A program made the position numbers and the translations under genes. From contig NZ_JAGHRB010000006.1 of NCBI RefSeq assembly GCF_017743995.1, positions 124,001-188,000 of the forward strand: a stretch of DNA of 64,000 nucleotides, written 5' to 3'. Of the stretch, positions 1 to 64,000 are shown one piece after another. The stretch is from Ruegeria sp. R13_0 (GTDB lineage Bacteria > Pseudomonadota > Alphaproteobacteria > Rhodobacterales > Rhodobacteraceae). A model generated the notes under the pieces. That model was not told the origin of the DNA. It saw nothing but the letters and a program-made list of their open reading frames with translations, and did not search any database. Position 1 is the first letter of the stretch. Every line of letters starts with the position of its first letter.

Positions 1-822
1 GTGGCGCAGGAAAACGGCTATTTCGCCGAGCAGGGCCTCAAGGTTGAGATCGTTCCCCCCGCTGACCCGTCCGCTCCGCCGCGTCTGGTGGCTGCTGGTC
101 AGGCCGAACTTGCCGTATCCTATCAGCCGCAACTGCACCTGCAGATCCACGAAGGCCTGCCGCTGAAACGCGTCGGCACGCTGGTCGCGACTCCTTTGAA
201 CTGCCTGTTGGTTCTGGAAGATGGCCCGATCAAGTCGCCTGCGGACCTGAAAGGCAAGAAAATCGGTTTCTCGGTCGCGGGCGTGGAAGAGGCTGTTCTG
301 GGCACCGTTCTGGGCAAATACGATGTGACGCTGGACGATGTTGAACTGATCAACGTGAACTTCTCGCTCTCGCCGTCGCTGATGACCGGTCAGGTGGACG
401 CGGTGATCGGTGCCTATCGGAACTTCGAGCTGAACCAGATGGATATCGAAAGCCGCCCCGGCACCTGCTTCTATATCGAGGAAGAGGGCGTGCCGTCCTA
501 TGACGAGCTGATCTACGTTGCTAACCCCGAGACGATGGACAAGGACAAGATCGCGCGTTTCCTGGCAGCAACCGAAAAAGCGACCCAGTACATCGTCAAC
601 AACCCGGAAAAAAGCTGGGAGATCTTCGCCGCGACGTCGCCCGAGTTGCAGGATGAGCTGAACGCCCGCGCCTGGGTCGACACTCTGCCGCGTTTCGCTC
701 TGCGCCCGGCTGGTTTTGACGCAGGCCGCTACGCCCGTTTTGAAACCTTCCTGAACGAAAGCGGCATGATCGACAGCGTTCTGCCGGTCAGCGACATTAC
801 GATCGACGTGACCGCGCAATGA
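1..822 (+). CDS. ThiY-like pyrimidine-precursor binding protein, 5' truncated
   Basis: Periplasmic substrate-binding protein of the NMT1/THI5-like family, the capture component of a thiamine pyrimidine (HMP or formylaminopyrimidine) ABC importer. The reading frame is open to the first base of the window, so the signal peptide and first strand are missing; the visible part begins at the family's AQENGYFAEQGL segment. About 273 residues are seen, where the family usually has 310-340. The stop overlaps the TenA start (ATGA). The following TenA, ATPase and permease genes make the pyrimidine-salvage role likely. The true substrate is inferred from neighbours. The promoter and any TPP riboswitch lie outside the window. 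Confidence 0.85.
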   Translation: MAQENGYFAEQGLKVEIVPPADPSAPPRLVAAGQAELAVSYQPQLHLQIHEGLPLKRVGTLVATPLNCLLVLEDGPIKSPADLKGKKIGFSVAGVEEAVLGTVLGKYDVTLDDVELINVNFSLSPSLMTGQVDAVIGAYRNFELNQMDIESRPGTCFYIEEEGVPSYDELIYVANPETMDKDKIARFLAATEKATQYIVNNPEKSWEIFAATSPELQDELNARAWVDTLPRFALRPAGFDAGRYARFETFLNESGMIDSVLPVSDITIDVTAQ

Positions 823-1493
823 GCGACTATGGCAAAGCCTTTACGCTGATGCGTGATGCGGCGCAGGGGCCGTGGCGGGACTACACCCGCCACGGCTTTG
901 TTGAAGGGATGAAGGACGGCTCTCTGCCCCGAGAGGCATTCCTGCATTACCTGCGTCAGGACTATGTGTTCCTGATCCACTTCAGCCGTGCCTGGGCGCT
1001 GGCAGTTGTTAAATCGGAGACGCATTCCGAAATGCTGACGGCTGTGGGCACCGTGAACGCATTGGTCGCCGAAGAGATGCAGTTGCATATCGGGATCTGT
1101 GAAGCGGCCGGGATCTCTCAGGAGGAGCTGTTTGCAACCCCGGAACGTGCAGAAAATCTGGCCTATACGCGCTTCGTGCTGGAGGTCGGGTATAGCGGCG
1201 ATCTGCTGGACCTGTTGGCCGCACTTGCGCCCTGTGTGATGGGCTATGGTGAGATCGGCGCTCGGCTGGCCTCCGGGGCCACATCCGAGGCCTATCGCGA
1301 CTGGATCAACACCTATGCCGGTGAGGACTACCAGGGTGCGTGCAAAGCGGTTGGCGAACTGCTGGATTCGGCTCTAACACGACGGATTGGGGCAGATTTC
1401 GAGGCCTCTCCGCGATGGGAGCGTTTGTGCCAGACCTTCCGAACCGCGACGGAGTTGGAGGTCAATTTCTGGCAAATGAGTCTGACCCCATGA
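819..1493 (+). CDS. tenA: TenA family thiaminase II / aminopyrimidine aminohydrolase
   Basis: A 224-residue all-helical TenA protein. In this family TenA hydrolyses amino- or formylamino-methylpyrimidine formed by thiamine breakdown to HMP, feeding thiamine salvage in the cytoplasm. Expected active-site positions are visible: Asp48 in the QDYVF segment, Cys139 in LAPCVMGYGEIG, and the C-terminal glutamates (212/214) before NFWQM. Length is normal. The start ATG overlaps the stop of the upstream binding-protein gene and its own stop overlaps the ATPase start, so the four genes are translationally coupled. Function is well supported by family and context. Confidence 0.93.
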   Translation: MSDYGKAFTLMRDAAQGPWRDYTRHGFVEGMKDGSLPREAFLHYLRQDYVFLIHFSRAWALAVVKSETHSEMLTAVGTVNALVAEEMQLHIGICEAAGISQEELFATPERAENLAYTRFVLEVGYSGDLLDLLAALAPCVMGYGEIGARLASGATSEAYRDWINTYAGEDYQGACKAVGELLDSALTRRIGADFEASPRWERLCQTFRTATELEVNFWQMSLTP

Positions 1494-2215
1494 CCCGGGC
1501 GCCCGATCTCACCATCAGCGGACACGCGAGCATTGGCGATACGCCCTTATTCGCACCGCTGACCCTGACCCTTGGGGCGGGGCAGTGGACTTGTCTGTTG
1601 GGTGGATCGGGCGTTGGCAAAACCACCGTTCTGCGCCTGATCGCAGGGTTGGAGACAGGCGCGGATTTCACCGGCCAGATCTTGGCCAGCGATGGCCAAA
1701 CAGTCCCGACTCGCGTGGCCTACATGGCGCAGGACGACTTGCTGCTGCCTTGGGCGACGGTGGCGCAAAACGTCTCGCTCGGCGCGCGGTTGCGGGGTGA
1801 GAAACCTGATCTGGATCGCCGGGACCGTCTGATCGAGCGGATGCGCCTGCAAGATCACATGGCCAAGAAACCGTCGGAACTGTCTGGCGGCCAGAGACAG
1901 CGCGTCGCCTTGGCGCGGACCCTGATGGAGGATCGCCCCATCGTGCTGCTGGATGAGCCATTCTCGGCCCTCGACGCGCGCACCCGCGCAGACATGCAGG
2001 ACTTGGCCGCCGAGGCGCTGCAGGGCCGGACAGTCCTATTGGTCACCCACGACCCGGCCGAGGCCGCGCGTCTGGGCCAATCCATCGTCGTGATGACGCA
2101 GCAGGGGTTGACGCCCTGTGCTCCACCTGCCGCGCCCGCACCGCGCCATGTAGATGATCTGGAGACATTGGAAACCCAAGGTGCGCTGTTGAAACTATTA
2201 AGAGAGGCGGCATGA
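1490..2215 (+). CDS. ThiZ-like ABC transporter ATP-binding protein
   Basis: ATPase of the thiamine-precursor importer, 241 residues. Walker A is GGSGVGKT (about 38-45), the signature is LSGGQRQR, Walker B is IVLLDEPF, and the switch histidine sits in VTHD. An upstream in-frame start at 1340 exists, but it would lie deep inside tenA; the ATG at 1490 overlaps the tenA stop as ATGA and fits the pattern of the rest of the operon. It resembles the nitrate/taurine-type importers to which ThiXYZ belongs. Assignment to thiamine-precursor transport comes from context. Confidence 0.9.
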   Translation: MTRAPDLTISGHASIGDTPLFAPLTLTLGAGQWTCLLGGSGVGKTTVLRLIAGLETGADFTGQILASDGQTVPTRVAYMAQDDLLLPWATVAQNVSLGARLRGEKPDLDRRDRLIERMRLQDHMAKKPSELSGGQRQRVALARTLMEDRPIVLLDEPFSALDARTRADMQDLAAEALQGRTVLLVTHDPAEAARLGQSIVVMTQQGLTPCAPPAAPAPRHVDDLETLETQGALLKLLREAA

Positions 2216-2946
2216 AACTCCTCTCTGCCCTCGCCGCAACCCTGTTCGCTCTGGCCGTCTGGCAGGCGATCGTCAGCCTGACCGGCCTGCCCAAGTTCAT
2301 CCTGCCTGGCCCGGCGCTTGTGGCCGAGACCTGGTGGCAGAACCGTTGGGTGATTGCGGAACATACCTGGATTACCGCGGTTGAGGTCGTGATCGGCCTG
2401 GCGGTTGGTACCGTTCTCGGCGTTGTCACCGCGCTGCAACTGGCCAATTCGCGGGCCGCGCGGGTGCTGGTGCAGCCGATGTTGGTGTTCACCCAGGCTC
2501 TGCCGGTCTTTGCGCTGGCGCCGCTGCTGACCCTGTGGCTGGGCTACGGCCTTTGGTCCAAGGTCGCGATGGCGGTTCTGATCATCTACTTCCCGATCAC
2601 CTCATCCTTCTTTGACGGTCTGATGAGGACGCCGCCCGGATATCTCGATCTGGCGCGTACGATGCAGGCAAGCCCGCGTTCGGTCCTGTGGCACATCCGT
2701 ATCCCGGCGGCGCTGCCTTCGCTGGCCTCGGGGATGCGGTTGGCGGCGGTCTATGCGCCGATTGGCGCGGTGATCGGCGAATGGGTCGGGTCCTCGCAAG
2801 GGTTGGGCTACCTGATGCTACTGGCCAATGGCCGGGCCAAGACCGATCTGATGTTCGCGGCCATGCTGACTCTGGGCGTGTTCTCGATCCTGCTGCATAT
2901 GCTGGTGCGTCGCGCCACTGCCCGCATGGCAGGTGAGGCGCGTTAA
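2212..2946 (+). CDS. ThiX-like ABC transporter permease
   Basis: Inner-membrane permease, 244 residues, with about six hydrophobic segments. The first runs from the N-terminus (LLSALAATLFALAVW), and the cytoplasmic coupling (EAA) loop lies around PPGYLDLARTMQASPRSVLWHIRIPAALPSL-like sequence at about 140-170. It belongs to the BPD_transp_1 family of the SsuC/ThiX type. It starts in an ATGA overlap with the ATPase gene and ends the operon; the next gene begins 37 bp later with its own ribosome-binding site. It is expected to form the membrane channel for the ThiY-bound pyrimidine. Confidence 0.88.
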   Translation: MKLLSALAATLFALAVWQAIVSLTGLPKFILPGPALVAETWWQNRWVIAEHTWITAVEVVIGLAVGTVLGVVTALQLANSRAARVLVQPMLVFTQALPVFALAPLLTLWLGYGLWSKVAMAVLIIYFPITSSFFDGLMRTPPGYLDLARTMQASPRSVLWHIRIPAALPSLASGMRLAAVYAPIGAVIGEWVGSSQGLGYLMLLANGRAKTDLMFAAMLTLGVFSILLHMLVRRATARMAGEAR

Positions 2947-2982
2947 CCTTTCAGAAACCTATTCTGCGCCAAGGTGAGGCCC

Positions 2983-3738
2983 ATGACACAGGACGCCTTT
3001 GCCGAAGCCCCAATGCTTTTCGATACGGACGAAGCGTCAGCGCAGCCGCTGCCGACGGGTCGGTTACCCTCCTACATCAAAGACCATCGCAAGCGGCTGC
3101 GCGAACGGTTCATGTCTGGCGGCTCAGGCGCTATGCCGGACTATGAGTTGCTGGAGCTGGTGTTGTTTCGCTCCATTCCACGGCAGGACGTGAAACCTCT
3201 GGCCCGGCTGCTGATGGATACGTTCGGCGATTTCAACCGCGTATTGACCGCGCCAGAGGAGCGGTTGCGTCAAATCAAAGGCGTCGGGGAAACGGTCATC
3301 ACCGATCTGAAAATCCTGGAAGCCTGCGCCCATCGCATGGCCCGTGCGCGGGTGATGCAGCGCCACGTGATCTCAGGCTGGGATGCTCTGCTGGACTATT
3401 GCCACACAACGATGGCGCATCGAGAGATCGAGCAGTTTCGCGTGTTCTACCTTGACCGCAAGAATGTGATGATCGCGGATGAAGAGCAGGCGAAGGGCAC
3501 CGTCGATCATGTCCCGGTCTACCCGCGCGAGGTTGCGAAGCGGGCGCTGGAGCTGAATGCCTCGGCCCTGATTTTGGTGCATAACCATCCCTCCGGCGAC
3601 CCCACGCCGTCGCAATCGGATATCGACATGACCAACCGCATTCAGGATGCCTGCACGGCCTTGGGGCTGACGCTGCACGATCATCTGATTATCGGAAAAT
3701 CAACCGAGCTGAGCTTTCGATCCGAGGGGTATTTGTGA
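2983..3738 (+). CDS. radC: RadC family JAB-domain protein
   Basis: A 251-residue RadC (UPF0758) protein. The N-terminal part contains a helix-hairpin-helix-like segment (about 85-110, around QIKGVGETV). The C-terminal JAB1/MPN domain carries the metalloprotease-type motif LVHNHPSGDPTPSQSD near residue 193. The ATG at 2983 is preferred over a GTG nine bases upstream, because AAGGTGAG at 2971 gives a ribosome-binding site at suitable distance. Despite the historical name, a direct role in DNA repair is not established for the family. It stands alone after the thiamine-precursor operon. Confidence 0.9.
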   Translation: MTQDAFAEAPMLFDTDEASAQPLPTGRLPSYIKDHRKRLRERFMSGGSGAMPDYELLELVLFRSIPRQDVKPLARLLMDTFGDFNRVLTAPEERLRQIKGVGETVITDLKILEACAHRMARARVMQRHVISGWDALLDYCHTTMAHREIEQFRVFYLDRKNVMIADEEQAKGTVDHVPVYPREVAKRALELNASALILVHNHPSGDPTPSQSDIDMTNRIQDACTALGLTLHDHLIIGKSTELSFRSEGYL

Positions 3739-3849
3739 CGGGAAGACCCTTGTTTTGGTATGTTGCCTAAGGGTCAGGATGAGGTGTAGCTCAAGAGAGC
3801 TCTGGTCGGCTAGCATCCCGGCTTTGAGCGGCCGCACGCGTGTTCCGAT

Positions 3850-4554
3850 CTAGTTCGATTCTGGCAGAATGGGGCAGCGCAGGGCGGCTATCTTTCCTAG
3901 CAGATTTGTTTTTCTCAACGTTCGATACACGGCATCGCTTACAAAAATCGACTTTCCTAGACTGGGATCAATCCAGACGTCTACCTCACTAGCTGAAGCT
4001 AGAAGTCTAATTTCATCATCTTTTTGAGTGAGAGAAACCAGCCCGAGAAATGTCTGATGATCAAACTCACGAGGTATATAGTTTACCGAGTCTTTCGTTG
4101 AGAACGCCCGCTTGATCTCGCGAATTTGAAACAGATAAAAGGGTCCACCCTCAAATGGTGTTTCCCGATCATGTTTGAGAAACGACATTGGCCAAAAAAC
4201 GCTCTTCCCAAGATCGAAGGGTTTCAACGCATCTACGAGTGATTGGGAACATGCGAGGACGCTCCCGGCGGAAAAGAGATGGGGTAGTTTTCTATTGCTA
4301 TCCCTTTGAAACCCTTTGTCGATCCACATCCTTGGCGGTAGTTCATTGCATTCGACCAAGTCACCTCTATTAAGGCGTGCCGAGAGATCGATTCGTTCTT
4401 TTCTATTGCGCTCCCAAATCTCGTCGCGAAACCCAAAGCCAATGCTCATGTTGCGGCGCGCATCTAAATACCAGACATGGCTCGCACTTGGTTGCGCTGC
4501 ACTCTCATTGATTGCAGAGGCTGTTTCGTCCGAGTTTCTGTCCGACATCGTCAT
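3850..4554 (-). CDS. Probable Imm11-type (DUF1629-like) immunity protein
   Basis: A 234-residue protein without signal peptide. The C-terminal third (about 185-230) reads like the immunity family Imm11/DUF1629: a DVWIDPSLGKSIFVSDAVYRTL segment followed by a conserved hydrophobic end. These proteins neutralise polymorphic toxins. No toxin gene is adjacent; the gene sits three bases after the stop of the PstS/OmpA fusion gene, on the same strand. Its GC content is clearly below that of its neighbours, which suggests acquisition. Family assignment rests on a remembered motif and not on a profile search. It could instead be an unrelated orphan. Confidence 0.5.
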   Translation of the reverse strand: MTMSDRNSDETASAINESAAQPSASHVWYLDARRNMSIGFGFRDEIWERNRKERIDLSARLNRGDLVECNELPPRMWIDKGFQRDSNRKLPHLFSAGSVLACSQSLVDALKPFDLGKSVFWPMSFLKHDRETPFEGGPFYLFQIREIKRAFSTKDSVNYIPREFDHQTFLGLVSLTQKDDEIRLLASASEVDVWIDPSLGKSIFVSDAVYRTLRKTNLLGKIAALRCPILPESN

Positions 4555-4557
4555 TCT

Positions 4558-6114
4558 TTAATTTACCCAAACCTCAACCCGGCGGTTTGTTTTTCGGCCC
4601 CATTCCGTGTCATCGCAGGCCATCGGCATCGCTTCTCCGAATCCTTCGGTTGTGATCTCGATACTGTCGGGGATTTCGGTCTCAACAGCGGCCAGAACTG
4701 CATTACGCACCGTTTGTGCCCTGCGATGGGCGATCCGTGCATTGGCGCTGGCGCCTCCGTCCCCGTCGCTGAACCCGGCAAAGACAAGCTTGCGAGGGGT
4801 CAAACTGCCGGACTCAAGCGCCTGCGCCAATTGCAGAATATTAGACCGCGATTGTGCATCCGGGCGAGAGCTTCCTGGCTCGAACCGGAAGGAGATCGAC
4901 AATCTAGACAATGGCCGCAGAGTTTCGACCATGTGTTGAAGCTCTTCTAGCCCAACTTCTGCTCCACCTGAAACGATGGCATTGGCGAGCCGATCCCCCT
5001 GCAGCCCCATGGGCAGATTCTCGGTCGCCTGATCGACAAACCCGGCCTGCCGTATCGCCATCTGCGCGTCGGCTGAGCGGGTATAGGCCAGAAACTGGCG
5101 CGCGAACCGTGGCAGGCGGCGTTGTGGCAGGTAGAGAAACATCGGAGAAGTCAGCGGGTAATCCTCGGTCTTGATCGACTGGCGGGTCGCCGCTAGCGCA
5201 TGTCCGCAGCCTCCGGCCAAAGGCAGCGCGCGGGTCGGGCCCGAGGCCGCCTGCGTCGTGATGCCGATCGCGAACGGGTCGTTGGCCACTGCCTGGACAA
5301 GATCGCGATTGCGCTGGTGGCGGAGAACACCTTCGGACAGCTCAGCCTGAGCGGGGCGCAGCAGTTGATCCTCGACATCCTGGGACAAGCCTGACCCGGC
5401 GTCCGGCATGTGTAGGGCAAACGGAGCGTCCGGCCCTTCCAGATCTGTCCAGTTGGTGATCTCGCCGGACAGAACACGGACCAGATCTACGGGTGAAATC
5501 TGCTGAACGGTGTTCTCTGGCGCGACGACCGGGACGATCGCATCCAGCGCCACAATCCGCGCGTGGCGAGGGTGGGTCAGATCGCCCAGCCCTGCGGTCT
5601 CGGCCGCGTTGCGTTCCTCATCCCGGATTTCGCGTTGTGCCATCACGATATCGGCGTCGTTGTCCATGAGGTCGGCAAACCCCTGATCCGTCGTTCCAAC
5701 GCGAAAGAACAGGCGGGCGAGAGGGGCCGTGCGTTCTGGGCGGCGCAGTTCGTAGGCAAAGCTGCGTTCGTCCACGCGCGAAGGGGTTGCTGTCAGACCT
5801 TCTTGCCGGGCGAAGCCGATGATCAGGGCAGGCAGGACCGTCTCGGCCATGACGGATGATCCCGAGAACCGGACCTCCGCCACGAAATCGGTCAGGTTGG
5901 GGCAGGCGGGGCCGTCGCATGTGACGCCGGAGCCATCGACTGTCAGCTCTCCGAACTGGGTGTCGACCCGGTAGAATTCGCCGTCAAAGCCCAGCAGGGT
6001 GCCGGAAACTTCGATCTTGCCATCATGCGATGTCAGAACAATATCCTGCGCGGTGGCTGAAACAGCCAGCAAAACAGAAAACAGTACGGCCAGCGCCGCA
6101 CGAATACGTGTCAT
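4558..6114 (-). CDS. PstS-like phosphate-binding domain fused to OmpA domain
   Basis: A 518-residue exported protein. A Sec signal peptide ends near VSATAQD (about residue 22). The middle part (about 100-350) resembles PstS-type periplasmic binding proteins, with FSGSSVMAETVLPALI and a QISPVDLVRVLSGEITNW segment. The C-terminal part (about 400-518) is an OmpA-like peptidoglycan-binding domain with FAGFSDGDGGASANARIAHRRAQTVR-like sequence. The arrangement suggests a binding protein tethered to the cell wall, not a free transporter subunit. No Pst permease or ATPase is nearby, so ligand and purpose are open. This fusion is familiar from Rhodobacterales genomes. Confidence 0.82.
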   Translation of the reverse strand: MTRIRAALAVLFSVLLAVSATAQDIVLTSHDGKIEVSGTLLGFDGEFYRVDTQFGELTVDGSGVTCDGPACPNLTDFVAEVRFSGSSVMAETVLPALIIGFARQEGLTATPSRVDERSFAYELRRPERTAPLARLFFRVGTTDQGFADLMDNDADIVMAQREIRDEERNAAETAGLGDLTHPRHARIVALDAIVPVVAPENTVQQISPVDLVRVLSGEITNWTDLEGPDAPFALHMPDAGSGLSQDVEDQLLRPAQAELSEGVLRHQRNRDLVQAVANDPFAIGITTQAASGPTRALPLAGGCGHALAATRQSIKTEDYPLTSPMFLYLPQRRLPRFARQFLAYTRSADAQMAIRQAGFVDQATENLPMGLQGDRLANAIVSGGAEVGLEELQHMVETLRPLSRLSISFRFEPGSSRPDAQSRSNILQLAQALESGSLTPRKLVFAGFSDGDGGASANARIAHRRAQTVRNAVLAAVETEIPDSIEITTEGFGEAMPMACDDTEWGRKTNRRVEVWVN

Positions 6115-6138
6115 GAGAAGGTCGAGCCTGCCTGCGGT

Positions 6139-7047
6139 TTAATTTGCCGCGATTGTCAGGTCTTGGAACAGATTATTCAACACCAGAAACTCACCGACTT
6201 CGGTACACATCGGCATCGTCAGGATCAGATCGCGCGACCGCAGCCGACGATCGCTGCGTAGTTCCAAAGACTGGACGTTCAGATCGCGGCCACAATTGGC
6301 CTCAGTCACTTCGGTTTCAATCGTCAAAGCGACCGATCCGGTCTGTTCCGAACGCGCAGCAGGGAAGGAATAGATCTGGATATTCTGTCCATCATGGAAG
6401 CTCGCGTTGCCCAGATGGACCACGGAACCCGCGCCCTGCGATGCGCTATTGGCCGAGATATGCCCCGGTTCTCCATAGCTGGCACCGAACTCCAAGGCGT
6501 GGATTTGCAGATCGGTCTGACCCTGCCATTGCAATGCGACCCGGTCGAATTGGTCAATGTCCATGATGTGAGTGGTGGCGACTGTGCCGGTCTGATCCTC
6601 AAAAGAGATCAGGAAAATGGCGTATTCGGACAGGGCCGGAATGGTCAGATCCAAGGCACCGTTTTCGTCGGTTTGCTGTGTCAGCGTCAGACCGTTGTGG
6701 TGAATCTCAACACGTTCATTGCTGCGGCAGGGGGCCTTGATCCGCAGCCGTGCATTGGCACCCATTTGGGCGGTGGCACGCGCGCTGATACTGCAATTGG
6801 TATGCTTTTGTGCCGCCTTCGGCGCAGGGCGCTGGATCGGCTGAGAGGGGGTCTCGTCAGAGGAAGAGGTTTGCACGATACGCTCAAGCCCCGCAATGAC
6901 CGAGGCCTGATCCGCGACAGAAGCCACGGCGACAGGTTCCTGCGCGCCATTCGGTTGCGCAGGCGCACCATATTGCATCAGGTAACCAATACCCAGGGCA
7001 CAGGCGACCGTGCCGCACATGGTCACGTAATTTCTGACTACGAACAA
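6139..7047 (-). CDS. Membrane-anchored periplasmic protein, unknown function
   Basis: A protein of about 302 residues with one N-terminal membrane segment (VTMCGTVACALGIGYLMQ), a Pro/Ser/Gln-rich linker, then a beta-rich periplasmic region. The frame can start at 7092, but TTG at 7047 has a much better ribosome-binding site (GGGGAGG with 5-base spacing), so I chose it. Two cysteines near 75-100 and two near the C-terminus could form disulphides. It lies between the PstS/OmpA fusion and secA, all on the minus strand. I do not recognise a named family; its placement by secA suggests a conserved Rhodobacterales hypothetical. Confidence 0.72.
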   Translation of the reverse strand: MFVVRNYVTMCGTVACALGIGYLMQYGAPAQPNGAQEPVAVASVADQASVIAGLERIVQTSSSDETPSQPIQRPAPKAAQKHTNCSISARATAQMGANARLRIKAPCRSNERVEIHHNGLTLTQQTDENGALDLTIPALSEYAIFLISFEDQTGTVATTHIMDIDQFDRVALQWQGQTDLQIHALEFGASYGEPGHISANSASQGAGSVVHLGNASFHDGQNIQIYSFPAARSEQTGSVALTIETEVTEANCGRDLNVQSLELRSDRRLRSRDLILTMPMCTEVGEFLVLNNLFQDLTIAAN

Positions 7048-7147
7048 AACACCCTCCCCAGTTGAAGGAGCGAGTCGCACCTTCGTTAACAATCGCGGCC
7101 AATTTGTGGCCGCGAAGCGGAGCGATTGTGACTGATATTTGTTGACG

Positions 7148-9865
<2,718 letters not shown>

Positions 9866-10041
9866 GTTCACTCCAGCGGATCTGTTCTTGTCTTGGTTGC
9901 GACAGGCTTGCCCACCTTGCGCGCAACCCATAGATACGGGGGGTGAAAGGCGGCCCTGTCCAAGGCTTCAAAGCGATGTAAGCGGCAGGTTCTGAAGTGT
10001 CAACGCTGCGCCCTGTCGCGGCAAAGAAATAGGATGATTCC

Positions 10042-10890
10042 ATGCCCAAAGGCCTCACTTTTCTGCCATCGCTGGCTTTGACCGCCGTGATGGCGCTGCC
10101 GCTGGCCGCCGAAACCAAGCCAGATGCAGGCACCGTTCTGGCCACGGTCAACGGGGACGAGATCACACTGGGTCACGTTGTAGCCACCGTCGCGGCGTTG
10201 CCGCAGCAATATCAGCAGATCGAGGACGATGTGCTGTATGACTTCGTGCTTGAGCAACTGATCCAGCAGCAATTGCTGGGCCAACAGCAGGAAGAGCTGA
10301 CCCAGCAAAACGCACTAACGCTGGACAATGAAACACGCTCTTTGCTGGCGGTGCAGACTGTGAACGCCCTGACCAACGATGTCGTGACGGATGAGGCGGT
10401 ACAAGCGGCCTATGACGCGCAATTTGCCGAATTTGAAGGCGAGGACGAGTTCGATGCCAGCCATATTCTGGTTGAATCTGAGGATGAGGCCAAAGCGCTC
10501 AAGGCGCAACTGGATGACGGCGCGGATTTCGCCGAAATGGCGCGCGAGCATTCGACAGGACCGTCCGGCCCCAATGGCGGCGCGCTGGGTTGGTTCGGCA
10601 AGGGTCAGATGGTGCCCGAGTTTGAAAACGCCGTGCTGGGTCTTGAAAAGGGTCAGATTTCCGAGCCGGTGCAAACGCAGTTCGGCTGGCATCTGGTGAT
10701 CCTGAACGACAAGCGCAAATCCGAAGCCCCCGCGCTTGAGGCCGTGCGCGATGAGCTGGCCCAGACCATTCAGCAAGAGGCTATTCAGGCCCAGATTGAT
10801 GAGTTGACCCAACAGGCTCAGATCGAACGCACCGCCCTTGAAGGGGTGGGTCCTGAAGTCATTCGCCAGCTGGACCTGATTCAGGAGTAA
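10042..10890 (+). CDS. Periplasmic parvulin-type peptidyl-prolyl isomerase
   Basis: A 282-residue exported foldase. The signal peptide runs to about residue 26 (FLPSLALTAVMALPLAAE). A helical chaperone-like N-terminal region is followed by one rotamase domain (about 135-235) with ASHILVESEDEAKALKAQL, the ADFAEMAREHSTGPSGPNGG loop and FGWHLVIL. It helps fold secreted proteins, fitting its position divergent from secA. It ends five bases before argJ, so the two may be co-transcribed. It is closer in size to PrsA/Cbf2-type parvulins than to two-domain SurA. Confidence 0.92.
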   Translation: MPKGLTFLPSLALTAVMALPLAAETKPDAGTVLATVNGDEITLGHVVATVAALPQQYQQIEDDVLYDFVLEQLIQQQLLGQQQEELTQQNALTLDNETRSLLAVQTVNALTNDVVTDEAVQAAYDAQFAEFEGEDEFDASHILVESEDEAKALKAQLDDGADFAEMAREHSTGPSGPNGGALGWFGKGQMVPEFENAVLGLEKGQISEPVQTQFGWHLVILNDKRKSEAPALEAVRDELAQTIQQEAIQAQIDELTQQAQIERTALEGVGPEVIRQLDLIQE

Positions 10891-10895
10891 CTCCC

Positions 10896-12122
10896 GTGGC
10901 CACGATCACCAAAACTTCGCCACTGGCCCCTGCCGGTTTTCCTGACCTGCCCGCGATTGACGGAGTGCGTTTTGCAACCGTCGAAGCGGGTGTGCGCTAC
11001 AAAGGTCGGACCGACGTCATGTTGGCGGTTCTCGATCCCGGCACGTCCGTGGCAGGGGTGTTTACCCGCTCGGCCACCCGCGCAGCCCCGGTGCTGGACT
11101 GTCAGGATAAGATCGGCGGCTCTAACGATGGACCAGCGGCGATTTTGGTGAACTCGGGCAATGCCAATGCTTTCACCGGTCACTACGGCCAAACCTCGGT
11201 CGCTGAGGTGACGCAAGCCGTAGCCAAGGCGACCGGTGTTGCGGTTGAGAGGGTCTTCACCTCATCCACCGGCGTGATCGGAGAGCCTCTGCCGCATGAT
11301 CGCATTGTCTCGCAGCTTGAGGCGCTGAAATCCGGTCTCAGTCGTCACGCGATTGAGGACGCGGCGCGGGCGATCATGACCACTGATACCTTCCCGAAAG
11401 GGGCCTCGGCTCAGGTCGAGATCGATGGCAAAACAGTCTCTATTGCGGGGATTGCCAAGGGATCGGGCATGATCGCGCCGGATATGGCGACGATGCTGGT
11501 CTACATCTTCACCGACGCTTTGGTTGACCAATCGGCGCTGCAATCCATGCTGGGCGCGCAGACAGACCGGACTTTCAATTGCATCACCGTCGATAGCGAT
11601 ACCTCGACATCGGACAGCCTTTTGCTGTGCGCAACCGGAGCCTCAGGTGTTGATGCCAAGGGCAATGCGGCCTTCGCCGAAGCGCTGGAAACCGTGATGC
11701 TGGACCTCGCGCAGCTAGTTGTGCGCGATGGCGAAGGGGCGACGAAATTCGTAGAAATCCGCGTGACCGGGGCCGCCTCGGACGCAGATGCCAAGGTGCA
11801 TGGGTTGGCGATTGCGAACTCCCCTCTGGTGAAAACCGCCATCGCGGGTGAGGACCCAAACTGGGGCCGTGTCGTCATGGCCATCGGCAAATCCGGTGCC
11901 GCCGCAGATCGTGACCTGCTGAGCATTTCCTTTGGCGATATTTTGGTCGCTGAAAAAGGCTGGGTCAGCCCCGACTATCGTGAAGAAGACGCGGCCGCCT
12001 ACATGAAAGGCCAAGATCTTGTGATCGCAGTCGATCTTGGTCTCGGCGAGGGGCAATCCACCGTTTGGACCTGCGACCTGACCCACGGCTATATCGAGAT
12101 CAACGCGGATTATCGCTCGTGA
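10896..12122 (+). CDS. argJ: Glutamate N-acetyltransferase / amino-acid acetyltransferase ArgJ
   Basis: A 408-residue bifunctional enzyme of arginine biosynthesis. It moves the acetyl group from N-acetylornithine to glutamate and can also acetylate glutamate from acetyl-CoA. It is made as a precursor that cleaves itself; the cleavage motif KGSGMIAPDMATML is present, with the nucleophilic threonine at about residue 199. The GTG start at 10896 has a strong AGGAG at 10883. The stop overlaps the GTG of the following Nudix gene. Length and C-terminus (YIEINADYRS) are normal for the family. Confidence 0.96.
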   Translation: MATITKTSPLAPAGFPDLPAIDGVRFATVEAGVRYKGRTDVMLAVLDPGTSVAGVFTRSATRAAPVLDCQDKIGGSNDGPAAILVNSGNANAFTGHYGQTSVAEVTQAVAKATGVAVERVFTSSTGVIGEPLPHDRIVSQLEALKSGLSRHAIEDAARAIMTTDTFPKGASAQVEIDGKTVSIAGIAKGSGMIAPDMATMLVYIFTDALVDQSALQSMLGAQTDRTFNCITVDSDTSTSDSLLLCATGASGVDAKGNAAFAEALETVMLDLAQLVVRDGEGATKFVEIRVTGAASDADAKVHGLAIANSPLVKTAIAGEDPNWGRVVMAIGKSGAAADRDLLSISFGDILVAEKGWVSPDYREEDAAAYMKGQDLVIAVDLGLGEGQSTVWTCDLTHGYIEINADYRS

Positions 12123-12517
12123 AAACTGTTCTGGTATCTGCCGTCGCCCTAATCGATATCGAGGGCCGCGTCCTGCTGGCCCAACGTCCCGAGGGCAAAT
12201 CCATGGCTGGTCTGTGGGAATTCCCTGGCGGCAAGATCGAACCCGGCGAAACCCCCGAGGCCGCCCTGATCCGCGAATTGCACGAGGAACTTGGTATCGA
12301 CACCTGGGCCTCCTGCCTCGCGCCGCTGACCTTCGCGAGCCACAGCTATGACGATTTCCACCTGCTCATGCCGCTGTTCGCCTGCCGCAAATGGGACGGC
12401 ATCCCGCAGTCTAAGGAAGGTCAGGCGTTGAAATGGGTGCGGGCAATTGATCTGCGAAACTACCCAATGCCAGCTGCGGACGTGCCGTTGATTCCGATAC
12501 TGCGGGATTGGTTGTAG
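12119..12517 (+). CDS. mutT: MutT-type Nudix hydrolase (8-oxo-dGTP diphosphatase)
   Basis: A 132-residue Nudix protein with a full Nudix box, GGKIEPGETPEAALIRELHEELGI (about 37-60, quoted in parts: GGKIEPGE, then RELHEELGI). MutT removes oxidised dGTP from the nucleotide pool. The chosen start is the GTG at 12119, which overlaps the argJ stop (GTGA). A longer frame from 12065 would sit within argJ and add 18 residues not seen in the family. Coupling to argJ is common in alphaproteobacteria. Confidence 0.9.
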   Translation: MKTVLVSAVALIDIEGRVLLAQRPEGKSMAGLWEFPGGKIEPGETPEAALIRELHEELGIDTWASCLAPLTFASHSYDDFHLLMPLFACRKWDGIPQSKEGQALKWVRAIDLRNYPMPAADVPLIPILRDWL

Positions 12518-12535
12518 TTTGAGGTAGTCGACGGC

Positions 12536-13000
12536 ATGCCGAATAAGCTTTTAGGAATCCTTGTCTTAGCGACGTGCCTAGGAGCGTTGGCGGTAGGAAT
12601 ATTCAGTTTTTGGGGTGGAGAGCAGAAGATTCTCCTTCCCGAGAAAGCTGAGGCCGCGATTTCCTCGAAGACACCCATATCGGCATTGGAAATTCTACCA
12701 AACAATGCGCAATCCATTTGTGTTTTGGGTCCCTATCAGGATCCCAAGTTTCAAAGCGGTAGCAATAGGCCCGAATTGCTGATTCAAATTGACCAATCAA
12801 GTGTGCCCGAAGGCTCGGTTAGAGTGGCAATCTTTGATGACCAGTCGCAACTCCTGTCGGAGGATGATATCTCCAGATGGAGCGGGCAATTCCGCATAGT
12901 TGTTCCAAGCGCCGACCCCATTTTTTGCGAAGATGCCAATGCTGTCATGGTGATGGTTGATGAGCAGGCAGGCTTCAATACAATTCAGTTTCTAAGATGA
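12536..13000 (+). CDS. Small membrane-anchored hypothetical protein
   Basis: A 154-residue protein with an N-terminal hydrophobic helix (LLGILVLATCLGALAVGIFSFW, residues 5-26) and a periplasmic remainder. Base composition is clearly lower in GC than argJ and mutT, and the gene lies in a low-GC patch that continues to about 13200, hinting at acquisition. The start has GAGGT at 12520 as a possible ribosome-binding site. Cysteines at about 62 and 132 may pair. No family recognised. Confidence 0.6.
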   Translation: MPNKLLGILVLATCLGALAVGIFSFWGGEQKILLPEKAEAAISSKTPISALEILPNNAQSICVLGPYQDPKFQSGSNRPELLIQIDQSSVPEGSVRVAIFDDQSQLLSEDDISRWSGQFRIVVPSADPIFCEDANAVMVMVDEQAGFNTIQFLR

Positions 13001-13291
13001 AGGGACCTCAGCTCCTGATCGCAAAAGCAGTTGCTGCCGAGATCTGATCCTTGCCAATGGAGTTGAGGTACTGAATTATTCCACTCTCGCATGAGGAATG
13101 AGCTTTTAGATCTTGTACAACTCAAAAGATCTCCCTCCAACCTTGTTACAATTCGTAAGAATTGAGAAAACATCAGGCAAAACTTGACGCTGATCGTGAC
13201 TGTGCTCCTAATCGGGGCATTGGCGTTCGGGCACCATCCCGGACCCGCCATTTCCGACCCGGGGAGGGGTCGGGTGGGGAGGAGAAAGAGA
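13001..13291. promoter_or_regulatory. Upstream region of the transporter operon with inverted repeats
   Basis: This 291-bp gap has no convincing gene. It holds a TTGTACAA palindrome (13113-13120) set within AGATCTT (13108-13114) / AAGATCT (13126-13132), and further on CAATTC (13149-13154) / GAATTG (13159-13164). These could be operator sites for the ligase/transporter operon that follows; the regulator is unknown. Confidence 0.4.
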
Positions 13292-15265
13292 TTGGCTCAG
13301 ACGCAGTCGGGCGCTGAAGGGATGCAGTCCCTTCCGGCGCTGCTACATCGCAATGCGACAGAGTTCGGGGATGCCCCGGCTTATCGGGAAAAGGAATTCG
13401 GGATCTGGCAATGCTGGACCTGGGCGGAGGCCGCCAAGGAAATCCGTGCCATCGCGCTTGGATTCCTGGAGTTGGGCGTTGAGAAAGGCGACCACATCGC
13501 TGTCATCGGTCGCAACCGTCCGGCGCATTACTGGTCGATGGTGGCTGCTCAGATGGTGGGCGCGGTTCCGGTGCCTCTGTATCAGGACTCGGTCGCGGAA
13601 GAGATGGCCTATGTGCTGGAACATTGCGGCGCGAAATTTGTCGTCTGTGGTGATCAGGAACAGGTCGACAAGGTCATCGAGATTCAGGAAAACCTGCATC
13701 AGGTCAAACACATCCTCTATACCGACAAGCGCGGGATGCGGAAATATGACCACTCCCAGATGAACGCGCTTGAGGACATTATGGCCGAAGGCAGCGCTGG
13801 GCACGCGCGGTTCGATACCGAGCTGGACAAGCGTATCGCGGCGATCACCTATGACGATACCTGCGTGATGCTGTATACCTCGGGCACCACAGGCAAGCCT
13901 AAGGGCGTGGTGCTGTCGAACCGGAATGTCATTGAAAGCGCCAAGAACTCTGCCGAGTTCGATCATCTGACGCGGAACGAAGACATCCTCTCTTACCTGC
14001 CGATGGCCTGGGTGGGCGATTTCATTTTCTCGATCGGTCAGGCCTATTGGTGCGGCTTCTGCGTGAACTGCCCCGAGAGCGCCGACACAATGATGACCGA
14101 CCTGCGTGAGATCGGACCGACCTATTTCTTTGCCCCGCCGCGCGTTTTTGAGACTCAGCTGACCAATGTGATGATCCGGATGGAGGATGCGGGCAAGCTG
14201 AAGCGCAATATGTTCCATCACTTCATGGCCCATGCCAAGAAGGTCGGTGGCCTGTTGCTGGACGGCAAGCCGGTGGGCTTTGGCGACAAGCTGAAATATG
14301 CGCTGGGCAATATGCTGGTTTACGGCCCGTTGAAGGATACGCTCGGCTATGGTCGGTTCCGCGTCGGCTATACGGCGGGTGAGGCCATCGGGCCGGAAAT
14401 CTTTGATTTCTATCGCTCTTTGGGTATCAACCTCAAACAGCTCTATGGTCAGACCGAAGCAACCGTCTTTATCACGCAACAGCCGGATGGCGAGGTGCGC
14501 GCGGATACGGTCGGCGTTCCGGCCCCTGCGGTTGAGTTGAAAATCGACGAGAGTGGCGAGATCCACTACCGCTCACCCGGTGTGTTTGTTGAATATTACA
14601 ACAACCCGGACTCGACGGCCTCGACCAAGGATGCCGAGGGTTGGGTTGCGACCGGGGATGCTGGGTTCATCGAGGAAAGCTCGGGCCATTTGCGGATCAT
14701 CGACCGCGCCAAAGATGTGGGCAAAATGGCTGACGGGTCGATGTTCGCGCCGAAATATGTCGAGAACAAGCTGAAGTTCTATCCCGATATTCTTGAGGTC
14801 GTTCTGTTTGGCAACGGCAAGGATCGCTGCGTGGCCTTCATCAATATCGACCTGACGGCGGTTGGAAACTGGGCTGAGCGCAACAACGTGGCTTATGCGT
14901 CCTACCAGGAACTGGCGGGACATCCGCGTGTGTTAGAGACGATTAAGGCCCACGTGGAAGAGGTTAACAAATCGGTGGCGGCGGATGAGATGCTGTCGGG
15001 CTGTCAGGTGCATCGCTTTGTGGTTCTGCACAAGGAACTGGATGCCGATGATGGCGAGATGACCCGGACCCGCAAGGTGCGGCGTGGCTTTGTCGAGGAC
15101 AAGTTCCACGACATTATCGCTGCGCTTTATGACGGATCTTCGAGCGTTTCGACGACAACCGAAGTGACCTATGAGGATGGGCGCAAGGGGTCGATTTCTG
15201 CGACGCTTGAGATCGTTGATGCGCCGGTTGTGTCGGTCGCGCAGCACAAGGTCGCGGCGGAATGA
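13292..15265 (+). CDS. AMP-forming acyl-CoA ligase (long-chain fatty-acid-CoA ligase type)
   Basis: A cytoplasmic ANL-superfamily ligase of about 657 residues. It activates a carboxylate to the acyl-adenylate and then the CoA thioester. The AMP-binding loop LYTSGTTGKPKGV is near residue 193, with YGQTEAT and a TGDAGF motif downstream, matching FadD15-like ligases. The TTG at 13292 follows GGAGGAG at 13279 with good spacing; the ATG at 13322 is an alternative, while the frame's upstream part to 13184 has no family support. As first gene of an HAAT transporter operon it probably activates the imported acid. Substrate unknown. Confidence 0.88.
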   Translation: MAQTQSGAEGMQSLPALLHRNATEFGDAPAYREKEFGIWQCWTWAEAAKEIRAIALGFLELGVEKGDHIAVIGRNRPAHYWSMVAAQMVGAVPVPLYQDSVAEEMAYVLEHCGAKFVVCGDQEQVDKVIEIQENLHQVKHILYTDKRGMRKYDHSQMNALEDIMAEGSAGHARFDTELDKRIAAITYDDTCVMLYTSGTTGKPKGVVLSNRNVIESAKNSAEFDHLTRNEDILSYLPMAWVGDFIFSIGQAYWCGFCVNCPESADTMMTDLREIGPTYFFAPPRVFETQLTNVMIRMEDAGKLKRNMFHHFMAHAKKVGGLLLDGKPVGFGDKLKYALGNMLVYGPLKDTLGYGRFRVGYTAGEAIGPEIFDFYRSLGINLKQLYGQTEATVFITQQPDGEVRADTVGVPAPAVELKIDESGEIHYRSPGVFVEYYNNPDSTASTKDAEGWVATGDAGFIEESSGHLRIIDRAKDVGKMADGSMFAPKYVENKLKFYPDILEVVLFGNGKDRCVAFINIDLTAVGNWAERNNVAYASYQELAGHPRVLETIKAHVEEVNKSVAADEMLSGCQVHRFVVLHKELDADDGEMTRTRKVRRGFVEDKFHDIIAALYDGSSSVSTTTEVTYEDGRKGSISATLEIVDAPVVSVAQHKVAAE

Positions 15266-15344
15266 TGGGCCGTTCGAGCGCCGCTCGACCTGCGGTCATC
15301 GCCCCGCCCGCCGTCCCGTTTTTGCGTAAGTCTGGGAGAGGCTG

Positions 15345-16163
15345 ATGCTGGATAATTCCGAAGGATATGTCACCGAAGACGGCCGCAAGATCGGCGGCGT
15401 GGTGATGGAGATGAAGAACATCACCCTGCGATTTGGTGGCGTGGTGGCGATCAAGGATATCTCGTTTGATATTCGCGAGGGCGAGATCCGCGCCATTATC
15501 GGGCCGAACGGGGCGGGCAAGTCCTCGATGCTGAATGTGATCTCGGGGTTTTATGTCCCACAGGAGGGGGAGGTTTGGTTCCACGGCTCCAAGCGTCCTC
15601 CGATGCGGCCGTTTGAGGTGGCACAGCAGGGGATTGCGCGGACCTTCCAGAACATCGCGTTGTTTGAAGGCATGAGCGTTCTGGACAACGTCATGACCGG
15701 ACGCCTGAGCTTTATGAAGACCAATATCCTTCAACAGGCTTGGTGGAAGGGGAAGGCCGAGGCGGAAGAGACCGAGAATCGTGAGGCGGTTGAGCGGATT
15801 ATCGACTTCCTAGAGATCCAGCACATCCGCAAGACGCCTGTGTCACGCCTGCCTTACGGGTTGAAGAAGCGGGTGGAACTGGCGCGCGCTTTGGCGGCGG
15901 AGCCGAAGCTGCTGCTGCTGGATGAACCAATGGCGGGCATGAACGTCGAAGAGAAAGAGGACATGAGCCGCTTCATCCTCGATGTGAATGACGAATTTGG
16001 TACCACCATTGCTCTGATCGAGCACGACATGGGCGTGGTGATGGACCTGAGCGACCGGGTCGTCGTGATGGATTACGGCAAGAAAATTGGCGACGGCACG
16101 CCCGACGAGGTGCGCAACAACCAAGAGGTCATCGACGCCTACCTGGGGGTCAGCCATGATTAG
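15345..16163 (+). CDS. HAAT-family ABC transporter ATPase, LivG type
   Basis: A 272-residue ATPase of the branched-chain-amino-acid-type (HAAT) importers. Walker A is GPNGAGKS (53-60), the signature region is SRLPYGLKKRVELARAL (typical LivG variant), Walker B is LLLLDEPMAGMN, and the BCA_ABC_TP_C tail ends with EVIDAYLG. GGGAGAGG lies just before the ATG. It works with the LivF-type ATPase at 20482 and the two permeases in between. The ligases in the same operon argue for an organic acid and not leucine as substrate. Confidence 0.92.
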   Translation: MLDNSEGYVTEDGRKIGGVVMEMKNITLRFGGVVAIKDISFDIREGEIRAIIGPNGAGKSSMLNVISGFYVPQEGEVWFHGSKRPPMRPFEVAQQGIARTFQNIALFEGMSVLDNVMTGRLSFMKTNILQQAWWKGKAEAEETENREAVERIIDFLEIQHIRKTPVSRLPYGLKKRVELARALAAEPKLLLLDEPMAGMNVEEKEDMSRFILDVNDEFGTTIALIEHDMGVVMDLSDRVVVMDYGKKIGDGTPDEVRNNQEVIDAYLGVSHD

Positions 16164-16731
16164 GTATATGTTCTTGGCCCTTTCCGCACAATTAGCGTCA
16201 GCTGCTTTCGCAGATAGCGCTGCGCCCTTCGCAACTGCTCAGCTATTCGAAACTGACTGTATTGAAGCTCTTGCGTCGGATAGCCGTCCCGATGTTACCG
16301 GCTACCACGCGTGGTCAGATGACCAAGTGGCGCGGTTTGCCGAGGACCTTGGAGTGAAAACTGACGGCTTCAGCTTTTGGACCCCTGAAGGCTCGGAGGA
16401 TGTTTTGATTTGGTCTGACACTGGCCCTCTTTGCCAAGTAGTGCACTTTGGCTACGATCAGAGTGTGATTAGATACATTTGGATGGATTTATCCGACGAC
16501 AAGCGGATGAGGGCTCATCCGTTCCATTCCCCCAAGGCAAGCAGGTTGAACGCAAATAGAGTATCCGCTGGTGGGTGGGGCACAATCCATACAAGCGATG
16601 CGAAATTTGTACAGGTTTCGCTACATTACCACAATTTCATCGACCAAGAAGCGACCGTAACCATGATAACCGGTGTGCGCGTGGGCGAAACGCCGGCCTC
16701 GTGTGAACTGTTTCCCGAGGAGTGCAGCTAA
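16156..16731 (+). CDS. Small exported protein inserted in the transporter operon
   Basis: A 191-residue protein with a signal peptide (MIRYMFLALSAQLASAAFA, cut before DSAAPF). It starts inside the last codons of the LivG-type gene (ATG at 16156) and its stop overlaps the permease start as TAATG, so it is coupled to the operon at both ends. Base composition is lower in GC than the transporter genes on both sides. Cysteines occur near 35, 94 and in the last 15 residues. I do not recognise a family. It may be a recent insertion or a lineage-specific periplasmic accessory. Confidence 0.65.
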   Translation: MIRYMFLALSAQLASAAFADSAAPFATAQLFETDCIEALASDSRPDVTGYHAWSDDQVARFAEDLGVKTDGFSFWTPEGSEDVLIWSDTGPLCQVVHFGYDQSVIRYIWMDLSDDKRMRAHPFHSPKASRLNANRVSAGGWGTIHTSDAKFVQVSLHYHNFIDQEATVTMITGVRVGETPASCELFPEECS

Positions 16732-17717
16732 TGCCAGAACAACTCGTATTTGCGATGGAGGTCATCCTCAACGGCCTGATGGCCGGGGTGCTTTATGCGC
16801 TGGTCGCGCTGGGCTTTGTGCTGATCTACAAGGCCTCGGGGATTTTCAATTATGCCCAAGGGGTTATGGCCCTTTTTGCGGCGATGACACTGGTTGGGAT
16901 CATGAAAGGACAGGTGCCTTTCGCGCATCTGATCAATGCGATTTTCGGGACGCATATCCACTACTTTGGCTGGAACGTCCCTGCGCTTTTGGCGATCCTT
17001 ATGACCATGGCGGTGATGGTGTTGCTGGCCTGGGCGGTGCAGCGTTTCGTCATGCGCCATCTGGTCGGACAGGAGCCAATCATTCTGTTCATGGCCACCA
17101 TTGGTCTGGCTTACTTCCTTGAAGGCGTGGCCGACCTGATGTGGGGGTCTGAGATCAAGACGCTTGACGTAGGTCTGCCGCAAGGCATCAACCTGTGGAT
17201 TGATGAAACGACCTACAACATCTTCGACTACGGCTTCTTCATCGACAATCTGGACATCGTGGCGACGATCATTGCGGCGCTTCTGGTGGCAGCTCTGGTC
17301 GCCTTCAGCCAGTACACCAAACAGGGCCGGGCGATGCGCGCCGTGGCGGATGACCATCAGGCAGCGCTGTCGGTTGGCATCTCACTGAACTTCATTTGGG
17401 TCATGGTCTGGTCCGTCGCCGGGTTCGTCGCTCTGGTTGCGGGGATTATGTGGGGCACCAAATCGGGCGTGCAGTTCTCCCTGTCGCTGATCGCGCTCAA
17501 GGCGCTGCCGGTGCTGATGCTGGGTGGCTTCACCTCGATCCCCGGTGCCATTGTCGGCGGGCTGATCATCGGTGTAGGCGAGAAGCTGTTCGAATTCGCC
17601 TTAGGACCTGCGCTGGGCGGCGCGACTGAGAACTGGTTTGCCTACGTGCTGGCGCTGATCTTCCTCGTGTTCCGACCTCAGGGCCTGTTCGGCGAGAAGA
17701 TCATCGAGAGGGTTTAG
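16731..17717 (+). CDS. HAAT-family ABC permease, LivH type
   Basis: A 328-residue inner-membrane permease with eight or so hydrophobic helices. The LivH-type hallmark GVLYALVALGFVLIYKASGIFNYAQG is at 20-45 and the motif GRAMRAVADDHQAALSVGI, contacting the ATPase, near 200. The ATG at 16731 overlaps the previous stop and has CGAGGAG upstream; a GTG at 16722 is less likely. Paired with the LivM-type permease at 17981. Confidence 0.93.
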   Translation: MPEQLVFAMEVILNGLMAGVLYALVALGFVLIYKASGIFNYAQGVMALFAAMTLVGIMKGQVPFAHLINAIFGTHIHYFGWNVPALLAILMTMAVMVLLAWAVQRFVMRHLVGQEPIILFMATIGLAYFLEGVADLMWGSEIKTLDVGLPQGINLWIDETTYNIFDYGFFIDNLDIVATIIAALLVAALVAFSQYTKQGRAMRAVADDHQAALSVGISLNFIWVMVWSVAGFVALVAGIMWGTKSGVQFSLSLIALKALPVLMLGGFTSIPGAIVGGLIIGVGEKLFEFALGPALGGATENWFAYVLALIFLVFRPQGLFGEKIIERV

Positions 17718-17719
17718 CG

Positions 17720-17977
17720 ATGACCAAACTGATCGCCATCATCAACGTCATCGCATGGGCCGGGTTCTGGGCGTTTGGGTATATTGCCCTCACCTCCGAC
17801 GATCTTTCCGAAGGCCAGCTGACCATCGCGGCAATCCTGGCTTTTGCGGGTCTGATCATGGGCGTTCTGGCCTATTTGAAACTGGTCCGCGCGTCTGAGG
17901 CGAGCGGATATGCCAAGGGCTCAAACCAATTGGACGCTGCGGCCCGGAACCGGGCGCAGGAAGAATGGGGAAAGTAA
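17720..17977 (+). CDS. Small two-helix membrane protein of the transporter operon
   Basis: An 85-residue protein with two hydrophobic helices (about 5-25 and 35-58) and a charged C-terminal tail (ARNRAQEEWGK). It begins two bases after the LivH-type stop and ends three bases before the LivM-type start, so it belongs to the operon. Such small proteins between LivH and LivM genes occur in related transporters; a role in assembling or tuning the permease is possible but not shown. Confidence 0.75.
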   Translation: MTKLIAIINVIAWAGFWAFGYIALTSDDLSEGQLTIAAILAFAGLIMGVLAYLKLVRASEASGYAKGSNQLDAAARNRAQEEWGK

Positions 17978-17980
17978 GAC

Positions 17981-19057
17981 ATGTTCTATCGTGAGGCCGG
18001 GGATTTCAAAACCTCGTACATTGCTGACAGCCAGACTTTCCCGATCAAGTTTGACCGGTATCGCTACTATGTCGTGCTGGCGGTGGCGTTCGGGATCATT
18101 CCCTTCATCATCAACGATTATTGGGCGAACGCGCTGCTGCTGCCCTTTCTGATCTATGCCATCGCGGCGATCGGGCTCAATATCCTTGTGGGCTATTGCG
18201 GGCAGGTCTCGCTGGGCACCGGTGGGTTCATGGCTGTGGGGGCTTATGCCTGCTACAAGCTGATGACCGCTTTCCCGGATGTCAGCATGTTCATCCACGT
18301 GATCCTAGCAGGTGGCATCACGGCCTTTGTGGGCGTGTTGTTCGGCCTGCCGAGCCTTCGGATCAAGGGGTTCTATCTGGCGGTGGCGACGCTGGCGGCG
18401 CAGTTCTTTCTGGTGTGGCTGTTCAACCGAGTGCCGTGGTTTTACAACTACTCGGCCTCCGGGCAGATCAACGCGCCGGAACGGGACGTGTTTGGTATCA
18501 TCATCACCGGCCCAAATGCTCCGGCATGGGCGACATATCTGTTCTGCCTGATCTTTCTGACCGTCTGCGCCATCCTTGCACGCAACCTGACGCGGGGCAC
18601 CACGGGCCGGACATGGATGGCGATCCGCGACATGGATATCGCGGCCGAGATCATCGGCGTGAACCCCCTCAAGGCCAAACTGACCGCCTTTGCCGTCAGC
18701 TCGTTCTTTGTGGGCATCGCGGGAGCGCTGTTCTTTGCGGTCTATCTGGGCGCGGTCGAAGTGGGTGAGGTCTTTGGCATCCAGAAATCATTCCTGGTGC
18801 TGTTCATGGTCATTATCGGCGGATTAGGGTCTATTTTCGGGTCCTTTGCCGGGGCGGCCTTCTTGGTGCTTCTGCCGGTGGTTCTGAAAGTGGTCGGTGT
18901 CGATGTTCTGGGCTGGCCCACGGATATCGTGGCGCACCTGAACCTCGTGATCGTAGGCGCGCTGATCATCATGTTCCTGATCCTTGAACCGCACGGGCTG
19001 GCGCAGCTGTGGCGCGTCGCCAAAGAGAAACTCAGACTCTGGCCATTCCCGCACTAG
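17981..19057 (+). CDS. HAAT-family ABC permease, LivM type
   Basis: A 358-residue permease with about ten hydrophobic segments. LivM features are IAAIGLNILVGYCGQVSLGTGGFMAVGAYACY (about 55-85) and the MDIAAEIIGVNPLKAKLTAFAVSSFFVGIAGALF stretch near 220-250, each seen in the translated sequence. It forms the heterodimeric channel with the LivH-type partner. The next gene, the binding protein, follows after 75 bp with a strong GGAGGAG site. Confidence 0.93.
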   Translation: MFYREAGDFKTSYIADSQTFPIKFDRYRYYVVLAVAFGIIPFIINDYWANALLLPFLIYAIAAIGLNILVGYCGQVSLGTGGFMAVGAYACYKLMTAFPDVSMFIHVILAGGITAFVGVLFGLPSLRIKGFYLAVATLAAQFFLVWLFNRVPWFYNYSASGQINAPERDVFGIIITGPNAPAWATYLFCLIFLTVCAILARNLTRGTTGRTWMAIRDMDIAAEIIGVNPLKAKLTAFAVSSFFVGIAGALFFAVYLGAVEVGEVFGIQKSFLVLFMVIIGGLGSIFGSFAGAAFLVLLPVVLKVVGVDVLGWPTDIVAHLNLVIVGALIIMFLILEPHGLAQLWRVAKEKLRLWPFPH

Positions 19058-19132
19058 GGACCGGCCCAATCAAAAAAGACGGGTGCAAACGCCCGAAACC
19101 ACCATCGGATCAATCAAGGGAGGAGACACCCG

Positions 19133-20416
19133 ATGAACAAGACACTGGCAACCATGGCGCTGGGCGCCCTGATGGCCGCAGGGCCGGCGATGGCGGATCT
19201 GGTCATCCCAGACCTCAGCTATCGCACCGGGCCTTATGCCGCGGGCGGAATTCCGTTCTCGGACGGCTACAACGACTATTTCACCCTGCTAAACGAGCGC
19301 GATGGCGGCATCGGCGGCGTTCCGGTGCGCGTGGTCGAATGCGAGACGGGCTATAACACCGAAAAAGGTGTGGAATGCTATGAATCCACCAAAGGCGAAG
19401 GTGCGCTGGTCTATCAGCCGCTGTCCACCGGGATTACCTACCAGCTGATCCCTAAAGTGACCGCCGATGGCATCCCGCTGCACACGATGGGCTATGGCCG
19501 GACCTCGGCTGCGAATGGCAAGGTGTTCAGCAATGTGTTCAACTACCCGGCCAACTACTGGAACGGGGCCTCGGGCGCGATCAACTATCTGCTGAGCGAG
19601 AATGGCGGAGATCTGAGCGGCAAGAAAATCGCGCTGGTCTACCACAACTCGGCCTATGGCAAGGAACCGATCCGCACACTGGAAATGCTGGCTGAAAAGC
19701 ACGGCTATGAGCTGTCTCTGCTGCCCGTCGACCACCCCGGTCAGGAGCAGAAATCGCAGTGGCTGCAGATCCGCCGTGAAAAACCGGACTACGTCGTCAT
19801 GTGGGGCTGGGGCGTCATGAACCAGGTCGCCGTGCAAGAGGCCGCCAACATCCGCTTCCCGATGGAGAATTTCATCGGCGTCTGGTGGTCGGGCGCTGAG
19901 TTCGACGTCGAACCGGCAGGCGAAAAAGCCACTGGCTACAAGGCGTTGACCTTCACCGGTCTGGGCGATGATTACCCGGTCTATGATGAGCTGCGCAAAT
20001 ATGTCGTCGATGGCGGCAAAGCAGCCGGTGCGGGCGATCAGCTGGGTGCGGTGCAGTATAACCGTGGCCTCTACGCGGCGATGCTGGCGGCCGAGGCGAT
20101 CAAGACCGCGCAGGAGATGCACGGAGTCGCCGAAATCACACCAGCGATGATGCGCGACGGTATGGAAGCGCTTGAGATCACCAATGCCAAGATGGAAGGT
20201 CTGGGTATGGCTGGTTTCGGGCCTGAATTCTCAGTCAGCTGTGAAAACCACGGCGGTCCCGGTCTGGTTGGTGTTGTTCAGTGGGACGCGTCGACCGGAA
20301 CCTGGAACAGCATTCAGGATTTCATGCCGACCGATGCCGAAGTGATCGGTCAGCTGATCGCGGAAGACTCCGCCGCTTATGCAGCCGAAAACAACATCGA
20401 AGAACGCTGCAACTGA
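19133..20416 (+). CDS. HAAT-type periplasmic substrate-binding protein
   Basis: A 427-residue periplasmic binding protein (Peripla_BP_6 fold). The signal peptide (LATMALGALMAAGPAMA) is cut before DLVIPDL, near residue 22. It is longer than LivJ (about 370) and belongs to the subgroup found with CoA ligases, not amino-acid transporters. GGAGGAG precedes the ATG. A GC-rich hairpin after the stop probably protects this mRNA segment, since binding proteins are usually needed in excess. The ligand is unknown; an aromatic or other organic acid is inferred from the ligases in the operon. Confidence 0.9.
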   Translation: MNKTLATMALGALMAAGPAMADLVIPDLSYRTGPYAAGGIPFSDGYNDYFTLLNERDGGIGGVPVRVVECETGYNTEKGVECYESTKGEGALVYQPLSTGITYQLIPKVTADGIPLHTMGYGRTSAANGKVFSNVFNYPANYWNGASGAINYLLSENGGDLSGKKIALVYHNSAYGKEPIRTLEMLAEKHGYELSLLPVDHPGQEQKSQWLQIRREKPDYVVMWGWGVMNQVAVQEAANIRFPMENFIGVWWSGAEFDVEPAGEKATGYKALTFTGLGDDYPVYDELRKYVVDGGKAAGAGDQLGAVQYNRGLYAAMLAAEAIKTAQEMHGVAEITPAMMRDGMEALEITNAKMEGLGMAGFGPEFSVSCENHGGPGLVGVVQWDASTGTWNSIQDFMPTDAEVIGQLIAEDSAAYAAENNIEERCN

Positions 20417-20425
20417 TGAACCCTA

Positions 20426-20449
20426 GGGGCGGCGGGCAGCTGCCGCCCC
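20426..20449 (+). terminator. GC-rich intergenic hairpin after the binding-protein gene
   Basis: GGGGCGGC (20426-20433) and GCCGCCCC (20442-20449) form a perfect 8-bp stem with an 8-base loop. There is no following T-run, so it is more likely an attenuator or mRNA-stabilising hairpin than a full terminator, raising binding-protein expression over the downstream ATPase. Confidence 0.55.
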
Positions 20450-20481
20450 GACCCAGACACAAGGCATGAGGACACGCGCTG

Positions 20482-21315
20482 ATGCTGGATGCGGCCCAAA
20501 CCACGGATGTGCAGGCGGAAACCCTGCTTGAGGTCAACAATATCGAGGTGATCTACAATCACGTGATCCTCGTGCTGAAGGGCGTCAGCCTGACGGTTCC
20601 CAAAGGCGGCATCACGGCGCTGCTTGGAGGGAATGGTGCTGGCAAGACCACGACGCTTAAGGCGGTGTCGAACCTGCTGCATTCCGAACGGGGCGAGGTT
20701 ACCAAGGGCTCGATCAAATATCGCGGCCAAAGCGTGCATGAAAGCGACCCGGCGGATCTGGTGGAAAAAGGCGTCATTCAGGTCATGGAAGGCCGCCACT
20801 GTTTCGAACACCTCACGGTCGAGGAAAACCTGATGACCGGGGCCTATACACGCAAGGACGGCAATGCCGCGATCCAGAGCGATCTGGAGCTGGTTTACAA
20901 TTACTTCCCGCGCCTGAAAGAGCGCCGCAAAAGTCAGGCGGGCTATACCTCAGGCGGGGAACAGCAGATGGTCGCGATGGGCCGCGCGTTGATGTCACGG
21001 CCCGAGACGATCCTACTGGACGAACCCTCGATGGGGCTTGCCCCGCAGCTGGTCGAAGAGATTTTCGGCATCGTAAGAGATCTGAACGAGAAAGAGGGCG
21101 TCTCGTTCCTATTGGCCGAGCAGAACACCAACGTGGCGCTGCGCTTTGCCCATTACGGCTATATTCTGGAATCCGGTCGCGTGGTGATGGACGGCCCTGC
21201 TGCCGAACTGCGCGAGAACCCGGATGTGAAGGAATTCTACCTCGGCATGTCGGATGAAGGCCGCAAAAGCTTTCGCGATGTGCGCTCGTACCGCCGCCGC
21301 AAGCGGTGGTTGTGA
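20482..21315 (+). CDS. HAAT-family ABC transporter ATPase, LivF type
   Basis: A 277-residue ATPase. Walker A is GGNGAGKT (49-56), the signature is TSGGEQQMVAMGRALM, Walker B is TILLDEPSMGLAP, and EQNTNVALRFAHYGYILESGRV follows. It is longer than LivF (about 235), with a basic tail SFRDVRSYRRRKRWL. It pairs with the LivG-type ATPase to power the same importer. The next gene starts 20 bp downstream. Confidence 0.92.
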   Translation: MLDAAQTTDVQAETLLEVNNIEVIYNHVILVLKGVSLTVPKGGITALLGGNGAGKTTTLKAVSNLLHSERGEVTKGSIKYRGQSVHESDPADLVEKGVIQVMEGRHCFEHLTVEENLMTGAYTRKDGNAAIQSDLELVYNYFPRLKERRKSQAGYTSGGEQQMVAMGRALMSRPETILLDEPSMGLAPQLVEEIFGIVRDLNEKEGVSFLLAEQNTNVALRFAHYGYILESGRVVMDGPAAELRENPDVKEFYLGMSDEGRKSFRDVRSYRRRKRWL

Positions 21316-21334
21316 TCTGATGGAGGATATGGCG

Positions 21335-22552
21335 ATGACCTATTTCGACGCACTCGAAACGCGCTCGGCGGATCAGCGCGCCTCGGATCAGGCGATGGCG
21401 CTGCAGTCGCAACTGGAACGGGCGCGGTCTGCGCCTGGGTTCATGGCGCATTTCGCTGAAACAGACACTAATACGGTGAAAACGGCCGAAGACCTGCCCT
21501 TGCTACCGGTGCTGCGGAAATCCGATCTGACCCGCGCGCAGGCCAGCCGCCCGCCTTTTGGCGGCTTTACGGTCAAACCGGCGCGGCACTTTCAGCACGT
21601 GTTTCAATCCCCCGGCCCGATCTATGAGCCGGGCAGCACCGACCACGATTGGTGGCGCATGGGCCGGTTCCTGAACGCCGCCGGTGTGGGTGCGGGCGAC
21701 ATTGTTCAGAATTGCTTTGGCTATCATCTGACACCAGCGGGTATGATCTTTGAAAACGGCGCACGCGCAGTTGGCGCGGCTGTTCTACCAGCCGGAACCG
21801 GTCAGACCGAGCTGCAGGTGACTGCCGCTCGCGATGTAGGTTGCACGGCCTACGCGGGCACGCCGGACTATCTGAAAGTCATTCTGGACAAGGCCGATGC
21901 CATGGGCGTTGCGCTGAGTTTCTCAAAGGCCGCTGTTGGCGGGGGCGCTCTGTTCCCCTCGTTGCGGCAGGAATATGCGGATCGCGGCATTGCCTGTCTG
22001 CAATGCTATGCCACGGCCGATCTGGGCAATATCGCCTATGAAAGCGCCGCAATGGAGGGGATGATTCTGGACGAACACGTCATCGTCGAAATCGTCACCC
22101 CTGGCACCGGCACTCCGGTTGCGCCCGGTGAGGTTGGCGAGGTCGTGGTGACCTCTCTCAACCCAGATTACCCGCTGATCCGGTTTGCGACCGGCGATCT
22201 GTCGGCCATCATGCCGGGTCAGTCACCTTGCGGTCGCACGAACGCTCGGATCATGGGATGGATGGGGCGTGCCGATCAGACCACCAAGATCAAGGGCATG
22301 TTCGTCCGGCCCGAGCAGGTGGCCGCGTTGGTCGACAAACATGCCGAGATCGTCAAAGCCCGCGTGATCGCGGCCCGTCAGGGTGAGATGGACACAATGA
22401 CCGTCCAGATCGAAAGCGCGGGTGGCGATGACATGGCCTATGCGAAATCCGTGGCCGAAGTACTCAAGCTGAAAGGCGCGATCGAGGTTGTGGCCCCCGG
22501 GTCCCTGCCCAAGGATGGTCTGGTGATAGAGGATCAACGCGTCTATGACTGA
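21335..22552 (+). CDS. Phenylacetate-CoA-ligase-like adenylate-forming enzyme
   Basis: About 405 residues, of the PaaK branch of AMP-forming ligases. Typical parts are PLLPVLRKSDLTRAQ near the N-terminus, the FQSPGPIYEPG loop in place of a classic P-loop, YATADLGNIAYES in the middle, and a C-terminal AMP-binding_C_2 domain (MGRADQTTKIKGMFVRPEQV). The ATG at 21335 has GGAGG eight bases upstream; nearby in-frame ATGs at 21320 and 21329 are alternatives. As last gene of the transporter operon it is a second candidate for activating the imported acid, probably aromatic. The precise substrate is not known. Confidence 0.85.
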   Translation: MTYFDALETRSADQRASDQAMALQSQLERARSAPGFMAHFAETDTNTVKTAEDLPLLPVLRKSDLTRAQASRPPFGGFTVKPARHFQHVFQSPGPIYEPGSTDHDWWRMGRFLNAAGVGAGDIVQNCFGYHLTPAGMIFENGARAVGAAVLPAGTGQTELQVTAARDVGCTAYAGTPDYLKVILDKADAMGVALSFSKAAVGGGALFPSLRQEYADRGIACLQCYATADLGNIAYESAAMEGMILDEHVIVEIVTPGTGTPVAPGEVGEVVVTSLNPDYPLIRFATGDLSAIMPGQSPCGRTNARIMGWMGRADQTTKIKGMFVRPEQVAALVDKHAEIVKARVIAARQGEMDTMTVQIESAGGDDMAYAKSVAEVLKLKGAIEVVAPGSLPKDGLVIEDQRVYD

Positions 22553-22553
22553 T

Positions 22554-22582
22554 ATCTGCGGCGTTTGATGCCGCAGATTTGT
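22554..22582 (+). terminator. Rho-independent terminator of the transporter operon
   Basis: ATCTGCGGC (22554-22562) and GCCGCAGAT (22570-22578) form a perfect 9-bp stem with a 7-base loop, followed by TTGTTG. It begins right after the stop of the last operon gene. Confidence 0.75.
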
Positions 22583-22667
22583 TGCAAGATTTGTTGTTCT
22601 GGGCACTGGCGTTTCCTAGCGTTTTAGTCGAGAAAGAGGACGCTCTCGCCACCTACAAGCCCGGACA

Positions 22668-24332
22668 ATGGCCCAGATCGAATATTCTGAAAATGGATCA
22701 CGAAACCGCGGTGTGCGTGGCACGCGGCTTTTGGCGGGTATTGCCTATGTCGTGGCGGCGGCTTGTCTGTTGCCAATGGTCGCGGTGGTTCTGGCGGCGC
22801 TGACCGGTGGCACGGAAACCATCTCGCACCTGGCTGAAACCGTGCTGCCCCGCTACACGATGACCACCGCCATATTGGTGGTTCTGGTGGCCGTGGGCAC
22901 GTTCAGCATCGGGACCGGAGCCGCTTGGCTGGTGACGATGACGCGATTCCCCGGCGTGCGCTTGTTAGAAATCGCGCTGGTCCTGCCCTTGGCCTTCCCG
23001 GCCTACGTTCTGGCCTATGCCTACACGTTCATACTGGATCATCCCGGTATCGTGCAGGCCACGCTGCGCGATGTGACAGGTTGGGGGCCACGCGACTACT
23101 GGTTCCCCGAAATCCGCTCGACCGAGGGCGCGGCTGTGATGCTGACGCTGGTGCTATATCCCTATGTCTACCTGTTGGCGCGGGCGGCGTTCCTGCAGCA
23201 AAGCGCCACCGCGTTTCTGGCGGCGCGGGCGTTGGGAAACAGCCCTTGGCTGGCCTTTCGGCGGGTTTCGCTGCCCATGGCGCGCCCGGCCATTGCCGGA
23301 GGCGTTCTTTTGGCGATCATGGAGACCATCGCCGATTTCGGAACCGTCTCGTATTTCGGCGTCCAGACCTTCGCCACGGGCATCTATACCAGCTGGTTCT
23401 CACTAGGGGATCGCGCAGGCGCCGCACAGCTGGCCTTGTGTCTGCTGACCTTCGCGCTTGTATTGGCTGTGGCTGAACGCACGCGGCGGGGCAAGGCCAA
23501 GTATTATCAGGCGGGCAAGCAACATGCGGCTCTGCCCGCGGCGCAACTGACCGGATGGCGCGCGATCGGGGCCTTTGCCCTCTGCGTCATTCCCGTGTTT
23601 TTCGGGTTCCTGCTGCCGGTGGTTGTTCTGTTCGAGATGGGGTTGAAATCCGAACAGAACCTGCTGTCGCCGCGCTACCTCGGCTTCATTCAGAACTCTC
23701 TGATCCTCGCCGGGACGGCTGCTGTCATCACCGTTATTGCGGCCGTCAGTGTTGGGTTCTTTCAACGCCTGAGACCGGGGCGGCCTTCGACCATCGCGGG
23801 ATATATCGCGCGGCTGGGCTATGCGGTGCCGGGTGGGGTGATCGCTGTTGGTCTGCTGGTGCCTTTTGCCAGCTTTGACAATGCGCTGGATGCGTGGATG
23901 CGCGCGACATTTGATGTCTCGACGGGCCTGCTGGTCACCGGGTCCATCTGGCTGCTGGTGGCAGCCTATATGGTGCGGTTCCTTGCGGCGGCCTTAAGTG
24001 CTTATGAAGGCGGGCAGAGTACGGTTCACGCCAATATGGACGCTGCGGCCCGGTCCTTGGGGCAGACGCCTCTGGGCACGCTCAGGCGGGTGCATCTGCC
24101 GATCCTGACGCCCTCATTGCTGACGGCCCTGTTAATCGTCTTTGTCGACGTGATGAAGGAACTGCCCGCAACCCTGATCATGCGTCCCTTCAATTTTGAT
24201 ACGCTGGCAGTGCAGGCCTACCGGCTGGCCTCGGACGAACGGCTCGAGGGGGCGGCGGTGCCATCCTTGGTCATTCTCGCCGTAGGGTTGCTGCCTGTGA
24301 TCCTGATCTGCCGACAAGTCGGACGGCGGTAA
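22668..24332 (+). CDS. Ferric-iron-type ABC permease (FbpB/SfuB-like), two-domain
   Basis: A 554-residue permease with two fused BPD_transp_1 halves and about twelve hydrophobic helices. Coupling loops are visible in each half, around AARALGNSPWLAFRRVSLPMARPAI (about 190-215) and AARSLGQTPLGTLRRVHLPILTPSL (about 460-485). This is the FbpB/AfuB type used for Fe(III) import. No binding protein or ATPase gene is adjacent, so the partners are elsewhere or the permease is an orphan. The start at 22668 has only a modest ribosome-binding site. Confidence 0.85.
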   Translation: MAQIEYSENGSRNRGVRGTRLLAGIAYVVAAACLLPMVAVVLAALTGGTETISHLAETVLPRYTMTTAILVVLVAVGTFSIGTGAAWLVTMTRFPGVRLLEIALVLPLAFPAYVLAYAYTFILDHPGIVQATLRDVTGWGPRDYWFPEIRSTEGAAVMLTLVLYPYVYLLARAAFLQQSATAFLAARALGNSPWLAFRRVSLPMARPAIAGGVLLAIMETIADFGTVSYFGVQTFATGIYTSWFSLGDRAGAAQLALCLLTFALVLAVAERTRRGKAKYYQAGKQHAALPAAQLTGWRAIGAFALCVIPVFFGFLLPVVVLFEMGLKSEQNLLSPRYLGFIQNSLILAGTAAVITVIAAVSVGFFQRLRPGRPSTIAGYIARLGYAVPGGVIAVGLLVPFASFDNALDAWMRATFDVSTGLLVTGSIWLLVAAYMVRFLAAALSAYEGGQSTVHANMDAAARSLGQTPLGTLRRVHLPILTPSLLTALLIVFVDVMKELPATLIMRPFNFDTLAVQAYRLASDERLEGAAVPSLVILAVGLLPVILICRQVGRR

Positions 24333-24405
24333 CACAGGTTGACGAATTGTGGCCCGCTTGCGCATCGGGCTTGATTCAGCGGCGATTTCCGGCAAGGCTT
24401 GGGGT

Positions 24406-24756
24406 ATGAACATGCAGCCTCCCAGCCGGTTCCCTACAAACTCGGCCCAGATGCCCGTCGCGTTCGACCGGCGCGAGATGTCCCATATCCTGTCCGTCTA
24501 CGGTAAGATGGTCGCCGCCGGAGAATGGCGCGACTACGGAATTTCCAACCTGCGCGACATGGCGATTTTTTCGATCTTCCGACGGACCGCCGAGCATCCC
24601 ATTTATCGGATCGAGAAACACCCTCGTCTGCGCCACAAGCAAGGGATGTATTCCGTTGTGGGGATGGACGGACGGATCCTGAAACGCGGCCACGATCTGC
24701 GCACGGTTCTGAGGGTGCTCGAGCGCAAGCTGATCCGCTCAGTTTCTCCGGATTAG
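24406..24756 (+). CDS. DUF2794 family protein
   Basis: A 116-residue protein of the alphaproteobacterial DUF2794 family, recognised from VAFDRREMSHILSVYGKMVAAGEWRDYGI and the basic C-terminal half (YRIEKHPRLRHKQGMYSVVG). Function is unknown. The ATG at 24406 is chosen because the upstream extension (to 24349) is not family-like. Its stop overlaps, tail to tail, the stop of the NlpC/P60 gene. Confidence 0.85.
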   Translation: MNMQPPSRFPTNSAQMPVAFDRREMSHILSVYGKMVAAGEWRDYGISNLRDMAIFSIFRRTAEHPIYRIEKHPRLRHKQGMYSVVGMDGRILKRGHDLRTVLRVLERKLIRSVSPD

Positions 24757-25490
24757 AGCCTTCTATGGGCCGTCACAGGCCCGTCGCCTTGCGTCTCTAT
24801 GCGCGTTATGGCCTGATCCAAGGCCTCGTAAGCGACCGCCATGTGATGCGCATTGGCATGTAGCAGCATGTTCGGCCCTGAAACCCATGCGACATGCCCT
24901 TTCCAAAACAACAGATCGCCGCGTTTGGCTTCTGATCCTTCGGGCAGAGTGATACCAAGGGCCTTTTCCTGATCGCCGCTGTCGCCGGGACAGGCGATAC
25001 CGCAAGCTAGCAACCCCGCCTGAACCAGCCCCGAACAGTCGATTCCGAACCGACTGTTGCCGCCCCACAGATAGGGAGTGCCCAGAAACAACTCGGCCAC
25101 AGCGACAGGATCACGGTTCAATTCGGCAATCGGGGCCGTGTGGTTTTTTGGGATGAATCCCAGCTCAGTTTCAACAAATCCATCCGTTTCAGAGAGCGCG
25201 TGTACGGAACTGCCAAAACTCAGCGAGGCCAGATCGCGGGTTTTCATATCCGCTTGTTCATAGGCATGCGTCGCAGGCGCAATAATCCTGTGGGTCGCGG
25301 TCCGCTGAGGCCCCAATTGGGTCGAGCGAACCCATCCGACATAGCCATCCTTGTCAGCCTTGATATGGCTCCACCCGTTTTGCTGTTCTGAACGTTGTAC
25401 CGTGTCTCCGAACAGCAACTGACGATCGCGCGGGCCATCGGGGCTGCGCAGCAGATCAGTAACAGGGTCCACGACGCTTAGGCGGGTCAT
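24753..25490 (-). CDS. NlpC/P60 family cell-wall peptidase with SH3-like domains
   Basis: A 245-residue protein. Residues 1-120 hold bacterial SH3-like repeats (GWVRSTQLG, ETELGFIPKNH). The C-terminal NlpC/P60 domain has the catalytic triad Cys152 (DCSGLVQAG), His199 (KGHVAWVSG) and His211 (LLHANAH). It should cut D-Glu-meso-DAP peptide bonds in murein peptides. No signal peptide is visible, so it may act on recycled muropeptides in the cytoplasm. Its start overlaps the pepA stop by 4 bp, which fits a peptide-degradation pair. Confidence 0.9.
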   Translation of the reverse strand: MTRLSVVDPVTDLLRSPDGPRDRQLLFGDTVQRSEQQNGWSHIKADKDGYVGWVRSTQLGPQRTATHRIIAPATHAYEQADMKTRDLASLSFGSSVHALSETDGFVETELGFIPKNHTAPIAELNRDPVAVAELFLGTPYLWGGNSRFGIDCSGLVQAGLLACGIACPGDSGDQEKALGITLPEGSEAKRGDLLFWKGHVAWVSGPNMLLHANAHHMAVAYEALDQAITRIETQGDGPVTAHRRL

Positions 25491-26869
25491 AGGCCCAAGA
25501 TCTCGGGCAGTGCGGTCAGTAGGGCGCGTGGGCCTTGCCCCAGCCCTCCCTTGCTGCGACCCGGTTGTTTGCTGGGCTGCCAGGAATAGATGTCGAAATG
25601 CATGTAATTGCTGTCTTCAACAAAGCGACGCAGGAACAGGGCTGCGGTGATGGAGCCTGCAAACCCGCCCGAAGGCGCGTTGTCCAGATCGGCGATTCCA
25701 GGTTCGATCATCGTCTCGTAGGGTTCGTGAAACGGCATACGCCAGACCGGATCGGCGGCTTGGGCGGCAGCCTTGCTCAGTACCCCGGCGGCGCGATCGT
25801 CATCTGTATAGAACGGGGCCAGATCGGGCCCCACGGCCACACGGGCCGCACCGGTCAGGGTCGCCATCGAGATCACGAGGTCCGGTTTCCCCTCATCCGC
25901 CAGCGCCAGCGCGTCGGCCAAAACCAGCCGCCCCTCGGCATCGGTGTTGTTGATTTCGACGGTCAGGCCCTTGCGAGAGGTCAGGATATCCCCTGGCCGG
26001 AAGGCGTTGCCTGCGACCGCATTCTCGACCGCCGGGATCAACACCCGCAGTTGCAACGGCAGGTTCAACGCCATGATCATCCGGGCAAGGCCAAGCACAT
26101 TGGCGGCCCCGCCCATATCCTTTTTCATTAGACCCATCGACGCGCCCGGTTTCAGGTTCAGCCCGCCCGTGTCGAAACACACACCCTTGCCGACAAGGGT
26201 CAGCGTCGGTCCGGCCGCGCCCCAATTCATCTCGATCAGGCGCGGGGCCTGATCTGCGGCGCGCCCGACCGTGTGGATCGTCGGGAAGTTCTGCTCCAGC
26301 AACGCGTCGCCGGTGATCGTTTTGCAGGTGGCTCCGAATTCGTCCGCCAACGCCTCGGCTGCCGCTTGCAGTTGATCCGGCCCCATATCAGAGGCTGGCG
26401 TGTTGACCAGATCGCGGGTCAGCGCCTCGGCATTTGCCAGTACCTCCAACCGCGCGGCATCAACGCCTTGAGGCGCAACCAGACGCGCTTTGGCGGCGGA
26501 TTGAGGGGCATAACGATCAAAGGCGTAACCGGTCAGCAACCAGCCCAGACACTCCATCTCCAGATGCTCCGCCGGGACGCCGGCCGCGATGTGGTAGCTG
26601 CCTTCGGGCAGCGCATCCGCCGCAGCAGCCAGAGGGAACCGCTTGCGGGCGCGCTTGCCCTCGGTCCCGTATCCGGTCAGCGCGAACCCCGCACCGCCGT
26701 CCGTACTTGGCACCGTCAGGACCTGACCCAGCGCGCCCTTGAACCCGTTCGCTGCAACCCAATTTCGGATGTGATCGGACTGACCGGCCAGCCATTCGTC
26801 CAGATCAGGTTGCGCCACCACATGCAGCGGCACAGAGGTGTCAGAGGGTCGGGCAAAGCTGAGGGTCAT
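25487..26869 (-). CDS. pepA: Leucyl aminopeptidase, M17 family
   Basis: A 460-residue cytosolic metallo-aminopeptidase that removes N-terminal residues from peptides and needs two divalent metals. The family signature NTDAEGRLVLADAL is near residue 306, with VGKGVCFDTGGLNLKPG upstream carrying metal ligands. Overlaps the downstream NlpC/P60 gene by 4 bp. Length is normal for the shorter PepA type. Confidence 0.93.
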   Translation of the reverse strand: MTLSFARPSDTSVPLHVVAQPDLDEWLAGQSDHIRNWVAANGFKGALGQVLTVPSTDGGAGFALTGYGTEGKRARKRFPLAAAADALPEGSYHIAAGVPAEHLEMECLGWLLTGYAFDRYAPQSAAKARLVAPQGVDAARLEVLANAEALTRDLVNTPASDMGPDQLQAAAEALADEFGATCKTITGDALLEQNFPTIHTVGRAADQAPRLIEMNWGAAGPTLTLVGKGVCFDTGGLNLKPGASMGLMKKDMGGAANVLGLARMIMALNLPLQLRVLIPAVENAVAGNAFRPGDILTSRKGLTVEINNTDAEGRLVLADALALADEGKPDLVISMATLTGAARVAVGPDLAPFYTDDDRAAGVLSKAAAQAADPVWRMPFHEPYETMIEPGIADLDNAPSGGFAGSITAALFLRRFVEDSNYMHFDIYSWQPSKQPGRSKGGLGQGPRALLTALPEILGL

Positions 26870-26933
26870 AGGCGTCTCGGGCTGAGTGAATTTGCGACCA
26901 GACTATCCGCCTGCGGCCTGCCCGCAACCCCCG

Positions 26934-27353
26934 TCACACCGAAAGGTCTTGCTGATCCCAGATCGCGGTCAGTGAGCGCTCTCCAACCCGGATCAACCGA
27001 CCCAGCGTTGCACCTGCTGCAACCGCATCGCCCGCATCCACAGCACCGGTGACATCGCCCGCAACCCGCGCCAGCGCCGTCATTCCGATCTGATCGGCGA
27101 TTGCCACCAGCGATTTGGAGCATTTGCGCAATGCCTCCCAATCGCGCTGCCGCCAGTGCCGTTCGCAATTCGACAGGCGCACAGCCAATTCCTCGACCGT
27201 GCGGCAAAGCACGTCCAGCGCGTTCTTGTCGCCCAATTGCCGGCACAGCCCGCTGAGGCGATCCGGATCCAGTCGCACGGTTTCTTTGTGTTCAAGCCTG
27301 AGTATGTTTTCCACCACATTCACCCTAGTTTCATCGCCCCCACGGCGTGGCAT
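26934..27353 (-). CDS. Small helical protein resembling an Hpt domain without the histidine
   Basis: A 139-residue all-helical protein. The segment LRKCSKSLVAIADQIGMTALARVAGDV (about 76-102) has the spacing of a histidine-phosphotransfer (Hpt) domain, but serine-lysine replaces the usual His-x-Leu-Lys. It lies 65 bp upstream of pepA on the same strand and is probably co-transcribed. The start may be the GTG at 27323 and not the ATG at 27353. The Hpt similarity is my reading of the pattern and not a proven homology. Confidence 0.7.
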   Translation of the reverse strand: MPRRGGDETRVNVVENILRLEHKETVRLDPDRLSGLCRQLGDKNALDVLCRTVEELAVRLSNCERHWRQRDWEALRKCSKSLVAIADQIGMTALARVAGDVTGAVDAGDAVAAGATLGRLIRVGERSLTAIWDQQDLSV

Positions 27354-27467
27354 TGATCCTTGCTGTCAATTCCTTTGCAAAACCTTGCGATGAATTTGGA
27401 TAATGGCTCGAATTTTTCTTGAATTCGGTTTACAGCAGCCTACGCAACGAAAGACGGGAATGCCGAA

Positions 27468-28118
27468 ATGGATTTAGCCAAGCCTTTGCCAACCTATCTG
27501 GTGAAACGGTATCACGGCTGGAAAGCAACGACCTATTCCGAAAATCAGGTCTGGTATCGGCGTTTGGCCGACGAGGGGCAGCGCCCCCGTGCGATGGTCG
27601 TTTCCTGTTGCGACAGCCGGGTTCACGTGACCTCGATCTTCGGTGCCGATCAGGGTGAGTTCTTCATTCACCGCAACATCGCCAACCTCGTGCCGCCTTA
27701 CGCTCCGGATGGCGATCACCACGGGACCAGTGCAGCCATCGAATACGCCGTGACCGCGTTGAAAGTGGCGCATCTGATCGTGCTAGGCCATTCGCAATGC
27801 GGTGGGGTGCAGGGCTGTATCGACATGTGCAAAGGGCAGGCCCCGCAGCTGGAAGCGAAAGAGAGCTTTGTTGGCCGTTGGATGGACATCCTCAAGCCCA
27901 AGTTTGAACAGGTTGCGGATATCGAAGATGGCGTCGAGCAGGCCCGCCAGTTTGAACGTCAGGCCGTTGTTGCGTCGCTGGAAAACCTGATGACCTTCCC
28001 GTTTGTCTCCGAGGCGGTCAAGAACGACACGCTCAGCCTGCACGGGCTTTGGACAGATATCGGCGCGGGCGGGTTGGAGTGTTTCGATCCCTACCAGAAA
28101 AAGTTCGTTCCGGTCTGA
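27468..28118 (+). CDS. Beta-class carbonic anhydrase
   Basis: A 216-residue zinc enzyme interconverting CO2 and bicarbonate in the cytoplasm. Zinc ligands Cys48 (SCCDSRVH), His108 and Cys111 (LGHSQCGGV) are present, with the Asp49-Arg51 dyad. It is divergent from the pepA cluster across a short AT-rich spacer and stands alone; the next gene has its own upstream region. Confidence 0.94.
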   Translation: MDLAKPLPTYLVKRYHGWKATTYSENQVWYRRLADEGQRPRAMVVSCCDSRVHVTSIFGADQGEFFIHRNIANLVPPYAPDGDHHGTSAAIEYAVTALKVAHLIVLGHSQCGGVQGCIDMCKGQAPQLEAKESFVGRWMDILKPKFEQVADIEDGVEQARQFERQAVVASLENLMTFPFVSEAVKNDTLSLHGLWTDIGAGGLECFDPYQKKFVPV

Positions 28119-28202
28119 CGCCCGAATGTCGCGGTAAGTGGCAGTATCGTCCAATTTTCTATGATATGCTCCGGACAAAGGAATTACCCTTTGGAGCATA
28201 TT

Positions 28203-28739
28203 ATGAAATTGATAAAACGCGTTTTTCTTGGCCTGATCCTTCTTGTGCTGGCGCTGGTCGGCATTGCGTACCTGCTGCCCTCAAAAGCTGATGTATCCCG
28301 CAGCATCACCATCAACGCGTCGCCTGAGGCGATCTTTCCCTATGTGAACTCGATGCAGCAGACCGAGCAATGGTCGCCCTGGCTGCACCGGGACCCCGAG
28401 ACGAAGCTGACCTATTCCGGGCCAGAGTCGGGGGTGGGGAATATCTTGAACTGGAGCTCTGACGACCCTCAGGTCGGCACCGGATCGCAGGAGATCGTGG
28501 CGAGCGTCGAAAACCAAAGCGTCCAGACCGCGCTTGACTTCGGCCCGATGGGGACGGCCTCGGCCGTATTCCTGCTGCAGCCCGATGGAGATCAAACTCT
28601 GGTGACATGGGGCTTCGAGTCTGAATTGGGCATGAACCCGATGTCCCGTTGGATGGGGGTGATGATGGACCGTTGGCTTGGCCCGGACTATGAGCGTGGA
28701 CTGATGAACCTCAAGGTTTTGGTGGAAGGGCAGGGGTGA
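28203..28739 (+). CDS. Membrane-anchored SRPBCC (polyketide cyclase-like) protein
   Basis: A 178-residue protein with one N-terminal membrane helix (VFLGLILLVLALVGIAYLL, residues 7-25) followed by an SRPBCC/START-like domain (VSRSITINASPEAIFPYVNSM and EQWSPWLHRDP). Such domains bind hydrophobic ligands. ATG at 28203 follows TTGGAGC. It meets the DUF4139 gene end to end (stops at 28739 and 28740). Ligand unknown. Confidence 0.82.
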   Translation: MKLIKRVFLGLILLVLALVGIAYLLPSKADVSRSITINASPEAIFPYVNSMQQTEQWSPWLHRDPETKLTYSGPESGVGNILNWSSDDPQVGTGSQEIVASVENQSVQTALDFGPMGTASAVFLLQPDGDQTLVTWGFESELGMNPMSRWMGVMMDRWLGPDYERGLMNLKVLVEGQG

Positions 28740-30371
28740 TTATCTAAGATCCATCCCCTCGGGCCAGTTCAACTCCAAATCCAGTGTGACTGTTTTGGTT
28801 TCTGCGGGTGCCAAATCCATTTGCCATTCCAGAATGCCACGCCTGTTGTCTTTGTTTTCTTCGTTGGGGCGGGGCTGGGTGCTCCAGGCGATCTCAAGAT
28901 CGTCCTGTTCGGAATAGGGAACCCGATCCAGAAGACGCAAAGGCCAGCTTTGATCCGTCAGGTTTTCAACACGGATCTCGACCTTTTCAACATGCTGATT
29001 GGATCGCGTGATGATTCCGGCATCGCCGCTGCTACGGTTCAGGATCTTCCGGGACAGCGTCAGGCCATGGATCGGTCCAAAGCCCATTTCAACCTCTTGC
29101 CTTGGGCCGATTTCCATTGATTCCCCGGCCGAGACAAGAACGCCATCGACAAACCAACGCGCATAGACCGAGGTCGGAAGTTTCTGATCCATCGGGTTGG
29201 TGAAACGGGCCGTTCTATAGGCGGATGTATCGCGCGCAGGCACACCGAGGGCGAATATCTCAGCACTTTGGCTGGTCGAATCCAGCGCCACATTGGTCAC
29301 TTCGTCACCGGTTGAGACCGAGATCGGCGCAGGCAGTGTATATGTCACACCTGTTCCCGCAACCGAGGATGTCTGCGGCAAGCCCGACACGCGTTCCTCA
29401 ACGATAACAGGCGCTTCGACAACCGGTTCTGCAAGGCTTGCGAAGTTCTGCACGCTTTTCGGGGCGGGCGGTGTCTCTTGAATGCTGCGACGCCATGTCG
29501 GTAACCAGGATGCGGCGTTCTGGCCCGTGGGGGCAATGGTTGAAACATGCAGGGTCACGTCGCGCCAGTTTTCCCCGGTGTCCTGTGAGATCAGGATGTT
29601 ACGGTCGATCCGAACGGTTGGTTCGTCTTCAGTTGTTAGGTGGAACTCGTACGCGGGTTGCCACTCCGCCGCGTAGGCGTCGATATAGGAAACGGTCACG
29701 TCGCCCTGCGTCGCTTGCGTGACCCCGACGTCTACGGCGACGTAGATATGGGCCGTGGCTTCCGGAATCAGCGCGGCCAGTTCGGCTTGCGCGACCTCAA
29801 GGTCTTCTTCCAATTGCTCAAGCCGGCGTTCGATGTCGCGGGCCTCGATCTCCGCCGTCTGGATCTGCTGTTCCGCCCCAAGGGATTCTTCGGCGATCAT
29901 GCGTGCGATGTCGCGCAGGTTCTGGGGGTCGGCGGTCAAACCTTCATTCTGTCCAAGATGCCCCAGAAACACGAGCGATTGCTGCGCGGCCTCACCGCGC
30001 AAACGCGCTGCCGCGGCTTCGTCAAGGACAGCGGTGATCTGATCCTGTATGGCTTCGATCCGATCCTCGGCTTCGCGGATCTCATCGCTTTTGCGGTCCT
30101 GAATCGGCAGGCTGTCATAGCGCCAGATAGAGGCCGTCTGTTCCAGACCTTCTGTCAGAATCTGTATCGTTTCCAACGGGTTGCCGCCATCTGCGGGGAT
30201 ACCCTGAATGACAAGGCGATGGGTCCCGGCGGGAAGGTCGTAAGATCCTGTCCGAATGATCTCGGCGCCCGAGGGATAGACGGTGACTTCGCTGACCTGC
30301 GTGTCGATCAGGAATGTTTCGGCATGTAGCGCAGTTGGCGCGAGCGCCAGCAGGTAAATCAGAGGTTTCAT
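28740..30371 (-). CDS. DUF4139 / mucoidy-inhibitor A-like exported protein
   Basis: A 543-residue exported protein. The signal peptide is MKPLIYLLALAPTALHA, cut before ETFLID. The N-terminal DUF4140 domain (VSEVTVYPSGAEIIRTGSYDLPAG) is followed by a long coiled coil (about 85-205) and a C-terminal DUF4139 region with ISYIDAYAAEWQPAYEFHL-like strand pairs. It belongs to the MuiA family, whose function is poorly known. The ATG at 30371 is preferred over the frame's upper limit at 30440, because the signal peptide begins there. Confidence 0.85.
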   Translation of the reverse strand: MKPLIYLLALAPTALHAETFLIDTQVSEVTVYPSGAEIIRTGSYDLPAGTHRLVIQGIPADGGNPLETIQILTEGLEQTASIWRYDSLPIQDRKSDEIREAEDRIEAIQDQITAVLDEAAAARLRGEAAQQSLVFLGHLGQNEGLTADPQNLRDIARMIAEESLGAEQQIQTAEIEARDIERRLEQLEEDLEVAQAELAALIPEATAHIYVAVDVGVTQATQGDVTVSYIDAYAAEWQPAYEFHLTTEDEPTVRIDRNILISQDTGENWRDVTLHVSTIAPTGQNAASWLPTWRRSIQETPPAPKSVQNFASLAEPVVEAPVIVEERVSGLPQTSSVAGTGVTYTLPAPISVSTGDEVTNVALDSTSQSAEIFALGVPARDTSAYRTARFTNPMDQKLPTSVYARWFVDGVLVSAGESMEIGPRQEVEMGFGPIHGLTLSRKILNRSSGDAGIITRSNQHVEKVEIRVENLTDQSWPLRLLDRVPYSEQDDLEIAWSTQPRPNEENKDNRRGILEWQMDLAPAETKTVTLDLELNWPEGMDLR

Positions 30372-30446
30372 AATCGCTCTCAGAAATCGGGTCCGTTTTT
30401 CCACGAAGGTTGCAGGCACGGGCCTTTTCCGCAAGCGCAAAGAAAA

Positions 30447-30470
30447 GGGCCGTTTCTAACGAAACGGCCC
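30447..30470 (-). terminator. Rho-independent terminator of asd
   Basis: GGGCCGTTTC (30447-30456) and GAAACGGCCC (30461-30470) form a perfect 10-bp stem with a 4-base loop. On the minus strand it is followed by TTTTCTTT, 26 bp beyond the asd stop. Confidence 0.88.
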
Positions 30471-30495
30471 CTTGCGAAAACTATCAGGTCACGCG

Positions 30496-31518
30496 TCAGC
30501 CCTTCTTCAGAACCTCACGGCCCAGAAGCTCGGCAATCTGAACGGCGTTCAGGGCGGCACCCTTGCGCAGGTTGTCCGAGACGCACCACAGGTTGATGCC
30601 GTTTTCAACGGTCGAGTCCTGACGGATACGGCTGATGAAGGTTGCGAAGTCGCCAACGCATTCGGTGGGCGAGACGTAGCCGCCGGCCTCACGCTTGTCG
30701 ATCACCATGATACCCGGTGCTTCGCGCAGGATATCGCGGGCTTCGTCTTCGTCGAGGAATTCTTCGAACTCGATGTTCACGGCCTCGGAGTGGCCAACAA
30801 ACACGGGCACGCGGACGCAGGTGGCCGTGACCTTGATCGATGGATCGACGATCTTCTTGGTCTCGACAACCATCTTCCACTCTTCCTTGGTCGAGCCGTC
30901 TTCCATGAAGACGTCGATCTGAGGGATGACGTTGAATGCGATCTGCTTCTGGAACTTCTTCGGCTCAACCTCATTGATCGGGTTGTAGACGGCCTTGGTC
31001 TGTTCCCACAGCTCGTCCATGCCCTCTTTGCCTGCACCGGACACCGACTGATAGGTCGACACAACAACGCGTTTGATCTTGGCGCGGTCATGCAGTGGCT
31101 TCAGCGCGACGACCATCTGCGCGGTCGAGCAGTTGGGGTTGGCGATGATGTTCTTGTTTTTGTAGTCGTGGATCGCCTGCGGGTTGCACTCGGGCACGAT
31201 CAGCGGGATCTCGGGGTCGTAGCGATAGAGCGACGAGTTGTCGATCACCACGCAGCCCGCCGCAGCGGCCTTGGGCGCATAATCCTTGGTCGCGGCAGAG
31301 CCTACGGCGAACAGGGCCATATCCCAGCCGGTGAAATCAAAGGTGTCCAGGTCTTTGGTCGTGAGTGTCTTGTCGCCAAATGTCACCTCAGTACCCAGCG
31401 AACGACGGCTCGCCAGCACGGCAATTTCGTCCACGGGGAACTGGCGTTCCGCCAGGATGTTCAGCATTTCGCGGCCCACATTACCTGTGGCGCCGACGAC
31501 GACGACGCGATAGCCCAT
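30496..31518 (-). CDS. asd: Aspartate-semialdehyde dehydrogenase
   Basis: A 340-residue NADP-dependent enzyme converting aspartyl phosphate to aspartate semialdehyde, feeding lysine/DAP, threonine and methionine synthesis. The nucleotide loop is GATGNVG (9-15), the catalytic cysteine Cys130 is in NPNCSTAQMV, and ATCVRVPVFVGHSE contains the conserved Arg and His region. Monocistronic by appearance, with a clear terminator downstream. Confidence 0.96.
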   Translation of the reverse strand: MGYRVVVVGATGNVGREMLNILAERQFPVDEIAVLASRRSLGTEVTFGDKTLTTKDLDTFDFTGWDMALFAVGSAATKDYAPKAAAAGCVVIDNSSLYRYDPEIPLIVPECNPQAIHDYKNKNIIANPNCSTAQMVVALKPLHDRAKIKRVVVSTYQSVSGAGKEGMDELWEQTKAVYNPINEVEPKKFQKQIAFNVIPQIDVFMEDGSTKEEWKMVVETKKIVDPSIKVTATCVRVPVFVGHSEAVNIEFEEFLDEDEARDILREAPGIMVIDKREAGGYVSPTECVGDFATFISRIRQDSTVENGINLWCVSDNLRKGAALNAVQIAELLGREVLKKG

Positions 31519-31621
31519 TTCATGTCTCCAAAGTTAAGGACGCGCGTTCATAGCCGCGTTGCCGTCGGGACAAAAGGGCTTTTGCGCCGTATTTCGACGA
31601 ATGACGCCGATTTGAGGCGCT

Positions 31622-32653
31622 TCAAGCGCTCAGCAGGCGCATGTAGAGGGCCACGAGGGTCTGTGCTTCGCCTTGGATATCGAAATTCTGCTCAACATGG
31701 GCGCGGGCGGCCTGTCCGGCCTGAGACAGGGAATCACGGTTTTCCAACATTTCCGCGGCCGCATCGGCCAGTGCCAGGATGTCACCCGGGGTCACCACCC
31801 GGCCCAGAGACGGGTCGGTCACGATCTCGGAAAACGCGCCGACATCGGTTGCGACAACTGGCACGCCGCAGGCCATCGCCTCAAGCGGGGTGAGGCCGAA
31901 ACCTTCCCACCGTTGGGGGGCAATGAACAGGTCCAGCACCTGATACCATTCTGCAATCTGATCGACCGTCACCTCGGGCATGAAGAGGATACGGTCCAAC
32001 AGGCCCGCCTTGGCGACCTTGTCTTTCTGCTCGGCCAGAAAGCCCGTGTGTTTTTCCGTCGCGCGGCCCATGACGATGCCCGAGACGTCTTGGGACCGGG
32101 CACAAAGATCAATCATGGCGTCGACGAAAGCGTCCGTGCCTTTTTGATGGCGGATGCGGCCGTAGCAGCCCAGCAGCAGGCCATCTGGTAACCCTAGCTG
32201 TGCGCGAAGGGCGGCTTTGTTCTCAGTTGGGGTAAAGTCGTGCAAGTTGATGCCGTGCATGATCACTTGCGCGTCTCGTTCCAGATAGCCTGCGGTCTTG
32301 CGCGAGGTCGCGACAATCGCATCCATCTTGTCGATCAGCCATTTGGTATAACCCGTATGCGCCCGCTGCGAGGCGCTGGTGAACAGCAGTTTCAGCTTCA
32401 ACCGGAAGATATTGCACAGGATCAGGCCCAGCAGCATCTCGGTATTGCGGCGCGCATGCCAGACCCGCAGCGTGCGACGGGACAGAAAGGGTAGGCGGCC
32501 CAGCGGGATATGCGGAATGTCAGCGGGTAGCCCCGGCCCGGTAGCGGCGATGTCGATCTGTTGCGCCTGCAAAGGGACCAGCCGCGCAATCGTTGCCGTC
32601 ACGCCCGAAAGCCTGCGTTTGAGATTGGGGGCTATGACGACGGGGTCTTTCAC
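31622..32653 (-). CDS. GT4-type glycosyltransferase
   Basis: A 343-residue retaining glycosyltransferase with GT-B fold. The C-terminal donor-binding half carries the EX7E motif in WEGFGLTPLEAMACGVPVVATD (about 245-266), and GCYGRIRHQKGTDAF marks the start of that half. The GTG start at 32653 has AGGAG upstream. It lies 21 bp after the MFS gene, so the two likely share a transcript. Probably acts in lipopolysaccharide or exopolysaccharide synthesis; acceptor unknown. Confidence 0.86.
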   Translation of the reverse strand: MKDPVVIAPNLKRRLSGVTATIARLVPLQAQQIDIAATGPGLPADIPHIPLGRLPFLSRRTLRVWHARRNTEMLLGLILCNIFRLKLKLLFTSASQRAHTGYTKWLIDKMDAIVATSRKTAGYLERDAQVIMHGINLHDFTPTENKAALRAQLGLPDGLLLGCYGRIRHQKGTDAFVDAMIDLCARSQDVSGIVMGRATEKHTGFLAEQKDKVAKAGLLDRILFMPEVTVDQIAEWYQVLDLFIAPQRWEGFGLTPLEAMACGVPVVATDVGAFSEIVTDPSLGRVVTPGDILALADAAAEMLENRDSLSQAGQAARAHVEQNFDIQGEAQTLVALYMRLLSA

Positions 32654-32674
32654 CGGGCTCTCCTGATCGTTGCG

Positions 32675-33847
32675 TCAGTCGACGCTATCCCGGCTGAATA
32701 GATAGATCATGCATCCAATGGCAAGGGTCACGGCGAAAAAGCCGAATATCGCCGTATAGGGGGCCGTCGGGCTGACGTCGGTATAAGCGGCGTGAATCTG
32801 CCCGGTGGCAAATTGCGCAAGCCCTACGCCGCCGATGCCGAAAAGGTTCAGCAAGGTCACGCCACGCCCGGTCAGATGCGGCGGGATGAAGGCTCGACCA
32901 TGCGCCATGATGACTGGAAAGCTCGCGCCCAGAAACCCGATCAGCGACAACATCACGACCGAGACCCAGACGGCGCTATCGACCCACAGGCACAAAAGCC
33001 CAAGCGCCACCGCACAGAGGACATTGCCGCCGACAATCACCCATTTGCGGGTGCCCAGAAGACGGTCCAACGGTCCGTAGACAAAAGTCCCCGCGATCAT
33101 CGCAGTTCCCATCACCAACGTGGCCGTCCCGATCTGCGTGGTGGTCAGGCTGAACACGTCGTTCAGATAGGGCCCCGCCCAAAGTCCGCGCAGTGCAGCC
33201 GCCGGAGCGTAAGCGACCAGCATCAAGGGCAGAATGAGCCACAAGGCAGGCTCTTTCAGCAGATCCAGCAAAGATCCTTTGTGGTCGGTCTCGACCTTTT
33301 TCGGATCACGCACGCTGAACCAGATGCCCAAGGCGATTGCGGCGGACAGAACCGCCAACCCAACCATCGTGGCGCGCCAGCCCATCAGCTCGACAGCTAG
33401 CGCGGTTGGGTAGGACGCGACCAGATTACCAACCGACCCGACGCCCAGCATCAGCGCCGCAAGCGTGGCGAACCGAGCTGGGGGGAACTCGCGCGCAAAG
33501 ATGAAGTACGAGGCCATCAGAACCGGGGAACAACCAACACCGATCAGGGCCATCGCGATGCTGACATGCAGCGGGCTGGTGGCGGCGGCAAAAACAAGCG
33601 CCCCTCCGGCCCCGCCGATCAGCAGCAGGACGGATGCGCTGAGCCGTGGTCCAATACGGTCCAGCGCCCAGCCCACCGGCAGCTGCATCGCGGCAAAGAC
33701 CAGAAACCAAAGGCCCGAGGCGAAGGCCAGATCCTCGGGCGAGGCTCCGATATCACGCGCCAGATCAAGGCTGAGAACGGCAAGGAACGCGCGAAAAAAC
33801 TGGCTCAGGACATAAGCCAGACATAGTACAACCAAACCTGCCTGCAT
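32675..33847 (-). CDS. MFS transporter
   Basis: About 390 residues with twelve hydrophobic helices. The MFS loop 2-3 motif appears as VGWALDRIGPRLSA (about 60-73), and its half-2 counterpart as VYGPLDRLLGTRKW. The ATG at 33847 follows AGGAAGGGG; the frame extends to 33946 but the extra segment is polar and unlike an MFS N-terminus. Substrate unknown. Followed closely by the glycosyltransferase gene. Confidence 0.85.
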   Translation of the reverse strand: MQAGLVVLCLAYVLSQFFRAFLAVLSLDLARDIGASPEDLAFASGLWFLVFAAMQLPVGWALDRIGPRLSASVLLLIGGAGGALVFAAATSPLHVSIAMALIGVGCSPVLMASYFIFAREFPPARFATLAALMLGVGSVGNLVASYPTALAVELMGWRATMVGLAVLSAAIALGIWFSVRDPKKVETDHKGSLLDLLKEPALWLILPLMLVAYAPAAALRGLWAGPYLNDVFSLTTTQIGTATLVMGTAMIAGTFVYGPLDRLLGTRKWVIVGGNVLCAVALGLLCLWVDSAVWVSVVMLSLIGFLGASFPVIMAHGRAFIPPHLTGRGVTLLNLFGIGGVGLAQFATGQIHAAYTDVSPTAPYTAIFGFFAVTLAIGCMIYLFSRDSVD

Positions 33848-33988
33848 GAACGGCCCCTTCCTGCGCATTTCCACCGCCCTGATTGGCACGCCGTGGCAAA
33901 ACGCACAAGCACGTGTACTATGTTGCAAGGGGAGGACAGCGATCACATTCGGGCTAGCTTAACCTCCAATTGGAACAAAGGGGGGACG

Positions 33989-35131
33989 ATGAAAGACCTC
34001 CATTCAGATTTTTACGAGACCCTGCCGCTTTGGCACGATTTTACCCTTCTGTCGGACCCGGCGCAGTTTGCCTCGGTTCCGGATGATTGGGTTGTGGGTG
34101 TTGCCGACATTGTGGATTCGACGACGCAGATTGCGCAGGGACGGTACAAAACCGTCAACATGGTCGGCGCTGCGGTGATCTCGACCATGATCAACGCTTT
34201 GGAGAACAAGCCTTTTCCTTATGTCTTTGGGGGCGACGGGGCTGGCTTTGCCGTGCCCCCCAGTGCGGTGGATATCGCGGCGGGGGCGTTGGCAACCCTG
34301 CGGCGCTGGGCCGAAGAGGAGTTTGAGATGCCGTTGCGCGCGGCCCTCGTTCCGGTGGCCGAGTTGCGCAAGGCTGGGAAAGACCTGAGGGTGGCGCGCT
34401 ATGCCCCGTCTTCCGGGGTGGACTATGCCATGTTCTCGGGCGGAGGTCTGGCTTGGGCCGAGGCGCAGATGAAGTCCGGGCACTATTCGGTTGAGCCCGC
34501 CGCGCCCAACGCGCAACCAAACCTGACCGGCCTGTCCTGCCGCTGGTCCAACAGTCCTGCGCAGCATGGCCAGATCGTTTCGGTCGTGGTGCAGCCGACG
34601 GCCCAGGCGACCGAGCGGGATTTTGCGGATCTGGCGCAATCCGTTGTCACTATGGCAGCCGAGCTGGATCGTTCGGGGCATCCGGTTCCGGAAAACGGAC
34701 CTCCGATGACATGGCCGCCGCCGGATGTTGGGCTGGATGCCCATGTCTCGCGCGCGGGGGGCAATCTGTTTGCGCAAAAGCTGAAACTGCTTGGGCAGAA
34801 CCTGTTGATCGCCCTGTTATTTCTGACGGGCAAGCGGTTGGGGCAGTTCGAACCCGGTCACTATCGGCGGATGGTCAGCCAAAACGCAGACTACCGCAAA
34901 TTCGACGATGGCCTGAAAATGACGCTGGACTGTGACCCTGCCACGTTGGATCGCCTCCAGCGTATGCTGGATGAAGCCCGCGGGCGCGGCAAAATCCGCT
35001 ACGGCCTGCACGTACAGGATGAGGCGATGATGACCTGCTTCGTCCCCTCAGCCATGCGGGACGATCATGTTCATTTCGTGGATGGGGCTTCGGGTGGATA
35101 TGCAAAAGCCGCCGAGGCGATGCGGCGATAG
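33989..35131 (+). CDS. DUF3095 family protein
   Basis: A 380-residue protein of the DUF3095 family, which has a nucleotidyl-cyclase-like core. The GVADIVDSTTQIAQGRYKTVNMVGA and PYVFGGDGAGFAVPP segments (about 35-90) resemble class III cyclase metal and substrate loops (quoted in parts; both are visible). Activity has not been established for the family. ATG at 33989 follows GGGGGGA. Monocistronic and divergent from the MFS gene. Confidence 0.83.
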   Translation: MKDLHSDFYETLPLWHDFTLLSDPAQFASVPDDWVVGVADIVDSTTQIAQGRYKTVNMVGAAVISTMINALENKPFPYVFGGDGAGFAVPPSAVDIAAGALATLRRWAEEEFEMPLRAALVPVAELRKAGKDLRVARYAPSSGVDYAMFSGGGLAWAEAQMKSGHYSVEPAAPNAQPNLTGLSCRWSNSPAQHGQIVSVVVQPTAQATERDFADLAQSVVTMAAELDRSGHPVPENGPPMTWPPPDVGLDAHVSRAGGNLFAQKLKLLGQNLLIALLFLTGKRLGQFEPGHYRRMVSQNADYRKFDDGLKMTLDCDPATLDRLQRMLDEARGRGKIRYGLHVQDEAMMTCFVPSAMRDDHVHFVDGASGGYAKAAEAMRR

Positions 35132-35230
35132 CTTACCGGATTTGGCTTTAAACTGTTACTTATCAGTATCTTACAAACCTTCCCTCTCGGGGCGACTTGA
35201 GACTTCCCGCTTTTTCGGCGATGATTCAGC

Positions 35231-35665
35231 ATGTCCGATCAACTCCCCTTGGTATCGCGATCCCTGCCCATCGCTTTGTTGCGCGCCCGAGAAAGGGTGA
35301 TGGGCCCTATTCGCAAATTACTGATTGATGCCGGGGTGACCGAGCAGCAATGGCGCGTGCTGCGCTTGCTGAAAGAAGAAGGTGCAAGTGAGCCGACGGA
35401 TATCTCGGAACGGGCCTGCCTGTTGTTGCCAAGCCTGACGCGCATCCTGCAAAAACTGGAAGACAAGGGCCTGATCAAGCGTCGCTGTCACCCAAAGGAT
35501 CGGCGTCGTCAGATCGTCGAGATCACCGCGAAGGGGGAACAGATCATTCAGGACAATCTGACGGGCATTGTTCAACAGGCCGATCGCATGCGCGCGCATC
35601 TTGGTCCCGAAAAGCACGAAACGCTTCTGGATATCCTCAACGAGCTGAAAAACTTCAAAGAGTAA
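35231..35665 (+). CDS. hpaR: MarR-family regulator HpaR-like
   Basis: A 144-residue winged-helix repressor. Residues 35-100 contain the MarR DNA-binding region (VTEQQWRVLRLLKEEG, LLLPSLTRILQKLEDKGLI, RRQIVEITAKG), closest in feel to HpaR, the repressor of homoprotocatechuate degradation. The only possible target seen nearby is the FAH-family hydrolase at 36196; the rest of an hpa cluster is absent. The ligand is therefore inferred. Confidence 0.82.
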   Translation: MSDQLPLVSRSLPIALLRARERVMGPIRKLLIDAGVTEQQWRVLRLLKEEGASEPTDISERACLLLPSLTRILQKLEDKGLIKRRCHPKDRRRQIVEITAKGEQIIQDNLTGIVQQADRMRAHLGPEKHETLLDILNELKNFKE

Positions 35666-36195
35666 CCCCAGAGTTAAAACCCCGCCGGAGAAGGTAGGGG
35701 GAATTCTCCGGCGGGGTGGCCAGACCCGGGTTGGATTCTGTGCCTGGCCCAAGGCCGTTGCGTGTCGTCTTACCCGACGGCCCGGCCCACGTGTCGGAAG
35801 GCGCGTCAGTCCTGAAATAGGGTCTAACACGGGCGAAACTCCCAGGGGGATGGGCGTATTCGCCTGCCGTCTCCGATACGTTCGCGTCCCAATGCCGACA
35901 TGTTGAGGCGTCCGCAAGAGGTATCTTCAGGTCACTTCAGTCGTATTGATCTTTCCGGCAGAACTTCTGTGCCGGGCAGGTGGTGGGGGTGCCATCAATT
36001 CTTTAATCTACTAGGCGAACTAGCGCGATTTTACCTGTTTCCAAGGGATTCATACGCCCAGATGCGCCGCCGCAGGAATTGGGCGGCTTTGCGCCTGATC
36101 TCGCCGCAAATGTCGGCGTGAACCGGCGCATCGCTACGTCTTGCCAGTTGCGTGCCAGACGATAAGCTGCGCGGCGCAACACTCAAGGGATCGCC
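35666..36195. other. 530-bp gene-free region; possible minus-strand structured RNA
   Basis: No convincing protein gene on either strand. The left end holds a strong minus-strand terminator. Upstream of it on the minus strand, AGACCC (35820-35825) can pair with GGGTCT (35722-35727), enclosing about 100 bases rich in short complementary blocks. I could not match it to RNase P RNA, tmRNA, SRP RNA or 6S RNA by eye. Confidence 0.35.
35676..35716 (-). terminator. Strong minus-strand terminator without an upstream coding gene
   Basis: CCCCGCCGGAGAA (35680-35692) and TTCTCCGGCGGGG (35704-35716) form a perfect 13-bp stem. The following minus-strand bases are TTTT (35679-35676). In the plus direction no T-run follows, so it does not look like the hpaR terminator. 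Confidence 0.75.
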
Positions 36196-36891
36196 ATGCC
36201 GCATCTGTTTTCTCTACCTGAACCCATCTCGATCCCCGTGGTCGGCGAACAGGCGACCTATCCCATCGGTCGGATTTTCTGCGTTGGGCGCAACTATGCG
36301 GCGCATGCCGCCGAAATGGGCCATGAGGTAGACCGCGAGGCACCGTTCTATTTCACCAAGTCGCCCGCAAACGCCATTCTGACCGGAGCGAGCGTGCCGT
36401 ACCCGCCGGGTACCGAGAATTACCACCACGAGATGGAGCTGGCCGTCGCCATCGGTCGCCCCGTGTTCCGCGCCACCCCTGCAGAGGCGTGGGAAGCGGT
36501 ATATGGCTATGGATGCGCGCTGGATATGACCCGCCGCGATCTGCAGATCCGCGAACGCAACAAGCAGCGCCCTTGGGATCTGGGTAAGGATGTGGAGAAC
36601 GGCGCTGTCTTTGCGCCTTTGACCCGAGCCGCCGAGTGGTCCCCAGAGGACAACAAGCGCATTCACCTGAACGTCAACGCCGAGGTTAGGCAGGACGCGA
36701 CATTGCAGGAGTTGATCTGGAAAATTGATGAGATCATCTGCCACCTGTCCGGTTTCTATCACCTGCGCCCCAGCGACGTGATCCTGACCGGCACCCCCGC
36801 CGGGGTAGGGCCGGTTGCTGCAGGGGATGAGATTGAAGGTGGGATTGAAGGGCTGGAGCGTATTCATCTGACCCTGACGGATCCAGAATAG
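36196..36891 (+). CDS. FAH-family hydrolase (fumarylpyruvate hydrolase-like)
   Basis: A 231-residue metal-dependent hydrolase of the fumarylacetoacetase family, short form, as in fumarylpyruvate hydrolases of gentisate breakdown. FCVGRNYAAHAAEMG opens the domain, NYHHEMELAVAIG carries metal-binding glutamates, and LTGTPAGVGPVAAGD closes it. Located after hpaR, which may regulate it. Stops three bases before the convergent YcaQ gene. The exact substrate is not determinable. Confidence 0.87.
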   Translation: MPHLFSLPEPISIPVVGEQATYPIGRIFCVGRNYAAHAAEMGHEVDREAPFYFTKSPANAILTGASVPYPPGTENYHHEMELAVAIGRPVFRATPAEAWEAVYGYGCALDMTRRDLQIRERNKQRPWDLGKDVENGAVFAPLTRAAEWSPEDNKRIHLNVNAEVRQDATLQELIWKIDEIICHLSGFYHLRPSDVILTGTPAGVGPVAAGDEIEGGIEGLERIHLTLTDPE

Positions 36892-36894
36892 AGC

Positions 36895-38109
36895 CTATTT
36901 AGGCTCTTTCAGCCAGTCCTTGGCAAATTCGACCGTATCGAGACCGGCAAATCGGCGCACTCTGTCCAACTCGGAATCCAGTCGTCGCGTGCGCGCATCC
37001 GACCAGCGTATCGCGTGCTCCGGCCAGAGGGCTTTGACGCGCAGAATGCCTTCGTCGCGATGGGCTTTCATGTCGATCCGGCCAATCAGCTTGTCGCCTT
37101 CCAGCAGCGGAAAAACATAGTAGCCATAGGTCCGCTTGGGCTCGGGCACGAAGACCTCGATCCGGTAGTGAAAACCAAACAGCCGCTCGGCCCGGTTCCG
37201 GTCTCTCAGCATCGGATCGAACGGGCTGAGAACCCGGATGCGGCCTGTTGGTGCGGGCAGGTCGCTCAGACCATCGGTCAGATCGGGGCGGGCAAACAGT
37301 TTGCGCAGGCGCCCGTCGACGCAAGCGACCTCGACCTCCTCTAGTGCGCCTGATTGCAACCCTTGGGCGCACCAGGTCTTAGCCTCAGCCGCGCTAACGG
37401 TATCCCAAAACGCGGCCAGCTCACCCGAAGTGGCAAAGCCAAGCCGGTCCAGTGCCGCATTGCACAGCCAATCAACCGTTGCCTCGGCGTCACAGATTAG
37501 CTGACCGGGGCAGAGATGCGTTTCGATCACCCGTTCGGTCAGATCATAGCGTTTCTGAAACCCCTCACGCCCGACAACGGTCAGCGCGCCCGAGCGCCAC
37601 AGATACTCAAGCGCGGTCTTGGACGGGTGCCAGTCCCACCACCCGCCCGAGCCCTTCTTTTCATCCTTCCCCACGTCGGACGAAGACACAGGTCCATGAT
37701 CGCGGATGTGGTTCAGAACCGTTTCGAACTGCTGCTCAAACCCATCCCGACGCCAGTTCTTCCACTGCGACCTCAGCAGATCCGCATCGCGCCGAAACCG
37801 CAGATGCCAATGCGCGTAATACTCCATCGGAATGACGGCGGCATCGTGGGTCCAGTGTTCGAATAGCGCCCGGTCCCGCTCATACAAGCGCTTGAGGTTA
37901 CCGCTGCGATAGCTGGGCCTGCGCGAGAACAGGATCATGTCATGCGCGCGTGCCACCGTATTGATGCTGTCGAGTTGAACGAAGCCCAGCCTTTGGATCA
38001 AATCCAGCAGATCGGTGCCCTTGGACCCTCCCGAAGGTGTCTCGGCCAGCGCATGGCGATCCATGAAGATCGCCCGCGCCGTGCGGTTGTCCAGCTGTTT
38101 CAGCGCCAC
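36895..38109 (-). CDS. YcaQ-type winged-helix DNA glycosylase
   Basis: A 404-residue protein of the HTH_42 family (AlkX/YcaQ), DNA glycosylases that unhook interstrand crosslinks. Typical blocks are LGFVQLDSINTVARAHDMILFSR (about 40-62), the central QWKNWRRDGF region, and the C-terminal LSPFDPMLRDRNRAERLFGF followed by IRWSDARTRRL. It lies four bases downstream of the LacI-type regulator gene, so it is probably on the same transcript, although a functional link is unclear. Confidence 0.85.
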   Translation of the reverse strand: MALKQLDNRTARAIFMDRHALAETPSGGSKGTDLLDLIQRLGFVQLDSINTVARAHDMILFSRRPSYRSGNLKRLYERDRALFEHWTHDAAVIPMEYYAHWHLRFRRDADLLRSQWKNWRRDGFEQQFETVLNHIRDHGPVSSSDVGKDEKKGSGGWWDWHPSKTALEYLWRSGALTVVGREGFQKRYDLTERVIETHLCPGQLICDAEATVDWLCNAALDRLGFATSGELAAFWDTVSAAEAKTWCAQGLQSGALEEVEVACVDGRLRKLFARPDLTDGLSDLPAPTGRIRVLSPFDPMLRDRNRAERLFGFHYRIEVFVPEPKRTYGYYVFPLLEGDKLIGRIDMKAHRDEGILRVKALWPEHAIRWSDARTRRLDSELDRVRRFAGLDTVEFAKDWLKEPK

Positions 38110-38113
38110 GATA

Positions 38114-39139
38114 TCAGCGCCGTTTCAGCGTATCCCCAAAGTTGACCTTGGGGGTCAGAGTCACGCGGGTCTCGATCTCGGCATTTGGATCGTCAAGCTG
38201 CGTGGCAATGATCTTGGCTGCTTGCTGTCCGATCTCGAGTCGGCAGGCATCCATCGTCGCCAGTTTGCGGGGCAGGCCCTGCAGCAGTTCAACATTGTTG
38301 AACCCCGCCAAGCCGATCTGACCGGGAATGTCGATGCCTTGCTCTAGCAGATACAACAGACCACCCGCGCCGATCATATCGTTGGAATAATACAGAAAAT
38401 CCAGATCGGGCGAGCGTTCCAGCATGGCCTGCGTCATCTCGCGCCCTTTGGCCAGAGCGGAGCCGCCGGAATAGAACTCCCGATCCTCGATCTCGATTCC
38501 GTGCTTGCCCATAACCTCGGTGAAGCCTTCGAACCGTTTTCGCGCCCTGTGATCCAGAGGCATCTTGGTGCCCATGAAGCCGATATGCTCATAGCCTGCT
38601 TTGAGGATCGCCTGCGCCATTTCGCGCCCGGCGCGACGATGAGAGATCCCGACCATCGCATCAACCGGCTTGCCGTCGGTATCCATGATCTCAACCACAG
38701 GAATTCCGGCCGAATCCAGCATCGCCCGCGCCGCGTCGGTATGCTCCAGCCCGGCAATGATCACCCCTGAGGGCCGCCAGGAGAGCATTTCATACAGCAC
38801 TCTTTCCTCTTTCTCAGGCAGGTAGTCGGTGACGCCGACCACAGGCTGCAGATCGGTGTCTTCCAGTACCTGATTGATGCCGGTCAGAACCTCGGGAAAG
38901 ACCATATTGGACAGGGATGGAATGATCACCGCCACCAGGTTGACCCGGCTAGAGGCCAGCGCGCCCGCGATCTTGTTGGGCACGTAGCCCAGTTCCTTCG
39001 CAGCGGCCAAAACGCGGGTGCGCGTCGCATCCGACACATCGCCCCGATTGCGCAGGACCCGGCTGACCGTCATCTCGGATACCCCAGAGGCCTCAGAGAC
39101 ATCGCGAAGGGTAAGCGGGCGTTTTGTTTCTGTGTTCAC
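38114..39139 (-). CDS. LacI/GntR-type transcriptional regulator
   Basis: About 341 residues. An N-terminal LacI helix-turn-helix (TLRDVSEASGVSEMTVSRVLRN) is followed by the hinge KIAGALASSRVN and a Peripla_BP sugar-sensing domain; closest in style to GntR of gluconate metabolism. The GTG at 39139 is chosen because an operator-like sequence lies at 39170-39183, just upstream, and AGGTG precedes it. A GTG at 39184 would place the operator inside the gene. The regulated sugar genes are not in the window. Confidence 0.85.
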   Translation of the reverse strand: MNTETKRPLTLRDVSEASGVSEMTVSRVLRNRGDVSDATRTRVLAAAKELGYVPNKIAGALASSRVNLVAVIIPSLSNMVFPEVLTGINQVLEDTDLQPVVGVTDYLPEKEERVLYEMLSWRPSGVIIAGLEHTDAARAMLDSAGIPVVEIMDTDGKPVDAMVGISHRRAGREMAQAILKAGYEHIGFMGTKMPLDHRARKRFEGFTEVMGKHGIEIEDREFYSGGSALAKGREMTQAMLERSPDLDFLYYSNDMIGAGGLLYLLEQGIDIPGQIGLAGFNNVELLQGLPRKLATMDACRLEIGQQAAKIIATQLDDPNAEIETRVTLTPKVNFGDTLKRR

Positions 39140-39169
39140 TGAGGGCACCTGCGTTGTTGTTTTATCCGA

Positions 39170-39183
39170 TGCTAGCGTAAACA
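39170..39183. promoter_or_regulatory. Possible LacI-family operator (autoregulation)
   Basis: TGCTAGCGTAAACA matches 11 of 14 positions of the GntR-like consensus TGTTAGCGCTAACA. It is 30 bp upstream of the chosen regulator start. Confidence 0.45.
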
Positions 39184-39265
39184 CCCTGCGGTTTACAACT
39201 GTTCAGCAATCCCAGAGCAAACCCCATGACAAGCCGAAAAAACGCAGGTAGAGAGGGCTTCGCAC

Positions 39266-39342
39266 GGCCCCGTGGCTCAACTGGATAGAGCAGCCCCCTC
39301 CTAAGGGGCAGGTTGCAGGTTCGAATCCTGCCGGGGTCGCCA
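39266..39342 (+). tRNA. tRNA-Arg(CCT)
   Basis: A full cloverleaf: acceptor GGCCCCG/CGGGGTC with one G-T pair, anticodon stem GCCCC/GGGGC with loop CTCCTAA (anticodon CCT at 39300-39302), T-arm GCAGG/CCTGC with loop TTCGAAT, and an encoded CCA. It reads the AGG codon. Confidence 0.97.
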
Positions 39343-39459
39343 CTGCAGATTCCGGAAATGCCTTCATTCAACGGTGAAAACCTGATCTTAAGGTCGGTGT
39401 TAGCGCGATGGCATTTTCCTCAAGCAAAGGTTTGAAATCTGGGTTAGAAATCAAACACG

Positions 39460-40380
39460 ATGTCAATGACTGGCATTGCGCAATACACAGGTACCTTCTT
39501 GCCCAGCGGACTAGCCCCTGCCGAACTGATCGCAATCCTTGTCGCCGTGACCGACAACCAGCCGCGTGTTATGACCTTGCTGGGGGGTGAGGCGCTGCCA
39601 TCGGGGCCGTTCGAATCCTCTCATCGCAGCCTGCAGAGCAGCCTGCGCGCTTGGATCGAGGCGCAGACCGGTCATCCTGTGGGGTATCTTGAGCAACTCT
39701 ATACCTTTGCGGACAGGGATCGCGACCCTCGGTCCGGGGATGTAGAAACCTCGCAGCGGATCTCGATCAGCTATCTAGGGCTGGTGCGCGAACAGGATGC
39801 AGCCGGGGCAGGGCGCCCGTCTTGGCGCAGTTGGTACCGGTACTTCCCGTGGGAAGATCATCGCGACAGCATCCCCGAGGAAGTGCCGCGTATCGCCGAT
39901 CGCCTGACGGCTTGGGCTGGGGCGGATCCGCTCAAGGCTCAGCGTGTCGACTATCTGTTCGGTCTGAATGGTAAGACGTGGAACGAGGAACTGGTTCTGC
40001 AGCGCTACGAGTTGATGTATGAGGCCGGTCTGGTCGATGTGCCCGAGTTCGGCCTGCCCATGGCGGGAGACAACCGCCGCATCCTTGCCACTGGCATTTC
40101 GCGGCTACGGGCCAAGATCAAATACTCTCCGGTCGTGTTCGAGCTAATGCCCGAAAGCTTTACCCTGCTTCAATTGCAGCGCACGGTCGAGGCGCTGTCG
40201 GGCCTGCACTTGCACAAACCCAATTTCCGCCGCCAGATCGACCAGCAGGAACTTGTTGAAGAAACAGGCGAAATCTCGAGCGGCACCGGCGGCCGCCCGG
40301 CGCGTCTGTTCCGATATCGGCCTGCTATTCTTGAGGCCCGCATGCTGTCGGGCGCAAGGCTGCCTCTGTCCAAGTCCTGA
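39460..40380 (+). CDS. nadQ: NadQ, repressor of NAD synthesis
   Basis: A 306-residue protein of the NadQ family (COG4111). The N-terminal two thirds resemble a Nudix fold without a working Nudix box. The C-terminal winged helix matches the NrtR type: FTLLQLQRTVEALSG, LHKPNFRRQID, GRPARLFRYRP (about 225-290). NadQ is known as the repressor of nadABC in alphaproteobacteria. It lies directly upstream of nadA on the same strand, and two near-identical palindromes occupy the nadA promoter. Confidence 0.85.
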   Translation: MSMTGIAQYTGTFLPSGLAPAELIAILVAVTDNQPRVMTLLGGEALPSGPFESSHRSLQSSLRAWIEAQTGHPVGYLEQLYTFADRDRDPRSGDVETSQRISISYLGLVREQDAAGAGRPSWRSWYRYFPWEDHRDSIPEEVPRIADRLTAWAGADPLKAQRVDYLFGLNGKTWNEELVLQRYELMYEAGLVDVPEFGLPMAGDNRRILATGISRLRAKIKYSPVVFELMPESFTLLQLQRTVEALSGLHLHKPNFRRQIDQQELVEETGEISSGTGGRPARLFRYRPAILEARMLSGARLPLSKS

Positions 40381-40387
40381 GTTGCGC

Positions 40388-40416
40388 TTGACATAATCTC
40401 GAATCGAGAATAATCA
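40388..40416 (+). promoter_or_regulatory. nadABC promoter
   Basis: TTGACA (40388-40393), a 17-base spacer, then TAATCA (40411-40416). The first NadQ-like palindrome lies inside the spacer, so bound repressor would block RNA polymerase. Confidence 0.75.
40397..40409. promoter_or_regulatory. NadQ operator 1 (inferred)
   Basis: TCTCGA-A-TCGAGA, a palindrome around a central A, between the -35 and -10 of the nadA promoter. Confidence 0.72.
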
Positions 40417-40427
40417 CATCTCAAATG

Positions 40428-40442
40428 TACTCGAATCGAGTA
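40428..40442. promoter_or_regulatory. NadQ operator 2 (inferred)
   Basis: TACTCGA-A-TCGAGTA shares the 11-base core with operator 1. The centres are 32 bp apart, about three helical turns, which would place two dimers on the same face. It lies just before the nadA ribosome-binding site. Confidence 0.72.
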
Positions 40443-40457
40443 TAATTGGAGGAGCCA

Positions 40458-41429
40458 ATGAAAGATTTCCGCCTGCCAGAGTTGTACGATCGGGTTAAGC
40501 AAGTCATTCCGCCAGCCGAATGGATGCAGTACGAAGAGGATCTGGAAGCCATCCTCGACCTGAAGCAGCAGAAGAATGCCGTCATCCTTGCGCACAATTA
40601 CCAAACGCCCGAGATCTTTCACGGCGTGGCCGATATCGTAGGCGACAGCCTTGCCTTGGCGCGCGAAGCCGTTGAGGTCGACGCTGATGTCATCGTGCTG
40701 GCGGGCGTGCATTTCATGGCCGAAACTGCCAAGCTGCTGAACCCTGAAAAAACCGTGCTGATCCCGGATATGGGGGCGGGATGTTCGCTGGCAGATTCTA
40801 TCACGCCCGAAGATATCGCGCTGTTGCGCGAAGCGCATCCGGGTGTGCCGGTGATCACCTATGTCAACACATCGGCCGCGGTGAAGGCCGCCTCAGATAT
40901 CTGCTGCACCTCGGGTAACGCGGTGAAAGTGGTGGAATCCCTCGGGGTACCGCGCGTGTTGATGATACCGGATGAATACCTCGCCAAGAACGTCGCCAAA
41001 GAAACCGAAGTCGAACTGATCGCATGGCACGGGCATTGCGAGGTGCATGAGCTGTTCACCCCAGACGACATTCGGGCGATGCGCGAGGCATGGCCGGGTG
41101 TCACGGTGCTGGCCCACCCGGAATGTCCCCCCGAGGTCGTGGCCGAGGCGGATTTCTCAGGCTCTACCGCCGTGATGTCGGACTTCGTCGGCGACAAGAA
41201 ACCGGCAAGGGTTTGCCTTCTGACCGAATGCTCCATGAGCGACAATGTGGCACTGAACCACCCGGATGTGGAATTCGTGCGCCCGTGCAACCTCTGCCCC
41301 CACATGAAGCGCATCAGTCTGCGCAAAATCCGCGAAGCGCTGGAATTGGGTCGCCACGAAGTTACCGTCGATCCGGCCATCGCTGACGATGCGCGCCGTT
41401 CGGTCGAGCGGATGCTGGCCGTGAAATGA
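40458..41429 (+). CDS. nadA: Quinolinate synthase A
   Basis: A 323-residue [4Fe-4S] enzyme that condenses iminoaspartate with dihydroxyacetone phosphate to quinolinate, the second step of de novo NAD synthesis. Conserved cysteines lie in [10 protein letters not shown], in [10 protein letters not shown] and in [12 protein letters not shown]; the [10 protein letters not shown] motif is at the N-terminus. ATG at 40458 follows a strong GGAGGAG at 40448. The stop overlaps the nadB start (ATGA). Controlled by the two operators upstream. Confidence 0.96.
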
Positions 41430-42964
41430 TCCGGCTTGAGGGGCTCCACGACCGGATCGCCATCATCGGTGGCGGTATCGCAGGGCTGGTGGCCGCACTG
41501 GAACTGGCGCCGCAGCCTGTGGTGCTGATCACTCGCGCCGGGCTGGGGCAGGAATGCTCAAGCGCTTGGGCGCAAGGGGGGATTGCAGCCGCGCTTGGCG
41601 CCGATGACGATCCTGCCCGGCATCTGGCCGATACGCTCCGGGCCGGAGATGGGCTGTGTGATGCAACTGTCGCCTCGGGCATCCTGTCGGAGGCCGCCGA
41701 GGCGATCGCTGTGCTTGAGCGATACGGCGTCCGCTTCGACAGGGCGCAGGACGGCACTTTTGCCTTGGCGCGCGAGGCCGCGCATTCCCGCCGCCGCATT
41801 CTGCATGTTGGCGGCGACCGGACCGGGGCCGAGATCATGTCTGCTCTGACCCGCGCGGTGCAGCATTGCCCGTCGATCACCTGCCTGACGGGGGTTGAGG
41901 CCCGACGGCTTGTGACCGCAGACGGGTGCGTTGCCGGTGTTCATCTGCAAGCGATGGGTCAAGCGGCGGTGTTGCGGACCGCTCAGGTCATCATGGCGAC
42001 AGGTGGCTGCGGGGGGTTGTTCGACGCCAGCACCAACCCGTCCGGCAATTTCGGGCAGGGTTTGGCGATGGCCGTACGTGCAGGCGCAGCTTTGCGCGAT
42101 ATGGAATTCGTGCAATTTCACCCGACCGCGCTGGCTACTGACCAGGCACCTTTGGCCCTGATCAGCGAGGCGGTGCGGGGCGAGGGGGCAGCTCTGATCG
42201 ACCAGAAAGGCAAGCGGTTCATGTTGCATATCGCGAATGCCGAACTGGCCCCGCGAGATGTGGTGGCCCGCGCGGTGCATCAGGTCATCGCAGGCGGAGG
42301 GCGCGTGTTTCTTGACGCCCGCGCTTCGCTAGGCGCGGGCTTTGCCAAACGTTTTCCTGGCATTCAGGCCCTATGCGCAGCGCATGGCATCGACCCCGCG
42401 CGTGACCCGATTCCAATACGTCCGGCTGCGCACTATCACATGGGTGGCATTGCCGTTAACCAGACCGGCCAGAGCACGCTACCCAGATTGTGGGCGATCG
42501 GTGAATGTGCGGCGACCGGTTTGCACGGGGCCAATCGCCTTGCCAGTAACTCTCTGCTTGAGGCTGTTGTGATGGCGCGCCGCGCCGCCAGCGATGTTGC
42601 CGCCAGCACGATGCGAGCCCGGGCCTTTGTCCCCAACCCCGCTGCACTGCCTGATCCTGATCTTGCGACTGTCCGACCGACAATGTCGCAGCATCTGGGT
42701 GTGATCCGACATGGCGCTGGGCTACGGAACGCGATCTCGAACCTGTTGCCGCTGGTTCAGTCATGCGGACCGGCATCAGACCCGGCCCTCGTGGCGCTTG
42801 CAATCGCGGTTTTTGCCGAACAGCGTCGGGGCTCCTGCGGCGGGCACTATCGTAGCGACTTCCCTGAACCAGAGATTAGTCCGCGTTCAAACCTGATGAC
42901 CCTGACCGAAATCCTGTCGCATGCGCATTCGGTCAACCAAGAACCCCAGCTGAGGACAGCCTGA
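41426..42964 (+). CDS. nadB: L-aspartate oxidase
   Basis: A 512-residue FAD enzyme oxidising L-aspartate to iminoaspartate for NadA. The FAD-binding loop is [16 protein letters not shown] (about 11-26). The active-site stretch [10 protein letters not shown] and the [17 protein letters not shown] segment are as in the succinate dehydrogenase/fumarate reductase flavoprotein family. Translationally coupled to nadA by ATGA; nadC starts three bases after the stop. Confidence 0.95.
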
Positions 42965-42967
42965 CCC

Positions 42968-43852
42968 ATGACCGCCATGCCCCTTACCCCGCTGCCGCGC
43001 ACGATGCTCGAGCCGATGATCCGCCGCGCGCTGGATGAAGATCTTGGTCTGGCGGGCGATGTCACCTCTGCCGCCGTCATTCCGCCGGATCACCAATCCG
43101 AAGTCGTCGCGAGCGCCCGTCAACCCGGTTGCATCGCCGGTCTGGACTGTGCGGAACTGGCTTGCGCCTTGGTTGATCCGTCCATCACGGTGACTCGCCA
43201 TGTGAACGACGGAGACTCGGTTTCGCGCGGCACTGAAATCGCAACACTTCAGGGGCCGTCCCGCAGCCTGTTGATCGCTGAACGAACCGCGCTCAATTTC
43301 ATGGGCCACCTCTCGGGCATTGCCAGTGTGACCTCTGATCTGGTGCGCCGTGTCGAAGGCACGCATGCCTCGATCGCTTGTACCCGCAAAACAACCCCGG
43401 GTCTGCGCGCGCTGGAAAAATATGCCGTGCGCGCTGGCGGAGGCATGAATCACCGCTATTCCCTAAGCGACGCGGTGCTCATCAAGGACAACCACATCGC
43501 CATTGCTGGAGGCGTCGGTCCAGCCCTGACCAGTGCAAAACAAACGGTCGGCCATATGGTCAAGATCGAGATCGAGGTCGATACGCTCGCGCAGTTGGAG
43601 CAGGTTTTGGAAATTGGTGCAGATGCTGTGCTGCTCGACAATATGACCCCGGCCACCTTGCGCGAAGCAGTGGGTATGATTGATGGGAGAGCCATTGCCG
43701 AAGCCTCCGGCGGGATCACACCCGACACCGTGCGCGTCGTGGCTGAAACCGGGGTCGATCTGATTTCCATGGGCTGGATCACCCACAGTGCACCCTGCCT
43801 TGATATCGGCTTGGATTTCGTCGCCAGTTACCCCAAAAAACACTGGTCGTAA
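42968..43852 (+). CDS. nadC: Nicotinate-nucleotide pyrophosphorylase (carboxylating)
   Basis: A 294-residue quinolinate phosphoribosyltransferase giving nicotinate mononucleotide, last gene of the nad operon. The CTRKTTPGLRALEKYAV motif has Arg140 and Lys141, GGMNHRYSLSD follows, then LIKDNHI. The length is slightly above average because of an N-terminal extension. Likely cotranscribed with nadA and nadB. Confidence 0.96.
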   Translation: MTAMPLTPLPRTMLEPMIRRALDEDLGLAGDVTSAAVIPPDHQSEVVASARQPGCIAGLDCAELACALVDPSITVTRHVNDGDSVSRGTEIATLQGPSRSLLIAERTALNFMGHLSGIASVTSDLVRRVEGTHASIACTRKTTPGLRALEKYAVRAGGGMNHRYSLSDAVLIKDNHIAIAGGVGPALTSAKQTVGHMVKIEIEVDTLAQLEQVLEIGADAVLLDNMTPATLREAVGMIDGRAIAEASGGITPDTVRVVAETGVDLISMGWITHSAPCLDIGLDFVASYPKKHWS

Positions 43853-44288
43853 AAGACTGTACACTGCGGCCTTCGCCGACCTGGGAGGTAAGCATCCTTG
43901 ATACCTGGAATACAAGTAATCACAGAGTCGAAGGTCTAGTAGAATTTAACGGGACCTAATCTCGCTCATTCAGAGAGGGAGGTCATCCTCACAAGATGCT
44001 TTCCAGGTAGGTCAACGGCTTGAATATGTGGGTGATACCAGTGTTCGTCCAGTTGCTTAGAAACTATTTGCTCTCCGGACTTTGCGACCGCTGCTGATCT
44101 TGTCCGTAGCTAGAACTATTTTTTCCGGTGGTATAGTTGTGATCGAGGTCTTTCGGGACCCATCGTGTGAAGTACAAGACCCCTGCTTTCTCAAATGAGA
44201 ATGGGACGGTTTTGTTCTCCAGCATGTACTAAGCCTTTGGTCAGCTCCAGTTAAAGCCGAAGGGAAACAATATCTTACTTGCTGGAAG
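43853..44288. other. Gene-free low-GC region between nadC and the island
   Basis: About 436 bp with no plausible gene on either strand and lower GC than the nad operon. It ends exactly where the tRNA-Phe-derived repeat begins. It may be host spacer or the eroded remnant of an older insertion. Confidence 0.5.
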
Positions 44289-44304
44289 TGGTGCCCGGGG
44301 GCGG
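44289..44304. repeat. Distal attachment-site copy (attL/attR)
   Basis: TGGTGCCCGGGGGCGG, identical to the last 16 bases of tRNA-Phe read on the plus strand. After one mismatch three more bases agree (ATC). Confidence 0.88.
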
Positions 44305-44340
44305 CATCACTCTCTTACATAAAATCAATAGCTTAACAAG

Positions 44341-44350
44341 AAGTGGGACA
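44341..44350 (-). repeat. Candidate integrase arm site, inverted copy
   Basis: AAGTGGGACA, the reverse complement of the 10-mer at 44391 and 60942; 36 bp inside the left attachment copy. Confidence 0.55.
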
Positions 44351-44390
44351 CGAGAACTTCCCACATGATTCCACAAGAATTCGCAGAAAA

Positions 44391-44400
44391 TGTCCCACTT
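44391..44400 (+). repeat. Candidate integrase arm site
   Basis: TGTCCCACTT, forming a perfect inverted pair with 44341-44350 across 40 bp. Confidence 0.55.
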
Positions 44401-44409
44401 ATTTCGTGT

Positions 44410-44583
44410 TCAAGCCTGTCGTTTGGCACGACTTAAGGCTCGTGCAAGTACGGCTTCGTCTTGCAGGAGAGCGGTTTCTTCTGCCTCCAATCTTTCGAAC
44501 AGCGGTAGGTACTGTGGGCCATCCCTTTCAATGATTGCGGCAAGGATGTCTAACGCATCTCGGATTTGCTCGAGCTTATTCAA
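44410..44583 (-). CDS. 57-residue helical protein with TTG start
   Basis: A small gene that begins at TTG (44583) within the last codons of the preceding gene (overlap of 8 bases) and has GGAGG nine bases upstream. It encodes a charged, amphipathic helical protein: KLEQIRDALDILAAIIERDG, LFERLEAEETALLQDEAVL, ending SRAKRQA. The overlap and the strong ribosome-binding site support translation coupled to the 95-residue gene. Helix-forming heptads suggest a coiled coil or small protein partner. No family recognised. Confidence 0.6.
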   Translation of the reverse strand: MNKLEQIRDALDILAAIIERDGPQYLPLFERLEAEETALLQDEAVLARALSRAKRQA

Positions 44584-44863
44584 GTGAGACCTCCACCTTT
44601 ACTGTAAACCGGGACAGCTTGTCCCTTAATGTTGTGAGAGATACCCCCGCCATACGTCCCGTGTTCGAAAGAATGCTTGCAAAAGCCAAGCAAGACGCAA
44701 CATCAGAGCGGCGCATCTGCATAACTTCTGCCAAAATGGATAGGGCATTTAGGGACCTTGCCGCAGCCGACGCTGCGATCTCCAACCCAACCAACCCGAA
44801 TGTCATTTGGCTATTACCCGACTTATCAACGAACCCCCTAGATCCCAAAGATGCGATCGACAA
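44576..44863 (-). CDS. Small island protein, unknown
   Basis: Up to 95 residues. The start is uncertain: TTG at 44863 has no clear ribosome-binding site, and the ATG at 44806 would give 76 residues (MTFGLVGLEIAASAAARSLN). The sequence is helical, Ala/Ser/Leu-rich, with two or three basic patches (MQMRRSD, TLRDKLSRF). It is coupled to the following 57-residue gene. It lies at the distal end of the island after the retron, on the same strand. Confidence 0.5.
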   Translation of the reverse strand: MSIASLGSRGFVDKSGNSQMTFGLVGLEIAASAAARSLNALSILAEVMQMRRSDVASCLAFASILSNTGRMAGVSLTTLRDKLSRFTVKVEVSLE

Positions 44864-44991
44864 TTACCATACGTGAAGAACGCTAGACTGTATCAACATG
44901 CTGCCTACGGCAGCGCCGTAATCATGTGGGAAAGTCGTGAGATCTAACCAATTTCGGCTTGTGCAGGCATTCAAAACAACAACTTATCAGC

Positions 44992-46134
44992 TCACCATCC
45001 AATCGAATTGAACTCCTGAAGACAAGCATCGCCGTAGGGACGTTCGATTTGGCGAGCATGCATCACCAGGCCGAGCACATGATTACGGATACCGAACGGT
45101 GTAGCATTCCCATTGTGAAGACAATGGATAGCCGGTCCGTGCTTTCGAAGGTGATAAAGGTGCTGCCGAAGTCTCTGCTTGAATTCGCGGGTTAGTCTTG
45201 GTTCTTCACCATCAACTAGTAGCCCTAAAACAACCTTTCGCGCGCCCGGCGAGGAAACGGTAGTTTTTGCTACATTCGGGGAAAATCCATTCTCTGAAAC
45301 TATTTTGCTTATTTCGCCCAATATCGGCCGCACATCCGCGCGATCAATTTTTTTGGAGGTCGAGAATGTTAGGTCATCTGCGTAGCGTGTGTAGGTAAAT
45401 CTGCGCGCGTCTGCGAGATTTGAAAGTGCTTTGTCAAGATCCCGAGCAGCTAGATTGGCGACTCTGGGGCTAGTGGGCGCTCCTTGTGGAAGATGCCCCA
45501 TAAAAGCGTTAGTGTATTCACTGATTTCTCGGGCCTGCCAAGGAGAGTGGTAGCGTTGATGGTATTTGCGGCTTGTGCGGTTTCCCACCCGCGTACAGAG
45601 CCGAGCCAACTCAAAAGCTACCAGTGGTTCGTAACCGATGTCGTCAAAAACTCGGTAAACCTGACGTTCAGTAATACTCTCAAAAAAATTCTTGATATCC
45701 ATCTTAATCAGCCAGCGCGCTCCGCAGTGCGGTGCAGCGGCTTCAAGTACGGAGTTTCCGCGAGAAAACGCTACGCTAGCAGGGTGTGGTGGAACGTGTT
45801 CCAGCACGTTGACGTTCAACCAACGCTGCAAGTCCATTAGCCAAGGGGACGGTACAACGATAGTTCGAAACCGTAGCTTTTCGTTTGGTAATGGGCGTTT
45901 TCTAATACGAAAAACGCTGTATGGCTCGGGGTCTTCGCGCCGAACAAGGCGTCTCAGTCGATAATAAGGGGTATCGGTGAGGTGTCCAAGATGTCTGAGC
46001 GAGAGAATAGGCTCGACACCGGGAGACCGGATCAAAACGTGCGACGCAACTGTAACTGCATGTGAAACAACATTTTGTTCACAACCGGCTTTGCCTGCTG
46101 CCGCTTTAAATCGTTGAGGCCGCCAAGCAGTCAT
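44992..46134 (-). CDS. Retron-type reverse transcriptase
   Basis: A 380-residue reverse transcriptase. Catalytic aspartates are Asp146 in IKMDIKNFF and Asp253-Asp254 in the YADD box; the fingers/palm motifs LPQGAPTSPRVANL (215-228) and VVLGLLVDGE (301-310) are of the retron type. No maturase or integrase domains are attached, which argues against a group II intron. The start ATG at 46134 is chosen because the frame above it (to 46209) overlaps the long hairpin interpreted as msd; GGAG lies 10 bases upstream. In retrons the enzyme reverse-transcribes its own msr-msd RNA into msDNA that holds an effector in check. Confidence 0.92.
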   Translation of the reverse strand: MTAWRPQRFKAAAGKAGCEQNVVSHAVTVASHVLIRSPGVEPILSLRHLGHLTDTPYYRLRRLVRREDPEPYSVFRIRKRPLPNEKLRFRTIVVPSPWLMDLQRWLNVNVLEHVPPHPASVAFSRGNSVLEAAAPHCGARWLIKMDIKNFFESITERQVYRVFDDIGYEPLVAFELARLCTRVGNRTSRKYHQRYHSPWQAREISEYTNAFMGHLPQGAPTSPRVANLAARDLDKALSNLADARRFTYTRYADDLTFSTSKKIDRADVRPILGEISKIVSENGFSPNVAKTTVSSPGARKVVLGLLVDGEEPRLTREFKQRLRQHLYHLRKHGPAIHCLHNGNATPFGIRNHVLGLVMHARQIERPYGDACLQEFNSIGW

Positions 46135-46154
46135 TTGCTTTGACTCCGCAAGGA

Positions 46155-46312
46155 TGGGGAGGATAGCGCCGTGCAGAAAGGCCGCGCATCGTCGCACGGC
46201 GCTATCCACGTCAGCGCGGCAAGGAAGCTATTCCGCAGGCACGCAGATTCTGCTGCCCATAAAACCCGTTCTTTCGACCGGATTTCGGCGTCGGCTCTTG
46301 CAGCCGACATCA
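46155..46312 (-). ncRNA. Retron msr-msd RNA (inferred)
   Basis: Between effector stop and RT start the minus strand holds a row of hairpins. In transcript order they are a 7-bp stem (46308-46290), a stem with GGCA/TGCC base (46257-46238), a small GGAA/TTCC stem (46234-46223), then a perfect 14-bp stem GGATAGCGCCGTGC/GCACGGCGCTATCC (46161-46174 with 46194-46207) with a 19-base loop. Short msr hairpins followed by one long msd hairpin just before the RT is the retron layout. A short GGATG/CATCC pairing could join the ends (a1/a2), but is weak. Exact ends are not known. Confidence 0.68.
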
Positions 46313-47563
46313 TCCAAATTTCCTTCTTGGTGGCCTCAACGATTTTGGACAATAGAACTCAGCGTTGGTTTTGGGAAGAGGCCGGGATGGCTCTTTGTGT
46401 GAGCGCAGATACGTTAGAGCTTCATAGGCCTTCTTTGTCAGCCGCAGGTTTGCGTCAAGGTAACCGTCTCTCCTAGCTTCCACTACATTTTGCTCTACTT
46501 CCGAAAAAGTTAAGCCGGTTCGAGCTGACACGGCGAGAGTACTGCGAGTTGATCTCTTTAAAGCAGAGAGAACTAGCATTCTATTTTGTTCCTGCTCACA
46601 TATGCCTGCAAATCGAGGCGCTGCAGCCAGACGTTTCTCCCTTAACCTATGCAGCGCTTGTTCGATTTCTTTCGATCGAGCAGCTTCTTTACGTGCAGCG
46701 CCCAACAAAGAAGAAGAGCGCCGGGGAAACAGAGGGGTCCAGCGTGTAGTTTTAGTGTGCAAGATCAATGGCGCGTTATTGGGAATTCCATGATCAAAGA
46801 CGATTAAAGCGCCAGCATCTCCGTAGCCCAATGCGGTACGGTCATCGGAAAGCTTTCTTGGACCATAGCGATCGCATACTTCGGAGATGCTACGGCTGTC
46901 TTCTGTGGCAAGATTTGCGATGGTTGGACAGCCACGATGCAGATGAACTAAAGGTTTGGACCTGTGTTTTTTGACGTCCTCAACTCCCGACAGTGTTCCT
47001 GAGTATGCTGCAACCTCGAAACGAATGTGGTGAGAAGAATACCAGCTCTTGAAGGACCGAACCTTCCATGCAGCTTCGAGGTTGTCTGATGCACGCTTTC
47101 CGGAACCTATGAAATCGGTGACCACTACGAACGAACGCACTTTTCTCTTTCTGATCATGTCCGGTCCCGGGTGATCTAGGAACTTCGAAGGGGTTGCACG
47201 AACAAGACCAGTAATCAGCGTTGCAATAATTCCTTCGCTTCCCGTTTCACGCGCGTAAGCCCTGCCGGGCGGGACAGGAGCCGGGCCATGACCTTCGGCT
47301 CGCCTTGGACGACTTCGGCTCTCCTTGAACATCCGGTTGGGGCCGCTTTTGGGGTGCCTACGGATATGTCGTTCTGCATACAACGCTATTGGTCCGGAAC
47401 TCTTTTTGGCAATCTCTGAAATAACTGCTCGCAGCCCGGAAGTGAGTTCGTCCGCGCTAACGGTCAAAAGTTCTGACAACAGCTTTGCGCAGGTAGGTTG
47501 ATCTTCGAGGTCAAACTGGCCGAGCCATTCGACAACTCTTGGACTAGTGAGGTCAATTGGCAT
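46310..47563 (-). CDS. Retron effector: PRTase-CE domain with C-terminal winged helix
   Basis: A 417-residue protein. Residues 146-160 (VVVTDFIGSGKRASD) match a phosphoribosyltransferase PRPP loop. Residues 244-282 (LGYGDAGALIVFDHGIPNNAP, then WTPLFPRR) match the PRTase-CE end motif with PNN and LFPR. Residues about 325-390 look like a winged helix (TGLTFSEVEQNVVEARRDGYL). Effector, then ncRNA, then RT on one strand is the arrangement of type III retrons in published classifications. By that model it is a toxic effector released when phage disturbs the msDNA. Family recognised by motif, not by search; toxicity is inferred. Confidence 0.78.
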   Translation of the reverse strand: MPIDLTSPRVVEWLGQFDLEDQPTCAKLLSELLTVSADELTSGLRAVISEIAKKSSGPIALYAERHIRRHPKSGPNRMFKESRSRPRRAEGHGPAPVPPGRAYARETGSEGIIATLITGLVRATPSKFLDHPGPDMIRKRKVRSFVVVTDFIGSGKRASDNLEAAWKVRSFKSWYSSHHIRFEVAAYSGTLSGVEDVKKHRSKPLVHLHRGCPTIANLATEDSRSISEVCDRYGPRKLSDDRTALGYGDAGALIVFDHGIPNNAPLILHTKTTRWTPLFPRRSSSLLGAARKEAARSKEIEQALHRLREKRLAAAPRFAGICEQEQNRMLVLSALKRSTRSTLAVSARTGLTFSEVEQNVVEARRDGYLDANLRLTKKAYEALTYLRSHKEPSRPLPKTNAEFYCPKSLRPPRRKFG

Positions 47564-47882
47564 TGCAGAAGGGCTTTTTCAGATTTACATAGAACAACTT
47601 AGGCGCAAAGCGCAAAAATTTTATTTCTTAAGACTGAAGGAAAGCCAGCCAGAATGCAATTCAAACTGGCATTAGAATGACTCAAAAAACGCTGTAACGC
47701 GAGCACACCCGTCAAACACCCGAAGTGAACGTAAATTCGAACTCTATGCACGTGGCTCGCGGCGTGCTGTTTCTGGCGGAGGAACACGGTGTCTTTTGGT
47801 ATCAATACGTCAAGATGGATCACGAAGCCATTAAAGCCCTCGGTGACGTAGGAGCAACCTATTCGACCGCTTAGGATTGCGC
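47564..47882. other. Region between the retron and hsdS, with a small plus-strand frame
   Basis: 319 bp without a clear gene. It must hold the retron promoter (minus strand). A plus-strand frame at 47746-47874 (ATG, 42 codons, extendable to a GTG at 47725) reads MHVARGVLFLAEEHGVFWYQ... and ends YSTA; it has codon-like bias but no visible ribosome-binding site, so it may be a gene fragment. Confidence 0.4.
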
Positions 47883-49667
47883 TTATTCTCCCGAAAACAA
47901 GGTTTCCAGTTCCACCATAGCATTTTGGATGGACTCTTCGGTCAGACACAGTTTCGCGATCTTCGGACGCCACTCATCGTTGTTTTCGATGTAGTCAAGG
48001 ACGGCAGACGCTGTTGGTTGCACGCCTTCTTGCTGTAGCGCCAGCGCCGTGTAGTCGATAGTGGCGAGGGTTTCCCAGATGTCGTTGGCTTTGTACTTGA
48101 ACCGGTCTCGGACCCATGCAGCAGCAGGCGCGAACCCGTATTTTTCGATCCACTCATCCATTTCGCCAGAGGCGCTGCCTATCGCATTCCCTTCGCCGTA
48201 ATTTCCACGAGCACGTTTGATCCATTGTTTGTCGGTGGCGACCTTGATACCGCCGGAGTAGCGCATGGAAGGGTTGTACGGGCCAGCAGCCTTCCGCAGG
48301 TAGGTTTCATCCAAGGCGCTCTCCCCCAGATAGCGTCGGGCGAAATAGACCGCCTTCTGCAGCCGGAAGTTCCCCAAAGGCTGCCCGTTGTCCTCATGGA
48401 ACGCCTGCACGATTGCTCCGACGAGCGTCGCTTCCTTGAAAGGGGTGTCGATTGATGTTGTCGGCGCGCTGGGCATGTTTACGACGGTCGTTTCCGTTGC
48501 GTTAGACAGCGGGTCCGGCTCGGCGGCAGATTTCTCGAATACCTGATGAAGCATCGCTGGGATTAGAGCTTCAACGTCATTTACGGTCGATATACGTACT
48601 TTTCGGAGACGTTCCACTTGATTGCACAGCTCAACAAAATGTTCTTGCACACCAATGTCAGGGATCGGGACTCGGATGTGTTCGGCCTTCTTAATTCCGA
48701 GAGTGCGGTTCCGCCCGGCACCACCCGGAGAAGCTTCGCCAACCTGCTGTAGCCCTTCCGCAGTCAGCAGATAGAACCGCAGAAATTCTGCATGTGCGAG
48801 TTTGGCCTTCGGTACGCATGTCAAAAAGCGGTGCGAACCAACGCGTCCATGGTCCGGGAAACCCGGAACTGCAATCGCGCCTTCCCACGCAAAAACGATG
48901 TTGAACAACAGGTCACCCTGATGAATTTCAAACAGTCGTTTGTTTCCTACGTCAGCTCCTGAAAGGGTTGGTTTGTGGAATGTCCCTTTTCCAAAGGACC
49001 GGACACCAAGCTCAGGATATTCACCGTCAATCTCAACCTCAACTGGTCGGCGAATTAGTGGGGCGACCTCGGCCAATGCCATGTTTTCAACGCCATCCGT
49101 GATTTCTACGAAAGCGTTGAGTAACATCGCTCGGGTGTCGTTTTCTATCGCCTCAAGCTGATCCTGCCGCCTGCGAAGCTGTTGCTCCACGCTATCCAGA
49201 CGCTCCACCAAGACCCGTTGTTCGTCCAACGGCGGAAGTGGAATTGTGAGGTTCAGAAATTTGCTTTCGTTCAGTCGTACACGGTTTGTCGATCCCTTGC
49301 TTGCCTGCCTGCACAAAGAAACGAAGGTCTCTGTACGTGAAAACCACGCCAAAAACCGTGGATCAAGAAGATCGCCATTCACCTTGAAACATGGGAAATC
49401 GTTACTGACTACCGCGCCTGAAAGCTTTGCCGGTACGAGACCGAAAGCTCCATGACGTGCGTCTATCTTTGAGATTAGAAAATCATCGGTATGCACTGGT
49501 ACTTGGCTGACAGCAGCAATGTCCGATCCGTCGCGTACACCTCGTAGCGTAAGCCCTTTTCCCCACAAACGAACGGTAATCTGTCTGTACTCGGATCCCG
49601 GCTCAATCGGTATGCGCTCGCGCCTTTGCTCCAGTAAATCGGCGAGTTTAACCTGAGGCCAAGCCAT
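47883..49667 (-). CDS. hsdS: Type I restriction specificity subunit HsdS with Panacea-like C-terminal domain
   Basis: A 594-residue protein, about 150-170 longer than ordinary HsdS. Residues 1-185 form the first target-recognition domain and central helix (LPPLDEQRVLVERLDSVEQQL); residues about 200-380 form the second (IPDIGVQEHFVELCNQVERL). Then comes a linker rich in Ser/Thr/Pro and, from about 430, an extra domain with LGNFRLQKAVYFARRYLG and AAGPYNPSMRYSGGIKVA, similar in pattern to Panacea/DUF4065 antitoxin domains. The start overlaps the hsdM stop (TAATG). HsdS sets the DNA target for both methylation and cleavage. The extra domain's identity is moderate. Confidence 0.85.
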   Translation of the reverse strand: MAWPQVKLADLLEQRRERIPIEPGSEYRQITVRLWGKGLTLRGVRDGSDIAAVSQVPVHTDDFLISKIDARHGAFGLVPAKLSGAVVSNDFPCFKVNGDLLDPRFLAWFSRTETFVSLCRQASKGSTNRVRLNESKFLNLTIPLPPLDEQRVLVERLDSVEQQLRRRQDQLEAIENDTRAMLLNAFVEITDGVENMALAEVAPLIRRPVEVEIDGEYPELGVRSFGKGTFHKPTLSGADVGNKRLFEIHQGDLLFNIVFAWEGAIAVPGFPDHGRVGSHRFLTCVPKAKLAHAEFLRFYLLTAEGLQQVGEASPGGAGRNRTLGIKKAEHIRVPIPDIGVQEHFVELCNQVERLRKVRISTVNDVEALIPAMLHQVFEKSAAEPDPLSNATETTVVNMPSAPTTSIDTPFKEATLVGAIVQAFHEDNGQPLGNFRLQKAVYFARRYLGESALDETYLRKAAGPYNPSMRYSGGIKVATDKQWIKRARGNYGEGNAIGSASGEMDEWIEKYGFAPAAAWVRDRFKYKANDIWETLATIDYTALALQQEGVQPTASAVLDYIENNDEWRPKIAKLCLTEESIQNAMVELETLFSGE

Positions 49668-51217
49668 TAGCCCATCTCCGACAGAGTACGCTTGATGTCC
49701 TTCAGAATGGAAAAGACAGCTTGCTCTTTTTCTTCGATGCTCGCGATAATCTCCGTTGGTGTCCGATGGTCAGCCACGCCGCCAGAGTTCGGATTCTTTA
49801 TGTCCAGATTGCAGGCCATTACCCTGCCTGCATCGTCAGTCTTAACGATATTCGGGCCTTGAACTTTCCACGCCCTTTCATTCTCCTGTCTGTCTCTCCA
49901 CCAGTCTAGGCAGGGCTGTAGCTCGTCATAGGTTAGCGGGGCTGTTTTTGAGTATTTTTTCCGGCCCTCGGGCTTGGGCTGCTCATAGAACCAGATGTCA
50001 TCGGTCTTTTTCTCCGTGTCGAAAAAGATGATGTTGGTTGCGATGTCTGTATATGGCGCGAAGACCCCTTCCGGGAGGCGGACAACTGTATGCAGGTTGA
50101 AGTTCTTCAGGAGATCGGCCTTTATGCGGGCCGCAATACCGTCACCGAACAAAACCCCATGTGGGACGACGACAGCAGCGCGACCTTTCCCTTTGCGCTT
50201 CAGTTTTCGCATGATGAGTTGCAGGAACAGCAATGCCGTCTCCGCCGTGCGGCGGTCTTCCGGGAAGTTGTTTAGGATTCCGGTCTCTTCCTCACCACCG
50301 AACGGCGGGTTTGTCAGAATGACATTAACGCGGTCGCGGTCACCAATCTCCGAAAGCCGGACTGTGAGCGAGTTTCCGGGGGTGATTTTGGGTGCTTCTA
50401 GCCCGTGCAGGAGAAGGTTCATCTGAACAAGCAGGAATGGCAGCGGCTTCGCCTCCCCACCGAAAATGCTTGATGATTGAAGCACCTCCCGCTTTTCGAC
50501 CGTGTCGGCTTGCTTGGCCATGTGCTCATAGGTTTCGGTCAAAAATCCGCCCGTGCCGCACGCTGGATCAAGTATCGTTTCACCCAATTGCGGATCTGTC
50601 ACTTCAACCATGAAGCGGACAATCGGACGTGGAGTATAGAACTCGCCAGAATCCCCGGCGGCGTCACGCATCTCGCGCAGCAGCGTCTCATACAGACGAC
50701 CCAGAGTGTGGATTTCCTCCGAGGAGTCAAAGTGAATGCCGTCAACCAGATTGATGACATCACGCAGCAGGTACCCGCTTTCCATGCGGTTCGAAAGGCC
50801 ACGGAAGACAGTTGCGATTACATCTTTTCGGCCCCGCATTCCGTTCTCTCCACGGAGATTCCGAAGATAGGCAAACAATCCTGGTCCAATGCTGCCATCA
50901 GGGCGCGTGGTTTTTTCTAGTGTTAGGAAGTCGATCAGGTCAGGGCCGGTGATACCACCTTCATCAGCGGCCCAGTCACGCCAGCGATACGGAGCTTCAA
51001 TCGCCCCGCGGTACGTCTTCCCTGCAATATCCGCTCGTTCTTCTTCGATATGCTCCATGTCGTCCAAAAACTTCAGGAACATAATCCAAGTCAGCATTGG
51101 AAGGCGGTCGATATCGCCGCTCAATCCCTTGTCTTTGCGCATGATCTTGCGAGCAGACTTGATGATACTGTCGAGTCTCTGGGCGGTGGTTAGGGGTTTG
51201 TTTGGTCGGCGTGCCAA
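49667..51217 (-). CDS. hsdM: Type I restriction-modification methyltransferase HsdM
   Basis: A 516-residue N6-adenine methyltransferase. It has the HsdM N-terminal helical domain (MLTWIMFLKFLDDMEHIEEE), the AdoMet motif ILDPACGTGGFLTETYEHM (about 217-235), and the catalytic NPPF motif (LTNPPFGGEEETG). Together with HsdS it protects host sites. It lies 14 bp after hsdR and overlaps hsdS by one base, so the RM genes form one operon in the order R-M-S. Confidence 0.95.
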   Translation of the reverse strand: MARRPNKPLTTAQRLDSIIKSARKIMRKDKGLSGDIDRLPMLTWIMFLKFLDDMEHIEEERADIAGKTYRGAIEAPYRWRDWAADEGGITGPDLIDFLTLEKTTRPDGSIGPGLFAYLRNLRGENGMRGRKDVIATVFRGLSNRMESGYLLRDVINLVDGIHFDSSEEIHTLGRLYETLLREMRDAAGDSGEFYTPRPIVRFMVEVTDPQLGETILDPACGTGGFLTETYEHMAKQADTVEKREVLQSSSIFGGEAKPLPFLLVQMNLLLHGLEAPKITPGNSLTVRLSEIGDRDRVNVILTNPPFGGEEETGILNNFPEDRRTAETALLFLQLIMRKLKRKGKGRAAVVVPHGVLFGDGIAARIKADLLKNFNLHTVVRLPEGVFAPYTDIATNIIFFDTEKKTDDIWFYEQPKPEGRKKYSKTAPLTYDELQPCLDWWRDRQENERAWKVQGPNIVKTDDAGRVMACNLDIKNPNSGGVADHRTPTEIIASIEEKEQAVFSILKDIKRTLSEMG

Positions 51218-51231
51218 GTCTTTTCACTTTC

Positions 51232-53610
51232 TTATGCGCCGTACAGGCGTTTTTGCAGTTCATTTACGGACTCCCGCATGGCCTTACCACCACCAAATCG
51301 GGCGGCGATCTCGACAACGTTCCCCCAGCTATTGAAAGGGGGGATTTCGAGAACGTCCGGCATCTTGAATTGAGCGGTCCCGTGCTCCGCGTATTTTTCA
51401 ACGAGGGCGTCAAGGACTTGCCGCGCACCATCTCCGTGTTTCTCGAAGAATTCTGACTCATCACGCTTTAGTCTCTCAGCCCGCTCCCTCCGCGTTCTGA
51501 GGGGAGCGTTGTAGGCGAGGTGACATAACAAATCGAAAGGGTCGGCTTCTGGCTTCCCTACGGCCTCTCCGAGAGCCTGTGCGTCGATACCTTTATGTTC
51601 AAGTTGTACGATTATTTCGGCACGCCGGGAGGGGTCCAGCCAGTCCTTCCGGAGTTCTGATGCGTTGGGGTAAAGGGTGCGAACCTTGTCCCCCGTATAG
51701 TCGGTTAGTTGACGGCAGGCGAGTTGCCTGCCTTCGGAGTCCAATTCATAGACAAGTTGCCGGATTATTTCGACAGTACCACCATCAAAGTAGAATTTGC
51801 GTGGCAGGATCGGTTCGTCGTTGTTCGGAAGTGCGTCCACAACTTGATCGATGTCCGTCGTACTGGTCTCGTCAATGGAACTGGTTTGGTCTGTGACATC
51901 TGTTTCCGAAACCACTTCGCCTTCTGCGTCGATAGCCTGCTCTCGCTCTCGAACCGGCTCGCCATCGAAGGAAGGGTCCGCGAACTTCTCAGTGGCGGTT
52001 CCTGTATAATCGATGATGTTGAAGGCGAGCTTACCGTAGTCTGGTCTAAGTCGAGTGCCCCGGCCTATAATTTGCTTGAATTCAGGCATCGATCCGACAA
52101 CACGAGCGAGAACCACGTTCTTACAAGTCGGTGCATCTACTCCTGTGGTCAGAAGTTGCGACGTAGTCAGGATGACCGGTGAATCCTGATCTATGTCCTG
52201 AAACTTGGCTCGGTGGGCCGAACCAATATCGCCTTCATCAGAGGTGACGCGGCAAACGTAGTCTGGGTGTTCTTTGACTAGATCAGCGTTCAATCGCGCC
52301 AAGGCATTTCGCATCTCAAGGGCATGTTCTTGGTTGACGCAGAAAACGATGGTTTTCGCCATCCGATCGGTTTGATGAAGAAACGAAGTCAGATGAGAAG
52401 CAAATGCTTCGGTTCGGGCGCGCAACGCGACTACGCGTTCGAAATCACGAGTCCCATATTGGGCATCGGGGATTTCTCGCCCAAAGCGGTCGAGTTCGCC
52501 CTGAGATGGGCGCCAACCTGCTGCATCAAAGTCGGAGATGACGCGGTGAACGCGATAAGGGGCCAAGAACCCGTCTGAGATACCTTGAGCTAAGCTGTAC
52601 TCGTAGACCGGGTCGCCAAAGTATTCATATGTATCCGCATTGTCTTCGCGCTTAGGGGTAGCGGTCATGCCAATTTGATAGGCAGGTTCGAACCACTCGA
52701 GAATCTGACGCCAGTTGCTGTCATCGCGGGCGCTCCCCCGATGGCATTCATCCACGACTATGAGGTCAAAGAAGTCCTTGGCGTACTCTTTGAATAAACC
52801 CTCTCTGGATTCATCTCCGGCGATTGCCTGATAAATGGCAAAGTAGATATCTCGCCCCTTGCTGATCTCACCACCCGAGATTTTGAAGCGGGCATCGCCG
52901 AACGCGGAAAAATCCTTGTCCTTGGGGTCATCGACCAAAACATTGCGATCGGCCAAGAACAGCACCTTTGGCTTCCTGTGTTTTCCCTTGGGGTTCCACC
53001 CGCCATTCCAGAGCTTCCACGTGATCTGAAATGCCACTGCGGTTTTCCCTGCCCCGGTGCAAAGGGTCAGCAGAACGCGTTTCTCTTCCTGCAGTATGGC
53101 CTGCACAGCTCGATTTACCGCTATTTCTTGGTAGTAACGAAGCGGTTTTTCCTTGTCAGGGAAGGTCGGTGCAAGGAGCTGTTCCTTCACCGTCTCATCC
53201 AATCGTTCCGAACGCGTCAGACGCTGCCAGAGTTCGTTTGGGGTTGGAAAGGTAGATAACTCTCGCTCGACGCCAGTCGTGTAATCAACTTCGATGATTT
53301 CCCGCCCGTTGGTCGCATAGGCAAACTTCAAGCCCAAAATTTCGGCATATTCTTTCGCCTGTTGTAGACCGTCTCCCGCGTGTTTGTACTTGGACTTAGC
53401 CTCCACCACTGCAATCGGAAAATCGGGTCGATAACGAAGAATGAAGTCCGCTCGCTTTTGACGCCCACGACGTGCTTTCCCTCCAACGAAGATAATTCGA
53501 CCGTCGGTGAAGGTCCTTTGCTCATTGATTGCATAGGGAGACTGGTCCCATCCAGACTCCACAAGCCTCGGAATAATTTCCTTTCGACAGGTATCGGCTT
53601 CACTATCCAA
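51232..53610 (-). CDS. hsdR: Type I restriction endonuclease/translocase subunit HsdR
   Basis: A 792-residue subunit of EcoEI-like size. The N-terminal PD-(D/E)xK nuclease shows DFPIAVVEAKSKYK (about 61-74). The SF2 translocase has Walker A TLCTGAGKTAV (about 182), the DECH box (VVDECHRGSARDD), SAT-like GMTATP, and QIIGRGTRLRPD. The C-terminal region contacts HsdM. The start appears to be TTG at 53610 with GGGAG upstream; a stop lies a little further up in frame. The complete motif set suggests an active enzyme. Confidence 0.94.
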   Translation of the reverse strand: MDSEADTCRKEIIPRLVESGWDQSPYAINEQRTFTDGRIIFVGGKARRGRQKRADFILRYRPDFPIAVVEAKSKYKHAGDGLQQAKEYAEILGLKFAYATNGREIIEVDYTTGVERELSTFPTPNELWQRLTRSERLDETVKEQLLAPTFPDKEKPLRYYQEIAVNRAVQAILQEEKRVLLTLCTGAGKTAVAFQITWKLWNGGWNPKGKHRKPKVLFLADRNVLVDDPKDKDFSAFGDARFKISGGEISKGRDIYFAIYQAIAGDESREGLFKEYAKDFFDLIVVDECHRGSARDDSNWRQILEWFEPAYQIGMTATPKREDNADTYEYFGDPVYEYSLAQGISDGFLAPYRVHRVISDFDAAGWRPSQGELDRFGREIPDAQYGTRDFERVVALRARTEAFASHLTSFLHQTDRMAKTIVFCVNQEHALEMRNALARLNADLVKEHPDYVCRVTSDEGDIGSAHRAKFQDIDQDSPVILTTSQLLTTGVDAPTCKNVVLARVVGSMPEFKQIIGRGTRLRPDYGKLAFNIIDYTGTATEKFADPSFDGEPVREREQAIDAEGEVVSETDVTDQTSSIDETSTTDIDQVVDALPNNDEPILPRKFYFDGGTVEIIRQLVYELDSEGRQLACRQLTDYTGDKVRTLYPNASELRKDWLDPSRRAEIIVQLEHKGIDAQALGEAVGKPEADPFDLLCHLAYNAPLRTRRERAERLKRDESEFFEKHGDGARQVLDALVEKYAEHGTAQFKMPDVLEIPPFNSWGNVVEIAARFGGGKAMRESVNELQKRLYGA

Positions 53611-53940
53611 AATAGGGAACTCCCACGATTTGCTTATTGATTAGAATTCCCGCCCGCGCGCGATGAGAGTGAACACTTAAACTCGCACAATAAGCAAGTG
53701 TGGAAGTCGGGATTTCGGGATGATCCGACCGGGTTTTGAATCAAAATACGCAGCGGGCTAGTAGCGCTTTCAAGCGGTCGGTTGAACGAAGAACCGCGTC
53801 AGCGGTTTTTTGTCTCGTGGTGGGCAAGTCAAAGTCCTATAGAATGACCTGATCCAACCAACGGAACGAATGGGACCCAAAGGGGGTATCAGTCGTTTGT
53901 AATATAAAAAATATTAAAATTGTTAGCGAACAGTAAACAC
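53611..53940. other. hsdR upstream region with a plus-strand terminator-like hairpin
   Basis: 330 bp without a gene. It contains the hsdR promoter region. The plus strand has AACCGC-GTCA-GCGGTT followed by four T (53792-53811), a terminator shape with no plus-strand gene upstream. The final 60 bases are very AT-rich. Confidence 0.45.
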
Positions 53941-54195
53941 GTGGAAGATGATTTATTCTCCGTGAGACAGCTTAAGGCGGCGCGAGCGTTGATCGGTTGG
54001 TCTCAAGAAGACCTGGCTGTGGCATCTGGTGTTTCTCTGCCAACTATCGCGCGGTTAGAAGCCCAGGACACCGAGGTGTTGGGTGGGCGTGCCGTCACAA
54101 TCCAAGCAATCCGCTCCGCCCTTCAAGCGGCGAACATTGATTTCATAGGGTCCACCGGTGGGGGTCGCGGCGTTCGACTGGTGCGCCGAAGCTAG
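53941..54195 (+). CDS. XRE-family helix-turn-helix regulator
   Basis: About 84 residues from the GTG at 53941 (a TTG at 53920 would add seven). The helix-turn-helix is LKAARALIGWSQEDLAVASGVSLPTIARLEAQ (about 9-40, quoted as two joined segments), followed by a dimer-type helix and GGRGVRLVRRS. It is divergent from hsdR with an AT-rich spacer between, so it may control the RM operon or itself. Neither start has a good ribosome-binding site; a leaderless message is possible. Confidence 0.78.
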   Translation: MEDDLFSVRQLKAARALIGWSQEDLAVASGVSLPTIARLEAQDTEVLGGRAVTIQAIRSALQAANIDFIGSTGGGRGVRLVRRS

Positions 54196-54688
54196 ACTTG
54201 CCTTTTCCACTTCCACGCCCCCGCTCCCCCGAACCACAAAATCCAGGGCATTGTAGGGAGTTAGCGCTTGGAGAAAGTCGCGAATTGCACAGTATGATTG
54301 ACGCAGAATGACATAATGCAGGGATCAACAGGGAACCACAGGGAGGAACTAGGGAGGTCGAATTTGGGGCGAGAACTCAGCATTATTGTTTAAATACAAG
54401 TAGTTATGGTTATTCTTGTTATATATAGGGAGTTAGGGAGGATATTACCTACCCCCCACGCAAGAAACAGGCAATTTGACCAATAATACTTAGCCCCAAT
54501 AGAAACCGCTCCCTAACTCCCTGAGCGGCTTTTTCGAAGCAGCGTCGGGTGGAAATCCACTCAATAATCTAGTTTTGGGTCCTTCTAGCGATGTGCAACG
54601 TGGGTATATTCGCACCACGTTACTCTGGCCGACGAGCAATTTTGGGCAAGTGGGCTTTTCGATTGGGGTTGTTGTTAAAGCCCTAGTA
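54196..54688. other. 493-bp gene-free region with GGGA-rich repeats
   Basis: No gene seen. Between 54254 and 54522 GGGA-type units recur: TAGGGAGTTAG at 54254, several ACAGGGA/AGGGAGG units at 54318-54358, AGGGAGTTAGGGAG at 54427-54440, and its perfect inverse CTCCCTAACTCCCT at 54509-54522. The stretch between is AT-rich. This could be a regulatory or replication-type site of the island. Confidence 0.45.
54427..54522. repeat. Inverted repeat of 14 bp in the island
   Basis: AGGGAGTTAGGGAG at 54427-54440 and its exact reverse complement at 54509-54522, 68 bp apart. A related TAGGGAGTTAG lies at 54254-54264. Confidence 0.7.
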
Positions 54689-55744
54689 TTACTTTGGCCC
54701 AAGCAGGTCCTTGAGATTAAGGTCCACTTTAACCGACATTACACGAGAAATTTTAGCTATCAGCCCTTCGCTTGGTCTGATGTTCACCACTTTCCGAACG
54801 GCACGGCCTTCGTCTGTCAATTCCGTGCTGAATTCTCCTTCGATAGCGTATCCGTTCGCTTTAAGTGCCTCTACTATCCCAAAAAGCTCATCGACATCCG
54901 GCACAATTGCGTTTTCTGACAATTGATGCCCTTGCGTTTGAGCAAGCGCAAACCCGTCAAGAACCTCCCTATCTGTTGCCATTCCTCTGTCGATCAAACC
55001 GAGCGCTAGGCTATCCGCAGGAGGGAAAAAATATTGATAGATATCAAGGTCACGCAATCGCGCTTGAATTTCATCAATGTGTTTATTTTGATGGAATAAA
55101 TCCCAATCAGACTCAGTCAATTCATAAGTTGGCACCGGGCATATACCTTGTTCCCGGTCTCCGGCGAGATTGTCCATGTTCGAAAACTGAGTGAGTAGAT
55201 CCGTGGCAGTTTGTATGAAATTGCTGTCTTTGGGTTTTGCTACCTTAGACCAGTCCAGGAAACCAAATTGCTCTACCAAGTTTAGGATGTGCGTTTTCGC
55301 AGGAAGCGAACTTAGGTATACGGACATAATTAGCTGAGAGGCAGGTTCACCAAACAGCTCTGTGAACATGTCCTCCTTTTTATCCTCCTCTTCTTGGAGG
55401 ATAGAGGCAACCTGCAACAGTTTGGAAACGTCGATTGTTCCTTCTTCTGTGAAGAACATTTTCTTCGCAGCGTAGGCTAGGTCAATCGCTAGGGGTCGAG
55501 CAACGATCACCTTCATTCCCGGCATTGTAGCCTGAACATCGCCCCTCATTAGTGCCGATACTCGCGGGTTGTACTCGCCTGACACTAGAACGACGCGCTT
55601 GCCCTTGTCATCTACACCAATAGCTTCAACCGGATGTACCAGACCGCTAGCGCCGGTAATTTCTTTGGCTTCGCGGTATTCAGTATCCAATGCGCTGCAA
55701 AACGCTCCCCAGATAGGAGGTTTTTCTTCTTTGTCCTCGCTCAT
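54689..55744 (-). CDS. Island protein of unknown function (351 residues)
   Basis: A 351-residue, soluble, mostly helical acidic protein. The N-terminal part (MSEDKEEKPPIWGAFCSALD) leads into VEAIGVDDKGKRVVLVSGEYNPRVSALMRGDVQA, a beta-rich block, then long helical stretches; the C-terminal part (about 280-351) alternates short strands and helices (GYAIEGEFSTELTDEGRAV). AGAGG precedes the ATG. It is 171 bp downstream of the other unknown island gene on the same strand. No family, catalytic motif, signal peptide or membrane helix recognised. Context suggests defence or island maintenance. Confidence 0.7.
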   Translation of the reverse strand: MSEDKEEKPPIWGAFCSALDTEYREAKEITGASGLVHPVEAIGVDDKGKRVVLVSGEYNPRVSALMRGDVQATMPGMKVIVARPLAIDLAYAAKKMFFTEEGTIDVSKLLQVASILQEEEDKKEDMFTELFGEPASQLIMSVYLSSLPAKTHILNLVEQFGFLDWSKVAKPKDSNFIQTATDLLTQFSNMDNLAGDREQGICPVPTYELTESDWDLFHQNKHIDEIQARLRDLDIYQYFFPPADSLALGLIDRGMATDREVLDGFALAQTQGHQLSENAIVPDVDELFGIVEALKANGYAIEGEFSTELTDEGRAVRKVVNIRPSEGLIAKISRVMSVKVDLNLKDLLGPK

Positions 55745-55915
55745 AAAACCTCTTGATAGTTCGCTTCAAATTTTTGCTTCTTGAGATTTGTACCGGCACC
55801 TTAAAGCTGTATCGGTGTTTGTCGAGATCGCGATTTCAGGATCGCATCGCTTTCCCACCTCTAACGGTTTTGGGGAGAGGGTTGCACGCACATAGGGGCG
55901 CGGGGAAACCAGAGT

Positions 55916-56926
55916 TCAACGTCTGTAACGACGGCGCATGTTACGTCCGATTCTAATTCGTATGCCTCGCTCCTGCAGTTCTCGTTGCATCAGAACTGCA
56001 AACCTGGTTTCCCAACCATCGGTGTGAATGATGCGATCAAATTGACTCGTTCTTTGCTTAAGAAGTTCATTTCGGGGTTTCTGAGACAACTCTTCCCAGT
56101 TCTCGTATAGCACGTATAAGGCATTCCCGTATTTCAGGTTTTCAAACACAACGAGATCATCTGAGTATTTAGCACCAATATAGTGGTCGTTTCCTCCAAG
56201 ACCGCGCATGTACTCTGTCGGCTGGAATTGTTCAAACAGCTGCAGTCGCTCACGAACTGTCTCTTCCGGCACGGGCCTCCGACCGCGTGACAACTCCGAG
56301 ACTGCTGCTTCAAGATCGCCTGGTGGGAAAAGCTCCCAGTTCAAGCTGCTGGTAAACACAAACTCCGGGTTTTCTGCAGAAACAACACCGGACACTCCAG
56401 TGTTCTCTTGTAGCAGATTCACTGCGAACAACAGGTCGTTGTCGAAGTCAGGGGTGTCGCGAAGCAAAACTTCGTCAACAGAGAACACGACACCGAATGA
56501 ACCATCCGGTCGAACCTCCTGAACTCTGGCCTCGATATGAAACAAGAACGGTGGAAACTCGTCCCGCTCATATACCTCTCGAGGAATAGCTACCGTTGAC
56601 CAGCCATAGCGAGCACCATCACCAAAATTCTGAATATCGTGATAAAAGTACTTTGTGAATTTGGGCAGGTCTTTTCTAACTTGGACCCAGCCTTCAACGT
56701 TGCGTTTTGACCGCGTTCCCATAGTCGATGGTGGAAGCACTTCCCACGAGTTGACAGGGATCAGTCTCTCCTCAGTTAATCCCAGATGATCATACAGCCC
56801 CGCGTCGACCTCTTCAGGTGTAATGATCTTCCCCGCCAAAACCTTAATGTTCTCGCCTTCAATGTTCGCCAAATCGGCTCTCAGCTTGGCTGGAATTGAC
56901 CGGAAACTCTTCTTCCACTTTCCCAT
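55916..56926 (-). CDS. Island protein of unknown function (336 residues)
   Basis: A 336-residue protein with GGAAAG before the ATG. Residues 75-190 are rich in aromatic residues and short strands (WVQVRKDLPKFTKYFYHDI, FSVDEVLLRDTPDFDNDLLFAVNLLQENTG, each visible). The C-terminal block DDLVVFENLKYGNALYVLYENWEELS followed by RNELL and DRIIHTDGWETR looks like a conserved module that I recall from uncharacterised bacterial proteins, but I cannot name it. A basic tail (RIGRNMRRRYRR) could bind nucleic acid. It is upstream of the 351-residue gene, probably in one transcript. Confidence 0.72.
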   Translation of the reverse strand: MGKWKKSFRSIPAKLRADLANIEGENIKVLAGKIITPEEVDAGLYDHLGLTEERLIPVNSWEVLPPSTMGTRSKRNVEGWVQVRKDLPKFTKYFYHDIQNFGDGARYGWSTVAIPREVYERDEFPPFLFHIEARVQEVRPDGSFGVVFSVDEVLLRDTPDFDNDLLFAVNLLQENTGVSGVVSAENPEFVFTSSLNWELFPPGDLEAAVSELSRGRRPVPEETVRERLQLFEQFQPTEYMRGLGGNDHYIGAKYSDDLVVFENLKYGNALYVLYENWEELSQKPRNELLKQRTSQFDRIIHTDGWETRFAVLMQRELQERGIRIRIGRNMRRRYRR

Positions 56927-57221
56927 AAATTCTTTCCTTAAGAAATTCTCCTAACGCCACCATAGCGAATGTAAATTTTACTTCCATCAACTTAGAAGCA
57001 CTTCGCACAACAAATGAACTACGTGCCTCACCGCACAGTTTGCATCGGTCTCCAGCCGAATAAAATATACATGTTCTCAATATATTTTCTGACGTCGCTT
57101 CTTCGAGGAAGACGATAGCTACACTGATCGTTGCACGATCTGTCGGAGCGGCTCGTTCACTGCTCTTTAAGCCTTTGTACACCTGCTGGCATCAACAAGC
57201 TAACAACTTAGGGAGCCAAAG
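56927..57221. other. Divergent promoter region, no clear gene
   Basis: 295 bp between the unknown pair (minus) and the capsid-integrase group (plus). A minus-strand frame (56859-57182) runs through it, but it overlaps the start of the 336-residue gene and has no ribosome-binding site. AT-rich and probably bears promoters in both directions. Confidence 0.4.
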
Positions 57222-57557
57222 GTGACCTGCTCGAAGCAATCGTACTCTCTACCGACAAAATTGGCCCGCGAGGTCGGCCATGCGGGCATAGAAACTCAAG
57301 AGGCATTGGACATCCTGCGAGACACCCCAGACAAAGTTGAGGCGGCGGTGACGTGCGGCCCCGACGCCCTGGTCGTTTACCGACTCGACCCTAACGGGGC
57401 GCGGGGGATCGTCAGTAACAAAGATGCAAAGCTGCGGCGCTTTGTGGCCGCCGCCGAACAAGACAACGCCCCGTTGTTTGGCTTCTGCCCGGCGGTTGTC
57501 GCTGAGTTTGCTGCACACATAAATATGGGTGTCGCATCCTTGAGAAACGATGCGTGA
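57222..57557 (+). CDS. Small protein before the capsid gene, unknown
   Basis: A 111-residue protein with GTG start and GGAG 9 bases upstream. It begins with a helix (PTKLAREVGHAGIETQEALDIL) and has an Ala-rich C-terminal half (VAAAEQDNAPLFGFCPAVVAEFAAHI). First gene of the plus-strand group with capsid, AlpA-like and integrase genes; the capsid gene starts three bases after its stop. GC is higher than in the defence part. Family not recognised; phage origin inferred from position. Confidence 0.62.
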   Translation: MTCSKQSYSLPTKLAREVGHAGIETQEALDILRDTPDKVEAAVTCGPDALVVYRLDPNGARGIVSNKDAKLRRFVAAAEQDNAPLFGFCPAVVAEFAAHINMGVASLRNDA

Positions 57558-57560
57558 CCG

Positions 57561-58910
57561 ATGTTGCACCAGCGTTTCAAAGATCAGAAAACCCCCGCAT
57601 TTGGCCCCGAGATTTCGGCCGATGCGAAGTTGGAAGAAGGCGACCGTTTAGTCCGCCTATCATTCTCAAGCGAAATTCCGGTCCTGCGAAATACCGAGAT
57701 GGGACCGGCATATGAGGTTCTGGGACACGAACCGAGCGAGGTTGACCTGGTGAGGCTCAACAGCGGTTCTGCCCCTGTCCTCAAAGATCACCGGCGTGAT
57801 GTCGACTCGATGGTTGGGACGGTTGTTTCCGCCCAGATCGAGGACCGCCGGGGCCGCGCAGTTGTTCGGCTGGCAGACACCAAAGAAGGCAACTCAATGC
57901 TATCCCGTATCGAGGCGGGCGAAGTGCAATCGGTGTCGGTGGGTTACGCCGTCCATGAGTTGAAACCGGCGGGCGAACCCAACGGTTATGTTCCAACTGC
58001 CGTATTGGCTGGCCGTAACCTGGTCACAACCACAAACGCCTCGTCGCTGATCGGAACCCAGCAGATGCACGACGCATTTATTGAGGTATTGAAACCCCAG
58101 GTCCGCGTGATGGAATTGGGCGCAACCGTTCTGCCCGGTCTGGTAGAAAACGTATCCATCCCCCGGCAGACGGCCGGATGTTCGGCCGAGTGGATTGAAG
58201 AAAATGCAGAGGCAACCGAATCCACACCTGGCTTCGATGCAGTCACGCTGACAATGCACCAGCTTTCAGCCAACACCCGGATTTCCCGCCGCCAACTTAA
58301 GCAAAGTCTACCCGCCGTGGATCAAAGACTATCTAACGATCTGCGCGCCCAAATCGCGGTAGCTTTGGACAAAGCTGCAATTGCGGGGAGCGGGGTAGCC
58401 GAACAACCAACGGGTATCTTGAACCAAACCGGCATCGGCTCTGTTGAATTGGGGGCCGATGGCGACCTCGTGACCTGGGCAAAGCTCATGGAACTTGTGA
58501 GCAAGGTAGAGTCGGCGAACGTCGATCCGGCGACTTTGGGCTTCCTGAGCAATCTCAAAGTCAAAGGCTACCTCATGTCCACTCCGCGCATCGCTGGCAC
58601 TGACACAATGATGTTGGACCCTGATGCGGCAGCGACTGCAGAGGACTTGCGTCTGGCTGGATACAAAGCCCGGTTCTCCGGCAACGTACCATCCGATCTA
58701 ACTAAGGGCAGCGGAACCGACTTGTCGGCCGTAATCTTTGGCGCCTGGGAGGATTTTCTGATTGGCCAATGGGGAGGCATTGACCTCATAGTGGACGATG
58801 CGACCGAGGCCGCGAAAGGGAATGTCCGGCTGGTGGCTCATTCCGAATGGGACATTGCCGCCCGCCATGCAGAATCGTTCGCGGCAATCCAGGATATACA
58901 GACCCCGTAA
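57561..58910 (+). CDS. HK97-type prohead protease-major capsid protein fusion, internally shortened
   Basis: A 449-residue fusion. Residues about 25-135 form the prohead protease (LVRLSFSSEIPVLR, His77 in LKDHRRDVDSMVG, Ser126 in VSVGYAVHEL). From about 160 the HK97-fold capsid follows (VMELGATVLPGLVENVSIPRQTAG, ISRRQLKQSLPAVDQRLSNDL, GWEDF-type end as FGAWEDFLIGQWGGIDLIVDD). The usual scaffold-like delta region of about 100-200 residues is missing: the protease runs straight into the capsid at YVPTAVLAGRNLVTTTNASS. No terminase, portal or tail genes are nearby. It may be a relic or a capsid that alters another phage's particle. Confidence 0.82.
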   Translation: MLHQRFKDQKTPAFGPEISADAKLEEGDRLVRLSFSSEIPVLRNTEMGPAYEVLGHEPSEVDLVRLNSGSAPVLKDHRRDVDSMVGTVVSAQIEDRRGRAVVRLADTKEGNSMLSRIEAGEVQSVSVGYAVHELKPAGEPNGYVPTAVLAGRNLVTTTNASSLIGTQQMHDAFIEVLKPQVRVMELGATVLPGLVENVSIPRQTAGCSAEWIEENAEATESTPGFDAVTLTMHQLSANTRISRRQLKQSLPAVDQRLSNDLRAQIAVALDKAAIAGSGVAEQPTGILNQTGIGSVELGADGDLVTWAKLMELVSKVESANVDPATLGFLSNLKVKGYLMSTPRIAGTDTMMLDPDAAATAEDLRLAGYKARFSGNVPSDLTKGSGTDLSAVIFGAWEDFLIGQWGGIDLIVDDATEAAKGNVRLVAHSEWDIAARHAESFAAIQDIQTP

Positions 58911-58992
58911 CCGCCTCTGAACGAACTTCCTGCCCCTTCAACGTCTACTCTGTTGGGGCAGGCCACTCTGCGTCAAACATGCTGAGGTCCAC

Positions 58993-59244
58993 ATGCTTCA
59001 ATCAGCCTCAAGTCAAAGTGCTGGCCTTGTCCCGCTTCCAACACGACGCGGCCTCTCAAGGGTGGAATCCGCCGAGTACATTGGTGTCGGCGCGTCTAAG
59101 TTTGACGCAATGGTGGCTGACGGTCGAATGCCGAAACCCAAGAAAATTGACGGCAGAAGGGTGTGGGACGTCCGTTTACTGGACATTTCATTTGAGGCTT
59201 TACCTGGTGGTGAGGACGCGGACTATAATCCTTGGGATGATTAA
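58993..59244 (+). CDS. AlpA/MerR-like excisionase-type DNA-binding protein
   Basis: An 83-residue protein with a winged-helix of the AlpA kind: GLSRVESAEYIGVGASKFDAMVADGRMPKPKKIDGRRVWD (about 20-59, read as consecutive motifs). It ends one base before the integrase ATG. Proteins of this type direct excision or regulate the integrase of prophage-like elements. Ends with acidic DADYNPWDD. Confidence 0.8.
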   Translation: MLQSASSQSAGLVPLPTRRGLSRVESAEYIGVGASKFDAMVADGRMPKPKKIDGRRVWDVRLLDISFEALPGGEDADYNPWDD

Positions 59245-60315
59245 ATGACCGAGGAGCAAATGAAATTTCGATTGAAATATGTTGTCGAGGATACAGATCG
59301 GCACGGCAATGTGCGGCTTTATTACCGTCGCCATGGTCGAAAGATTCGACTACGCGGCCCAGCCGGTTCACCTGAATTCCTGGCAGACTATCGAGAGGCA
59401 GCAGCAGGGCTTTCTGAACGCAAAGATAAAAGCCTTGAGGTTGGAAAGGTAATCCCGCGCAGCGTTCGCTGGCTATGTGTTCAGTATTTCAAAAGCGCAA
59501 TGTTCAAAGAGTTGGACCCACGCACTCAAAAGGTGCGTCGTGCAATCTTGGAACGCTTCTGCAAGCACAAGAACGACGGGGACAAACCTTTTGCTCTGCT
59601 ACAGCCCAGACACGTCCGTATTCGACGCGATGAAATGTCAGACCGCCCAGAGGCCGCAAACAGCATGGTCAAGGCATTGCGACAGCTTTATCGGTTCGCG
59701 CTGCGATACGACCACCACGACGACAATCCGGCGGACAAGGTGGAATATCTAAAAGGTAACGCTGATGGCTTCCACTCCTGGACGCTGGACGAAATCGAAA
59801 AGTACGAGGAGGCATATCCCGTCGGTACGACCGCGCGCCTGGCTTTAGCCCTCGCCCTGTACACTGGACAACGACGCTCTGACCTGGTGCAGTTTGGTAA
59901 GCAACACATCCGCGACGGTTGGTTAGTCTTTACGCAGCACAAAGGGCGAAATCGCAATCCTGTGCGAATGGAAATTCCAATCATTCCTGAGTTGCAATGC
60001 GTCATAGATCAAACACCGACCGGCGATTTGACCTTCCTAGTAACGGCCTTCAATCGCCCTTTCACTTCGAACGGATTCGGGAATCGGTTTCGTAAGTGGT
60101 GCGATGATGCGGGCTTGCCGCAATGCTCCGTCCACGGACTGCGCAAGGCTGCGGCAGCGCGGTTGGCTGAGCTAGGTTGTACCGAACAAGAGATCATGGC
60201 GATCACCGGACACCGCACCAGCAAAGAGGTAACGCGATACACACGCGCAGCGAGTCAGAAGACACGTGCGCAGAGCGCATTGGAACGACTGTCCGGCAGC
60301 AAGAAACCGAGTTGA
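59245..60315 (+). CDS. Tyrosine-type site-specific integrase
   Basis: A 356-residue phage-type recombinase. The core-binding domain covers about 65-165. The catalytic domain has Arg210 (TGQRRSDLV), a Lys near 233 (QHKGRN), His297-x-x-Arg300 (VHGLRKAAA), His323 (TGHRTSKEV) and the nucleophile Tyr332 (RYTRAA). The set is complete, so it may be active. It is immediately downstream of the AlpA-like gene and points towards the intact tRNA-Phe 0.7 kb away, as expected for the enzyme that placed the island there. Confidence 0.95.
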   Translation: MTEEQMKFRLKYVVEDTDRHGNVRLYYRRHGRKIRLRGPAGSPEFLADYREAAAGLSERKDKSLEVGKVIPRSVRWLCVQYFKSAMFKELDPRTQKVRRAILERFCKHKNDGDKPFALLQPRHVRIRRDEMSDRPEAANSMVKALRQLYRFALRYDHHDDNPADKVEYLKGNADGFHSWTLDEIEKYEEAYPVGTTARLALALALYTGQRRSDLVQFGKQHIRDGWLVFTQHKGRNRNPVRMEIPIIPELQCVIDQTPTGDLTFLVTAFNRPFTSNGFGNRFRKWCDDAGLPQCSVHGLRKAAAARLAELGCTEQEIMAITGHRTSKEVTRYTRAASQKTRAQSALERLSGSKKPS

Positions 60316-60316
60316 T

Positions 60317-60889
60317 TCAATTCCAGATTTTCTGGCCTGGCCCTTCTGAGCCAGGAAACTGAAAGCCCATACTGGTCACAGTGTTGATAACCTCCGCAGC
60401 AAGCTCTGCGGCATGTCTTTGAGTTTCCAGCAAAAACTGAGTATCGACCGCGCTGTCAAAACGCTGCATGTCTTTCTTTTCAACGTAAAATAGGCGAGAA
60501 GCACCGTCGGCATTGGGTGCGCGCCAAGAACCATGGCACAGTGCGTTGCGGAGTCTTGTTGCATTCCTGAGGTCTTTCTCGAAAGCCTCAATGTTAGTGA
60601 TTGTCGCGTCCGGATTGGTTTCCACAGCCTTAACGTATTCGTTTATTAGTCCTCCCAAGGGATCGGACACTGCTCGCTCTAACGTCTTCCGCCATTTTTC
60701 TAGCTCAGCTTCAATCTCTTCTTCCGGATATTGCTTCGTTCCGGTTATCACAAAAATGGCCTTGCCTAAAACTTCCTCCAGGAAACCAAACGTCGCCACC
60801 ACGCGCCCCAGAGATTCCCAGAACTTCGGCTCATGCCTGTGAGTTGGATAGAACTCAGGAAGGGCGGACTTGTTGACAACGAATTTCAT
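60317..60889 (-). CDS. HEPN-like protein at the island edge
   Basis: A 190-residue helical protein between integrase and tRNA-Phe, convergent with the integrase. It contains RLRNALCHGSW (about 117-127), an R-x4-H arrangement as in HEPN ribonucleases, within a long helical bundle (FWESLGRVVATFGFLEEVLGKAIF upstream). The ATG at 60889 is chosen; the frame extends into the tRNA but that part is not protein-like. Possible roles are RNA cleavage in phage defence or stabilising the island. The HEPN call rests on motif and helix pattern only. Confidence 0.62.
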   Translation of the reverse strand: MKFVVNKSALPEFYPTHRHEPKFWESLGRVVATFGFLEEVLGKAIFVITGTKQYPEEEIEAELEKWRKTLERAVSDPLGGLINEYVKAVETNPDATITNIEAFEKDLRNATRLRNALCHGSWRAPNADGASRLFYVEKKDMQRFDSAVDTQFLLETQRHAAELAAEVINTVTSMGFQFPGSEGPGQKIWN

Positions 60890-60941
60890 GTGATTGCCTT
60901 TGGAAAATCGGTTGGAGTTGGGAACAGAACAAATACAAAAG

Positions 60942-60951
60942 TGTCCCACTT
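60942..60951 (+). repeat. Candidate integrase arm site, tRNA-proximal
   Basis: TGTCCCACTT, identical to 44391-44400, 72 bp inside the right attachment copy. Confidence 0.55.
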
Positions 60952-61023
60952 TCTTGCCCCAAATGGTTCGGTGAGACAATATCTCTAGGTAACATTTTGA
61001 TATTAAAGGGATATTTTTTTGAA

Positions 61024-61039
61024 TGGTGCCCGGGGGCGG
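61024..61039. repeat. Attachment-site copy within tRNA-Phe
   Basis: Same 16 bases as at 44289-44304; covers the CCA, discriminator base, acceptor 3' strand and T-stem 3' strand of the tRNA. Confidence 0.88.
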
Positions 61040-61098
61040 AATCGAACCACCGACACGAGGATTTTCAATCCACTGCTCTACCCCTGAGCTACCCGGGC
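61024..61098 (-). tRNA. tRNA-Phe(GAA)
   Basis: Acceptor GCCCGGG/CCCGGGC, D-arm GCTC/GAGC, anticodon stem GTGGA/TCCTC with loop TTGAAAA (anticodon GAA), T-arm GGTGG/CCGCC with loop TTCGATT, encoded CCA. The anticodon stem has a T-T mismatch at its second pair. The 3' end is the integration site of the island. Confidence 0.95.
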
Positions 61099-61177
61099 AC
61101 GGGAATGGCAATAGCCATTGGGTGGAGGCCTTCTATGACTTGCACCAAGCAGTGTCCAGAGGCTTTTTGATATTTTT

Positions 61178-61360
61178 TCAGTGCGGACGGCGGGGGATGT
61201 CTTCGGGTTCGGAAATCGCGTCCTCGATATCTTCTTCGCGTTGCGAGGGCACGGCGTAGGATCCGTTCAGCCACTTTGCCAAGTCCAGATCCGCACAGCG
61301 TTTCGAGCAGAACGGGCGGTATTTGGAAACCGTCTTTTCCTGACAGATCGGGCAGGTCAT
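61178..61360 (-). CDS. yacG: DNA gyrase inhibitor YacG
   Basis: A 60-residue zinc protein; Cys3, Cys6, Cys18 and Cys22 (CPIC and FCSKRCADLDLAKWL) bind zinc. In E. coli YacG binds GyrB and inhibits gyrase. Its start overlaps the RNase E/G stop by 4 bp. Last gene of the infA-maf-RNase-yacG operon. The acidic tail (EEDIEDAISEPED) is usual. Confidence 0.92.
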   Translation of the reverse strand: MTCPICQEKTVSKYRPFCSKRCADLDLAKWLNGSYAVPSQREEDIEDAISEPEDIPRRPH

Positions 61361-62379
61361 CGAAGCACCTCGCTTAGAGGGATACGTCCGCGTTTGCGCT
61401 GCAGTTCGAAATGGCCCAGTGGTGTCCAGCCCGCGAGCGTCGTTTCGATCCCGTCCGCCTTGAACGCGGCGCGTAGAGCTTGCTCCAGACCGCGACGGTC
61501 TTTCTTGGGCATTGGGGCCATGTCGATGGTGATTTGCCCGCCCAGACCGCGCACCCTCAGGGCGCGTGGAAGGGTCTTGGCGCAGGCGAAATTGGCTTTT
61601 GTACCGGCTGCGAGCGACGTGTCGGCGCCGGTGTTCACATCCACTGCAACAAGCGCGCGAGTGGGTTCGATGTATAGATGCCCTCCGCCCGGCAGAGGCT
61701 CGGCACTGCCACGGGCAATGTCCAGCGCGTCCAGAACGCCGTGGTGTTCGAAACCACCGGCCTCGGTCACGACATCCACCGGGTCGGTCCAGTCTCGCCA
61801 GGCCAGGATATGTGGGCCGTCACCCTCGGCCAGGGTTTCAGGCTCGGTGCCCGGATCGTTCAGGACCTGTTCGGCTTGCGTCAGCATGGCGCCGATGTCT
61901 TCGGCAATGTCATCCGCATCCGCACCAACGCAGCAGGATCGCAGAATCAGGCCGTAGGCGCTGTCAGCCATGACCTCGTGGGCGATTTCCAGCAGGCGGT
62001 CGCGCTCATCCTCATCCTTGATGCTGCGCGAGATGTTCAGGCCCGGAGCCTCGGGCGTGACAATCGCATAGCGGCTTTTGAACAGAACGCGGTCGGTGAC
62101 CGGAATGGCTTTGCCCGGTTCGGCAAAACCTGTCACCTGCACCAGAAGTAGCGCTCCGGGCGCGAGGCCCTTGACCTGACGCAAAAAGGCGGGCCCGTCT
62201 GGAGTGGTGAGGAACATGCCGCCTTGGCCTTTGACCGGGCGATCCGCGCGGGCGCGGTAGATCGTGCCGGGGGGCGGTGCGTCTCCGGCGATCAGAAAAT
62301 CGTCGAGCTTGCCGTCGACCATCAGCGCGGCTGCTTCGCGGCCCTCGATATGGTCCAGAACGATTGTGCGGCCTTTCAT
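61357..62379 (-). CDS. Ribonuclease E/G family protein, short form
   Basis: A 340-residue protein with the RNase E/G catalytic region. Metal-binding aspartates appear in [14 protein letters not shown] (about 230-243) and [13 protein letters not shown] (about 279-291). It is shorter than E. coli RNase G (489) and lacks the zinc-link and small-domain segments, so it is the compact type seen with maf and yacG in Rhodobacterales. Overlaps both neighbours by 4 bp. Role in rRNA or mRNA processing is inferred. Confidence 0.88.
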
Positions 62380-62954
62380 GGCGCCTCTCTGTACAATGGG
62401 TAACCGATTGCCTGCAAAAGTGCGGCGGTCTCGGACAGGGGCAGGCCCACGATGCCGGTGAACGATCCGGAAATCCAGGGAATGAACGCCCCGGCGGGAC
62501 CTTGGATGGCATAACCACCCGCCTTGCCCTGCCAGTCATCTGTCGCAAGATAGGCGTTAACCTCGACATCCGACAAGCGTTTCATCTTGACCTGAGAGAC
62601 CACGTCGCGCTGCAACATCTGATCGCCGCAGCGCACCGCGACCGAGGTCACGACCCGGTGCCGACGCCCGGACAAGGCGTGCAGAAACTCGGCCGCTTCG
62701 CCTGCGTTTTCGGGTTTGCCCAGAATGCGGCGCCCCAGCGCCACCGTGGTATCGGCACACAGGACGATATCCGCCCTATCCGCCTGAACGGCCTGCGCTT
62801 TTTCGCGCGCAATTCGGCTGCAATAGGGAACCGGAAGCTCGCCCTTCAAAGGCGTTTCGTCAATGTCAGGAGGGCGCACGGCATCGGGCTGCACGCCAAG
62901 CTGCGCCAGCAGGTCCAGCCGCCTTGGGCTGCCCGATCCGAGGATAAACGCCAT
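62376..62954 (-). CDS. maf: Maf-type nucleotide pyrophosphatase
   Basis: A 192-residue Maf/YceF protein that hydrolyses non-canonical or modified nucleoside triphosphates. [17 protein letters not shown] opens the protein, and [17 protein letters not shown] (about 67-83) carries the active-site Asp. It starts 11 bp after infA and overlaps the RNase gene by 4 bp. Confidence 0.93.
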
Positions 62955-62965
62955 AAGGTAGAGCG

Positions 62966-63184
62966 TTACTTGAAGCGGTAGTTGATCCGACCCTTGGTCA
63001 GATCGTAAGGGGTCATCTCGACCTGAACTTTGTCGCCGGCCAGAACACGGATGCGGTTCTTGCGCATCTTGCCTGCCGTATGTGCGATGATCTCATGGCC
63101 GTTTTCCAGCTCGACCCGAAACGTCGCATTAGGCAGGAGTTCCTTCACGACACCGGGAAATTCGAGCGTATCTTCCTTGGCCAT
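62966..63184 (-). CDS. infA: Translation initiation factor IF-1
   Basis: A 72-residue S1/OB-fold protein that binds the A site of the 30S subunit. The sequence [20 protein letters not shown] through KGRINYRFK is typical of alphaproteobacteria. The ATG at 63184 is chosen over an in-frame ATG at 63208, because IF-1 starts at MAKED. First gene of the operon with maf, RNase E/G and yacG. Confidence 0.97.
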
Positions 63185-63274
63185 GTTGTCTCCATCATTA
63201 CGTTGCACTCGCAGAATCTGCGAGGATGTGCGCCTAAATGAGCCTATTTGCCCCTTATTTCAAGGGCGGAATCA

Positions 63275-64000
63275 TCAAAGCGCGGAGAATGTGACAGATT
63301 CGACTCGGGGCGGTTGCTCGTCCCAGTGGGTTCGATTCAGGACATGCCCGTCGGCGCGGACATCGGCGATGGCGCTCAGGTCGATATCGGCATAGGTCCA
63401 GCCCGGTTGGTTCAGTGTCCCTTCGGCCAGAACGCCGGTTTGCGGAAAGCCCTTGTCAGGCGGGCCAAAAATGCCGCCCGTCCCGGTGTTCATATCCACA
63501 GCCTCGGACCAGTCGTTGTTTCCCACCAGCGATGCCATGACCGTAACACATTGATTTTCCAAGGCACGCGACATCGCCCCGATACGCACGCGCCAATATC
63601 CGGACAGCGCTTCGGTACAGGAGGGGACAAGGATTAGATCCGCCTCACTCAGCGCGCGGCCCAGCAGGGGGAATTCGCTGTCATAGCAGATCAACACGCC
63701 GATCTTGCCCAATGCCGTGTCGAACAGTTTGAGAGGACCGCCGGGGGCGATATCCCATTGCTCGCGCTCGAAACGGGTCATGATCTGTTTGTCCTGATGA
63801 TCCTGACGGCCATCCGGCGCATAAAGTTCCGCCCGGTTCACCGGACGCCCCGCACCTGCCACAACTGGGGCCGAGGCCCCGAGGATGTAAGTTTTGTATT
63901 CCTTCGCCAAGCGCTGGTGCAGGTTTTGCACCTCCTCCATCCGGTCCGAGACCGCCTGAATCGACCGCTCCAGATCGCCTGCCACGTCGACCCCATCCAG
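63275..64000 (-). CDS. Carbon-nitrogen hydrolase (nitrilase superfamily), 5' truncated
   Basis: At least 241 residues, open to the right window edge, so the N-terminal 40-50 residues with the catalytic Glu are outside. Visible are the Lys region (QIMTRFEREQW), the nucleophile elbow IGVLICYDSEFPLLGRALSEAD with the catalytic Cys, and RALENQCVTVMASLVGNND. It belongs to amidases or carbamoylases of the nitrilase superfamily; substrate unknown. A GTG at 63985 is internal and not the start. Confidence 0.88.
   Translation of the reverse strand: MDGVDVAGDLERSIQAVSDRMEEVQNLHQRLAKEYKTYILGASAPVVAGAGRPVNRAELYAPDGRQDHQDKQIMTRFEREQWDIAPGGPLKLFDTALGKIGVLICYDSEFPLLGRALSEADLILVPSCTEALSGYWRVRIGAMSRALENQCVTVMASLVGNNDWSEAVDMNTGTGGIFGPPDKGFPQTGVLAEGTLNQPGWTYADIDLSAIADVRADGHVLNRTHWDEQPPRVESVTFSAL

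Follow-up and report, generated by a model that had tools for sequence, protein, structure and literature searches.

The window, as we call the whole 64,000-nucleotide stretch of Ruegeria sp. R13_0 that was analysed, contains a gap between hpaR and a gene for an FAH-family hydrolase, both on the plus strand, in which a structured RNA is predicted to be encoded on the minus strand. A 412-aa DUF3095 protein (PF11294; 33893–35131) is encoded before hpaR, an arrangement also seen in several relatives. The features of the locus are as follows.

35231–35665 (+), hpaR, MarR family, convergent neighbour (TIGR02337, 131.5 bits against a cut-off of 121.2)
35676–35679 (−), four-T run after H5, a possible intrinsic terminator in this species
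35677–36011 (−), putative RNA of ~335 nt with predicted ends (homologs, covariation, G-U strand bias, and fold z-score)
35679–35717 (−), H5, terminal hairpin with loop CCCCC at 35701–35697 (pairing in 98.2% of cells, with both partners changed at one pair and U-G in nine rows)
35718–35749 (−), H4, hairpin GGCCAGGC/GUCUGGCC, 35749–35742 with 35725–35718 (99.1% of cells paired, variation mainly through G-U)
35754–35786 (−), P3, hairpin, 35786–35782 with about 35758–35754 (98.6% of cells paired, two of five pairs changed on both sides)
35794–35876 (−), P1, closing helix, 35876–35871 with 35799–35794 (three of six pairs changed on both sides)
35802–35830 (−), H3, hairpin with the AU-rich loop UAUUUC (local fold and alignment; stem without a separate score)
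35832–35864 (−), H2, hairpin with an apical CCCCC loop at 35849–35845 (the local folds of almost every homolog leave the C-run unpaired, while the stems differ)
35880–36011 (−), variable 5' domain, whose length and sequence show little conservation between homologs, with a further CCCCC at 35989–35985
36018–36045 (−), promoter-like motif, CTTGGA (36045–36040), 16 nt, CTAGTT (36023–36018)
36196–36891 (+), FAH-family hydrolase (PF01557), divergent neighbour and candidate target

The original prediction placed an unknown minus-strand ncRNA after hpaR. It is borne out: homologs exist, base pairs covary, the G-U pairs are specific to one strand, and a promoter-like motif is conserved, and this sequence evidence strongly supports an unannotated, structured ncRNA gene on the minus strand between hpaR and the FAH gene. 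As had also been noted, no protein gene on the minus strand lies immediately upstream of the RNA, the FAH gene being encoded on the plus strand. In a search of the window against Rfam 15, gathering scores were reached by two tRNAs only; the best sub-threshold match in the RNA region scored 20.7 bits against a cut-off of 100, and nine homologous loci gave zero matches at E-values up to 1. Identity with a known RNA such as 6S RNA, raised at the outset as the competing explanation, was not seen at the locus, where no Rfam family reached its cut-off. For 6S RNA (RF00013) there was no match at the locus, and the sole candidate of the genome, at G000:C11:272851-273002 (L024), scored 31.4 bits against a cut-off of 46.4, so that 6S RNAs of this genus may be under-detected by the Rfam model. 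Alpha-tmRNA (RF01849) was also rejected, the genome copy (300.4 bits) being located elsewhere. Literature searches covering titles and abstract openings found none naming the RNA, and the Rfam and literature searches together form the whole basis on which it is regarded as novel.

The claim that the region lacks a coding signal held for the 3' domain, where no sense-strand start codon was common to at least 60% of 28 aligned homologs; on this result, which pertains to the 3' domain, a small protein, a small mRNA, or a dual-function RNA was rejected. On the antisense strand of the same domain, the 28 homologs have two common start columns with frames of unequal length. The program-listed ORFs overlapping the RNA specify 199 aa on the minus strand and 73 aa on the plus strand.

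In the homolog alignment, 75 G-U cells are legal on the minus strand only and 3 on the plus strand only, and the model scores in Ruegeria are 90–190 bits for the sense strand and no higher than 26.5 bits for the antisense strand, and on these grounds a plus-strand RNA was rejected. Both strands fold stably (z-scores of −3.55 for minus and −3.10 for plus) and folding energy alone therefore cannot pick the strand, whereas the G-U asymmetry and the model scores do.

In the predicted fold of the RNA, P1 encloses H2 and H3 in a closed domain, and three hairpins come after it. The covariation check proposed with the original prediction was made on alignment A1, consisting of 28 of the 34 Ruegeria loci known at that point (L006, L008, L014, L021, L022, and L023, a duplicate, are among the six omissions), and four helices covary. 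In these helices, 98.7% of 867 cells are paired, and six pairs are changed on both sides against a shuffled mean of 2.5, a number reached in 1 of 500 shuffles; as related sequences inflate such comparisons with shuffles, the G-U count weighs more. The covariation score exceeds those of all 500 shuffles, and pairing falls to 33.5–52.4% when the partners are slid by 1–3 columns as a control. One pair of P1 is A-U in 14 and G-C in 12 of the 28 sequences. The alignment for H4 and H5 contains 24 rows placed by model match coordinates. Locus L022 was omitted from an earlier alignment, having no anchor gene in range, and its context was added later. Two paired blocks had been pointed out originally: GGCCAG/CTGGCC corresponds to the conserved helix H4, whereas AGACCC/GGGTCT is unsupported as a helix, its blocks belonging to different hairpins of the conserved structure. 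Most sequences from other genera, inspected by eye, show the same plan with different stems, i.e. a closing helix, a C-loop hairpin, an AU-loop hairpin, H4, and H5; in L156 the first part of this plan is indistinct. The locus represents a real structured RNA family that lies outside existing annotation.

Upstream of the RNA, the pattern CTTGG-N17-CTA is present in 29 of 40 Ruegeria loci and in none of six loci from other genera, compared with 1.9% in shuffled upstream sequence. From the position (36045–36018) and spacing of the motif in the window, transcription is predicted to start near 36011. The alphaproteobacterial sigma70 consensus is CTTGAC-N17-CTATAT. For comparison, RpoH consensuses were taken from PMC4843759 and PMC3441632. 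The motif spacing fits the RpoH consensuses (those of PMC4843759) slightly better than the sigma70 consensus, which is not decisive, and a promoter of either the RpoH or the sigma70 type is possible; the RpoH passages in PMC10673084 and PMC8307010 were of no help with the promoter class.

At the other end, H5 (minus strand, 35717–35679) has a perfect stem of 13–14 bp and an 11-nt loop and is followed by TTTT, and it is absent from the list of an automated terminator scan with a loop limit of 8. The terminator that originally drew attention to the minus strand is thus present in the window, both as a perfect hairpin and as a T-run, but the T-run is not a family feature: a run of at least four T within 12 nt of H5 was found in 5 of 46 homologs, although the hairpin is conserved. 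The combination of a terminal hairpin and a U-tract, a criterion for Hfq-dependent sRNAs, is consequently not a general property of the homologs. Such a U-tract terminator is for the most part a peculiarity of this species, and the 3' end of the RNA is less sure than the 5' end. The near-identical hairpin AAATATCCCCGCCGGAGGC...GCCTCCGGCGGGGATATTT, or a close form of it, occurs in L045, L048, L050, L052, L053, and L055 (at ~1501–1546), following apparent gene ends in several genera of Rhodobacteraceae. This hairpin appears to be a stock bidirectional terminator used throughout the family; H5 has the stem in common with it, and not the flanks.

By blastn, the region was present in 34 of 54 Ruegeria genomes; with R1, a covariance model of 28 sequences, the RNA was identified in 40 of the 54. 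An exact pattern scan of named genomes matched 21 contigs, all titled Ruegeria. When R1 was applied to the family sample, matches were obtained in 20 of 394 genomes, of which 7 were accepted. The 13 rejected matches covered the terminal hairpin alone (the common post-gene hairpin) or scored 18.8–22.3 bits over the whole model, and FAH, marR, and the two remaining neighbours are missing from the vicinity in all of these genomes. Genome G304 also lacks these neighbours but was accepted on account of a score of 90.8 bits and of its sister G470, which has FAH. A shorter model, R2, built with the seven accepted sequences included, returned exactly the same 7 of 394 genomes, belonging to six genera. 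Further searches added G470 and then G531 and G651 from the order sample, in which 24 of 390 genomes and 3 of 139 genera gave matches; the large searches scored 6 or 12 candidates per genome under strict filters, so absences are weak evidence. A second, weak match in G017 (29.2 bits) was discarded; it falls within a long reading frame. In total, the RNA was identified in 48 genomes, i.e. 40 of Ruegeria and 8 from five other genera.

The neighbourhood is conserved. In 41 of the 48 genomes the RNA and hpaR are convergently oriented, and in 45 the RNA is divergent from FAH, either directly adjoining or located behind a gentisate dioxygenase gene (the exceptions are G005, G070, and G304). Outside Ruegeria, FAH or gentisate dioxygenase is kept in seven of eight genomes and hpaR in three. 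Among the 14 Ruegeria genomes with no R1 match, 11 have an FAH match (one of them distant, with 45% identity); 10 of these 11 have no hpaR nearby; G076 has hpaR and FAH separated by a short gap. In L188, L153, L154, L190, and L191, the RNA is separated from FAH by a gene resembling gentisate 1,2-dioxygenase, which the window and most Ruegeria lack at this position. The gene was named by TIGR02272 with scores (274 and 288 bits) that fall short of the curated cut-off of 442 bits, and its position beside FAH suggests that the FAH protein may be a fumarylpyruvate hydrolase.

The conserved element of the family is hairpins with C-rich loops. Predicted folds of all 46 homologs expose C4–C6 runs in hairpin loops, the property by which sX13-like RNAs (runs of C4–C5) are recognized, and 23 of the 46 have at least two loop runs of C4 or longer, with a mean of 1.5 against 0.14 in dinucleotide shuffles. 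In the H2 loop the C-run is kept while the stems vary. In the H5 loop, C4 or longer is found in 27 of 46 homologs and the C-run is lost in 19; four of the five other-genus rows of alignment A3 have the H5 loop ACCCCC(C)UCCU, which includes the complement of the Shine-Dalgarno sequence.

Leaders of FAH with a run of at least four G were found in 19 of 34 RNA-bearing Ruegeria (15 lack one), in none of four other-genus loci, and in 1 of 10 RNA-less Ruegeria, as compared with 0 of 38 marR leaders and 3 of 49 window ORFs, the start sites of which are approximate; shared descent inflates these counts. It also inflates the counts of predicted loop-leader duplexes at or below −9 kcal/mol, which were obtained for the first divergent gene in 27 of 43 cases, for marR in 4 of 38, and for 27% of shuffled leaders. 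The loops and leaders showed no coevolution, own pairs being no better than cross-species pairs (mean rank 0.53, with 43 of 44 pairs usable; L015, L029, L152, and L169 were dropped beforehand, and L192, the other locus of G470, was not entered). The pair formed by the window's own FAH leader and loop is weak (−7.1 kcal/mol). In G030, the gentisate dioxygenase leader contains GGAGGGGG, which by eye is complementary over 8 nt to CCCCCUCC of the RNA of the same genome.

The reading that we favour, with a probability of roughly 55%, is that of a stand-alone regulatory sRNA with C-rich loops. The ~335-nt RNA would be made from its own promoter and expose stretches of 4–6 C in its hairpin loops, through which it would base-pair with G-rich ribosome-binding sites and act in trans to block the translation of several mRNAs. 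One target may be the divergent FAH or gentisate dioxygenase–FAH mRNA, the leader of which is often G-rich. Alternatively, the RNA could be dedicated to that divergent mRNA, acting on it alone or through an interplay of the divergent promoters, with no wider set of targets. The retention of FAH or gentisate dioxygenase–FAH in 45 of 48 genomes, which outside Ruegeria is more frequent than that of hpaR, and the excess of stable duplexes over marR leaders would suit such a local regulator, as would the RNA-less Ruegeria, most of which have FAH and no hpaR nearby. We nevertheless regard it as rather unlikely: own loop-leader pairs have no advantage, many FAH leaders lack G-runs while the C-loops persist, G304, G005, and G070 keep the RNA without the usual FAH neighbour, and the neighbourhood may be simple inheritance.

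Less probable still is a scaffold or sponge, in which the C-loops or the AU-loop of H3 would bind an RNA-binding protein and not mRNAs. A long, multi-domain, covarying structure with a repeated loop motif would be in keeping with this role, and so would the rarity of the U-tract usual for Hfq-dependent sRNAs (5 of 46 homologs), but no candidate protein is known and the loops are more simply explained by the complementarity of C-runs to ribosome-binding sites. It is very improbable that there is no RNA gene at all and that the signal reflects an inverted repeat acting at the DNA level or a plus-strand terminator of hpaR. The resemblance of the H5 stem to the hairpin behind many Rhodobacteraceae genes and the stable folding of the plus strand point that way; the covariation in four helices, the G-U asymmetry of 75 to 3, the promoter-like motif upstream, and the homologs at sites without hpaR all argue against it.

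An extended form of the favoured C-loop reading is tentative and, in our view, somewhat doubtful. It envisages an undescribed, unusually large C-loop RNA family coupled to gentisate/FAH aromatic-catabolism genes across several related genera. A single covarying scaffold with no conserved U-tract end would bear several anti-ribosome-binding-site loops, and the RNA would act on the adjacent genes as well as on other G-rich leaders. Through this family, the breakdown of aromatic compounds may be subject to an additional, RNA-based level of control. In Ruegeria and related bacteria, which are common in the sea, targets are known for few of the small RNAs, and the clear structure, fixed place, and obvious pairing motif make the family directly testable. 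In Ruegeria pomeroyi DSS-3, 99 putative sRNAs have been reported, including several intergenic trans-sRNAs of 264–488 nt, and the present RNA could therefore be among them; the terms 'HpaR' and 'gentisate' are absent from the main text of that report, as far as it was available (PMC4809877).

Several alphaproteobacterial sRNAs, e.g. AbcR, CcsR, and GsrN, have anti-Shine-Dalgarno loops. The RNA described here resembles them in that it probably pairs through a C-rich or CCUCC motif in a loop, but differs in architecture and neighbourhood, and no Rfam family matched the RNA region or the nine homologous loci. Another parallel is sX13 of Xanthomonas, which, according to PMC3771888, represses mRNAs with G-rich motifs via its C-rich loops. 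Both RNAs are structured and intergenic and have CCCC/CCCCC hairpin loops, and the action on G-rich motifs near translation starts is proposed here by analogy. In contrast, sX13 is 115 nt long with three stems (PMC3771888), whereas the present RNA is ~335 nt long and has a closed multi-hairpin domain; the host of sX13 belongs to another class, and no sequence relation between the two is apparent. The best reading is that the RNA belongs to the C-rich-loop sRNAs by mechanism and not by sequence family, which, if true, would provide a further case of C-rich-loop regulation beyond the groups in which it was first described.
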